Source: Gammaproteobacteria bacterium
GTDB lineage: Bacteria; Pseudomonadota; Gammaproteobacteria; Steroidobacterales; GCA-2729495
DNA length: 47,196 nucleotides
Assembly (NCBI GenBank): GCA_029245525.1
Contig: JAQWPD010000101.1
Span: 1 to 47,196, forward strand
Direction of reading: 5' to 3'
Position 1 is the first letter of the stretch; the number at the start of each line of letters is the position of its first letter. The notes under the pieces are model-generated. The model saw only the letters and a list, made by a program, of their open reading frames with translations. It was not told the DNA's origin and made no database searches. Positions 1 to 47,196 of the stretch are shown here, in pieces. A program made the position numbers and the translations under genes.

Positions 1-2516
1 TCTTTGCGCATTCTATCGCGCATGCTCAATACGTCTTCATGCAACTCGGCAAAATGCACATGACTAGTAAGCACATCATCGCGAACCGCTGCGAATTGGT
101 CACAGATTTGCAGCGGCCCGGCAATGGCTCGGCTTCGAAGCAGAGACTGATGCTCCCAGGTCCATGCTGTCTCTTTATGGTATTTCTCAAATGCCCTCAA
201 ACTACTTACCATCTGACCTGAGTTACCACTGGGGCGCAACCGAGTATCCACTTTATATAATGAGCCAGACAGCGTCTGCATTGTGAGCATATGAATAAGT
301 CGTTGCGCAAGACGTGCAAAAAATGTCAGATTATCGAGTGGCTGCAAGCCATCTGTTTGCTGCTCTTCACCCGTCGAATCATGCAGAAAAACCAGATCCA
401 AGTCTGATCCATACCCGAGCTCTAGACCACCCAGCTTTCCATACCCCAGAACACCAAAATACGCTTCGCGCAGACCATCACCGTCGTCGCACATCGGACG
501 TCCATGCCGAGCCACCATCTCGCCATAAGCCAGTTGCAGTGCCGCTTCGACCACCAGCTCGGCAATATCAGTTAATCGTCCGCTAACCTTCATGAGCGGC
601 AGTACACCACTCATATCGGCAACCGCGACACGGAATACCGCGGCTTGCTGAAAGTTGCGGATATTCTCGAGAGACAGCTCGGGGTCATCACTTGGTTGGT
701 CGCTTAGACGCAGTGCCAGGTCATCCTCTAGATCAATACGCCGAGGCTCTTTTGAGAACACTCGCGGATCAAGCAGCTCATCAAGCAGCAGCGGATGTGT
801 GGCAACCTGACGCGAGAGAAAATCACTGCGGGCCGCCAAGGTAACCAGCCGCTTTAACGCAGCCGGGTTCTCATTTAATAGTGAAAAGTACGCTGAGCGA
901 CGACCAATAGCCTCAACAATAGAAAGGCAAGCCCCTAACGCCACATCCGGAGAAGACTCTGCGGAACAAGCATGAATTAACTGCGGTATAAGCCGGCTGA
1001 GGCGAGCCTGCCCGAGCTCATCAAGACGCACTATTGCCGAATCTAGCTTCAACTTCTGCAACTGCTTCGGCACATCAGGTGGATTAGCAAAACCAAGCTC
1101 CGCCAATTCTTTCAGCGCACTCTGGCTAGCAGCATCGCCAGACCAAAGCGCGTCAATATGGTTCACTACCGATGATTTGTCGGATTCACCAGAACTGCGA
1201 CGCAGAATATTATTGAAGTGATCGTGAACCTTACCGCGGTGCACATCAAGGACTTGCATAAAGGCATCCCAGTCGGCAACGCGCATAGATAAACACAGAC
1301 GCGCACGGTTTAATGGGCTGGCTGGCAGCTTATGCGTCTGCTGATCGCTAATTGCCTGAATCCGATTCTCAACCAAACGCAGATAACAATACGCTGCGGT
1401 AAGCTCACTCACAGCATCGTCTGGCAATAGCCCATAAACAGAAAGTTGCTGCACGGCCTTCAGCAGCCTGCGCTCGCGCAACTGAGCAATGCTGCCACCC
1501 CTTACCAACTGCATAGTCTGCACAATAAATTCTATTTCTCGAATACCCCCCGGGCCCAACTTGACGTCGTCTTGCATGTCCTTCGTGAGACCTTCTGCCT
1601 CAATCATCGCCTTCATTTCACGAAGGGAGCTGAACACGCCATAATCCAAGTAACGTCGGTAGACAAATGGGCGCAAAATATTTTCATAAAACTCTTTCGC
1701 ACCAGGCCAATCATTTACCACACGCGCTTTAACGTAGGCATAACGCTCCCAATCACGACCATGTGTCATCAAATACTCTTCAAACGCCATTTCGCTAACA
1801 GCCAATGGACCGCTAGTACCAAAAGGTCGCAGCCGGACATCCACACGAAATACAAAGCCATCGGCGGTGCGCTCATCCAGCACCTTAATAAAGCGTTGCG
1901 CCAACAAGCGATAATATTCAGGCGCGGTCACAGACTGACGACCATTAGTATCAGCGGACTCGCTGAAGAGAAACACCAGATCAATATCAGACGAAAAGTT
2001 AAGCTCTCCGCCGCCCAATTTGCCCATAGCGAGAATCACGAAGCAGCTCTCTTTCCCGTCAACGGATGTCGGTCTGCCATAGCGCTCAGAAAGGCTAATT
2101 TCAGACCAGCGCAATGCCGCACACTGAACGGCGTCGGCAAGCGCAGAGAGGTCAGCAAGTGTTTCGGACAACTCCGCCAGACCAGCCAGGTCGCGCCAGG
2201 CAATGCGCACCAGCTGCCGATGCCTATACAGACGAAGAGCCCGTTGAAACTCGACTTCATCGTCAAGGCCCTCGGTGGCAGTAAGACAAGCTGTCAGCAG
2301 CTCACTACCACCAAGACTGCGCAGAAGATCCCCAGAGGAGAATAGCTCCCGAGTTAAATCTGGGTATAGGGTAAGTATATTGGCAAGATATTCACTGCAG
2401 GAGAAAGCGATAGGAAATGATGGCAGCAGTTCCTCAGGAATACTTTCGATAGACTGCTCTATTAACTTCTGCGACGCCTCAGCAAACACCGGGCGCAGGA
2501 TTTCAGGCAGCGTCAT
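1..2516 (-). CDS. glnE: Bifunctional glutamine synthetase adenylyltransferase/adenylyl-removing enzyme (3' end outside window)
   Basis: GlnE adds AMP to glutamine synthetase and removes it in response to PII and glutamine, so it sets nitrogen assimilation in the cytosol. About 838 codons are visible; family members are near 950-1000 residues, so the C-terminal helical part is lost past the left edge. Both nucleotidyltransferase domains show their signature: MGKLGGGELNFSSDIDL at about residues 164-180 (deadenylylation half) and GYGKLGGLELGYGSDLDL at about 690-707 (adenylylation half), each with the metal-binding DxD. The start chosen is the ATG at 2516 (MTLPEILRPV). A GTG at 2558 is in frame and would add 14 residues; the ATG has only a weak GAG-type ribosome site, so the start is moderately sure. 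It lies downstream of groL on the same strand but behind a strong terminator, so it is probably transcribed separately. Confidence 0.95.
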   Translation of the reverse strand, partial: MTLPEILRPVFAEASQKLIEQSIESIPEELLPSFPIAFSCSEYLANILTLYPDLTRELFSSGDLLRSLGGSELLTACLTATEGLDDEVEFQRALRLYRHRQLVRIAWRDLAGLAELSETLADLSALADAVQCAALRWSEISLSERYGRPTSVDGKESCFVILAMGKLGGGELNFSSDIDLVFLFSESADTNGRQSVTAPEYYRLLAQRFIKVLDERTADGFVFRVDVRLRPFGTSGPLAVSEMAFEEYLMTHGRDWERYAYVKARVVNDWPGAKEFYENILRPFVYRRYLDYGVFSSLREMKAMIEAEGLTKDMQDDVKLGPGGIREIEFIVQTMQLVRGGSIAQLRERRLLKAVQQLSVYGLLPDDAVSELTAAYCYLRLVENRIQAISDQQTHKLPASPLNRARLCLSMRVADWDAFMQVLDVHRGKVHDHFNNILRRSSGESDKSSVVNHIDALWSGDAASQSALKELAELGFANPPDVPKQLQKLKLDSAIVRLDELGQARLSRLIPQLIHACSAESSPDVALGACLSIVEAIGRRSAYFSLLNENPAALKRLVTLAARSDFLSRQVATHPLLLDELLDPRVFSKEPRRIDLEDDLALRLSDQPSDDPELSLENIRNFQQAAVFRVAVADMSGVLPLMKVSGRLTDIAELVVEAALQLAYGEMVARHGRPMCDDGDGLREAYFGVLGYGKLGGLELGYGSDLDLVFLHDSTGEEQQTDGLQPLDNLTFFARLAQRLIHMLTMQTLSGSLYKVDTRLRPSGNSGQMVSSLRAFEKYHKETAWTWEHQSLLRSRAIAGPLQICDQFAAVRDDVLTSHVHFAELHEDVLSMRDRMRK

Positions 2517-2665
2517 ACTGAGCTGCTCAATATTTAGAGTCGAAGGTGCAACAGTCACATCAAAATCCCGATTGGTATCACATTCATCATGTTTTGAAGA
2601 CGGTGGCTTTGCAAGTCGGTTTTTTCGCAAGCAGACGAATCAGCATCTGTTTCGGGAGCACATAT

Positions 2666-2695
2666 AAAAAAAGCCCCGCTGGGCGGGGCTTTTTT
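2666..2695 (-). terminator. Rho-independent terminator after groL
   Basis: A-run, GCCCCGC, TGG loop, GCGGGGC, T-run. The stem is GC-rich and flanked by A and T runs, so it can work in both directions. It sits 29 bases beyond the groL stop and before glnE on the same strand, so it separates the groESL unit from glnE. Confidence 0.9.
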
Positions 2696-2723
2696 CTAAC
2701 CAAGAAAGCTGGTCAGGAGCAAC

Positions 2724-4382
<1,659 letters not shown>

Positions 4383-4426
4383 TTAAAAAATACTGTATTC
4401 AGTTAAGTCCGAAAGGACGAAACTGC

Positions 4427-4717
4427 TTAGCCTTCAATTACCGCCATAATGTCGTCTTCACGCATAACGAGAAGATCATCACCATCAACCTTAACTTCGG
4501 TGCCGCTGTACTTACCGAACAGCACTTTGTCACCAACATTAAGATCGAGCGCTCGCAGCTCGCCGCTATCAAGCAGTTTGCCATTACCTACAGACAGAAT
4601 TTCGCCCTTGCTGGGCTTTTCTGTTGCTGAGTCAGGAATTACGATACCACCGGGTGAGGTGCGCTCTTCTTCCATTCGCTTAACGATCACGCGATCGTGA
4701 AGTGGGCGAATATTCAT
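4427..4717 (-). CDS. groS: Co-chaperonin GroES (Hsp10)
   Basis: GroES, 96 residues, forms the heptameric lid of Gro[16 protein letters not shown] at the N-terminus, the mobile-loop region ([15 protein letters not shown], about residues 17-31) and the C-terminal DDIMAVIEG are all typical, and the length is normal. Translation starts at the ATG at 4717 behind a GGAG motif. It is the first gene of the groESL operon. The leader is about 110 bases from the predicted start point and holds an AT-rich hairpin at 4767-4786 of unknown meaning. Confidence 0.99.
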
Positions 4718-4807
4718 TGTTCAGTTCTCCAATCAATTTCCAGGAACACGCCAAAAACGCCTAAGGGCTTTTTTCCTATAAAAAGCACGTTTTCGTCATT
4801 GCTGTTG

Positions 4808-4834
4808 TTAGCACTCTATCCGAGTGAGTGCTAA
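4808..4834 (-). promoter_or_regulatory. CIRCE operator (HrcA binding site) of groESL
   Basis: TTAGCACTC, nine bases, GAGTGCTAA: both 9-base arms are perfect copies of the CIRCE consensus. It overlaps the downstream edge of the -10 box and the expected start point of the groS promoter, the classical place for repression by HrcA. hrcA itself is not in the window. Confidence 0.95.
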
Positions 4835-4861
4835 TCATAGCGATGACTTTGCATTTTTCAA
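4834..4861 (-). promoter_or_regulatory. Sigma-70-type promoter of groESL
   Basis: On the minus strand: TTGAAA (4861-4856), 16-base spacer, TATGAT (4839-4834). The expected start point is near 4827, inside the CIRCE element. CCTTGAAA also resembles a sigma-32 -35 box, but no CCCCAT-type -10 box is in register, so a housekeeping promoter repressed by HrcA is the simpler reading. Confidence 0.7.
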
Positions 4862-4965
4862 GGGCTGATAGCAGCAAAGTGACACATGCCATGACAAGCT
4901 GGGTGCGCGCGGCTATCCTCTGAGCACATGAATTGGCCCTTTTGGCGACCCCGAGGCGCAAACTG

Positions 4966-5319
4966 ATGACCCAACAAGCTGAGATTCTCTTGGTGCAAAC
5001 CACCTGTCCGGATACAGAGACGGCCCGAGAACTGACAAAAAGGCTTTTAGGTCAAAGGCTTGCTAGTTGTATTAACCTTATTGAAGGCATTGAAAGCCAC
5101 TACCTATGGGAAGGCGAACTAAAGCAGGGCACCGAGACGCTCATGCTGATTAAAGCGCCCGCAGCCCGCTATCAGGCTCTCGAAGCGTCTATTATTCAGA
5201 ATCATCCCTATGAACTTCCAGAGATCATCGCAGTCAGTCTGAGTGGTGGGCTGCCCGCCTACCTCAACTGGGTGGCCACGTCGTCTGCCGCAAAAGCTGG
5301 CGCAGAGGGTGCTTTGTGA
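4966..5319 (+). CDS. cutA: Divalent-cation tolerance protein CutA
   Basis: A small trimeric ferredoxin-like-fold protein linked to metal tolerance; its exact role is unsettled. The 117 residues from ATG 4966 (MTQQAEILLVQTTCPD) match the family length of about 105-115. Family features seen: TTCPD near residue 12, LASCINLI, SHYLWEGEL, the LMLIKA strand and HPYELPEIIAV near the C-terminus. An in-frame TTG at 4933 would add 11 residues with no family support. The stop overlaps the GTG start of dsbD, so the two are translationally coupled. The order groESL / cutA / dsbD is common in gammaproteobacteria. Confidence 0.95.
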   Translation: MTQQAEILLVQTTCPDTETARELTKRLLGQRLASCINLIEGIESHYLWEGELKQGTETLMLIKAPAARYQALEASIIQNHPYELPEIIAVSLSGGLPAYLNWVATSSAAKAGAEGAL

Positions 5320-7505
5320 CCGTAATTAAGCCATTCCACATGAAATACCGGGCCTTTATTGCAGCGCTTTCAGCGCTTCTGCTAATGAGCGCAAGCCTTA
5401 ACGCTGCGCCACCCATGCATCCGGAAAAAGCATTTCGCTACGCAGTAGAGAGCAACAGCAGCGAGATTATCGTCAATTGGACAATCGAGCCAGGCTATTA
5501 CCTCTACAAAAAGCGCATGAGTTTTGCCAGTGGGAACCCGTCTCTGGAACTGCTCGAGCCGCTATTTCCAGCGGGCGAATCTCACGAAGACGAATTCTTT
5601 GGCAAATCAGAGGTCTATCGCAACTCAGCGGAAATCCGAATTCCTTATATCGGTGAGCCGGGAACGACTGCAGAAATTATTGTGATGTCGCAGGGCTGCG
5701 CTGATATGGGGCTGTGCTATCCACCGCAACGCTGGGTCAGCGCTGTAACGCTGCCGGGTAAAACCACGATGCCAAAAAATGCTCTGAGCCAACTCATCAA
5801 CGGGCAGAGTAACAGCAATACACCACTTCCGGCAGAGCAGGCCTTTGCAGTAAGCGCCGTCGCTGTCGATGCATTTAACGTAAGGATCGATTGGGACATC
5901 GAGGACGGCTATTACATCTATCAGAATGAAATCGCTGCAACCGTAGTTAGTAAAAATGCAAAGGCCGGCCAACTGCAATTACCTAAAGGCGTCGTGGTGG
6001 ATGATCTCGAGTACGGAATAACCGAAGTTTATTTCGACACGGCCTCGGCTCTTTTGCCCATCTCCCGAGCAATACCTGATCCTGGCCTGCTTGAAGTCAA
6101 AGTCAGTTTTCAGGGCTGTAAAACAGACAGCATTTGTTACCCCCCACAAAGCACTTTGGTTGCTGTCGACCTTCCAGCAGCTGTGTCTGGCGATATTCCG
6201 ACACAGCTCACGTCTCCGGTGTCTGAGCAAAGCCGACTCGCAGAATTGATTATCGAAGGCAACATACTCGCCGTAATGGGTTTGTTTTTGGGCTTTGGTT
6301 TATTGCTGGCATTTACGCCTTGCGTGTTACCAATGGTGCCAATACTTTCCGGCATAATCGCAGGGCAAGGCAAAGACATCACCACACTGCGCGCATTTCT
6401 GTTGTCCCTCACCTACGTGCTCGGTATGGCACTGACCTATACGCTCGCTGGTGTTTTATTTGCCGCCGCAGGCCAACAGGTTCAGGCACTGCTGCAACAG
6501 GCGTGGATTATTATTGCCGTTAGCGTGCTGTTTGGTGTGCTGGCACTCGCCATGTTTGGGTTCTTTACACTGCAACTTCCGGGTTTCCTGCAAACCCGCA
6601 TTAGCAATTTCAGCGGCCAACAGAAAACCGGCACATTTGTTGGCACAGGCATTATGGGGGCGCTCTCTGCCTTGGTTGTCACGACCTGTGTCGCACCACC
6701 ACTCGTTGCCACACTAACCGTGATTGCCGAATCCGGTGATGCCTACCGCGGCGGTGCAGCTCTGTTCGCGCTGAGCATGGGAATGGGTTTCCCGCTATTG
6801 GTTATTGGCACATCTGCAGGACGCCTGCTGCCCAAAGCCGGCGCATGGATGATAACCATTAAAGAGTTTTTTGGGTTCATGATGCTGGGCCTCGCCATAT
6901 GGATGCTCGAACGCTTATTGCCCGGAGGCATCACGATGGTGCTTTGGGCCCTATTGCTTCTCGGTGTGGCGGTGCGACTGTGGATGCTTAGCGCAGGCTT
7001 TAAGCTTATCTTTGCCGCAGCATCCAAAATGCTAGCGATTTTCCTTGCCGGTTACAGTGTCATTACGCTGTACGCAGCGTATCAGGGCGACACAAACCCC
7101 TTCAACAGTATTGCCTCAATTAATGGCACGCAACAGCAACATCTCAGATTCATCCAAGTTAAAACTATCGCCGACCTCGACAATGAACTCGCCAAAGCAA
7201 AAGCAAATGATCAATATGTAATGTTTGACTTCTACGCTGACTGGTGTGTTTCCTGCAAGGAGATGGACTACTACACCTTTACCGATCCCGCAGTGCAAGA
7301 AGCGCTGGCGAACACCCGGCTGCTGCAAGCCGATGTCACGAAAAATGACGAAGCCGACCAAGCCTTATTGCAACGAATGGGCATATTCGGGCCGCCGACC
7401 ATAGTGTTCTTCGACAGCAGCGGTGAGGAAATCGAAGAAAAGCGGGTTATCGGTTTTCAATCAGCGGATGTATTCCGCGAACACCTGCGCAGCGTATTGC
7501 GTTAA
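5316..7505 (+). CDS. dsbD: Thiol:disulfide interchange protein DsbD with duplicated N-terminal alpha domain
   Basis: DsbD carries electrons from cytosolic thioredoxin across the inner membrane to periplasmic thiol proteins. Start: GTG 5316, overlapping the cutA stop, with GAGGG six bases upstream; ATG 5340 lacks such a site. A signal peptide covers about residues 10-30. Unusually there are two alpha (nDsbD) domains in tandem: about 31-145 with QGCADMGLCYPP (C128, C134) and about 171-285 with QGCKTDSICYPP (C268, C274). The membrane beta domain follows (about 315-590) with C336 in FTPCVLP and C458 in TTCVAPP. The C-terminal thioredoxin-like gamma domain has WCVSCK (C644, C647). At 729 residues it exceeds the usual 560-600 by roughly the extra alpha domain. 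Confidence 0.97.
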   Translation: MTVIKPFHMKYRAFIAALSALLLMSASLNAAPPMHPEKAFRYAVESNSSEIIVNWTIEPGYYLYKKRMSFASGNPSLELLEPLFPAGESHEDEFFGKSEVYRNSAEIRIPYIGEPGTTAEIIVMSQGCADMGLCYPPQRWVSAVTLPGKTTMPKNALSQLINGQSNSNTPLPAEQAFAVSAVAVDAFNVRIDWDIEDGYYIYQNEIAATVVSKNAKAGQLQLPKGVVVDDLEYGITEVYFDTASALLPISRAIPDPGLLEVKVSFQGCKTDSICYPPQSTLVAVDLPAAVSGDIPTQLTSPVSEQSRLAELIIEGNILAVMGLFLGFGLLLAFTPCVLPMVPILSGIIAGQGKDITTLRAFLLSLTYVLGMALTYTLAGVLFAAAGQQVQALLQQAWIIIAVSVLFGVLALAMFGFFTLQLPGFLQTRISNFSGQQKTGTFVGTGIMGALSALVVTTCVAPPLVATLTVIAESGDAYRGGAALFALSMGMGFPLLVIGTSAGRLLPKAGAWMITIKEFFGFMMLGLAIWMLERLLPGGITMVLWALLLLGVAVRLWMLSAGFKLIFAAASKMLAIFLAGYSVITLYAAYQGDTNPFNSIASINGTQQQHLRFIQVKTIADLDNELAKAKANDQYVMFDFYADWCVSCKEMDYYTFTDPAVQEALANTRLLQADVTKNDEADQALLQRMGIFGPPTIVFFDSSGEEIEEKRVIGFQSADVFREHLRSVLR

Positions 7506-7548
7506 AGCTGCTGCTCTCGCGCCAACGAACTTTAATCGATAAATTATC

Positions 7549-8193
7549 ATGGCAAAATCATTTCTAAGTGCATCGAGTGTTGTCGCGATAGTGGCAGGTC
7601 TCTCGGCAGGGCTGTTTTTGGCCAACTATTTGCGGGACAGTGTCAATAAGATTGAGGTTCACGAACTCGGGGCCGAAGCAGCTCTGTTAAGCGATATTCC
7701 CAAGCAACTGCCTCCAATTACCCTGCCCGATCTGGATGGGCAGTCGCGCAGCGTCTCGGAATGGTACGGAAGACCGCTCATCGTCAACTTCTGGGCGACT
7801 TGGTGCGCGCCCTGTCGGCGCGAAATGCCATTGCTCCAACTGACCCATGAAATGGCCTCCGAAAACGGTCCTATCGTAATCGGCATTGCGGTGGACAGGC
7901 TGGACGACGTCCGCAGCTACATCGCCGAATCCGGTTACACCTACCCTATACTGACAGGCCAGCAAGAAGCGCTCGATATTACGGAGCTGTTCGGATTTGA
8001 GTTTCTTGGGCTTCCCTTCACCGTGTTCACCACCGACACGGGCGACATACTCGCCGTTCACGTGGGTGAACTGCATGCGGCGCAGCTCAACCAGTACCTA
8101 ACTGCATATAAGCTACTAATAACCAAAGAAATAGATGCCGCGGAAGCCGCGCGTCAAATGAGCGCAGTCGCTAACGGCACTCCGGCCGGATAA
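7549..8193 (+). CDS. TlpA/ResA-like membrane-anchored thioredoxin
   Basis: A periplasmic thiol:disulfide oxidoreductase of 214 residues. One N-terminal membrane segment (about 7-26) anchors it, and a thioredoxin fold follows with the redox motif WATWCAPCRREMP (C86, C89). A conserved cis-proline is visible in FLGLPFTVF. It lies 43 bases downstream of dsbD, so DsbD is its likely reductant. Family members reduce apocytochrome c or other periplasmic disulfides; the target cannot be read from sequence. The C-terminal 30 residues after the fold are not conserved in any pattern I recognise. Confidence 0.9.
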   Translation: MAKSFLSASSVVAIVAGLSAGLFLANYLRDSVNKIEVHELGAEAALLSDIPKQLPPITLPDLDGQSRSVSEWYGRPLIVNFWATWCAPCRREMPLLQLTHEMASENGPIVIGIAVDRLDDVRSYIAESGYTYPILTGQQEALDITELFGFEFLGLPFTVFTTDTGDILAVHVGELHAAQLNQYLTAYKLLITKEIDAAEAARQMSAVANGTPAG

Positions 8194-8301
8194 CCGCAAC
8201 CCAAAAACCCCATCGCAACGGTCAAAATAACGCACAAATGGGTTTATTTGCTGCGGAAAACCGTTATCATGCTGCCATCTTCGCTGATCTGAGCTTAACC
8301 G

Positions 8302-8739
8302 ATGGCAACCATTCTTCTTCTTAACGGCCCAAATCTCAACCTTCTGGGCACCCGCGAACCGGCTGTTTACGGCGGCACCACGCTAAAAGAACTGGAAACC
8401 AACATCATGAGTGCCGCGGCTGAATTAGGTCACTCACTTGACGCCATACAAAGCAATGTCGAGGGCGACCTGGTTAACCGGATTCATGCTGCTGCTGGCA
8501 ATACAGACTTTATTCTGTTTAATCCGGGGGCATTCACTCATACCAGTATCGCTCTGCGGGATGCCATTCTCGGTACAGAGATTGCCTTTATCGAGGTCCA
8601 CATCAGCAACGTCTATGCGCGTGAAAAATTCCGTAGACAGTCCTATTTTTCGGATATTGCTGTTGGCACCATCAGCGGTCTCGGAACTTACGGGTATGAA
8701 CTCGCACTGCTTGCCGCAGACAATAAACTCAAAAGCTAA
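8302..8739 (+). CDS. aroQ: 3-Dehydroquinate dehydratase, type II
   Basis: Catalyses step three of the shikimate pathway, 3-dehydroquinate to 3-dehydroshikimate, as a cytosolic dodecamer. 145 residues is normal. Type II signatures: [16 protein letters not shown] at the N-terminus with the lid tyrosine Y23 just after, [12 protein letters not shown] around 51-62, the [16 protein letters not shown] substrate loop, and the catalytic histidine H100 in IEVHISN. It precedes accB by 18 bases, an arrangement conserved in Pseudomonas and relatives. Confidence 0.98.
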
Positions 8740-8757
8740 ACCGACAGGAACCTCATC

Positions 8758-9237
8758 ATGGATATCCGCAAAGTCAAAAAACTGATCGAGCTACTGGAAG
8801 AATCCGGCATCGCCGAGATCGAAATTACCGAAGGTGATGATTCTGTCCGGATCAGCCGTTATCCAACCTCAGGGTATGCAGCAGCGCCACAACCAGTCGC
8901 CGTCCAGACGCCGGCAATTGCTGCATCAGTAGATGCGCCTGCAGCACAAGCAGCAGCACCGGTAGCCGCTCCAGTCGCCGCCCCGGAGTCCGGCACACCG
9001 CGGGGTCATGCGATCACTGCACCGATGGTTGGCACGATGTATACGTCTCCATCACCCACCGCAGATGTTTTCGTTAACGTTGGTGACAGTGTCGCTGTTG
9101 GTGACATTGTCTGCATCATTGAAGCAATGAAAATGATGAACCAGATTGAAGCGGATGTCGCAGGCACCGTGCTGGCAATAGAAGCACAGAATGGTGACCC
9201 TGTTGAGTTCGGACAGACACTGATCGTGGTCGGATAG
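8758..9237 (+). CDS. accB: Biotin carboxyl carrier protein of acetyl-CoA carboxylase
   Basis: Carries the carboxybiotin between biotin carboxylase and carboxyltransferase in the first step of fatty-acid synthesis. 159 residues: an N-terminal AccC-contact region (DIRKVKKLIELLEESGIAE), a flexible Ala/Pro-rich linker (about 38-80), then the biotinyl domain from about 84 with EAMKMMNQ, where K125 receives biotin. The thumb sequence TSPSPTADVFV is present. Cotranscribed with accC, 65 bases downstream. Confidence 0.98.
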   Translation: MDIRKVKKLIELLEESGIAEIEITEGDDSVRISRYPTSGYAAAPQPVAVQTPAIAASVDAPAAQAAAPVAAPVAAPESGTPRGHAITAPMVGTMYTSPSPTADVFVNVGDSVAVGDIVCIIEAMKMMNQIEADVAGTVLAIEAQNGDPVEFGQTLIVVG

Positions 9238-9302
9238 CTCGTATTTAATTAGCAGGAACACGGCAACCTCGCTGTGCCCGCAACCGGAAATAAGTAACCA
9301 AA

Positions 9303-10646
9303 ATGCTCGATAAAGTATTGATAGCAAACCGTGGTGAAATCGCATTACGCATTCAACGCGCCTGTCGCGAGCTCGGCATTAAGACCGTTGCCGTTCACTC
9401 CACTGCTGACGCCACTCAGAAGCACGTCCTACTCGCTGATGAGACCGTCTGTATTGGTCCGCCTCAGTCAAAAGACAGCTACCTGAATATGCCGGCAATT
9501 ATCAGTGCCGCAGAAGTTACCGATGCTGTAGCCATTCATCCCGGTTACGGTTTTCTCTCTGAGAATGCGGATTTCGCCGAACGCTGTGAAAGCAGTGGTT
9601 TTGTTTTTATCGGGCCAACGCCTGACCTTATTCGGATGATGGGCGACAAAGTGTCAGCCATCCAAGCAATGAAAAAAGCGGGTGTTCCCTGCGTACCCGG
9701 ATCTGATGGTCTGCTGCCCGATGAGCCAGATGAGTGCCTGCGGATCGCCCGCAGCATCGGCTACCCGATCATAATTAAGGCTTCCGGCGGCGGTGGTGGC
9801 CGTGGGATGCGCGTTGTGCACACCGAAGCATCACTGCTCAACTCTATCCAGACAACCAAAGCCGAAGCCGGTGCTGCGTTTGGTAATGATGAAGTCTATA
9901 TGGAAAAATTTCTCGAGAAGCCTCGGCATATCGAGTTTCAGGTTCTGGCTGACAACTTTGGCAATGCGGTACATCTTTTTGAACGCGATTGCTCGATGCA
10001 GCGCCGGCACCAGAAGGTTATTGAAGAGGCGCCTGCTCCTGGCATTACCCATGAGCAACGCATGTCCATGGGAGAACGCTGCGCAGAGGCCTGTCGCACA
10101 TTGGGTTATCGGAATGCAGGTACTTTTGAGTTTTTATATGAGAATGGTGAGTTCTACTTTATTGAAATGAATACCCGCCTGCAGGTAGAGCACCCGGTTA
10201 CCGAAATGATCACCGGCATCGATATTGTTAAAGAGCAAATTTGCGTCGCTAATAACGACAAGCTGCGCTTTACCCAGGATGAAATAAAGCTGCGCGGGCA
10301 CGCATTTGAGTGTCGCATTAATGCCGAGGACCCGAAAACGTTTATGCCGTGCCCAGGCACCGTAGACACTTGGCATCCGCCGGGCGGCCCGGGTGTTCGT
10401 GTCGATAGCCATCTCTACAATGGGTATGGTGTGCCGCCGTATTACGACTCAATGATTGGGAAGCTTATTTCCTTTGGTGAAGATCGAGATACTGCCATCG
10501 CCCGCATGAACTCTGCGCTGCATGAGCTTTTTATCGATGGCATTAAAACCAACACTTTGCTGCATAAAGAAATCTTCCAGCATGCGGCATTCAAGGCCGG
10601 CGGCACTGACATTCATTATCTCGAGCGCCGTCTCGGGCTCTCGTGA
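9303..10646 (+). CDS. accC: Biotin carboxylase subunit of acetyl-CoA carboxylase
   Basis: ATP-dependent carboxylation of the biotin on AccB. 447 residues, against 449 in E. coli. The start [17 protein letters not shown] is invariant in the family; the glycine-rich ATP-grasp loop [14 protein letters not shown] lies near residue 160, and the active-site stretch [14 protein letters not shown] near 290. A ribosome site (GGAAATAAGT) precedes ATG 9303. Nothing unusual. Confidence 0.99.
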
Positions 10647-10716
10647 GTCTGGATAAAGCATCACAATAGCGACCGTTTTTCCGGCAGCTAACCGGCAACC
10701 TTTTAGGGCAGATTGC

Positions 10717-11592
10717 ATGGCATGGCTACAACTCACTCTGGAGCTAAAAAAAGATCGCGCTGAGGCCTTAGAATCACTCATGGAAGAACTGAGTGCGCTT
10801 TCAATTACCTTCACAGATGCTGCCGATGAGTCTGTACTGGAACCTAAGCCCGGCGAAATGCCACTCTGGCAAAACATCTCTGCGGCTATTTTATTTGCTG
10901 AAGACACCCCACCGGAAACCCTGATTGATGCGGTCGCTAAATATTTTCCGGAAAGCTCTGCTGGCGCGGCTGCGGAAATACTTGAAGACCGAGAATGGCT
11001 GCACGAATGGAAACGCGACGTGTCGCCAAAACAATACGGCAATCGACTCTGGGTTTATCCGTGGTTCTCCGAAGCCGTTACTGACCCCAATCAGGTTATT
11101 GTTGAACTCGAGCCGGGCCTAGCCTTTGGCACCGGCGAGCACCCGACCACGGCAATGTGTCTTGAGTGGCTCGATGCTCACGATATCGCCAACAAAAGCA
11201 TTATGGATTATGGCTGTGGCTCAGGCCTTCTGGCAATCGCTGCACTCAAGCTCGGGGGGCGCCAAGCTGCTTGCATAGATATCGATCCGCAAGCCATTAT
11301 TGCGGCACGGTCAAACGCTGAAAGAAATAGAGTTAGTGAGAGAATGCTTACCTGCAATACAGAAACTCTTTTGCGGAATAGCTACGATTTAGTTATCGCA
11401 AACATCCTCAGTGGGATACTAATTGATTTATCATCGGCTTTGACGAAGCTGGTCACACACGAGGGTTTGCTGGTATTAACCGGCATACTCGAAGAACAGG
11501 CGGAAACAGTAATCTCGGCCTACGCGCCACAAATCCCTCTATCGATTATTTTAGAGCGCGATGGATGGGTGCTGCTGGCTGGTGAGAAGTAG
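10717..11592 (+). CDS. prmA: Ribosomal protein L11 methyltransferase
   Basis: PrmA trimethylates lysines and the N-terminus of ribosomal protein L11 with S-adenosylmethionine. 291 residues, family-normal. N-terminal substrate-recognition domain from MAWLQLTLEL, linker GLAFGTGEHPTTAMCLEWL (about 136-154), then the Rossmann methyltransferase core with the SAM loop DYGCGSGLLAIAALKLG near 163-180, and VIANILSG as motif IV. Fifth gene of the conserved aroQ-accB-accC-prmA series (counting the gap genes), 70 bases after accC. Confidence 0.98.
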   Translation: MAWLQLTLELKKDRAEALESLMEELSALSITFTDAADESVLEPKPGEMPLWQNISAAILFAEDTPPETLIDAVAKYFPESSAGAAAEILEDREWLHEWKRDVSPKQYGNRLWVYPWFSEAVTDPNQVIVELEPGLAFGTGEHPTTAMCLEWLDAHDIANKSIMDYGCGSGLLAIAALKLGGRQAACIDIDPQAIIAARSNAERNRVSERMLTCNTETLLRNSYDLVIANILSGILIDLSSALTKLVTHEGLLVLTGILEEQAETVISAYAPQIPLSIILERDGWVLLAGEK

Positions 11593-11601
11593 TTGGTCAT
11601 C

Positions 11602-13083
11602 ATGTTTACCCAATGCCCAAAATGCGCTGCCACTTTTCGGATCACCGCCGAACAACTCAAACAAGCGGAAGGTCGGGTTCGCTGTGGCAAGTGCCAGCAT
11701 GTCTATGATGCGCTCAATCCGGATGATCTCCCAACAGCTAAGGGTTCGGAGAGACTCCCCAGTTGGCTCAATGCGTCGGATGAGATTGACGACCCGGAAA
11801 ACATCAGCCACGAAAACTCCGATCACAGACCACTGACTGTAGATGATATCGCCGAGGCATTTTCCGACCCAGAAAGCACCGAAAAGATCCCCGATGATGG
11901 CTTAATGGATGATGCATTCGATGAAGAAGCTAGCGGCACCATCATTCACATCGAAGGCGATGAAGAGGACGCCAGTGGAGACACGGATGAAGGCCCGGGC
12001 CTCGAATCAAACACCCATGATCCTCTTGAATTTAACGTCCCCAAACAACAATGGGGTCGATTCTTCACCGGAGACTATGAAGGCCCTATTATCGAGGCCG
12101 TAGGTCCGCTCCATGAAGATGAGGGGGAACCGGAAATCTTTGTAGACAGCCCGGAAATCGATGTTGCTGCAACGGATACGGAGATTCCGAACGGTGAGGA
12201 GACACATCCCAAAGAAAAAACCTCATCGCTCCGCACCGCCATTGATAACCTGACCATGGAAAAGTCTGAGTGGCAACGCCTTCATGAGGACGCTGATAAC
12301 GAGGCCGATGCTTTGTTCATGGTCGAACCTGATGAAATTGACAACGAGGATGTCAACGAGAACTCAAACAAAGAAGAGACCGACGATACCGGCGTCCGCG
12401 TCAATGACGAAGATAATCATCGGGGGGTTGATGACAATAGTGAAGCCGAAGCAACAATCCCTGCAGACAACCAGCAGCATGCGGTTGAGCAAATCAATAG
12501 GCCCACTGAGGCCGACTTGGGCGCACCACCATTGTGGGCTAAGCCTGAACCAGGGGGGCAAGACACGCCTCGGTCACGCCGCGGGTTTGCTGCTATCGGG
12601 TTGCTGCTGCTGCTCATCATGCTGGCCATCCAGCTCATGCACCATAATCGTGAAAAACTGGCTACTGACCCAAGATATGGTGAAACTGTCCGCAGTGTTT
12701 ACGCCTCGCTGGATCGCCCGCTCTATCCAGCGTGGGAACTCAGCGCCTACAAGATTCGCGGCACTAAAGCCATCTCTGGTGAAAGCAACGGTGACATGCT
12801 CGACATACGTGCGCAGCTGGCGGTGACGGGCGACAAACCTATGGGCGAACCGCAAATCCGCGTTATTTTGAAAGACCGCTGGGGAAAAGCGGTGAATGAC
12901 TGGCTGTTTAGTGCGGATGAGTATATGCCGGGAATGCGTCCCCCCAACGGACTCATCCAGCCCGGCACGATTACACCCATAAAATTAAGTGTTGTGGATC
13001 TGGGTTCAAAAGCTCGGGGTTTTCAACTCGAAATCTGCCTGCTTCGCGAAGGTGGTGTTTTGCAGTGCGACGGCCAGCTCTGA
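11602..13083 (+). CDS. Zinc-ribbon and DUF3426 membrane protein
   Basis: Function unknown; this gene is regularly found between prmA and dusB in gammaproteobacteria. Start taken at ATG 11602 (MFTQCPKCAATFRIT), since the MJ0042-type zinc finger normally begins right at the N-terminus; an in-frame TTG lies at 11593. 493 residues: CPKC and CGKCQ (about 5-33) form the zinc ribbon. About 270 residues follow that are very rich in Asp and Glu and probably disordered. There is one membrane segment (about 330-348, IGLLLLLIMLAIQL), then the C-terminal DUF3426 domain on the other side. The acidic cytoplasmic stretch is long; whether it is conserved cannot be seen here. Confidence 0.9.
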   Translation: MFTQCPKCAATFRITAEQLKQAEGRVRCGKCQHVYDALNPDDLPTAKGSERLPSWLNASDEIDDPENISHENSDHRPLTVDDIAEAFSDPESTEKIPDDGLMDDAFDEEASGTIIHIEGDEEDASGDTDEGPGLESNTHDPLEFNVPKQQWGRFFTGDYEGPIIEAVGPLHEDEGEPEIFVDSPEIDVAATDTEIPNGEETHPKEKTSSLRTAIDNLTMEKSEWQRLHEDADNEADALFMVEPDEIDNEDVNENSNKEETDDTGVRVNDEDNHRGVDDNSEAEATIPADNQQHAVEQINRPTEADLGAPPLWAKPEPGGQDTPRSRRGFAAIGLLLLLIMLAIQLMHHNREKLATDPRYGETVRSVYASLDRPLYPAWELSAYKIRGTKAISGESNGDMLDIRAQLAVTGDKPMGEPQIRVILKDRWGKAVNDWLFSADEYMPGMRPPNGLIQPGTITPIKLSVVDLGSKARGFQLEICLLREGGVLQCDGQL

Positions 13084-13098
13084 GCCTCAACACACGTC

Positions 13099-14217
13099 AT
13101 GAATACTCCCCGCATTGGTCCGCATCAGCTCAGCAGCAACATATTGCTTGCTCCCATGGCAGGCCTAACTGACCAGCCGTTCCGCAACCTATGTCGCCAA
13201 TTCGGTGCAGGTATGGCTACATCGGAGATGACCACCGCAGATACAGCCATGTGGCGCAGCCGTAAAAGTCAGCATCGATTGGTTCTCGATAATGAGAACG
13301 GCCTTAAGGTAGTGCAAATTGCCGGCAGCGACCCCCAACAAATCAGCGAAGCTGCCAAGGCTATAGAAGGCCTGGGCGCCGACATCATCGATATCAACAT
13401 GGGCTGCCCAGCAAAAAAGGTCTGCAAAAAACTGGCGGGTTCAGCCCTGCTTCAGGATGAACAACTGGTTAAGCGAATACTCGAGGCGGCGGTAAGCGCT
13501 GTCAATATTCCGGTAACACTCAAGATCCGCACCGGCTGGGACTTGGCGCATCGTAATGGACCCGAGATTGCGACTATGGCTGAGGGCATTGGCATTGCTG
13601 CATTGTCCGTACATGGGCGAACCCGTTTGTGTATGTTTAAAGGTGATGTTGAATACGACACCATTGCCGACATCAAGCAAAGAATAAATATTCCGGTATT
13701 TGCTAACGGCGATATTAAAACACCTCAACAAGCTGCCGCGGTACTTAAGAAAACCGGTGCTGATGGCGTAATGATCGGACGTGGTGCGCTGGGCCAGCCT
13801 TGGCTGTTTACAGCCATCAATAGCTGGGTAAGCAAAAAAGTTTTGCCGAACCCCCCCTCAATAATCGAGCAACGTGATATTATTACGGCTCACCTCAAGG
13901 CACTCCATGAGCTCTATGGCTCCACCACCGGTGTCCGGGTAGCAAGAAAACATCTGAGCTGGTACTGCCAGCATATAGAAGGCGCAGCAGAGTTTAAGTA
14001 CCGTTTTGTACGACTAAATAGCGCCGAAGATCAGCTGCAGATAACATTGGATTTTTTTGATCGCTGCCAACCCACAGGGGCAGCGGCAAATTTGGCGCCT
14101 TTGCGTCATGGGGAATTAGGTTCGTGGTCTCAAGCAAGAAAAAGCCTGCCAACAAAAAAACAGTCAAGAAGAAGACTGGAAAACAAGGCAAGGCAAAACT
14201 CCCCGAAGTTCAGCTGA
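13099..14217 (+). CDS. dusB: tRNA-dihydrouridine synthase B
   Basis: FMN-dependent reduction of a specific uridine in the tRNA D-loop (U17 in E. coli). 372 residues. FMN-binding LLAPMAGLTDQPFRNLC at the N-terminus, catalytic cysteine C103 in NMGCPAKKV, TLKIRTGWD, SVHGRTRLCMFKG, and the phosphate-binding GADGVMIGRGALGQPW. The C-terminus runs past the usual 320-345 residues as a basic Lys/Arg-rich tail and overlaps the first 94 bases of fis in another frame. The pairing dusB-fis is classical. The tail contains an in-frame A7 run (14154-14160), discussed under findings. Confidence 0.97.
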   Translation: MNTPRIGPHQLSSNILLAPMAGLTDQPFRNLCRQFGAGMATSEMTTADTAMWRSRKSQHRLVLDNENGLKVVQIAGSDPQQISEAAKAIEGLGADIIDINMGCPAKKVCKKLAGSALLQDEQLVKRILEAAVSAVNIPVTLKIRTGWDLAHRNGPEIATMAEGIGIAALSVHGRTRLCMFKGDVEYDTIADIKQRINIPVFANGDIKTPQQAAAVLKKTGADGVMIGRGALGQPWLFTAINSWVSKKVLPNPPSIIEQRDIITAHLKALHELYGSTTGVRVARKHLSWYCQHIEGAAEFKYRFVRLNSAEDQLQITLDFFDRCQPTGAAANLAPLRHGELGSWSQARKSLPTKKQSRRRLENKARQNSPKFS

Positions 14218-14447
14218 GAAATCGCCCGTTGCGATCACTCACAGAAGAAGCTCTGGGCCGGTACTTTAAAGATCTTAACGGACACCAACCCACCAATCTT
14301 TACAATCTGGTGCTGGGCGAAGTCGAAGCCCCATTGCTTGCCAGCGTAATGAAACATACCGATGGGAATCAAACGGTTGCATCTGAAATTCTCGGCATCA
14401 ACCGGGCGACTTTACGAAAAAAACTCAAGCAATATAGCCTGATTTAG
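14124..14447 (+). CDS. fis: Nucleoid protein Fis with lysine-rich N-terminal arm
   Basis: Fis bends DNA and controls rRNA and many other promoters. From [15 protein letters not shown] onward it matches the family, ending in the helix-turn-helix [20 protein letters not shown]. The only conventional start is the GTG at 14124, giving 107 residues (usual 98-107). The first 30 residues are almost all Lys, Gly, Pro and Thr ([18 protein letters not shown]) instead of the usual beta-hairpin arm sequence. The next in-frame alternative is TTG 14232, right at the start of the conserved part. The 94-base overlap with dusB implies translational coupling. Confidence 0.93.
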
Positions 14448-14536
14448 CGCCAAAGCTTTCACCTTTAAACGCCTACTGCGGCGGCAACGCGCCGCGGCGG
14501 AGTAAGCCACACAACAGCCTTTCAAGAGTTATCACT

Positions 14537-16084
14537 ATGAGCCAAACACTGCGAGTTCTGGTCAGCGTTTCTGACAAAACCGGCGTTGTCGAATTTGCCA
14601 GCACACTGGCAAAACTGGGCGCTGAGTTTATTTCAACCGGTGGTACTGCAAAATCACTCCGCGAGGCCGGACTATCCGTTACCGATGTTTCCCAGGTTAC
14701 CGGCTTTCCCGAAATCATGGACGGTCGAGTAAAAACCCTTAATCCGCTCATTCATGGTGGGCTGCTGAATCGTGGCGAACAAGACGCTGCGGTGATGCGC
14801 AAGCACGGTATAAACAACATCGATATGCTGGTGGTGAACCTATACCCATTTGAAGCTGCAGTTGCCAAACCCGATTGCAGCTATAACACTGCTATTGAAA
14901 ACATCGATATCGGCGGACCTGCTATGATCCGGGCGGCATCGAAGAATCACGCGCATACGGCTGTTATCACTGACCCCTGCGACTACGAGATGATTGCAGG
15001 TGAGCTGACGGAAAAAGGCGAAATTAGTGGCGCCTTGCGCGCCCGCTTGGCTAAAAAAGCTTTTGCGCATACCGCCTGCTATGACGCTGCAATCTGGAAC
15101 TACCTGCAACAGCAGGATAATGATCAGGAATGGCCTGAGCGCTACCCGATAGGCTTGCACAAACAACAAGAACTCCGCTATGGCGAAAACCCGCACCAGC
15201 ATGCCGCGGTCTACACGATGCCTCAGCCGAATGCCGGCGCCCTCATCAATGCAATATCCCATCAAGGAAAACCCCTCTCATTCAATAACCTTGCGGATGC
15301 GGATGCAGCTCTGGAGTGCGTGCGTGCGCTGCCCGCTCCAGCCTGTGTGATTGTTAAGCATGCCAACCCCTGCGGCGCGGCTATTGGCAGCGATGCCGCT
15401 GACGCGTACCGAAAGGCCTATGAAACCGATCCCACTTCTGCATTCGGCGGCATTATTGCCTTCAACTGCGAGGTTTCCTGTGACCTGGTGCAGGAAATCA
15501 TCGGTCAGCAGTTTGTCGAAGTCATGGTAGCCCCCGGCTACTCAGCTGACGCGCTCAAATCCCTGACGGCCAAACCGAATATCCGAGTGTTGGAATGCGG
15601 TCTTGAGCAGAATAATGCCATGCACCACTACAAACAGATTGATGGTGGCATGCTGGTTCAGGATCAGGACCGCGGTCGGGTTGATGCTACTCAACTTAAG
15701 GTCGTTACTAAACAGCAACCCAGCACCCAACAGATTGCAGATGCACAATTCGCATGGACGATTGCCAAATTTGTTAAATCCAATGCGATTGTCTTCGTAA
15801 AAAATGGCCAAACGGTTGGTGTGGGTGCCGGTCAGATGAGCCGCGTTATTAGCGCACAGATCGCCGGTGAAAAGGCTGCGGCAGCAGGTCTGGAGACCCA
15901 AGGTGCGGTGATGGCTTCCGACGCATTCTTCCCGTTCCGTGATGGCATCGACTATGCCGCACAGTTCGGCATTGCGACGGTCATTCAGCCAGGTGGGTCT
16001 ATGCGCGATGAAGAAGTTATTACAGCGGCCGATGAGCATGGCATGAACATGCTGTTTACCGGGATGCGGCATTTCAGACACTAG
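14537..16084 (+). CDS. purH: Bifunctional AICAR formyltransferase / IMP cyclohydrolase
   Basis: Performs the last two steps of de novo IMP synthesis in the cytosol. 515 residues, normal for bacteria. The N-terminal MGS-like cyclohydrolase domain carries [20 protein letters not shown] and the [13 protein letters not shown] loop (about 65-77). The C-terminal formyltransferase domain shows [12 protein letters not shown] (catalytic Lys-His pair) and [11 protein letters not shown]. It follows fis by 89 bases, as in the Pseudomonas gene order, and precedes purD. Confidence 0.99.
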
Positions 16085-16097
16085 GGTTGGTACTGGG

Positions 16098-16113
16098 TTT
16101 GCGGGCCCGCAAA
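16098..16113. promoter_or_regulatory. Perfect 16-bp palindrome between purH and purD
   Basis: TTTGCGGGCCCGCAAA reads identically on both strands. It sits 14 bases after the purH stop. It has no T-run, so it is not a standard terminator, and it does not match the PurR consensus (ACGCAAACGTTTGCGT type). It could be an operator or a small RNA hairpin. The rest of the 211-base gap shows no gene. Confidence 0.35.
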
Positions 16114-16295
16114 ACGATATTGAAAACGGGCAGACCGGGGTTCGCCAACGGAGTGAGAAACTTTAATTGATGTCCGGCAGGGTAAAAAATATCTCTCAAA
16201 ACCTCCCTGCTTGCCTATTATCAAGTCCTCAGTAAAGAAAAAGCCGCAGGTGGCTGCTATATAATTCCAGCTATCTTGAATACGCAGAGCAGCAG

Positions 16296-17585
16296 ATGAA
16301 AATATTAGTTATTGGTAATGGTGGCAGAGAACACGCATTAGCGTGGTCTTTAGCAAAATCACCCCGTGTTTCACAGGTTTTTGTTGCCCCCGGCAACGCG
16401 GGAACCGCACGCGAACCCGGCATCACGAATGCGCCGGTGAAGCCCGATGATATCGATGGCTTGCTGCAGTTTGCTCAGAAAAACCGCGTTGAACTCACTG
16501 TCGTGGGGCCCGAAGCGCCCTTAGTTGCAGGTGTGGTCGATCGCTTTTCAGATGCTGGCTTAGCCTGCTTTGGTCCGCGGGCAGCCGCTGCGCAATTGGA
16601 GGGTTCCAAAGCCTTCTGTAAAGACTTCATGGTACGCCATGGCATCCCCACAGCAGAATACAAAGCATTTAGCGATCTGGAGTCCGCACTTAACCACGTA
16701 AACTCCTGCAAGATTCCGGTGGTTATTAAGGCTGATGGCCTCGCTGCTGGCAAGGGCGTGGTGATCTGCGATAACCGTCAATTCGCTGCCGCTACCGTGC
16801 AATCAATGCTCGCCGACAAAGCCTTTGGGGATGCCAGCAGTCGCATCGTTATCGAAGAGTTTCTCGAAGGTGAAGAAGCCAGTTTCATCGGTCTGGTCGA
16901 TGGCACTCACGTTCTCCCTTTTGCAAGCTCACAAGACCACAAAGCCCGGGATGATGGCGACCTTGGTCCAAATACCGGTGGCATGGGCGCGTACTCCCCT
17001 GCACCGGTTGTCACTGAGGAAGTTGCGGCCAGGGCGATGGAGCAGGTCATGTTACCCACGGTTGATGGCATGCAAAAGGACGGCACACCCTATGTAGGCT
17101 TCCTTTACGCCGGACTTATGGTGTCACCTGATGGCAGCCTGAAGGTGCTTGAGTTCAACTGCCGCATGGGCGATCCGGAAACGCAGCCCATTATGGCGCG
17201 GCTGAGCAGCGATCTGGTTGAGCTTATCGAAGCTGCACTTACAGGCAATCTCGATAGCGCAACTGCCAACTGGGATTCCCGCGTAGCGCTTGGCGTTGTG
17301 CTCGCCGCTGGTGGTTATCCAATTGCTTACGAAAACGGCGATGTCATCAGCGGTTTGCCCGACCCGGCTGGCGAGATCGACACCAAAGTATTCCACGCCG
17401 GCACTGCTGAGAAAGACGATGCAGTAGTTACTGCCGGCGGGCGCGTACTCTGTGCTGTTGCTTTAGCCAGCAGCGTCACAGAAGCTCAGCAGAAGGCCTA
17501 TGCGCTGACGCACTCTATCGACTGGAATAACGTCTACTATCGCAGCGATATCGGCTATCGGGCTATTGCCAGAGAACAGAATTAA
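16296..17585 (+). CDS. purD: Phosphoribosylamine-glycine ligase (GAR synthetase)
   Basis: ATP-dependent joining of glycine to phosphoribosylamine, step two of purine synthesis. 429 residues, as in E. coli. [19 protein letters not shown] at the N-terminus, the ATP-grasp region [15 protein letters not shown] (about 144-158) and the family signature [11 protein letters not shown] near 287-297. Preceded by a 211-base gap after purH, so it may have its own promoter, though none is obvious. Confidence 0.99.
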
Positions 17586-17602
17586 GCTGTGCCACACTGG
17601 AT

Positions 17603-18655
17603 CTACATACCCCATGTCTTCTTCAGGAACAGCAACAAATCACGATTGGAGTTTTCGTACGCATTAGAATTGAAGCCCATCGTGTAGCCATCAGGGCCGC
17701 CGCAGGAATTGATTGCGAGCATTGCTGAAATAGTCGAGTCCATGGAATAACCTGAACTTTCTTCGATATTCTCACCCGTTTCTGTCCACCGCATAATGCA
17801 GTCTTTGGTCACCCATGCTCCTTCCTTGAACGCCTGAGGGTAAGGATTGTCCCAACCGTGACCGGCGCCTTCATAGACCACCATCTCAACATCAACGCCC
17901 ATATCTATGAGCTTGTCGCGCATCCAGGCACATCGCTCTATCGACATAGACTCATCGGCCCCACCCATCATGATAAGCAGTGGACTGCCCTCAACACGGA
18001 AGTCATCAAAGTTCGCGGAGCAGCCGCCATAAAACATGGCATATGCAGAAAAGCGCGGGCCGTCCTTGCCCATCACGCCCTCCAAAACGGGCTCGAACAT
18101 CATGTACATGGTTGAGCCTGCGCCAAGAGAAAACCCGGTAACCCCAATTTTTTCGCTGTCAATATACGGGTGATCTTGCAGAGCTTTTAGGGCACTAAGC
18201 GCATCGGCCATTTGTGTATAGATAGGTGCCTTATCAAGACGATCTAAGTAGTCATCAGTGGAGCGCAGGTTTCTTGCTGTAAAGGTATCTACGGCTAATC
18301 CGGCAATCCCATGTTCCGCTAGCAGCATCGCAAGATTCACACTACGGCCACCCCATGCGCCTCCCGAGCCATGCAAAATTACCATTGCCGGAACCTTGTT
18401 CTCAGCTGATGCATCCACAGGCAATACCATTATGCCGCCAGTCGTCTGCTGCACAGCGGTTTCACCGCCATTAACAAAATCTTTGCCTGTCTTGGCATTA
18501 AAGCTCGGAAACCCTACCACGCCATAAGGACGCTCATTCCAGTCGGTTGCGTAATAAACGTTTACCGCCTCATAGGTTTGCGGCACCAATTGAAATGCCC
18601 CATAAGCGGCGAGTACCAACACGACGACAAAAAAACCTTTGCGTAAAAATTGCAT
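17603..18655 (-). CDS. Membrane-anchored dienelactone hydrolase-family esterase
   Basis: An alpha/beta hydrolase, probably periplasmic. 350 residues: a single N-terminal hydrophobic segment (about 7-24) acting as signal anchor, then a hydrolase core with the oxyanion region ILHGSGG (about 93-99) and a plausible triad of S176 in GFSLGAG, D234 in GGADESM and H266 in GAGHGWDN. The nucleophile is Ser, not the Cys of true dienelactone hydrolase, which points to a generic esterase. Substrate unknown. It converges on purD with only 17 bases between stops and is transcribed alone. Confidence 0.82.
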   Translation of the reverse strand: MQFLRKGFFVVVLVLAAYGAFQLVPQTYEAVNVYYATDWNERPYGVVGFPSFNAKTGKDFVNGGETAVQQTTGGIMVLPVDASAENKVPAMVILHGSGGAWGGRSVNLAMLLAEHGIAGLAVDTFTARNLRSTDDYLDRLDKAPIYTQMADALSALKALQDHPYIDSEKIGVTGFSLGAGSTMYMMFEPVLEGVMGKDGPRFSAYAMFYGGCSANFDDFRVEGSPLLIMMGGADESMSIERCAWMRDKLIDMGVDVEMVVYEGAGHGWDNPYPQAFKEGAWVTKDCIMRWTETGENIEESSGYSMDSTISAMLAINSCGGPDGYTMGFNSNAYENSNRDLLLFLKKTWGM

Positions 18656-18763
18656 AACTATTGCCCCTCACCTATTGGCTCTCTATACCCATAAGCAATG
18701 CCCATGATTCTACCGATATACTTGCCAAAGGTCCGGCGCCATCATTAATTCACTGGCGGCAAA

Positions 18764-18789
18764 AAAAAACCTGCCAAAGCAGGTTTTTT
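18764..18789 (-). terminator. Rho-independent terminator after rho
   Basis: A-run, CCTGC, CAAA loop, GCAGG, T-run; on the minus strand the hairpin is followed by a long U-tract. It lies 17 bases beyond the rho stop and should end the trxA-rho transcript. It is followed by about 150 non-coding bases up to the hydrolase gene. Confidence 0.85.
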
Positions 18790-18806
18790 GCCTATCAGAC
18801 TGAACG

Positions 18807-20318
18807 CTAGCGCTTCATTGCGTCAAAGAAGCTTGCATTCGTCTTGGTATCTTGCATTTTGCCTAACAGGAACTCTGCCGCAGCAAGTTCATCCATGGGA
18901 TGCAACACTTTACGCAGCACCCAAATTTTCTGAAGCTCATCAGGGTCAATCAATAGCTCTTCTTTACGGGTGCCGGAGCGATTAATGTTAATTGCCGGAT
19001 AGATACGTTTTTCCGCGATACGGCGATCCAGATGGATTTCCATATTGCCAGTGCCTTTGAACTCCTCATAAATCACATCGTCCATCTTCGAGCCAGTATC
19101 AACTAGAGCCGTAGCCAGAATGGTAAGGCTCCCGCCCTCTTCCACATTACGAGCGGCACCAAAAAATCGCTTAGGTCGGTGCAAAGCATTAGCATCAACA
19201 CCACCAGTAAGCACCTTCCCGGAAGAAGGGATGACCGTGTTATAGGCACGCGCCAACCGAGTGATTGAGTCAAGCAGAATAACGACATCTTTCTTGTGCT
19301 CAACCAGACGTTTGGCTTTCTCAATAACCATTTCAGCGACCTGCACATGGCGACTGGCTGGCTCGTCAAAGGTGCTCGAAACCACTTCCCCGCGCACAGT
19401 GCGAGCCATTTCGGTGACTTCTTCAGGACGCTCATCAATCAATAGCACGATGAGCGTAACATCAGGGTTGTTAGCTGTAATCGCCGTTGCGATATTCTGT
19501 AACAACATGGTTTTACCCGCCTTCGGCGGCGATACGATCAGCCCGCGCTGACCTTTACCGATAGGCGCGACCATATCGATAATGCGCGACGTGAGGTCTT
19601 CGGTTGAACCCGTGCCCTGTTCCAGACCCAATCTATCGGTCGGAAACAATGGGGTGAGATTCTCAAACAAAACCTTATTGCGTGCGCTTTCAGGCTCATC
19701 GAGATTAATCTGGGCAACACGTAACAACGCAAAATAACGCTCGCCTTCTTTAGGCGGACGCACCAAACCGCCAACGCTGTCACCTGTGCGCAGGTTAAAG
19801 CGACGAATCTGGCTCGGAGATACGTAGATATCATCTGGGCCAGCAAGGAAAGAGCTGTCCGCAGAACGCAGAAAGCCGAAGCCATCCTGCAAAATTTCAA
19901 GCACGCCGTCACCGAAGATATCCTGACTTTTCGCACCATGCGCCTTCAAAATCTCGAAAATAATATCTTGTTTGCGCGACCGGGCAAGACCTTCAAGGCC
20001 CATTGAACTAGCAAGTGCCACCAATTCGGCCACTTGCGTGTTCTTCAGTTCATTGAGGTGCAGAAGGTTCTTGTTTTTCTCCAGCTCATCTTTACGAATG
20101 ATGTCGTTCTCAGTAAAACTACCTAACTCTTCGTTATCCGGGCGACGCCGACGACCGCGGTTTTTATTGCCACCCTTAGAGCCATCACCGCCTTTATTAT
20201 GGTGGTTAGAGCGATTACCGCCACGATTGCCGCCTTTGCCGCCACCGCCGTTAGCATTACCATTACTGTTGCCGCCGCCAGAACCGGAACGAGCAGAACT
20301 TCCTAGGTAACCTCTCAC
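18807..20318 (-). CDS. rho: Transcription termination factor Rho with Gly/Asn-rich N-terminal extension
   Basis: Hexameric RNA-dependent ATPase that ends transcription. 503 residues against about 419 in E. coli. Residues from about 86 ([15 protein letters not shown]) align with the E. coli N-terminus. The RNA-binding cold-shock domain has [19 protein letters not shown], the Walker A loop PPKAGKT lies near residue 265, and [13 protein letters not shown] follows. The extra 85 residues are low complexity: 11-55 mostly Gly, Asn, Lys and Arg, then GRRRRP, then an acidic helix-like stretch. Start is the GTG at 20318, overlapping the trxA stop (GTGA). No ATG or good ribosome site exists near residue 86, so the extension appears to be translated. 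Confidence 0.97.
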
Positions 20319-20635
20319 AGGCTCTTCTCCAAGAATTCCTCTAGCTGCTTCTTGGATACCGCACCTACCTGCTGAGCCTCAACAACACCGTTCTTAAACA
20401 GAATAAGTGTCGGAATACTCCGAATGCCGAATGCCTGTGGCGTTTTCGGGTTTGCATCGACATCAATCTTCGCAATATTGACCCGTCCTGCATACTCGGG
20501 GGCCAGCTCTTCAAGAATTGGACCAATCATTTTACAAGGACTGCACCACTCTGCCCAGAAATCGACAAGAACGGGAACCTCTGACTCAATGACGTCAGAC
20601 TGAAAACTACTATCGCTTACGTGCGCTATGCTCAT
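20315..20635 (-). CDS. trxA: Thioredoxin 1
   Basis: General cytosolic disulfide reductase and probable electron source for DsbD. 106 residues. Active site WAEWCSPCK (C31, C34): the second position is Ser where most thioredoxins have Gly (CGPC), a mild and tolerated change. Cis-proline is in SIPTLILF. First gene of trxA-rho, whose frames overlap by four bases, and divergent from rhlB with a 412-base gap, the same neighbourhood as in E. coli. Confidence 0.97.
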
Positions 20636-21047
20636 ATTTCACTTTCGCTATATAAAATTTGGGAAATTATTGGGAGGTTTATAAAGTATTGATAAAAAAT
20701 GCGGTATGTTGAATTTTGCCGGGAAATCGGCATGGGCTATACGCCCTGAGTGTCAATTAGCTGCTTAAGCCAGTGTCTCCCCACAAAGACACACCCAAAC
20801 AGTCACCTAAATCTTCAGAAGAATTGCTATAACGTTTTATTGCGCTACTAATGAAGGTTTGCGTCGAATCAGGCACAATGCACTGCGATCTAGGGTTTGG
20901 GCTTTAAAATATAACCCAACACAGGTCGTGTTCTGGCTCTTCGATTCGGTTGGTGCGGTTAAAACCGCAAGTCGTTGTCTAATTTGACCCCTTCCAGAAC
21001 AATATTGCAAGTGCTATTGGCACTTTTTAAGGGAATACTGCAACACC
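20636..21047. other. Non-coding divergent control region trxA / rhlB
   Basis: 412 bases without a credible gene. It must hold the promoters for trxA (minus) and rhlB (plus), but I cannot fix them with confidence. Two RNA hairpins lie in the putative rhlB leader: TGCGGTT-AA-AACCGCA at 20954-20969, and AAGTGC-TATTG-GCACTT followed by TTT at 21009-21028, the latter only 20 bases before the rhlB start and shaped like a weak terminator. Confidence 0.5.
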
Positions 21048-22337
21048 ATGAGTGAATCAAAAACCCAAGAAGCAGGTATCAGCTTCGCTAGCCTCGACCT
21101 TCCTGAACAACTTCGGGCAGGTATCCGCAAAACGGGGTTTACCCATTGCACACCGATTCAAGGGCAAACACTGCCCATTGCACTCAGTGGTAAAGACGTT
21201 GCGGGTCAGGCGCAAACAGGCACAGGGAAAACAGCCGCGTTCCTGATTGCTACATTCAGCCATTTGTTACGCAATGCTCTACCTGCCGACCAAGCAACGA
21301 CAAAAAATCCACGCGCTGTGATTCTTGCGCCTACCCGCGAACTCGCATTGCAAATTCACTCAGACTGCGGGGCTCTTGGTGCAGCCACCGGCTTACGATG
21401 CCAGGTGGTCTTTGGCGGTGCTGATTACGATAAGCAAAGGGACAAGCTTCAAGCGGGTGTTGATGTGCTAATCGGCACACCGGGTCGATTTATTGACTAC
21501 CTTAAACAAGGCGTATTTAACCTCAATTCGGTTCAGGTTATGGTGCTGGATGAGGCCGACCGTATGTTTGATCTGGGTTTCATTAAAGACATCCGCTATG
21601 TCATGCGCCGCCTCCCACGGGCAGATATGCGGCTTAATCTGCTGTTCTCAGCAACGCTCAATCAAAAGGTTCTCGAACTGGCCTATGAGCACATGAATGA
21701 CCCCGTTTCGGTAAGTATTGAACCGGAAAAAGTGACCGCCGACAAAGTGATTCAGGCTGTCTACTTCCCGGGCAACCATGAAAAACAACGCTTGCTCGTT
21801 AACTTGCTGCGCCAAGTGGATGCGCAGCGAACCATGGTGTTCGTGAACATGAAACACCAGGCAGAAAAAGTTGCGGCACTGCTGTCTGCCAACGGCTTTA
21901 GTGCATCAGCCATATCAGGCGACGTACCACAGAATAAACGTATGCGGATGCTGGAGTCTTTCCAATCGGGCAAACTGGCTATTTTAATCGCCACCGATGT
22001 TGCATCACGTGGCTTGCATATCGATGGCGTCACTCATGTGGTTAATTACGACCTGCCTCAGGATTGCGAAGATTACGTGCATCGAATCGGACGAACTGCG
22101 CGTGCCGGCGCCTCCGGAGACGCCATCAGCTTTGCCTGTGAAAGTTATGCCATGACGATGCCCGATATCGAAAAATACATTGGGTTTTCGATTCCGGTTA
22201 AACCCATCACACCCGAACTTCTGGCCGAAGTCACTGTTCCAAAAATGCCACCCCGCAAGCGCAGCGGAGCATCAAAAGGCGGTGCTGGTGGCCGTGGTAG
22301 ACCGCACAGCGGCGGTGGACAGCACCGCAGACGTTAG
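21048..22337 (+). CDS. rhlB: DEAD-box RNA helicase RhlB
   Basis: ATP-dependent RNA helicase that works with the RNase E degradosome. 429 residues. Q-motif region GFTHCTPIQ, motif I AQTGTGKT (about 58-65), [18 protein letters not shown] (motif II), SAT (motif III), and the second RecA domain with [13 protein letters not shown] and [10 protein letters not shown] (motif VI). The C-terminal 35 residues are Gly/Arg/Lys-rich, as in RhlB. Position next to trxA-rho supports RhlB over RhlE or SrmB. Confidence 0.95.
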
Positions 22338-22374
22338 GCCGTTTGTGACGTTCGAGGGGACTGGGTCAAATAAG

Positions 22375-23076
22375 TTACGGGGCGCTCGTTGTCTTTGGGC
22401 CTAATAAGTCGTCAAGGCTGTGCACCGACGCAAAGTCTTCAATCGTTCGGGCGGGCACCCCTGTGTCAGGACGCTCAACCGCCACCACTCGATTAATCCC
22501 ATAGTCTCTCGCAGCACGCAGCACCGAAAGGCTGTCGTCAACAAACAAGCTTCTGCTGCGGTCGAAACCCAAGCTAGCCTGCAATGCAGGCCAGAATGCC
22601 TCATGCTCTTTCGGATACCCAAACTCATGCGATGTGACCATGCCATCAAAATAATGGTCAAAATCCACCGCGGATAACTTAACCCGCAAGGCTTCCGGAT
22701 GCGCATTTGTCACAAGAATTAAACGCCGATGGCTTTTCTTTGCCGCTGACAAAAAGCGGCGGGTATCTGGTAAAAAGCCCACCTTATGACTAATAGAGCG
22801 TTTGAGCGCCACCATATCCAGGTCCAGCGCTTGGCTCCAGTACTCAAGGCAATACCACTGGAGAGTGCCCTCTTTCGCGGCAAAAAGTTCAAAGAGCCTG
22901 GTACGGGCATCAGCCTCAGAGATATTGCGCTTTAACGCTATACGAGCTGGCACCAGCTCTCGCCAAAAGTAATGGTCAAAGGCCAGATCAAGCATGGTGC
23001 CATCCATATCAAGCAGGACCGTGTCGCAATGACTCCAATCGACGCTTAGCTGCTTTGCTTTATTTCGCTCAGTCAT
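22375..23076 (-). CDS. yrfG: GMP/IMP nucleotidase YrfG-type HAD phosphatase
   Basis: A cytosolic haloacid-dehalogenase-fold phosphatase; E. coli YrfG dephosphorylates GMP and IMP. 233 residues. Motif I LLDMDGTMLDL (nucleophile D23, acid D25), motif II LVTNAH, motif III Lys in GYPKEHEAFW, motif IV FVDDSLSVL. It is divergent from cysQ, the arrangement seen in many gammaproteobacteria. Substrate assignment is by family and context only. Confidence 0.88.
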   Translation of the reverse strand: MTERNKAKQLSVDWSHCDTVLLDMDGTMLDLAFDHYFWRELVPARIALKRNISEADARTRLFELFAAKEGTLQWYCLEYWSQALDLDMVALKRSISHKVGFLPDTRRFLSAAKKSHRRLILVTNAHPEALRVKLSAVDFDHYFDGMVTSHEFGYPKEHEAFWPALQASLGFDRSRSLFVDDSLSVLRAARDYGINRVVAVERPDTGVPARTIEDFASVHSLDDLLGPKTTSAP

Positions 23077-23131
23077 TCGGATACTTTACGTCATTCGCTA
23101 TCGATTGTATTTGCTACCAACAGGCTATTCC

Positions 23132-23929
23132 ATGCTGACCAATCTGAAACAACTCATACCCGACATTCTCACTGTTGCACGTGAAGCCGGACAAGATATT
23201 CTGGAGATTTACCGGGGCGATATAGATGTCGAAACTAAGGCAGATGACTCACCTTTAACTGCCGCAGATCGCGCAGCACATAACCGCATTGTTGCGGGAC
23301 TGACGGCATTAACGCCCAGCATCCCGATTCTGTCGGAAGAGTCTGTTGTTATTCCTTATGCAGAACGTTCAAGCTGGAAGGAATATTGGCTTGTCGACCC
23401 ACTTGATGGCACCAAAGAGTTCATTAAAAAAAATGGTGAGTTCACGGTAAATATTGCGCTGATTCAAGGGCATCAGGCTGTGCTTGGGGTAGTGCATGTT
23501 CCGGATAAAAACACCGACTACTATGGCTGTACTGAAACGGGCTCATTTATCCAACATGCGGGCGAAGCGCCCATCACAATTTGCGTAACGACGCCGGCGC
23601 CATCCCCCGTGCGCGTCGTTGGCAGTCGCTCGCACCGCGGTGAACTTGTTGATGCCTACCTGGAAAAGCTGGGCTCTCATGTAATGGTGTCAATGGGCAG
23701 TTCGCTAAAGCTGTGCCTGGTCGCAGCAGGCGAAGCGGATGTCTATCCGCGCCTCGGCCTTACCTCAGAATGGGACACTGCCGCCGCACAGGCTGTCGTT
23801 GAGTGTGCAGGTGGCAGCGTTATCAACCTTGATGGTAAACCACTGCTGTATAACGCGAAAGCAGATATTCTGAACCCCCATTTTATTGTGTATGGCGACG
23901 ACTCTAAAGACTGGACCCGCTATCTATAA
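23132..23929 (+). CDS. cysQ: 3'(2'),5'-bisphosphate nucleotidase CysQ
   Basis: Hydrolyses PAP (and PAPS) to AMP, clearing a by-product of sulfate assimilation at the inner membrane or in the cytosol. 265 residues from ATG 23132 (MLTNLKQLIPD); an in-frame TTG at 23105 is less likely because the ATG has AGG at a normal distance. Inositol-monophosphatase-fold metal ligands: LSEES (about 71-75), DPLDGTKEF (about 90-98) and EWDTAAAQAVVECAGG near 214. Typical length. Confidence 0.95.
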   Translation: MLTNLKQLIPDILTVAREAGQDILEIYRGDIDVETKADDSPLTAADRAAHNRIVAGLTALTPSIPILSEESVVIPYAERSSWKEYWLVDPLDGTKEFIKKNGEFTVNIALIQGHQAVLGVVHVPDKNTDYYGCTETGSFIQHAGEAPITICVTTPAPSPVRVVGSRSHRGELVDAYLEKLGSHVMVSMGSSLKLCLVAAGEADVYPRLGLTSEWDTAAAQAVVECAGGSVINLDGKPLLYNAKADILNPHFIVYGDDSKDWTRYL

Positions 23930-23955
23930 GGCGGCTGATGCCCTCAGCGCGTTGC

Positions 23956-23984
23956 TTGGGAGAGCCATGAAAGACTGATAGAAT
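23956..23984 (+). promoter_or_regulatory. Putative sigma-70 promoter of the DUF465 gene
   Basis: TTGGGA, 17-base spacer, TAGAAT, inside the 197-base gap after cysQ. It predicts a start near 23991 and a leader of about 135 bases for the small gene at 24127. Assigned by inspection only. Confidence 0.4.
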
Positions 23985-24126
23985 GCTCTGAAACAACCGG
24001 CAAAGGTGCTGCAAAAACAGCTGCACCATAAAGATGCTCGGTAAGACCGGCTCAAATACCCGGCAGCTGGATACCCCAAGCAATTAACGCTGATGCAGCA
24101 TAAGTGACGGCAATGATTATAAATTT

Positions 24127-24342
24127 ATGAGTAATAACGTCGAAACCACCGTATTCCGTGCCCGGGCTCGCCTTAAAGAACTCCGAGTTGCGCATCATGA
24201 TCTTGATACATCTATTCACGAGCTATCAACCGATCCGAATATCGATTTGCTAAAGATCAAGCGCCTGAAAAAACAAAAACTCCGCATTAAAGACATGATT
24301 GTTCGCATTGAAAGCCAGTTAATTCCTGACCTCAATGCGTAA
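24127..24342 (+). CDS. DUF465 (YdcH-type) small helical protein
   Basis: 71 residues, of unknown function. The body LKELRVAHHDLDTSIHELS, then IDLLKIKRLKKQKLRIKDMI, is the DUF465 pattern: two helices, likely a coiled-coil hairpin, strongly charged and basic in the second helix. No signal peptide or membrane segment. It stands alone between cysQ and the presumptive small-RNA region, with its own candidate promoter. The annotation is by family resemblance and says little about its job. Confidence 0.85.
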   Translation: MSNNVETTVFRARARLKELRVAHHDLDTSIHELSTDPNIDLLKIKRLKKQKLRIKDMIVRIESQLIPDLNA

Positions 24343-24455
24343 CTGCTCGAATGCTTGAGCCTCTCGTCCGCCACCGTGCCCAGCTGCATGTCGGAAATCC
24401 ATACAGATAAAAAAACTTATAACAAGTTGTTTTTATAAACCAATTTAGCGAACTC

Positions 24456-24471
24456 TGTGACGTCCATCACA
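24456..24471. promoter_or_regulatory. CRP/Vfr-type binding site
   Basis: TGTGA-CGTCCA-TCACA, a perfect match to the CRP core with the correct six-base spacing. The site lies 114 bases after the DUF465 stop and about 190 bases upstream of the sigma-54 promoter. A second inverted repeat, CATCAC-AATA-GTGATG (24465-24480), overlaps it. What it regulates is not clear. Confidence 0.55.
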
Positions 24472-24655
24472 ATAGTGATGTGCCAACATGTCGAAAAAAA
24501 AGACAATGTGCCAAAACTATCCGGTATTGCCACCGCTAGCGCAGAGCATAACGAACAGTCACGATGCATCGGTGGCGAAAAATAGTGAGACCGGTATCAC
24601 ATTAATTCCGTGGTTTTCCAACTTTAGTTAAATTGAGGCAATTACGAGATTTGGC

Positions 24656-24671
24656 TGGCACGCATTCTGCA
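24656..24671 (+). promoter_or_regulatory. Sigma-54 (RpoN) promoter
   Basis: TGGCACGCATTCTGCA: GG at 24657-24658, exactly ten bases, GC at 24669-24670. It differs from the consensus TGGCACG-N4-TTGCA at a single base. No protein gene follows in this direction; the next feature is a terminator 100 bases on. Predicted start near 24682. Confidence 0.75.
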
Positions 24672-24681
24672 AGATACAAGT

Positions 24682-24796
24682 GACACTAAAACTCTAATAA
24701 TAAGAAGGTTTGGTCAGAACCTCGTGATTCGCTCTATGGGGTTTTAGTTCGTCCGTTCCGTGCCTATAAAACCCGCCGTCAGGCGGGTTCTTTTTT
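24682..24796 (+). ncRNA. Candidate sigma-54-dependent small RNA (about 115 nt)
   Basis: Bounded by a near-consensus sigma-54 promoter and a strong intrinsic terminator, with no ORF longer than seven codons between. Internal features: an A-rich single-stranded stretch AATAATAAGAAGG (24696-24708), which reads as four ARN triplets, the type bound by the distal face of Hfq and similar to the AANAANAA motifs used by Crc/Hfq; a small hairpin AGGTT-TGGTCAG-AACCT just after it; and the terminator stem. The layout recalls RpoN-controlled RNAs such as CrcZ, NrsZ or Qrr, but I see no sequence identity with any of them. The exact 5' end is inferred from the promoter. Confidence 0.6.
24770..24796 (+). terminator. 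Rho-independent terminator
   Basis: AACCCGCC, loop GTCA, GGCGGGTT, C, then six T. An 8-bp stem with a U-tract on the plus strand; on the minus strand TTTTAT follows, so it can also end the transcript of the hydrolase gene at 24831. Confidence 0.9.
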
Positions 24797-24830
24797 ATCT
24801 CGACCACAAAAACACAGTTAAGAATAAAAA

Positions 24831-25352
24831 CTAGCCTTTTGCATGACCAACTAAGAACTGCTGAAACAAAATCTGCAGCCGCGCTAAACTATCGGCATCA
24901 CCAAGACCATGGTCACCTGCCAAAAGGGCAAAACGCGCCCGGGTTTCCAACGCAAACCGCAAAGCATTTCGATACGGTATAACCTCATCACGCCAGCCAT
25001 GAACAAGGGTTGCTGAGCAGCGCAATGGCAGCGGGTTAAATGCCTCATAGCCCGGCACATAAATTGCGGTGGCTATCAAAAACACGCCAGCAACAGCAAC
25101 GCGGTGTGCGACCGCGGCACTGACTGCGGCACCCATACTGCTGCCCACAAGCAATACCGGCATGGTTTGTTGCGTGCACCATAAAAACAGCTTGTCGATA
25201 CGCTCTGCGGGATCATCGATACCACGATAATCAAGTGATTCAACACACCACCCTGCCTGCTCAGCCAGCGGCATTAACCTTCTGATTTTTGTGCCGTCCG
25301 GGCCGCTCTCCTGACCATGAGAAAAGCAGACGATTCCTCGTTGTGAATTCAT
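24831..25352 (-). CDS. Small alpha/beta hydrolase
   Basis: 173 residues, no signal peptide, so cytosolic. It is a minimal hydrolase: FSHGQESGPDG oxyanion loop near the start, nucleophile S72 in GSSMGA, acid D122 in HGWRDEVIP and H148 in GDHGL, a complete triad. The size and the HG-x-ESGP loop resemble the YqiA/RBBP9-like esterases; substrate unknown. It starts three bases after the symporter stop and is therefore the second gene of that operon, perhaps acting on an imported ester or lactone, but that is only inference. Confidence 0.8.
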   Translation of the reverse strand: MNSQRGIVCFSHGQESGPDGTKIRRLMPLAEQAGWCVESLDYRGIDDPAERIDKLFLWCTQQTMPVLLVGSSMGAAVSAAVAHRVAVAGVFLIATAIYVPGYEAFNPLPLRCSATLVHGWRDEVIPYRNALRFALETRARFALLAGDHGLGDADSLARLQILFQQFLVGHAKG

Positions 25353-25355
25353 ACA

Positions 25356-26777
25356 TTACACATCGGTTTCAGTCCTTTCACGACCAAACCAAGCCACCGC
25401 AAAAGCCACCACAAATGGCACCACACGCTCCACAATATCGCCCGGGGTATTCGGCATCCAATTAAAGACAACGGTTAAACCAAAACCCAGCCACAGACTT
25501 ACCAGAGCCGACCTACGACGAACGCGCACATTCATAACAAACAGCAGCACCATGGGGCCGAATGCTGCACCTAATGCATGCCAGGCAAACAGTACCCGGT
25601 CAAAAATTGACGATGGCAGGAACAAAGAAATTGCGCAGGCAATAATCGTGACCAATGTCACCACAACGCGCGAGTTGGTCAGTACTTTGCTATGAGCACG
25701 GCTGTCTGTAAGATTCCAGTCACGCGCAATAGATGATGCTGCCACCAGCAGCTGGCTGTCGGCTGTCGACATGATTGCGGACAATACACCGGCGATCATC
25801 ATTCCAGCTATTACCGGCGGCAGCAGCTGCTGGGTTGCATGAAAAAAAATCTGCTCTTCATTGCCCGTAATCGGAAATAATACCCGCGCTGACCAGCCAA
25901 GAACTAGCATGCCGCTAAACACAATAGATGCCCAGCCAACAGCAATGATTCTGCCCTGACGCAAACTCTCATTATCCTTAATAGCCATAAAACGGTTTAC
26001 CACATGAGGCTGACCCATATACGCGACACCCGGACTCAGCATGCCGAAGACAAAACCCACCGCGGCAAGGCCGCTGTACTTGCCAGTAAAACTGAGAAAA
26101 ACCTCATCCTCCACAGCGGCCATGCCGGCCCATAAACCTGCAAATCCGCCGACTTCCATCAGGCACAGCACCGGTAATAAGGCGGCCACTGACACCATCA
26201 GCAAGGCTTGCACGGCATCGGTAACTGCAACGGCCCAAAAGCCACCTATAAGCGTGTATACCAGCACGATGGCAGCACCAAAAAGGATGGCCACGGTCGG
26301 TGCCATACCGAAACTGCTGGAGAATGCGAGACCGGCGCCTTGAAACTGCGCCGCAATGTAGAACATAAGACTAACCAGAACTATGATTGCAGCAGAACGG
26401 ATCACCGCGTTGCTGCCATCACGTTCGAAGCGACCAAATAAAAGTTCGGACAAAGTCACAGCTTCGTCTCGTTCGGTTGCCTGTCGCAGACGCGGCGCGA
26501 TATAGGACCAACTGAACAAATAACCGCCGAGTACTCCCGGCAAGAACCAGAAAGCCTCCATACCCACAGCATAAGCGGTGCCACTGACACCCAATAATGA
26601 CCATGCCGATGACGAACTGGCCGACGCACTGAGGCTCGCAACCCATGGCCCAAGCTGACGACCACCGAGGAAGTAATCGTCCTGATCGGTGGTGCGCTTT
26701 TGCGCCCAGACACCAATCATTACCAACACAATCATGTAAGCAATAAGCGTTATCATGATCCAAAAAGAATCAGTCAT
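25356..26777 (-). CDS. Sodium:solute symporter (SSS family, PutP-like)
   Basis: Sodium-driven uptake of a small organic solute across the inner membrane. 473 residues from ATG 26777 (MTDSFWIMITLIAYM); an upstream in-frame GTG at 26846 would add an implausible N-terminus. About 12-13 hydrophobic segments. Family features: DDYFLGGRQLGPWVASLSASASSSSAWSL is PutP-like in its first part (the FLGGR motif near residue 36 and the Ser-rich helix 2 that lines the sodium site), and GVLSAIMSTADSQLLVA carries the SSS signature. It is divergent from 5-oxoprolinase, so 5-oxoproline, proline or a hydantoin is a reasonable substrate guess. Confidence 0.88.
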   Translation of the reverse strand: MTDSFWIMITLIAYMIVLVMIGVWAQKRTTDQDDYFLGGRQLGPWVASLSASASSSSAWSLLGVSGTAYAVGMEAFWFLPGVLGGYLFSWSYIAPRLRQATERDEAVTLSELLFGRFERDGSNAVIRSAAIIVLVSLMFYIAAQFQGAGLAFSSSFGMAPTVAILFGAAIVLVYTLIGGFWAVAVTDAVQALLMVSVAALLPVLCLMEVGGFAGLWAGMAAVEDEVFLSFTGKYSGLAAVGFVFGMLSPGVAYMGQPHVVNRFMAIKDNESLRQGRIIAVGWASIVFSGMLVLGWSARVLFPITGNEEQIFFHATQQLLPPVIAGMMIAGVLSAIMSTADSQLLVAASSIARDWNLTDSRAHSKVLTNSRVVVTLVTIIACAISLFLPSSIFDRVLFAWHALGAAFGPMVLLFVMNVRVRRRSALVSLWLGFGLTVVFNWMPNTPGDIVERVVPFVVAFAVAWFGRERTETDV

Positions 26778-26891
26778 TTGTAAAGGCCATCCTCGAAAAC
26801 CTACTGAAGCATCGCAAATTTGAACAGCAGCGGCAACACGAACCAATCATTATGGCCGATACAATACAATGCCAACTCTCCACTGACATAC

Positions 26892-29800
26892 ATGAAATCA
26901 ATGAGCAATAACTGGCAATTCTGGATTGATCGCGGCGGCACATTCACCGATGTGATTGCCCGCGAGCCCTGCGGAAAACTGCGTATTCAAAAACTGCTGT
27001 CAGAGAACCCATCGATGTATCACGATGCTGCTGCCGAAGGCATTCGCCGTTTTCTTAGCAGCGCAGATCAACCACAGATCAGTTTTATTAAGATGGGTAC
27101 AACTGTTGCCACGAATGCGCTGCTCGAACATGCCGGCGAGGCGACAGCATTGATTACGACCCGCGGCTTTGCAGATGCATTGAAAATTGGCAACCAGAGT
27201 CGTCCGGACATTTTTGCGCTCAATATAATAAAGCCGCCGTCGCTCTATGATGCGGTATTTGAAGTCGATGAGAGGGTTTCTGCCGATGGCACCGTCCTCC
27301 AGAAGCTTGATGAAACTGCAGCATATGATGTTTTGAAAGTCATATCTGCTAGCGGCATTCGCAGTATCGCTATATGTTTGCTGCACAGCTATCTGTTCCC
27401 CCGGCATGAACACCGACTGCTTGAAATGGCGCAGGAAGCCGGGATTCATAATGTCTCTGTGTCGCATCAACTAAGTGGCCTGCAACGGTTTATCAGTCGG
27501 GGGCAAACAACCGTAGTCGATGCCTACGTCACTCCGGTGCTCAGAAAATACATTAAAAGTTTTCAGCAAGCACTGGCGGCTAACAAACATGCGTCAGCAA
27601 ATTTTTTAATGATGCAAAGTAATGGCGGCATGGTTGCCGCCAATAAGTTATCCGGCAAAGACAGCATTCTCTCAGGTCCGGCAGGCGGCATGGTGGGTAT
27701 GGCAGCCGCAGGCCGGCGCGCTGGTCTGACGCGCCTTATCGGCTTTGATATGGGCGGCACATCCACTGACGTATCGGTGTATGACAACGGGCATGAGCTC
27801 AGTCGGGAAACCGAAATTGGTGGCCGCTTTATTCAAACGCCGATGATTAACATTCACACCATTGCTGCTGGCGGCGGCTCTGTGCTCAGCTACGCAGACA
27901 GCCGCTTGCAGGCAGGCCCCGATTCAGCCGGGGCTTTCCCTGGCCCATTGTGCTACTTGAACAAGGGCCCGCTAACGGTTACCGATGCCAATGTTCTTAT
28001 AGGACACATACAAACCAGCACCTTTCCGGCTGTATTTGGTCCTTCGGGCAGCCAACCCTTAAGCATTGACAGCGTTAAAGGCGCTTTCGCCGCACTAACA
28101 CGAACCATCAATTCCTCTAAGGGATTAAGATATACACCAGAACAAACGGCCTGCGGATTCATCCGTGTTGCTAACGAAAACATGGCCAATGCAATACGTC
28201 ATATTACCGGCCAACAAGGAAAGAGCCCTGCGGACTTTACTCTGTGTTGCTTTGGTGGCGCTGGCGGGCAGCATGCGTGTGCTGTAGCAGAACTGTTGGG
28301 TATCAGGCAAATCCTGATTGACCCATTTGCGAGCGTACTGTCAGCCTATGGTATTGGAATTGCCCCGGTCAGCCGGGTTAAACAGCTGACCGTTAACCTG
28401 CCCGTGGTGGGCGGCGATGAGCAACTTGCAGCAACAATCGACCAGCTCCGAGCTGAGTGCGAAGCTGCATTACCCACTCACGATATCGATCCAGCAACAC
28501 TCCAGTCAGTGGTGCGTTTGTTTGTTAAAGTCAGTGGCAGCGATAATGCCATTCCTATAAAACCCGCTGCGCTTCAAGACTTGGGGAGGGATTTTGCTGA
28601 TGCACACACACAGCGGTTTGGTTTTCGTCCATCAGTCGATGCCATTCTTCTAATAGACAGCATCGAAATCCAAACAACCGCAGAAACCTTAGCCGCTACG
28701 GTGGGCACTCTGGAAACAGAGGCATTAGCGAATGCCCCAAGCACGGCCGAGGTTTATCTCGATGATCAATGGCAGACCATTCAATGCGCCACTCTAGAAT
28801 CCATTGTCGGTGGCACAGAAATCGCGGGGCCAGCGCTAATCGTTGAGGCCAACTCAAGCGTCATGCTGCCTCGGGGCTGGACAGCCCAAGTAAATCAAAG
28901 CATGCAGCTGCTGCTCAACCAGCATGAAGCTCGTTCAAAGACCATTACTAACCCCGCAGAAGCAGACCCCGCATTACTTGAAATATTTAATCGACGCTTC
29001 ACGCATATTGCGGCTCAAATGGGTGATGCACTGCAAGCATCCGCGCGCTCAACCAATATCAAAGACCGGCTAGACTTTTCCTGTGCCATATTTAATAACA
29101 GGGGCGAACTGATCGCTAATGCACCTCATATACCGGTTCATCTCGGCTCGATGGACAGCTGCGTGCAGGCCTTATTAGAGCAACACCGCAGTGACTTTAT
29201 GCGAGGTAACAGCTATATCAGCAATTCGCCTTTCTCAGGCGGCACCCACTTGCCCGACATCACCGTTGTGTCCCCGCTACTGGATAACATCACCGGCGAA
29301 ATTCAGTGCTTAATTGCATCGCGTGCGCATCACGCCGATATCGGTGGCATAAGTCCCGGATCAATGCCGGCCCATAGTCACTCGATTTCAGAGGAAGGTA
29401 TTATCTTTGACGGCTTTTGTATTGTCAGTGATGGTGTGATGCGTGAACAGGCTTTGCGCGAACACCTGACCACAGGACCGCGATCAGCCAGAAACCCCGA
29501 GCAGAATATTGCCGACCTAACGGCCCAACTGGCGGCCAACGCGCAAGGCCAGAGACTCTTTAAAAACCTGCAACATGAGATGGGCACTGCGACTGTGACC
29601 CACTATATGGAGCATGTGCTCGACAATGCCGAACAGGTTATTCGCAAGGCGATACAAGGTCTGAGCGGGGGCAGCTACAGCTATGAAATGGATGGCAGTG
29701 AGGTGATCAATGTCGACGTGCATATCGATCACAGCCAACGCTCGGCAACCATAGATTTCAGCGGCACATCTCCGCAGAGCGCAACTAACTTTAATGCCCC

Positions 29801-30488
29801 GACAGCGATTTCAAGAGCGGCCGTCATGTATGTTTTCAGAACTCTTGCGCAAAAATCTATCCCACTAAACGCCGGCTGCCTGCGGCCATTGACCATTGTG
29901 CTTCCAGATGCATCGCTGTTAAGTCCGGACAACACGGCTGCGGTTGTGGCAGGAAATGTAGAAACATCGCAGTGCATTGTCGATACGTTATTTGCCGCAC
30001 TTGGTGTATTGGCTGCATCACAGGGCACTATGAACAATCTGACATTCGGCAATATCAAACACCAGTATTACGAAACGCTGGGTGGTGGCTCAGGAGCGGG
30101 CGCCGATTTTGATGGCTGTGATGCCGTACAAACCCACATGACCAACTCTCGGCTCACCGACATCGAAATTCTGGAATCGCGCTACCCAGTCAGAGTAACT
30201 GAGTTTTCGATCCGAGCTGGCTCTGGCGGAACCGGGAAGCATTGCGGTGGAAACGGACTTATCCGGGAATTTGAATTTCTTGAGGCCATGGAAGTGTCGA
30301 TACTGTCCAACCATCGACGCATTGCGCCATTCGGGTTACACCATGGCGGGTCTGCAGCAACGGGCATTAATCTGCTAAAACAGGGCGCAACCAAGCGCAT
30401 ATTAAATGCAACGGCCACACTGGCAGTGCAGCCCGGCGACCGGGTACGCATCGCCACCCCCGGCGGTGGCGGATACGGCAAGGCTTGA
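26892..30488 (+). CDS. 5-Oxoprolinase (fused hydantoinase A/B)
   Basis: ATP-dependent ring opening of 5-oxo-L-proline to L-glutamate in the cytosol. About 1198 residues, the fused length of eukaryotic-type and many bacterial oxoprolinases. HyuA half: N-terminal [27 protein letters not shown], and the actin-like ATPase motif [11 protein letters not shown] near residue 286. HyuB half from about 691: [36 protein letters not shown], and the closing glycine-rich TPGGGGYG. The start is unsure: ATG 26892 and ATG 26901 are both possible and neither has a clear ribosome site; a TTG at 26820 is less likely. Hydantoinase activity is the main alternative. Confidence 0.92.
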
Positions 30489-30521
30489 ATTCGCATCACT
30501 TTAAACGCATTGGAAGCGACC

Positions 30522-31496
30522 TTAAGGGCGCAATACAATTGAACCGCTGGTGCGACGTGCTTCCAGATCAGCGTGTGCCTGGGCAACATCAGCTAACGCA
30601 TATTCCTGATTTATTGAAACCTTTACCGCCCCACTAATGAGCACTGCGAACAAAGCATCACGGGCGGCATGCAGACCGACTTCATCGGCAATAAAGTCAA
30701 ACAACACCGGACGGGTTAGATACAAAGACCCTCGGGACGCGAGTTCCAGCGGTGAAAAGGGTTTAACCGGACCTGAAGCGTTGCCATAAGTCACCATCGT
30801 GCCATGGCGCCGCAAACAATCCAGCGATTGAATAAACGTATCCTCACCCACCGAGTCATACACAGCAGACACCCCGGCAGCGCCCGCTAACTCCCTCACC
30901 CGGGTGACAAAATCGGGATCACTGGCCATAACTATTTCGGCACAGCCATTAGCGCGCGCCAACTCAGCTTTTGCTTCGGTGCTAACAACGCCGATAACAC
31001 GGACCCCTAAGCTATGTGCCCATTGCGATACAATCAACCCAACACCGCCCGCGGCGGCATACAGCAAAATGGTGTCGCCGGCCTGCACACGATAACTTTT
31101 AAATAATAGGTACCAGGCTGTAAAGCCCTTCAACATCGTTGCGGCAGCTGTTGCTTCATTAATACCCTCAGGCAAAACAACAATACGGTTAGCTGCAACA
31201 ATGCGCTCTGATGCGTATGCGCCCGGTGGCTGGCTGGCATACGCCACCCGGTCACCGATAACCACTCCGGCCACTCCGGGCCCAACCGCAGTCACGGCGC
31301 CGGCCGCCTCAAGACCCAAGCCCGCGGGCATTTCCAGCGGGTACAAGCCAGAACGATGATAGGTGTCAATAAAGTTGACGCCAATTGCCGTATGACTGAT
31401 CAGCACCTCACCAGCACCAGGCTGCCGATCGGGTGTTTGCACCAGCTGCATGACCTCTGGGCCACCAAACTCATTAATCTGAATCGCCTGCGCCAT
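30522..31496 (-). CDS. NADPH:quinone oxidoreductase (QOR, zeta-crystallin type)
   Basis: Medium-chain dehydrogenase without catalytic zinc that reduces quinones with NADPH. 324 residues from ATG 31496 (MAQAIQINEFGGPEVM), which has AGGG upstream; an in-frame GTG at 31517 is less likely. GEVLISHTAIGVNFIDTYHRSGLYP is QOR-like over its whole length, and the Rossmann glycine motif is AAAGGVGLIVSQWA (about 145-158). No zinc ligands seen. It converges on the 5-oxoprolinase gene. QorA of Pseudomonas is the closest well-known relative I can name. Confidence 0.9.
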   Translation of the reverse strand: MAQAIQINEFGGPEVMQLVQTPDRQPGAGEVLISHTAIGVNFIDTYHRSGLYPLEMPAGLGLEAAGAVTAVGPGVAGVVIGDRVAYASQPPGAYASERIVAANRIVVLPEGINEATAAATMLKGFTAWYLLFKSYRVQAGDTILLYAAAGGVGLIVSQWAHSLGVRVIGVVSTEAKAELARANGCAEIVMASDPDFVTRVRELAGAAGVSAVYDSVGEDTFIQSLDCLRRHGTMVTYGNASGPVKPFSPLELASRGSLYLTRPVLFDFIADEVGLHAARDALFAVLISGAVKVSINQEYALADVAQAHADLEARRTSGSIVLRP

Positions 31497-31612
31497 TTGA
31501 CCTGCCCTTTCACCCACACGAATAGAAACCTAAGTATAATGGCGATGATTCATCATTAAAGCCTTTGCTCAAAAAATTATGTTGCGTAAAACCGGGGCAG
31601 GAAATCTTACTT

Positions 31613-32845
31613 ATGAGCAAGAAAGTTGTTGTTGTCGGTGCTGGACATGCTGCCGGGCAGGTGGCGGTGTCATTGCGACAAAAAGGGTTTGATGGTGCCA
31701 TCACGCTGGTCGGTGAAGAGGCCTACCCCCCATATCAGCGGCCACCCCTGTCAAAAGCCTTTCTGGCCGGCGAATTGGATGCCAAACGGCTGTTTTTCAA
31801 GCCCGAAAGATACTACCCGGACCATAATATCGAACTTGAGCTAAATACCCGGGTTGAATCTATTGACAGAAAAAATAAATCCGTCGCTCTGAACAGTGGC
31901 AAACAATTGGATTATGATTGGCTGGTGCTCACTACAGGCAGTCGTGTCCGCAAAGTCCCGATTCCCGGTAGCGAACTGGCCAACGTGCATTATCTTCGTA
32001 ATATCGCTGACGTGGAGACTATTCGCAGCGGCTTAACCCCGGGAAGCAATCTCGTAATAGTGGGCGCCGGTTACATCGGTCTCGAGGTTGCCGCGATTGC
32101 AAAAAAGTGCGGGCTTAATGTAACCGTTCTGGAAATGGCCGAGCGACCGCTGCATCGCGCGGTTGCACCCGAGCTCTCCGATTTCTACACCAAACTGCAT
32201 AGCGATGCCGGTGTAGACCTGCGTTGCAATATCCACATCGAGAGCTTTAGCGGCAATGGGGCCGTTACCGGCGTGAATCTGAAGAATGCATCGACGGTGC
32301 CAGCCGACATGGTCATTATTGGCATTGGCATTGTGCCAAATACCGAACTGGCTGAGGCTGCGGGTCTTACTATTGATAATGGTATTGCTGTCGACGAGTT
32401 CGGCCGCACCGAGGATCCGAGCATTCTCTCTGCTGGGGACTGCACCTCCCACCCGAACCGTCTGCTGGGTCGCCGACTGCGCCTTGAGTCAGTGCATAAC
32501 GCATTAGAACAGGCTAAAACCGTAGCCTGCACTATCTGCGGCGAACGGGCGGAGTACGCACAAATCCCCTGGTTCTGGTCAGACCAATACGACATTAAGC
32601 TGCAGATTGTCGGCTTATCGGAGGGCTATGACACCGTGATATTGCGCGGCGAGCCAGCCAGTAACCGTTTTTCGGCCTTCTATCTGAAGGGCAATAAATT
32701 GCTGTCTGTCGATGCCATAAACAGCGCACGAGAATTCATGTTGGCGAAGAAGTTATTGGCGCAGGGCGCGGAACTGGATATCAAGAAACTCAAAGACATG
32801 AGCATACCATTCAAAGACATTGCTACCGCGGCTCTCGCAGAGTGA
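31613..32845 (+). CDS. FAD-dependent ferredoxin reductase-like oxidoreductase
   Basis: Transfers electrons from NAD(P)H to a ferredoxin or rubredoxin-type partner. 410 residues from ATG 31613, chosen because of AGGAAA upstream and because the FAD-binding VVVVGAGHAAGQ begins right after it; a TTG at 31565 would add 16 residues. The NAD-binding motif VIVGAGYIGLEVAAIAKKCG is at about 147-166, and the second FAD contact SAGDCTSHPN near 274-283. Resembles putidaredoxin, rhodocoxin and rubredoxin reductases. No ferredoxin or P450 gene lies nearby, so the partner is unknown. Confidence 0.88.
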   Translation: MSKKVVVVGAGHAAGQVAVSLRQKGFDGAITLVGEEAYPPYQRPPLSKAFLAGELDAKRLFFKPERYYPDHNIELELNTRVESIDRKNKSVALNSGKQLDYDWLVLTTGSRVRKVPIPGSELANVHYLRNIADVETIRSGLTPGSNLVIVGAGYIGLEVAAIAKKCGLNVTVLEMAERPLHRAVAPELSDFYTKLHSDAGVDLRCNIHIESFSGNGAVTGVNLKNASTVPADMVIIGIGIVPNTELAEAAGLTIDNGIAVDEFGRTEDPSILSAGDCTSHPNRLLGRRLRLESVHNALEQAKTVACTICGERAEYAQIPWFWSDQYDIKLQIVGLSEGYDTVILRGEPASNRFSAFYLKGNKLLSVDAINSAREFMLAKKLLAQGAELDIKKLKDMSIPFKDIATAALAE

Positions 32846-33487
32846 CTAACGCTTAATGCTTAACTGCAACTCGCCGCGCTGAATGTTGGGGTCGTTTGCG
32901 GGGTTCAACAAAACCTCAGAGTAGTGACCTGTTGCACTTGAGTACAAACCACTAATACCGACAATCCGATTACCGGCATCTTCACCGGCCATGGTCAACA
33001 TATAACGGTCGCCTCCGGCCTGTGGCTCACCGCCGAGAAAAAAAGAACTCATGCCGTCATGAAGCAACTCCCGACGACTTTCCAACGACTGCATGTAAAC
33101 ACTGCCCTGATCGGGCCAAAATACATTCCAATAGCTGCGTGTTCTAAATTCACCAAACAACAAATTGGAATTGCGCTCACTGGCACTTAGACGCGTGGCA
33201 AAAGCCACTGGTGTATCCGATGAATCACGCAGCACCATAACAGCAGCGACAGTATTACGAATGGCGGCTTCATCGAAATCTGCGGGACCACGAAGCAATC
33301 TACCAATATTCAACAAGCCATCAGTGGTGGAATGCATGCCGTATACATCGCTGCTCGCATAGCGATAAACGCCACCACCAACAATTTCGCGCTGCAAGCT
33401 ATCGTTGACCAATGGATTAAAAATCACCAGCATAAGACCGGTCAATCCACCACCAAGCAAGCCCAGCAATACAACCCATTTCCTCAT
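32846..33487 (-). CDS. Hypothetical membrane-anchored protein, second gene of a pair
   Basis: 213 residues, family not recognised. MRKWVVLLGLLGGGLTGLML is a signal anchor or uncleaved signal peptide with no lipobox; the remaining 185 residues look like a soluble, mostly beta domain exported to the periplasm. No catalytic motif or cysteine pair is visible. The start ATG overlaps the upstream gene's stop (ATGA), so the two proteins are made together and may interact. The stop touches the stop of the convergent reductase gene without any spacer. Confidence 0.75.
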   Translation of the reverse strand: MRKWVVLLGLLGGGLTGLMLVIFNPLVNDSLQREIVGGGVYRYASSDVYGMHSTTDGLLNIGRLLRGPADFDEAAIRNTVAAVMVLRDSSDTPVAFATRLSASERNSNLLFGEFRTRSYWNVFWPDQGSVYMQSLESRRELLHDGMSSFFLGGEPQAGGDRYMLTMAGEDAGNRIVGISGLYSSATGHYSEVLLNPANDPNIQRGELQLSIKR

Positions 33488-34062
33488 GCAGGATCGCCTC
33501 CCACCAACTGCGTACTTAACAACAACAGGTTCTCAGCTTTACCATCGCCATCGGTATCCTCAGATAACGCCACCTCCACATAGCTGCCCGCAAGTTCGCT
33601 GAACTCACGATCACCAACGACCATACGACCCCGCTTAATATTCAACTCAATATTGGCGCCCTCAGCCAATAGCGGAGACAAGGGCGATGGGTTCTGCGAC
33701 AACACGAAACTGCCGCGGCTCGGCAGCAACAAAAGCCAATTCACCGCCAACTCAAGCTCGCCGTTCGCCGCAGGGATTAAGCCCGTCATCCGAGACGCCA
33801 ACCCAATGACTTTGCGATTCGTATTTCTTAGCTTAAACAATTCGGCTTGAACACCCCGCTCAGAAAATGCAGCAACCGGACTTTCCTGCGCTTGAATAAT
33901 GCGGTCCCGGTCTAAATGTATATAGAAGTCTTCTGTGCGGCCGCCATTAGCAATCACGCCAATATCAGACCGCACCCGAAGCTGATTTGGCAGCGGATAG
34001 AAATAAGCTCCGGCAATCACCAGCGCTAAACCCAAAATAAAAGCTGTAATGAACGCTTTAAT
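33484..34062 (-). CDS. Hypothetical membrane-anchored protein, probable AUU start
   Basis: Family not recognised. The frame is open from 34062 but has no ATG, GTG or TTG before TTG 34035. Reading from ATT 34062 gives 192 residues starting KAFITAFILGLALVIAGAY after the initiator, a complete membrane segment with a basic residue at position 2. That ATT is preceded by CAGGAG at a spacing of six bases, whereas TTG 34035 has no ribosome site and would cut the membrane helix in half. The soluble part (about 30-190) contains no motif I know, apart from an acidic DTDGDGKAE loop that resembles a calcium-binding or linker sequence. Coupled to the downstream unknown gene. Confidence 0.65.
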   Translation of the reverse strand: MKAFITAFILGLALVIAGAYFYPLPNQLRVRSDIGVIANGGRTEDFYIHLDRDRIIQAQESPVAAFSERGVQAELFKLRNTNRKVIGLASRMTGLIPAANGELELAVNWLLLLPSRGSFVLSQNPSPLSPLLAEGANIELNIKRGRMVVGDREFSELAGSYVEVALSEDTDGDGKAENLLLLSTQLVGGDPA

Positions 34063-34159
34063 GAACGGCTCCTGCGACTCGAAAAATCATATTTAGCTCG
34101 GTCTGCCACCACCGCCCCAAAAGGACAGCGGCAGAAAACTCGGCCACTTAAAACACACA

Positions 34160-35725
34160 CTACGAATAATAACGCTTAATGTATTCATCAAAAGTAACTG
34201 TATCGGACTTTTCTATGTCAGCCTGGCGCAACAACGATGAGGCAGCTTCTTCAGCCAATGCACGGCGGTGCATATTATGTTCAGGCGCCTGTGCCAGAAA
34301 ATAATCGCGATTAGCCCCGGCTACTTTGAGACCATAGTCGACGAAGGAGAGGCCGCTGTCACGAAGCTCAGCCAGCATACGCGCCGATGGCGTAAGCTCC
34401 GGGTCTCTCGCCACAGCCAGCTGGATTGCCAGAGACTGCTGGTATTCCTCGCCTGCACCACAATCCAGCATCGCGGCGACAGGCTGCATGTCTTCAAGCA
34501 ACTCCAGCGCCCAATCCTGCATAGACATTTCAGCACCGCTCCGTTGGAGCTTGAGCCCGGGTTGACGACCATAACCAGCAACAGCCGCTTGATTGGCTTT
34601 ATTCTCGGCCGCTTCATCGATGCTAATCGGCGGACTATCCTGCAACATGCAATAGGCTAGGTAAGTTTCAATAAAGCGTATCTCTGCCTGATTTATACCT
34701 ACCGGATCAAACGGGCTCACATCAAGAACACGCAACTCTACGTATTCAACCCCACCACGCCGCAATGCTTTGGTCGGTCGCTCGCCAGTTTGTGCCACCC
34801 GCTTGGGTCGCACAGAACTGTAATATTCGTTCTCTATCTGCAATCGATTGGTGTTTAACTGCAGGCGCTCACCATTATCAGACCGCAAGCCCAATGCCTG
34901 CCATTGCGCATCGGGAGATTTAATTGCCGCCGAAAGATCACGCACATATTCATCAAGGCTATTGGCAGACACATGAAGTGCAGACTGGCTGGTGTTTTGA
35001 TAGCCCAAACCGCTCATCCGCAACGACGTGGCGTAAGGCCCAAACACTGTGGTCTCGTCTAACTGCTCGAGACTGGTTTCATTGCCTTTAAGAAAGCTTT
35101 TGCAGACCACCGGAGAAGCGCCGAACAAATACAATATCAGCCAATCAAGACGTCGTACGTTACGCACTAAGCTCATATAAGCAGCCGAACGAAAGTCGCC
35201 GGCATCATCCGCAGAGCCTTCTATCTCCTGATAGACAGGCCAGAAATAATCGGGCAATGAATAGTTGAGGTGCAGGCCAGAAATAACCTGCATGAAACGC
35301 CCATAACGATGGCCTAGACCCATTCGATACAGGGTTTTCATCCGGCCAACATTAGAATCACCATATTGAGCAAGGCGGATTGACGATTCGGTGGTCAGCG
35401 CGCAGGGCATGCTAAATGGCCACAAAAGCTCGTCGCCCATACTCTCAACGGCAAACTGATGCAGGTCAAACAAACATTGCATTACTTCCCAGGTACTTGG
35501 CTGGGGCGGAGTAACAAACTCTAGGAGCGCTTCGGAGTAATCGGTGGTAATGAACTTGTGCGTCAGCGCCGATCCTAAAACTTGCGGATGCGGCGTCTGC
35601 GCCAAACTGCCATCAGCAGCAATACGCAAGCACTCGCGTTCGATACCGCGCATACCACCACCGAACAGACTTCTGCAATCCCGCTGCTGCAATTCACGAA
35701 GGCGTCTTGCGTACACTTCACTCAT
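34160..35725 (-). CDS. gshA: Glutamate-cysteine ligase (gamma-proteobacterial type)
   Basis: First enzyme of glutathione synthesis, joining Glu and Cys with ATP in the cytosol. 521 residues, as in E. coli (518). GGMRGIERECLRI near the N-terminus, THKFITTDYSEALLEFVTPP (about 55-74), SGLHLNYSLP and the basic QLNTNRLQIENEYYSSVRPKR region are signatures of this class. No gshB in the window. Transcribed alone. Downstream there are 97 bases before the AUU-start gene on the same strand. Confidence 0.97.
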   Translation of the reverse strand: MSEVYARRLRELQQRDCRSLFGGGMRGIERECLRIAADGSLAQTPHPQVLGSALTHKFITTDYSEALLEFVTPPQPSTWEVMQCLFDLHQFAVESMGDELLWPFSMPCALTTESSIRLAQYGDSNVGRMKTLYRMGLGHRYGRFMQVISGLHLNYSLPDYFWPVYQEIEGSADDAGDFRSAAYMSLVRNVRRLDWLILYLFGASPVVCKSFLKGNETSLEQLDETTVFGPYATSLRMSGLGYQNTSQSALHVSANSLDEYVRDLSAAIKSPDAQWQALGLRSDNGERLQLNTNRLQIENEYYSSVRPKRVAQTGERPTKALRRGGVEYVELRVLDVSPFDPVGINQAEIRFIETYLAYCMLQDSPPISIDEAAENKANQAAVAGYGRQPGLKLQRSGAEMSMQDWALELLEDMQPVAAMLDCGAGEEYQQSLAIQLAVARDPELTPSARMLAELRDSGLSFVDYGLKVAGANRDYFLAQAPEHNMHRRALAEEAASSLLRQADIEKSDTVTFDEYIKRYYS

Positions 35726-35765
35726 TCGCTGTCTGACCCATCCATCGTTCTGTGCACAAAAATGA

Positions 35766-35801
35766 CCGAAACATACCGACCAACCGAAACATACCGACCA
35801 A
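35766..35801. repeat. Tandem direct repeat, 2 x 18 bp
   Basis: CCGAAACATACCGACCAA occurs twice without a gap, perfectly. It lies 41 bases upstream of the gshA start codon, so it is in the gshA leader or promoter. It could be a recent slippage duplication. Confidence 0.9.
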
Positions 35802-35963
35802 AAGAGCCTGCCAAATAAGGACTCGCCACAACAGATCGCAACAATAACCTAAAAAACGGCCAAGACACAGCCATACCTAGTGCACCCCATACAACACTCA
35901 TGCTGGAGCAGCTGTGGCTTACTGGCCTGTTATCTCAAACCTGCAACCAGTAAAAATACTGTT

Positions 35964-36059
35964 ATGCGCGACCAGAACAAATTTTTAAGAATGCCGGTGG
36001 CCACTGTGTTGAAGTTGCTTGCTGTTGCAGTATTGGCAGCCAACTGCCAACCAACATGA
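35964..36059 (+). CDS. Possible very small exported peptide (31 aa)
   Basis: ATG to TGA. The N-terminus is basic (MRDQNKFLRMP), followed by a hydrophobic run ending VLAVAVLAANCQPT-like, which resembles a lipoprotein signal with a Cys near the end. However, Asn stands directly before the Cys, which is not allowed in a standard lipobox, and there is no good ribosome site. The frame may be accidental or a decayed lipoprotein remnant. Confidence 0.2.
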   Translation: MRDQNKFLRMPVATVLKLLAVAVLAANCQPT

Positions 36060-36106
36060 CTACTTAGGATTAATGACCGCAGCGTCCCCCAACTTAAAAA
36101 CATCGA

Positions 36107-37132
36107 CTAAGGTAAGCATGCGGCATGCAATAACCAGCGATCCACCCAGCTTTTAAAGGGGTAATTCTCAAGATACCCGCAATGACCCCCAAAACGGCTC
36201 ACGGACAGCTTTAAATAATCATTATTATTCAATTTTTTAAGTCCACTAACCGGAATAATAGGATCGTCCGCGGCAAGCAGCACCCGCGAATCAACAGTTA
36301 GGTTCTCGAGACGCCCGCGAACCAGAGAGTATTCATGCAGGTAATTATAAAGATCAGGGTATTCTGTGTGCTGGACAACAAAGTATTCCGTCATCTCAGT
36401 GAGGGTCGCAAAGCGCTGCAACTCCGTGAAATCATAGAGGTCCGGAAAAGCGGACATTTTCTTCATAAGAGAATTACGCCATTTGCTCAGAAAATACTGA
36501 CGATAAATAAACCAACCAGTATCAAGTGCATGCATGGTTTCGGCTGGGTCCAATACAGGGCAAACCGCCAATACGCGGAACACATCAATGCCATTGTTTG
36601 CAGCAAGCGCGGCAACACGCAATGCAAAGTTGCCGCCTAAGGAAAATCCTCCAAGCAACAAACGTGAGGGTTGATATCGAGCCTGCGCCCAGGCAACAGC
36701 ATCAATTACCTCTTGCAGTCGACAGGAGTGAAATAGATCCTCATTTAAATGATGTGATGGTCCATGATCACGAAGATTCAAACGCAACACAGAGTAGCCT
36801 GCCCCATGAAACTGACGTGTGGCAGACAGCAAATAAACAGATTCTGAACTGCCCTCCCAACCATGAATCAGAACTGCAAGCGGTGAACCCGGAGCGCCCG
36901 GCGTGAAATGAGCCAGCAACCTCACGCCCCCGCCACAGGGCACAATCAGGTCAGAACTCAGCTTGCGCAACCGAGCAAACCCCCGGCGCACCGCTGTTGC
37001 GCGAATACCGGCACTCGACAGAACTGTCTGGATATGCGGGCTAGCCAGGCCCAATGCGGGCGAGAATTCAGCGATGTCAGACGGACTCTTGAGCAATGGG
37101 GTACCGCAAGTGACAAGATTCAAACTGGGCAA
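36107..37132 (-). CDS. YheT-family alpha/beta hydrolase
   Basis: 341 residues of a cytosolic hydrolase of unknown substrate. SPHIQTVLSSAG near the N-terminus is the SpHxQT-type motif typical of the YheT/EMB8 family; then LIHGWEGSSES (oxyanion), nucleophile Ser in GGFSLGGNFALR, acid in AADDPIIP and His in RFGGHCGYLE, a full triad. The only start available near the family N-terminus is TTG 37132; ATG 37141-37139 is out of frame. Not linked in sequence to gshA. It is divergent from the small secreted protein at 37234. Confidence 0.87.
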   Translation of the reverse strand: MPSLNLVTCGTPLLKSPSDIAEFSPALGLASPHIQTVLSSAGIRATAVRRGFARLRKLSSDLIVPCGGGVRLLAHFTPGAPGSPLAVLIHGWEGSSESVYLLSATRQFHGAGYSVLRLNLRDHGPSHHLNEDLFHSCRLQEVIDAVAWAQARYQPSRLLLGGFSLGGNFALRVAALAANNGIDVFRVLAVCPVLDPAETMHALDTGWFIYRQYFLSKWRNSLMKKMSAFPDLYDFTELQRFATLTEMTEYFVVQHTEYPDLYNYLHEYSLVRGRLENLTVDSRVLLAADDPIIPVSGLKKLNNNDYLKLSVSRFGGHCGYLENYPFKSWVDRWLLHAACLP

Positions 37133-37233
37133 GCGGTGCCATAACGGACCCGCCCGGATGAATCGGACAATGGATGATAGCGAGACTATGCGGCATAATA
37201 GCCGACTCTAGCAATAAGATACGGAATCTCGCC

Positions 37234-37605
37234 ATGACTCACCGCAACTCAATTTTTCGCCGTGCCCTGCACACGCTGATCCTGACCTCAGCCGGCCTGT
37301 TGATGGCCTCGGTCGTACAGGCAAATTGTAACTTTCCGGCAGGCGTAAAGATTCCTGACGGCAGCACCGCCACTGAAGCCGAATTAGTCGCGACACAAGG
37401 CGCGGTCAAGCAGTATATGCTTGCAGTTGAGGCCTATCTCACCTGCCTTGAAGGGGAAACTAATGCATTAGGCCCCGACATTACCGAAGATCAGATCCGG
37501 GTTAATGATATGAAGCATGACGCTGCTGTCGACGAAATGGAAAAGCTTGCGGCAGAATTTAATGCTGAGGTTCGTGCATTCAACAAAACGAACACAAGCC
37601 CCTAA
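37234..37605 (+). CDS. Small secreted protein of unknown family
   Basis: 123 residues from ATG 37234. An in-frame start at 37174 would put 20 extra residues before the signal peptide. MTHRNSIFRRALHTLILTSA begins a classic signal peptide with a likely cut after VVQA (about residue 31). The mature 92 residues are acidic, mostly helical in appearance, with two cysteines (in ANCNFPAG and YLTCLEGE) that could form a disulfide. No enzyme motif. It precedes mdh but a 236-base gap with a promoter separates them. Confidence 0.7.
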   Translation: MTHRNSIFRRALHTLILTSAGLLMASVVQANCNFPAGVKIPDGSTATEAELVATQGAVKQYMLAVEAYLTCLEGETNALGPDITEDQIRVNDMKHDAAVDEMEKLAAEFNAEVRAFNKTNTSP

Positions 37606-37656
37606 AATAGGTCAAAAGCTGTATTTATTGGCTTATTTTTTCTTAAGCATAAACTG

Positions 37657-37676
37657 TGTGATCAGAGTTCATCACA
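37657..37676. promoter_or_regulatory. Inverted repeat upstream of mdh
   Basis: TGTGAT-N8-ATCACA. The arms look like CRP half-sites, but the centre is four bases too long for CRP. Centred about 72 bases before the predicted mdh start point. Possibly another dimeric regulator. Confidence 0.35.
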
Positions 37677-37704
37677 TAGCATGCCCGCTTTATGTTGATA
37701 CAGA

Positions 37705-37732
37705 TTCAATCCGGGACAACCGGTGGTAGAAT
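37705..37732 (+). promoter_or_regulatory. Putative sigma-70 promoter of mdh
   Basis: TTCAAT, 16-base spacer, TAGAAT; predicted start near 37739, leaving a leader of about 100 bases before mdh. Assigned by eye. Confidence 0.45.
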
Positions 37733-37841
37733 GCCGCTCCCGATTCAAGTGCATGCCAACGAGCTCAACAATAACCTGCTTGAACAGAAATACGCCGGAA
37801 TCAACACTCAATCACCAGAACGAAACACAGGAAATTAAACA

Positions 37842-38825
37842 ATGAAATCCCCCGTTAGAGTCGCCATTACCGGCGCCGCCGGCCAGATCGGTTACGCACT
37901 GGCTTTCCGTATTGCTTCAGGTCAGATGCTTGGCGCTGATCAACCCGTCATACTTCAGCTACTGGAAATCACGCCCGCACTTGGTGCGCTGAATGGCGTT
38001 GCGATGGAACTCGATGACTGTGCATTCCCGACTCTTGCTGGCATCGTCACCAGCGACGACCCTAACGTTGCTTTCAAAGACGCTGACTACGCGCTGCTCG
38101 TTGGTGCCAAACCTCGCGGCCCCGGTATGGAGCGTGCCGATCTGCTGCAGGGCAATGCTGCGATCTTCTCCGTTCAGGGTAAGGCTATGAATGAGCACGC
38201 CAGCCGCAACATTAAAGTCTTGGTTGTCGGCAACCCTGCTAACACCAATGCACTTATTGCACAGAAGAATGCGCCTAATATTCCGAAAGAAAACTTTACC
38301 GCAATGACTCGCCTTGATCACAACCGTGCACTTGCCCAGCTTGCCGGTAAAGCGAGCGCACACAACACTGATGTAAAAGGTGCCATTATCTGGGGCAACC
38401 ATTCAGCCACTCAATACCCAGACATCAGCCATTGTACTATCAGTGGTAAAGCCGCCAGTGATGTCATTGATAGCAACTGGTTAGAGGGCGAGTTCATCAC
38501 CACCGTGCAACAACGTGGCGCTGCTATTATTAAAGCCCGCGGCCTTTCAAGTGCTGCATCAGCCGCCTCATCTGCCATTGATCACGTGCATGACTGGGCG
38601 CTCGGTACGCCCGTCGGCGAATACACCAGTATGGCCGTACCTTCAGACGGCAGCTACGGCATTGCCGAAGGTATTGTTTATTCGTTTCCTGTTACCTGCA
38701 CGGCTGGCACCTACAAAATAGTTCAGGGCTTATCAGTATCAGATTTCAGCCGCACGCTAATGGATGCTACAGACACTGAACTGCGCGAAGAACGGGCTGC
38801 TGTAGAGCATTTGTTCCCAGTGTAA
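37842..38825 (+). CDS. mdh: NAD-dependent malate dehydrogenase
   Basis: Interconverts malate and oxaloacetate in the TCA cycle. 327 residues, the cytosolic-like (group 2) malate dehydrogenase, also found in Pseudomonas-related and beta-proteobacteria rather than the E. coli type. NAD loop [19 protein letters not shown], substrate arginines in [15 protein letters not shown] (about 88-102), [15 protein letters not shown] with the catalytic Asp, and the catalytic His in [13 protein letters not shown]. Monocistronic, closed by a strong terminator. Confidence 0.98.
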
Positions 38826-38840
38826 GTTGCTGCAAAAGTA

Positions 38841-38878
38841 CCAATAAAAAAGCCCGCCAACGCGGGCTTTTTTATTGG
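38841..38878 (+). terminator. Rho-independent terminator after mdh
   Basis: A perfect 17-bp stem: CCAATAAAAAAGCCCGC, loop CAAC, then its complement ending TTTTTTATTGG. The GC-rich top followed by six T is a standard terminator and the symmetric A-run makes it bidirectional. Confidence 0.93.
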
Positions 38879-39174
38879 CTGTGGTTCAGGTCCATATCGA
38901 TACTAGGATGGCCCTCGCCGATCGTCTTAAGGCGCTGTTCCCGCCATAATCAGCCGACTGCCGCTGGAGGAAGCGAAATCAGTGCTTATGCTTAATGGAC
39001 GGCGAGATAGGCGCATGGCGGTTTATCGCGCAGAGAAACCGATGCTTAGGGTATAGTTTAAGGGCAACTGTTAGTGCTTCCGCGGCTCTGTCACATAAAC
39101 AGGCGCTAACTATTAAGAACAAAACCGGTTGAGGGCTTTTGGGTCCTTAACGTTTCAACTGAAAGGGTTTTATT
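38879..39174. other. Non-coding gap mdh / fadE
   Basis: 296 bases after the terminator with no credible reading frame. It should hold the fadE promoter; TATAGT near 39050 is a possible -10 box but I find no partner at the right distance. No FadR-type operator was recognised. Confidence 0.4.
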
Positions 39175-41619
39175 GTGGCTACTCTGCTTTCTGCTCTGAT
39201 TTGGTTCGTGCTGTTTTTAAGTGTGCTTATTTTTCTCGCTTACCAACGCTTCGACCTGCGCAGCTCAACCATTGCCACCGGCGTGGCACTTGCCATCTAT
39301 ACCGTCGCCGGCAGTAGCTTTTGGTTTTTGCTACTTTGGATCGTATTCGGCGGTATGGTCTTGCTCAACCTAAAGTCTTTCCGCCGCACACGATTAAGTG
39401 CGCCCGCATTCGATATCTACAAGACCATGGTGCCCACGCTCTCTGATACAGAAAGAGAAGCGCTCGAAGCGGGCACCGTTGGCTGGGACGGCGAGCTGTT
39501 CACCGGTCATCCGAACTGGAACCAGTGGCTGTCTATTCCCAAACCCAAACTAACGGCGGAAGAACAGGCTTTTCTGGATGGCCCCTGCGAAAAACTCTGC
39601 AGCATGCTGGATGACTGGCAAATTGTGCATGAGCTTGGCGATCTGCCTCCGGAAGTCTGGGCCTATATTAAAGAGCATCAATTCTTCGCCATGAAGATTC
39701 CTACGGAATACGGCGGTCTGGGCTTTTCAGCCAGCGCCGTAGCCAAAGTTCTGGCTAAACTGGTCAGCCGCTCTGTGGTTGCAGCCAGCACGGTGGCTGT
39801 ACCTAACTCTCTGGGCCCCGGCGAACTGCTGGTTCACTACGGCACTGAAGAACAAAAACAACGCTACCTGCCGGGACTTGCCAGTGGTAAAGAGGTGCCC
39901 TGCTTTGCGCTCACAGCGCCGCGTGCGGGCTCTGATGCAGCGGCGATTCCAGACACTGGCATTGTCTGTAAAAAAGAACTCGACGGCAAAGAGGTCCTCG
40001 GCATTCGTCTGAATTGGGATAAGCGCTATATTACGCTATCTCCAATTGCGACAGTTCTGGGGCTCGCTTTCAAGCTCTACGATCCTGAGCAACTGCTCAG
40101 CGAGAAAGTGGATGCTGGCATCACTGTCGCACTCATTCCAACCAATACCGCCGGCGTCACTACCGGGCGACGGCATATGCCACTTGGTACGCCCTTTCAA
40201 AACGGCCCTACCCAGGGTAAAGACGTATTCATGCCAATTGATGCGATTATCGGCGGCCCCGAACGTGCCGGCCAGGGTTGGCGGATGTTGATGGAGCAGC
40301 TCGCCGAAGGACGCGGCGTTTCATTGCCTTCAGAAGCTCAGGGTGGGGCGCAGGCAGCCGTCTATGCAACCGGGGCCTACGCCCGCATTCGCAAGCAGTT
40401 CAACGTATCGGTTAGCCAGTTCGAAGGCGTCGGCGAGATCATCGCCCGCATGGCCGGCAACACCTACATTATGAATGCCGGTGTTTCCGTCACCTGCAAC
40501 CTTATCTCCCGTGGTGCAAAGCCTGCTGTACCCTCAGCAATACTCAAGGCGCGCTGCACCGAACTCGGTCGGCAGGTTTCCAGCGATGCCATGGATATTC
40601 AAGGCGGTAAAGGCGTCATGACGGGACCTAAGAATTACCTGGCCAACACCTATGCAAGCATTCCGATTAGCATCACCGTCGAAGGCGCCAATATTCTCAC
40701 ACGAAGTCTCATTATTTTTGGGCAAGGCGCGATTCGCTGTCACCCGTATGTATTAAGAGAAATGGCGGCGGCCAAGAACCCTGATTACAGCGCGGGTCTG
40801 GCTGAGTTTGATGACAGCTTGTTCAAACACATCGGCAATGCACTCGGCAATGCTGCGCGATCATTGGTACTCGCACTTACCCATGCGCGATTTACCGATG
40901 TGCCCGTGGAAGGTCCAACCAAACGCTATTATCAGCATATCAATCGATTCAGCGCTGCGTTTGCGCTCACTGCCGATGCAGCTATGCTGGTACTGGGCGG
41001 CAGCCTGAAACGGCGCGAATCACTTAGTGGCCGACTTGCTGATGTATTTGGTTCGTTGTATCTGGCCAGCGCGGCACTCAAGCACTTTGAAAATCAGGGG
41101 CGTCAAGACAGTGACCTGCCTTTAGTGGAATGGGCCTGCCGTCAGTTGCTGTATCAGGCGCAGGAGCAGTTGCATGGTTTTCTGCGCAACTTCCCAAATC
41201 GACTCGTCGCCACAGGGCTCCGCGCGATGATCTTCCCGCTTGGTCGTATGTATTCAGCGCCCTCCGATAAACTGGCATTTCAAATTGTCGATTTGGTGAC
41301 ACACCCAACACCAAGCCGTGAGCGTTTAACCGAAGACGCTTATATAGCCAAGCACGAGAGCAATCCCTTGGGCATGTTGCAGGCGGCGCTGGAGTTGGCC
41401 GAGCATGCAGCACCGCTGGAGAAAAAAATCCGCGATGCAGTCAAGGCAGACCTGATCAGCGGTGCCGACCTGCCCGCGCAGATTGATGCCGCGCTTGCAG
41501 AAGGCGTGCTGAGCGCCGATGAAGCCAAGGAACTGCGGCATTATGACGCCGCAGTAATGGCATTGGTGGCGGTTGACGACTTTGGTCCCGAGGCATTTGG
41601 CAGACCCTCTTCGAGCTAA
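39175..41619 (+). CDS. fadE: Acyl-CoA dehydrogenase FadE
   Basis: First step of fatty-acid beta-oxidation: FAD-dependent oxidation of acyl-CoA to trans-2-enoyl-CoA. 814 residues, the same length as E. coli FadE. It has two N-terminal hydrophobic segments (about 2-21 and 33-65), then the acyl-CoA dehydrogenase core (PTEYGGLGFS, FALTAPRAGSDAAAIPDTG, the ISVEGAN-like ITVEGANILTRS, MDIQGGKGVM) and the C-terminal FadE-specific domain. Starts with GTG 39175 behind GAAAGGG. No other beta-oxidation gene is adjacent. Confidence 0.97.
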   Translation: MATLLSALIWFVLFLSVLIFLAYQRFDLRSSTIATGVALAIYTVAGSSFWFLLLWIVFGGMVLLNLKSFRRTRLSAPAFDIYKTMVPTLSDTEREALEAGTVGWDGELFTGHPNWNQWLSIPKPKLTAEEQAFLDGPCEKLCSMLDDWQIVHELGDLPPEVWAYIKEHQFFAMKIPTEYGGLGFSASAVAKVLAKLVSRSVVAASTVAVPNSLGPGELLVHYGTEEQKQRYLPGLASGKEVPCFALTAPRAGSDAAAIPDTGIVCKKELDGKEVLGIRLNWDKRYITLSPIATVLGLAFKLYDPEQLLSEKVDAGITVALIPTNTAGVTTGRRHMPLGTPFQNGPTQGKDVFMPIDAIIGGPERAGQGWRMLMEQLAEGRGVSLPSEAQGGAQAAVYATGAYARIRKQFNVSVSQFEGVGEIIARMAGNTYIMNAGVSVTCNLISRGAKPAVPSAILKARCTELGRQVSSDAMDIQGGKGVMTGPKNYLANTYASIPISITVEGANILTRSLIIFGQGAIRCHPYVLREMAAAKNPDYSAGLAEFDDSLFKHIGNALGNAARSLVLALTHARFTDVPVEGPTKRYYQHINRFSAAFALTADAAMLVLGGSLKRRESLSGRLADVFGSLYLASAALKHFENQGRQDSDLPLVEWACRQLLYQAQEQLHGFLRNFPNRLVATGLRAMIFPLGRMYSAPSDKLAFQIVDLVTHPTPSRERLTEDAYIAKHESNPLGMLQAALELAEHAAPLEKKIRDAVKADLISGADLPAQIDAALAEGVLSADEAKELRHYDAAVMALVAVDDFGPEAFGRPSSS

Positions 41620-41725
41620 AACCTGTCAGACAACTCTGCCTCCAAATACCTGCGCTGCAGACAAGACCATGACATAACCCCACAAACTGGAGTAATATCC
41701 CGTTTCCTGATGGAAAGGCGACACT

Positions 41726-42229
41726 ATGAACCAGACAACTCACGGCAGCATTTTACCGGCATTTATCGCGCTGATGCTGAGCAGCGCGCTGATTGGCTGC
41801 AGTGGCGGCTCCGAAGCACCTCAGGCAGCTGCCAAAACGGAGGATCAAAGCCCTCTCCAAGTGCTGGAGATGCCGCGAACTGCTGCCCCTGAAGATGCCC
41901 GTGTCTATTTTATAAACGTTCAGGATGCTGACATCGTTAGCTCGCCGCTAACCTTGCGGTTCGGCGCTGAAAATATAGCCATTGCTACTGCTGGCAGCTA
42001 CGAACCCGCAACCGGCCACCACCACTTGCTGATTGATGCCGATCTACCACCGTTGAATCAGGTTTTTCCCGCCGACGACAACCATGTCCACTTCGGTGGT
42101 GGTCAGCTCGAAACAACCGTTGAGCTTGAGCCAGGCACCCACACGCTGCAGTTACTGCTTGGTGATGGTCACCATGTGCCGCACCAACCTCCGGTAATGT
42201 CGGAAAAAATCACGATCACGGTAGAATAA
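41726..42229 (+). CDS. DUF4399 lipoprotein
   Basis: 167 residues, exported and probably lipid-anchored. The signal peptide ends in the lipobox LIGC (C25) after SALIGCSGGSE. The domain is DUF4399: VYFINVQDADIVSSPLTLRF, GHHHLLIDADLPPLNQ, and the His-rich end PGTHTLQLLLGDGHHVPHQP. The clustered histidines suggest metal binding, which is not proven for the family. Not obviously tied to fadE or to the mevalonate genes. Confidence 0.88.
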   Translation: MNQTTHGSILPAFIALMLSSALIGCSGGSEAPQAAAKTEDQSPLQVLEMPRTAAPEDARVYFINVQDADIVSSPLTLRFGAENIAIATAGSYEPATGHHHLLIDADLPPLNQVFPADDNHVHFGGGQLETTVELEPGTHTLQLLLGDGHHVPHQPPVMSEKITITVE

Positions 42230-42317
42230 CGCTACTTACATTTAGCTCCGGCAATAGCAATCCGTCGGCAATACCACAGCAAAAATGGCCGGTATATTCG
42301 CTAACCGGAACTGAATC

Positions 42318-43793
42318 ATGACTAAAAACCTTCAATCATCAGTAGGAATAAGCGGTCTTGCTCTGCATGTTCCGCCATATCGCGTGCGCTTGAAAGACTG
42401 GTGCGAATGGAACAATGGTGACTGGTCAAAAATAAAAAACGTCATTGGTCATAGCTTCCGGATGCTTGGACCCCAGCAAAGCGTTTATACAATGGCTGCC
42501 AATTCCGTACTTCGATTAATTGAACGCTACGAGATCGACCCACAAAACATCGGTTTTCTGGCGCTCGGAACAGAATCGAGTACCGATAACTCGGCCGGGG
42601 CCATTATTGTGAAAGGCATCGTCGATGAGGCATTAATTGCTCAAGGGAAGCAGCCTCTCTCCCGACATTGCGAAGTGCCTGAGTTCAAACACGCTTGCCT
42701 CGGTGGCGTGTATGCACTTAAAAATGGTCTACGCTACTTGAGTTCTGATGGCAAAAATCGACAGGCTATTGTCGTCTGTTCAGATATTGCACTTTATGAA
42801 TTAAACAGTTCGGGTGAGCCCACTCAGGGCGCGGGTGCGGTAGCCATGTTGCTAGAAGCCAATCCTGCGTTAGCAAGCATCGACCTGAACGAATCCGGCA
42901 GTGCGTCCAGTTACCGTGCTGTCGATTTCCGCAAACCTATTGCCTACAAAAATGGCACGGGTCAAATTGAAGCATGTCGCGATATTCCCGTATTCAATGG
43001 CAAGTATTCCACCAGTTGCTATGTGGATGAAGTGCTGCGAGCACTTGAAGAGATGTACGAACGACGCGATATAAAACCCGCCGAGTACCTGCGCTCACTG
43101 CCCAACTTATTTATGCATCGGCCTTTCCGGCGGATGCCGGAAACCGGTTATGGCATGGCATGGCTGCATGCTCTCGCATCCGGCTCGGCTGCAGACCAGA
43201 CTGTTCTGACAGATTACTGTGATGCGGCAGGTGTAAGCGCAACGGATACGATTGCAGAGATCACCGGCTTACCTGACGTAGCCAGCCTAGCGACCAACGG
43301 CTGTATTGATGACGAAGTTTTCCCATTAAGCACTAAAGTGCTGCGGGCGCTGCGCAAACTGGCCGATTTCAAAGATGTCGTCAGCGATAAAATGAGCCTT
43401 GGTGCCGACCCTATGATGGATCTTGGCAATATCTACTCGGGCGCACTGCCCGCCTGGCTAGCAGCAGGCTTTGATCAAGCGGTTGAGCGCGGCGAAGACC
43501 TCGGTGGTGAAGAAATATTGTTACTCGCTTACGGCAGTGGTGATGCCGCCGAAGCGATTCCGGCACGGGTCGTGCCCGGCTGGGAAAACGCAGCGAGCAA
43601 AATTCACTTTGCTCAGGCTCTCGAAAATACGATCGACCTAACACACGAGCAGTACCTGGCATTGCGTGACCGGGCAGATTCTGACGTTCTCGGTTTTCCG
43701 GCAACCAATGAAAGCATCGTAACTCATGTTGGTCATGATAAGGGCGCTGGATTTCAGGATGTTGGCATTGAGTACTACCGCTACATCCGTTAA
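42318..43793 (+). CDS. Hydroxymethylglutaryl-CoA synthase
   Basis: Condenses acetyl-CoA with acetoacetyl-CoA to HMG-CoA, the entry step of the mevalonate pathway. Thiolase fold with all three HMGS catalytic residues in place: E86 in GTESSTD, nucleophile C127 in FKHACLGGVYAL and H267 in LFMHRPFRRM. At 491 residues it is longer than the roughly 390-residue Firmicute enzymes and nearer the size of eukaryotic ones, but it is not obviously eukaryotic in sequence. Convergent with phosphomevalonate kinase, 14 bases apart. Ketoacyl synthases of polyketide beta-branching (HCS) are an alternative, made unlikely by the neighbours. Confidence 0.9.
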   Translation: MTKNLQSSVGISGLALHVPPYRVRLKDWCEWNNGDWSKIKNVIGHSFRMLGPQQSVYTMAANSVLRLIERYEIDPQNIGFLALGTESSTDNSAGAIIVKGIVDEALIAQGKQPLSRHCEVPEFKHACLGGVYALKNGLRYLSSDGKNRQAIVVCSDIALYELNSSGEPTQGAGAVAMLLEANPALASIDLNESGSASSYRAVDFRKPIAYKNGTGQIEACRDIPVFNGKYSTSCYVDEVLRALEEMYERRDIKPAEYLRSLPNLFMHRPFRRMPETGYGMAWLHALASGSAADQTVLTDYCDAAGVSATDTIAEITGLPDVASLATNGCIDDEVFPLSTKVLRALRKLADFKDVVSDKMSLGADPMMDLGNIYSGALPAWLAAGFDQAVERGEDLGGEEILLLAYGSGDAAEAIPARVVPGWENAASKIHFAQALENTIDLTHEQYLALRDRADSDVLGFPATNESIVTHVGHDKGAGFQDVGIEYYRYIR

Positions 43794-43807
43794 ACATTGC
43801 GAATGAC

Positions 43808-44839
43808 TTAGTCAATTCGTAATTCAACGCCCGGTACAAACGGTGACCAATCCGGCAGCATTAGTGCAGAATCGCAGTCAGCCGCAAATTGCTCGATTTT
43901 TGCTGACGAGTCGCTGAACACTAAACCGAAATCCCCGCCGCCTGCGCCTGATGGTTTATAAACGGCGCCAATAGCCGCAGCACGGCGCTGAAAATCAACA
44001 TGCTCGGCAGAATAAATCCCTACTGCCGCCGTCTCGTCCAAACGGTTTAATCCGCAATGGTAAGTGACTAAGAGGTCGAGCAACTCCGGCACATTTTGCC
44101 GCTGCCAAGCCTCCTGAAACGAGCCGGCAATCTGTGTTAGGTCGCCAATCAGGCTTAGATACATCGACGGATTCGTGTCGCGCAGACCATCGAGGCGCTC
44201 CAACATCTGCCCGGTTGAAGCAGCATGGCCCGTCCATACTGGCAGCATATACAGGCCCTGCGGCCAGCTCAAAACTTCGCTTTTCGGCAGCCCCATTGCC
44301 TCACGCTGAAACCGGATTACGCCACCATGGAGGCTTGTTGCCACATCGATGCCGCTGCCCTTTCCACCTTGAAACTCCCTATGGACTGTGTCGCAGAGTT
44401 GCTGCACATTATCGGGCAAGTCAAACAACGCATGCAGCGCTGTGGTTAAACTCACACAAACTGCGGCCGAAGAACCCAAGCCAAGCTTCTGCCCGTCGGT
44501 GGGAAGATAAAACTCACTGCTATCAATTGAAATAACAACCCCAGGCATTGCAGCGGGCAAGCGACCGATCAGCTGCTTAAGCAATACACGCAGTAGCTCG
44601 CCACGCTCGGCGGGGTCATTATCAGTAAACTGGAGGCCGCCATCAGCCTGCCAAGTAAATGGGAAGCGCTCGGTACTACTGGTGGTTACCTCAAGCACGC
44701 TCTGACCCGGTGTGGCACTTACGCTAATGCGCGAGCGCCGGTTAACCGCTAGGGCGGTAGCTGGAGCACCATCAATCACGGCATACTCACCGGCAATTAC
44801 CAGCTTGCCGGGCGCACTAACAGCAATAGGCCGCATCAC
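43808..44839 (-). CDS. Phosphomevalonate kinase (GHMP family)
   Basis: ATP-dependent phosphorylation of 5-phosphomevalonate to the diphosphate. 343 residues. GHMP motif 1 APGKLVIAGEYAVIDGAPA (about 9-27), motif 2 LGLGSSAAVCVSL (about 118-130), GKGSGIDVATSLHGGVI, and motif 3 KPSGAGGGDFG near 294-304. The SGAGGGD loop and the GEYAV motif favour phosphomevalonate over mevalonate kinase. Start: GTG 44839 or ATG 44836, with GAAGG upstream. It begins three bases after the decarboxylase stop, so the two form an operon. Confidence 0.85.
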   Translation of the reverse strand: MMRPIAVSAPGKLVIAGEYAVIDGAPATALAVNRRSRISVSATPGQSVLEVTTSSTERFPFTWQADGGLQFTDNDPAERGELLRVLLKQLIGRLPAAMPGVVISIDSSEFYLPTDGQKLGLGSSAAVCVSLTTALHALFDLPDNVQQLCDTVHREFQGGKGSGIDVATSLHGGVIRFQREAMGLPKSEVLSWPQGLYMLPVWTGHAASTGQMLERLDGLRDTNPSMYLSLIGDLTQIAGSFQEAWQRQNVPELLDLLVTYHCGLNRLDETAAVGIYSAEHVDFQRRAAAIGAVYKPSGAGGGDFGLVFSDSSAKIEQFAADCDSALMLPDWSPFVPGVELRID

Positions 44840-44842
44840 GAC

Positions 44843-45823
44843 TTAAGCCTTCACAACAGATTCAACCCAGGCGCCCTGCCCGAGCGTGCAATCAAGCGTC
44901 TGCAAAACTCCGGGAATGCTCTGTAAGCGCTCGCGCACGATGGCTGAGGCTTCCGGCAAACACACGGCCTTTAGCTGCGGTCCTGCATCCACTGTAAAAA
45001 ACACCGGAATACCATCAGCACGAAGCTTCATTACCGCCTGCATGCACGCCAAAGTTGCGGGTGACCAATACAGCAATGGCGGCCGGGTACTCATGGCAAG
45101 CGCGTGCATCTTCAGGCAGTTGTGTTCGGCAACATCTGCGAGGCGCATAAAATTTTTATCGGTAAAACACGAGAGCCCATCGGCAAGATCCTGAGGATGA
45201 CTGCTCACCCAGCCATCAAAGTAGGGGGATGCTGCACGACTTGATTCCATACCTGCTGTAGAACTAACGGCCTTCTTCTCTATTGAAGTTACCGCCACGA
45301 TTACTTCCAACGGCCAGCGTGCCGGCTCACTTACGGTGGAGCATATTGTTTCACCGGGGCTGCTAGCAATATCCAACCACACCCCGCCGGAGAACAAAGA
45401 GCGCGGCGCAGAACCCGAGCCAAGCCGCGATATTCTTACCAACTCCTGTGGCTCCAAGCTCAGGTCAAGCGCTGCGGCGCCAGCTACCGTCAGCGCTGCA
45501 AAACCGGAGGCTGACGAGGCCAAGCCGGCACCAGTCGGAAAGTCATTGGCTGATTCAACTTTGGCAAACAATGAAACGCCGGCGTGTTGGCGCAATTCAT
45601 CCAGGCAGCGAACCATCCGCAAATCGGCAGCAGCATCAGCACTGCCATCAAGCAACAATTGGTCCTGCTTGAGCTGTTTACTGAATTCGATTGTGGTGCG
45701 GGTGTGCAAACCACCCAGAGTGACCGATAACGAGCCGGTCGCCGGCAGATTTCTCTTAGTGTCGCTTTTACCCCAATACTTAATTAGGGCAACATTCGGA
45801 TGCGCTAAGGCCGTGGCACGCAT
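44843..45823 (-). CDS. Diphosphomevalonate decarboxylase
   Basis: ATP-dependent decarboxylation of mevalonate diphosphate to isopentenyl diphosphate. 326 residues. The three catalytic residues known from the yeast enzyme are visible: K15 in ALIKYWGK, R141 in GSGSAPRSLF and D279 in FFTVDAGPQ. The ATP loop is GAGLASSASGFAAL (about 98-111). First gene of a two-gene operon with phosphomevalonate kinase, divergent from ispA. Phosphomevalonate decarboxylase of archaea is an alternative, but the adjacent phosphomevalonate kinase fits the classical route. Confidence 0.93.
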   Translation of the reverse strand: MRATALAHPNVALIKYWGKSDTKRNLPATGSLSVTLGGLHTRTTIEFSKQLKQDQLLLDGSADAAADLRMVRCLDELRQHAGVSLFAKVESANDFPTGAGLASSASGFAALTVAGAAALDLSLEPQELVRISRLGSGSAPRSLFSGGVWLDIASSPGETICSTVSEPARWPLEVIVAVTSIEKKAVSSTAGMESSRAASPYFDGWVSSHPQDLADGLSCFTDKNFMRLADVAEHNCLKMHALAMSTRPPLLYWSPATLACMQAVMKLRADGIPVFFTVDAGPQLKAVCLPEASAIVRERLQSIPGVLQTLDCTLGQGAWVESVVKA

Positions 45824-45960
45824 GGGTAAATTCCTTCGATAAACTTGGTGGAGCAGATTAAAGCAGGATTATAGCCTTGCATCGGTTAATATTGCCTCGA
45901 TTCACATACTTGCTGCCCACTGTCGGCTTCTGAAGCCTTAACGCAGGCCGTTATAGACCA

Positions 45961-46863
45961 ATGAAAAATACCATGCCCTATAAAGATAAAATTAACACGT
46001 ACACGCTGCGCGTCAATGAGATGCTGGAACAGAGCCTGCCAAATGCTGAGCTACCTCCCCGGCAGCTGCATGAAGCGATGCGCTACTCGGTTCTCGGTGG
46101 CGGTAAACGCGTCAGGCCCCTGCTTGTATACGCTACCGGCGAAGCGCTCGGAATTGAGTCCTCTGTCCTCGATGCGCCTGCCGCAGCCATAGAGCTCATG
46201 CATGCGTTTTCGCTGGTGCACGACGACCTGCCGGCCATGGATGATGATGATCTGCGGCGTGGCCAGCCAACGGTGCACATTAAATTTAATGAGGCCACGG
46301 CTATTTTAGCCGCCGACGCTTTGCAGCCATTGGCTTTTGAGATCCTTGCCGAAACCCCAGCGATGCGCGCTCGTCCGGAAGCCCAGCGCCGCATCATCAG
46401 CGCTCTGGCCCGGGCGTGTGGCTCGAACGGTATGACCGGCGGTCAATCGATAGATCTGGCCTCTGAGGCTAAATCATTAAATGCCGCGGAACTCGAACAC
46501 ATGTATCGCCTGAAAACGGGTCGACTGCTCTGGGCCAGCGTGATGTCCGCAGCCTACTGCGATCCCACCATGACTGCTGCCGGGCTGCACTCACTAGAGC
46601 GCTTTATCGATGCGCTCGGCCTAGCCTTCCAGATCAGAGATGACATTCTCGATATTGAGGGCAGCAGCGATGTTATCGGCAAGCCACAAGGCTCCGATCT
46701 GGAACTCGACAAGGCTACTTACCCTGCCCTGTTTGGTATGCAGGTCGCTAAAGACAGAACCCAAGAGCTGCTTGAGTTGGCGCTTGCATCCATTGAGCAT
46801 CTGGGAGAACCTGCAGACATCTTGCGCTGGATCGGCAACTACATTGTTCAGCGTGAAAGCTGA
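45961..46863 (+). CDS. ispA: Farnesyl diphosphate synthase
   Basis: Builds geranyl and farnesyl diphosphate from isopentenyl units. 300 residues. First Asp-rich motif HDDLPAMDDDDLRRG (about 81-95), second motif FQIRDDILD (about 222-230), and LGGGKRVRPLLVYATGE typical of IspA. Usually in gammaproteobacteria ispA lies between xseB and dxs; here neither neighbour is present, and instead the mevalonate genes are upstream. Starts ATG 45961 or ATG 45973, no strong ribosome site for either. Confidence 0.96.
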   Translation: MKNTMPYKDKINTYTLRVNEMLEQSLPNAELPPRQLHEAMRYSVLGGGKRVRPLLVYATGEALGIESSVLDAPAAAIELMHAFSLVHDDLPAMDDDDLRRGQPTVHIKFNEATAILAADALQPLAFEILAETPAMRARPEAQRRIISALARACGSNGMTGGQSIDLASEAKSLNAAELEHMYRLKTGRLLWASVMSAAYCDPTMTAAGLHSLERFIDALGLAFQIRDDILDIEGSSDVIGKPQGSDLELDKATYPALFGMQVAKDRTQELLELALASIEHLGEPADILRWIGNYIVQRES

Positions 46864-46944
46864 AGCTGGTATTAAAACGCATAAGGTTTCACATCACTAA
46901 CGAATCAGTAGCACTGACAACTTTCGGATATTAGCCCGCCTGAT

Positions 46945-47196
46945 ATGTACACAAGCTTTTTCGGTCTGAACGAAAAACCCTTCTCGATCACCCCTGATCC
47001 GAGATACCTGTATATGAGCGCCCGACACACCGAGGCACTGGCTCATCTGGTTTATGGCATCACTGAATCGGGCGGCTTTATCCAACTCACCGGTGAAGTT
47101 GGTACGGGCAAAACCACACTTATTCGTGGCTTACTGCAACAACTGCCAGAAAATGCTGACATCGCGCTGGTCTTGAATCCACAACTATCTCGGTCA
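46945..47196 (+). CDS. ExeA/GspA-type AAA ATPase (3' end outside window)
   Basis: 84 codons visible before the right edge. MYTSFFGLNEKPFSITPDPR and LYMSARHTEALAHLVYGI are the standard N-terminus of the ExeA family, followed by the Walker A loop GEVGTGKTTLIRG (about 52-64). These proteins help assemble secretion or pilus machinery and often bind peptidoglycan. No secretion gene is within view to say which system. It is preceded by an 81-base gap after ispA. Confidence 0.9.
   Translation, partial: MYTSFFGLNEKPFSITPDPRYLYMSARHTEALAHLVYGITESGGFIQLTGEVGTGKTTLIRGLLQQLPENADIALVLNPQLSRS

Follow-up and report, generated by a model that had tools for sequence, protein, structure and literature searches.

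Does the DNA between a DUF465 gene and a convergent alpha/beta-hydrolase-like gene of a gammaproteobacterium encode a small RNA that is driven by sigma-54 and occupies Hfq, in the manner of CrcZ in Pseudomonas? The window, by which we mean the whole stretch of DNA analysed (47,196 nucleotides; contig JAQWPD010000101.1 of assembly GCA_029245525.1), comes from a member of the order Steroidobacterales whose genome comprises 2.28 Mb in 123 contigs at a completeness of 98%. A preliminary description of this DNA had placed here a candidate sigma-54-dependent small RNA, functionally of the CrcZ type and with no similarity that could be recognised to those already named. Sigma-54-dependent small RNAs such as NrsZ and Qrr are known, as are RsmY/RsmZ and CsrB, which titrate CsrA/RsmA through GGA motifs.

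CrcZ itself is given, in the relevant passage of one report, as a 407-nt Hfq decoy with six (ARN)n motifs of n at least 4 (PMC4063720). According to the pertinent sections of another, it lies downstream of cbrAB with CbrB sites of the form TGTTAC-N12-14-GTAACA, and the cbrA-cbrB-crcZ organisation is described in Pseudomonas and Azotobacter only (PMC8871633); a third source, in the section concerned, calls CbrAB exclusive of pseudomonads (PMC6296734). The corresponding passages of an Acinetobacter Crc study name CrcZ just in a reference on P. putida (PMC8312277), and those of a small-RNA paper on Alcanivorax state that Crc is absent from the genus and leave CrcZ unmentioned (PMC9788540). Among the matches listed in the open-licence literature, in the passages that they cover, there was no CrcZ-type RNA outside Pseudomonadaceae, and reports of CrcZ homologs or orthologs concerned P. 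putida only.

Results

Sigma-54 promoters follow the consensus TGGCACG-N4-TTGCW. A -24/-12 promoter of this type is present in the window as TGGCACGCATTCTGCA (24656-24671, forward strand), in which the GG (24657-24658) and the GC (24669-24670) of the GG-N10-GC core are ten bases apart and a single mismatch separates the box from the consensus, exactly as the preliminary description had it. The promoter is identical in the three genus genomes that were compared. There is a single TGGCACGNNNNNTGCA in the window, where 0.12 would be expected, and it turns up at least once in 11 of 100 shuffles.

The predicted small RNA extends from 24682 to 24797 on the forward strand, its start being placed about 12 nt after the GC of the -12 element and its end in a T-run, and this transcript folds better than its shuffles (z -2.6), of which 1 in 200 did as well. 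The strong intrinsic terminator that had been claimed is there (24770-24797, forward strand), with a stem of 8 pairs at 24770-24789 followed by T's, and the absence of any reading frame over seven codons likewise held for frames ending before it: the longest frame ending between 24682 and the terminator has 7 codons (24724-24747), and a further frame from a GTG at 24760 runs for 24 codons through the terminator to 24834. Near the 5' end, the four ARN triplets already remarked upon were recovered in AATAATAAGAAG (24696-24707, forward strand), with a mean unpaired probability of 0.59. The consensus fold of the three genus sequences contains a long hairpin, GACACUAAAACUC...GGGGUUUUAGUUCGUC (24682-24753, forward strand), whose internal loop takes most of the ARN run; no doubly compensated pair was found in these three sequences. 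Towards the terminator, CGTCCGTTCCGTGCC (24750-24764, forward strand) is identical in the three genus genomes, mostly unpaired and a possible pairing seed, and is the counterpart of the CCGYGCC box of the family RNAs. Because (ARN)4 starts occur in the window about 0.045 times per 116 nt of one strand (about 0.011 for (AAN)4), the single ARN run is modest evidence; the RNA is 27% A and lacks a second (ARN)3 block.

The conserved upstream neighbour of the RNA is a DUF465 gene (24127-24342, forward strand; 71 aa; Pfam PF04325, E 6.2e-14), and a DUF465 match was found in 32 of 40 family genomes. Outside the RNA, the convergent neighbour is the alpha/beta-hydrolase-like gene (24831-25352, reverse strand), whose Pfam matches are below the curated cut-off and whose end lies 34 bases from the end of the T-run; past it follow a sodium:solute symporter and then a hydantoinase/oxoprolinase. 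Among relatives the gene downstream of the RNA varies, being glucokinase-like or trehalose-phosphatase-like in some, as judged by eye. A search of viral contigs with the neighbour protein returned no relative.

Both proteins that such an RNA would require are encoded in the genome, RpoN (PF04552 at C8, E 1.5e-64) and Hfq (E 1.4e-29, with VNGIKLQG). The distal-face region of this Hfq carries SIFLVNGIKLQG, the F of which we take to be the counterpart of E. coli Tyr25. Of the genome's three exonuclease-family proteins, two were set against solved structures, and no clear Crc was found between these two: the one nearer to Crc (C33:81237) scored 318.8 bits with 2jc5, presumably the neisserial NApe, against 254.3 bits with Crc, and the second was closer to exonuclease III.

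In both of the other genus genomes compared the locus is kept, at 82% identity, with the promoter, the ARN run, CGTCCGTTCCGTGCC and the terminator among its best-conserved parts. Conservation of the box and the terminator in relatives had been set as a test of the candidate, which came through it: the box, the ARN run and the terminator are kept in 3/3 genus genomes, with one letter of the ARN run altered in one and one stem letter in another. Since it is conserved, the arrangement is more than chance. Short DNA matches outside the genus (L005-L013) consisted of terminator stems only and were discarded.

At 28 of 30 family loci downstream of DUF465, the window's included, TGGCA[CT]-N6-TGC[AT] stands at the same place and is followed by an RNA of 115-231 nt. 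The invariance of the fixed promoter letters is by construction, because this pattern was used in picking the loci. Weight is carried instead by what was not selected, namely the final A (25/25 promoters) and the G after TGGCA[CT] (24/25) in a family logo of 25 sequences (L093, L089 and L090 left out), together with two boxes upstream. The exceptions among the 30 loci are L104, which a contig end truncates (its genome, G024, carries the RNA on a different contig), and L112 in G022, where the RNA was not found.

A sequence-only model (R1), built from 23 sequences of other genera and excluding the three genus members as well as L093 and L096, matched the promoter region of the window with an E value of 3.6e-11 and gave a second, weak match at the terminator box (24753-24794; E 0.084). 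Across 396 genomes sampled from the order, R1 matched 41, that is 33 of 40 in the family and 8 of 356 elsewhere; 23 of the family matches are training genomes and match by construction, the independent ones being 10 of the 17 remaining family genomes, and no R1 match was obtained in 7 of 40 family genomes, G022 (99% complete) among them. The eight genomes beyond the family include four with full-length RNAs in one other family of the order (L149-L152), two with A-rich RNAs and a -24/-12 box (L156 in G042, L158 in G229), one with an A-rich RNA and no clear box (L155 in G067), and one whose locus resembles the others in the promoter only (L157 in G240). Besides its DUF465-linked RNA, G031 has a second sigma-54-type A-rich RNA with several ARN blocks (L154, about 3578-3820 of G031:C80), which recalls the CrcZ/CrcY pairs. 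A class-wide search of 369 genomes gave five matches, two of them in the family; by eye the other three are two pilA promoters (L164, L165) and a curli-like gene including its 3' end (L163), and they were rejected. The RNA was found outside the order in none of these 369 class genomes, in a search of the large kind that applies stricter filters and loses weak matches.

ARN enrichment was assessed over 27 distinct family RNAs, L093 being omitted because its RNA is the same as that of L091. Runs of (ARN)>=4 numbered 39 against 9.2 in dinucleotide shuffles, with the incomplete L102 sequence entered as zero, and runs of (AAN)>=3 numbered 46 against 14.2. With the full L102, an (ARN)4 run is present in 26/27 RNAs, L094 being the exception, and at least two (ARN)3 blocks are present in 23/27, those without being the three genus members and L106. 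Taken singly, 11 of the 27 RNAs, including the run-less L094 and the incomplete L102, have an ordinary (ARN)4 count that is reached by at least 0.18 of shuffles; the ARN excess is a family-wide result and not one of each RNA. The ARN nucleotides are also predicted to be accessible, their unpaired probability averaging 0.84, compared with 0.58 in the remainder of the body, over a pool of 34 RNAs (27 family members plus 7 others; the pool includes four without an (ARN)4 run) and with A-richness uncontrolled. By eye, the ARN run sits in a hairpin loop in 12 RNAs, with stems GCCTG/CAGGC, GCCCG/CGGGC or ACCTG/CAGGT, the fifth pair being mismatched in two of the 12 RNAs; pair statistics are not given for these hairpins, whose stems failed to align in MAFFT. 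Applied to 13 family RNAs, RNAalifold returned the terminator only. Before the terminator, 25/27 family RNAs carry a box, CCGYGCC in 21/27 and AAGCCCA in 4/27. Each of the RNAs of the other family (L149-L152) has at most one (ARN)4 run; they share CUCCUCC, which is complementary to the Shine-Dalgarno sequence, and, ahead of the terminator, a short block of the AACAAC type.

No Rfam family matched the window at the gathering threshold. A relaxed scan gave seven weak matches in 24343-24830 (P9, Trp_leader and others), all covering the terminator and far under gathering scores, which were judged chance; CrcZ (RF01675) had no match in the window, the relaxed scan included. The absence of similarity to named small RNAs stands for the window's RNA in Rfam, but it needs qualifying for two relatives, for which CrcZ was the best sub-threshold family: L158 (27.2 bits, E 0.0022, against a gathering score of 95) and L098 (22.9 bits; E 0.0012 alone and 0.041 when scanned jointly), which aligns ACAACAACAAUAA with the start of the CrcZ model. 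These were the only CrcZ matches in relaxed scans of 28 loci, the other 19/20 and 7/8 having none.

Two boxes, 31 bp apart, precede the promoter at a constant distance across the family logo. Box 1 (24587-24601, forward strand) reads GAGACCGGTATCACA in the window, with a degenerate first half, against a family consensus of GTGAC-N5-TCACA; box 2 (24623-24632, forward strand) reads TTTAGTTAAA against TTCTGTCAAA. Box 2 (TT-N1-2-GT-N-AA) was found in 25/27 family promoters, and box 1 as a full GTGA-N6-TCAC in 17/27, with its second half TCAC in 23/27. In the window's genus box 1 is degenerate and its second half-site alone is clear, likewise in L149-L152; there GTCACA (-60 or -59 from the box) and TGTC or TGTT (-29) occupy nearly the family positions. 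A promoter-only model (R2), built without L093, L097 and the three genus members, matched 24583-24671 of the window with 39.9 bits (E 5.1e-11). Enhancer pairs such as NtrC's are site pairs about three helical turns apart, and the box 1/box 2 pair, with a spacing of about three turns, resembles them.

R2 finds both boxes before other genes as well, and the RNA may therefore not be the only target of the regulator. At L153 (1075-1163 of G033:C27), both upstream boxes and TGGCGTGGAATTTGCT precede a small ORF that looks secreted; judged by eye to be PEP-CTERM-like, it carries VPEIDASSG and a basic tail. At L226 and L228 weaker R2 matches, without a clear -24/-12 box, stand before PEP-CTERM-like ORFs.

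Transcription by sigma-54 requires an AAA+ activator. The genome has six PF00158 matches, and the comparison covered the three strong proteins, the three weak ones (L045-L047) being left out. The strong proteins are NtrC (663 bits, above the cut-off), a PilR-type protein beside a pilin gene and a PAS-type protein near an ammonium-transporter-like gene, the latter two being named from their neighbours and sequence and not from a family model. Boxes 1 and 2 fit the apparent target sites of none of the three. For NtrC, neither GCAC-N5-9-GTGC nor GCACC or GGTGC was found in the 250 bp upstream of the RNA promoter. PilR was considered because the genome's own pilA carries GTGAC/GTCAC half-sites; the pilA palindromes, TGAC-N7-GTCA, are spaced unlike box 1, and PilR was left unproven as the activator. 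PrsR, the PEP-CTERM regulator, was rejected, the three proteins scoring 296-358 bits, under the TIGR02915 cut-off of 502.6. The exact CbrB site TGTTAC-N12-14-GTAACA occurred neither in the window nor in 232 loci. The activator gene may be missing from the 98%-complete assembly.

Two further sites were observed near genes of these kinds. In the pilA promoter of a distant genome (L164, about 1624-1713), GTGACGCACATCACA lies at nearly box 1's distance from the -24/-12 box. At L055 (G000:C2 6958-6973), TGGCACGCTTCCTGCA lies between the gene for a PAS-type enhancer-binding protein and a small ORF that diverges from it; two ACGG[AT]ATT[TC]CGT repeats were seen by eye upstream, possibly as a private regulon.

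Discussion

We propose that 24656-24797 is the gene for a sigma-54-dependent small RNA that would bind the distal face of Hfq through its ARN triplets and so occupy the protein, a reading to which we give a probability of about one half. An enhancer-binding protein, presumably answering a physiological signal, would fire the promoter; the transcript would build up and occupy Hfq through the ARN triplets; and the Hfq-repressed ribosome-binding sites of mRNAs would thereby be freed, by a mechanism like that of CrcZ in Pseudomonas. Family RNAs with two or more ARN blocks would suit Hfq titration well, and by analogy titration would be the likeliest action for most of the family. The RNA of the window's genus would be a shorter relative, whose one ARN run sits in a hairpin loop and which has a conserved unpaired stretch by the terminator. 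Because of its single ARN run, its 27% A and its lack of a second (ARN)3 block it would be a weak decoy, and titration is less likely for it than for its relatives.

Like CrcZ/CrcY/CrcX of Pseudomonas and Azotobacter, the family RNAs are apparently non-coding, have an RpoN promoter and contain ARN/AAN blocks. They differ from CrcZ in length (115-231 nt, about 115 in the window, against 407), in the number of ARN runs (one in the window and 0-3 in the family relatives, against six), in their neighbour (DUF465 instead of cbrB), in the exact CbrB sites that CrcZ has and they do not, and in the RF01675 score, which at 27.2 for the best locus falls short of the 95 that membership takes. The RNA would act like CrcZ, yet by Rfam score, length, ARN number, place and CbrB sites it does not count as CrcZ. 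The earlier assignment to the CrcZ functional type is upheld in so far as a conserved, RpoN-type, apparently non-coding RNA with an ARN motif and multi-block relatives was found, but it is weakened by the one ARN run of the window's own RNA. With RsmY/RsmZ and CsrB the RNA would share the decoy principle, the repeated motif being ARN here and GGA there. It has a sigma-54 promoter in common with NrsZ and Qrr, and differs from them in having no Rfam match at the gathering threshold and in its neighbours, which are DUF465 and the hydrolase-like gene, not ntrC or luxO.

Titration leaves the terminator-proximal box of 25/27 RNAs unexplained, and this box is one reason to weigh a different action, in which the RNA would be a class II-type, Hfq-assisted base-pairing small RNA with its ARN run on the distal face of Hfq, its U-tail on the proximal face and 24750-24764 pairing with mRNAs. 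Class II Hfq small RNAs are defined by an ARN motif and a terminator U-tail, both of which the window RNA has. Its internal ARN motif, U-tailed terminator and conserved unpaired stretch are shared with ChiX and MgrR of E. coli, from which it differs in its sigma-54 promoter and in the A-rich, multi-block character of most of its relatives. The identity of the mostly unpaired CGTCCGTTCCGTGCC in three genomes, the position of the family box at the same place and the Shine-Dalgarno-complementary CUCCUCC of L149-L152 also speak for pairing, whereas at least two (ARN)3 blocks in 23/27 RNAs exceed the needs of one Hfq site. For the locus as a whole we regard base-pairing as rather unlikely; for the window RNA it is nearly as plausible as titration, because a single hairpin ARN run is joined there to an unpaired stretch identical across the genus. 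The family may also combine pairing with titration.

A further explanation, which we consider improbable, concerns regulation and would make the RNA part of carbon control via CRP, box 1 and an upstream palindrome being CRP sites that act on the -24/-12 promoter. The CRP consensus is TGTGA-N6-TCACA, which the family box 1 equals, and GTGA-N6-TCAC is found at box 1 in the 17/27 promoters mentioned above. The palindrome, TGTGACGTCCATCACA (24456-24471, forward strand), lies about 200 bp upstream of the promoter, is the sole TGTGA-N6-TCACA match in the window against 0.05 expected, and is partly kept in the genus alignment. Yet the AAA+ activator would be needed whatever CRP does, and of box 1 just the second half-site is clear in the window's genus and in L149-L152. 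Finally, that the promoter yields a leader, antisense or other untranslated transcript in which the ARN run is incidental is very unlikely: the convergent gene does end just 34 bases past the T-run, and a single ARN run is only mildly unusual in one sequence, but the RNA stops at its own terminator before the hydrolase gene, the box, ARN blocks and terminator are kept though the downstream gene differs among relatives, and ARN runs in the family are about fourfold over shuffles.

On the evidence of its sequence, the locus is a real, conserved RNA gene, apparently of a functional type already known, here in a different lineage and differently arranged; its function as an Hfq-occupying RNA we infer. 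More tentatively, the family may represent a class of sigma-54-driven Hfq decoys outside Pseudomonadaceae, with an activator other than CbrB acting at conserved paired sites 31-32 bp apart, in which the decoy of one genus could have turned into a one-site RNA with a pairing seed. If this is true, decoy and base-pairing RNAs would be the ends of one evolutionary series, and the loss of ARN blocks in one genus would show a possible path from a decoy to a matchmaker-dependent small RNA. If RpoN-driven Hfq decoys exist in another gammaproteobacterial order, Hfq titration would be no Pseudomonas speciality, and its wiring to sigma-54 would be recurrent or ancient, an idea that the loci listed here render directly testable.
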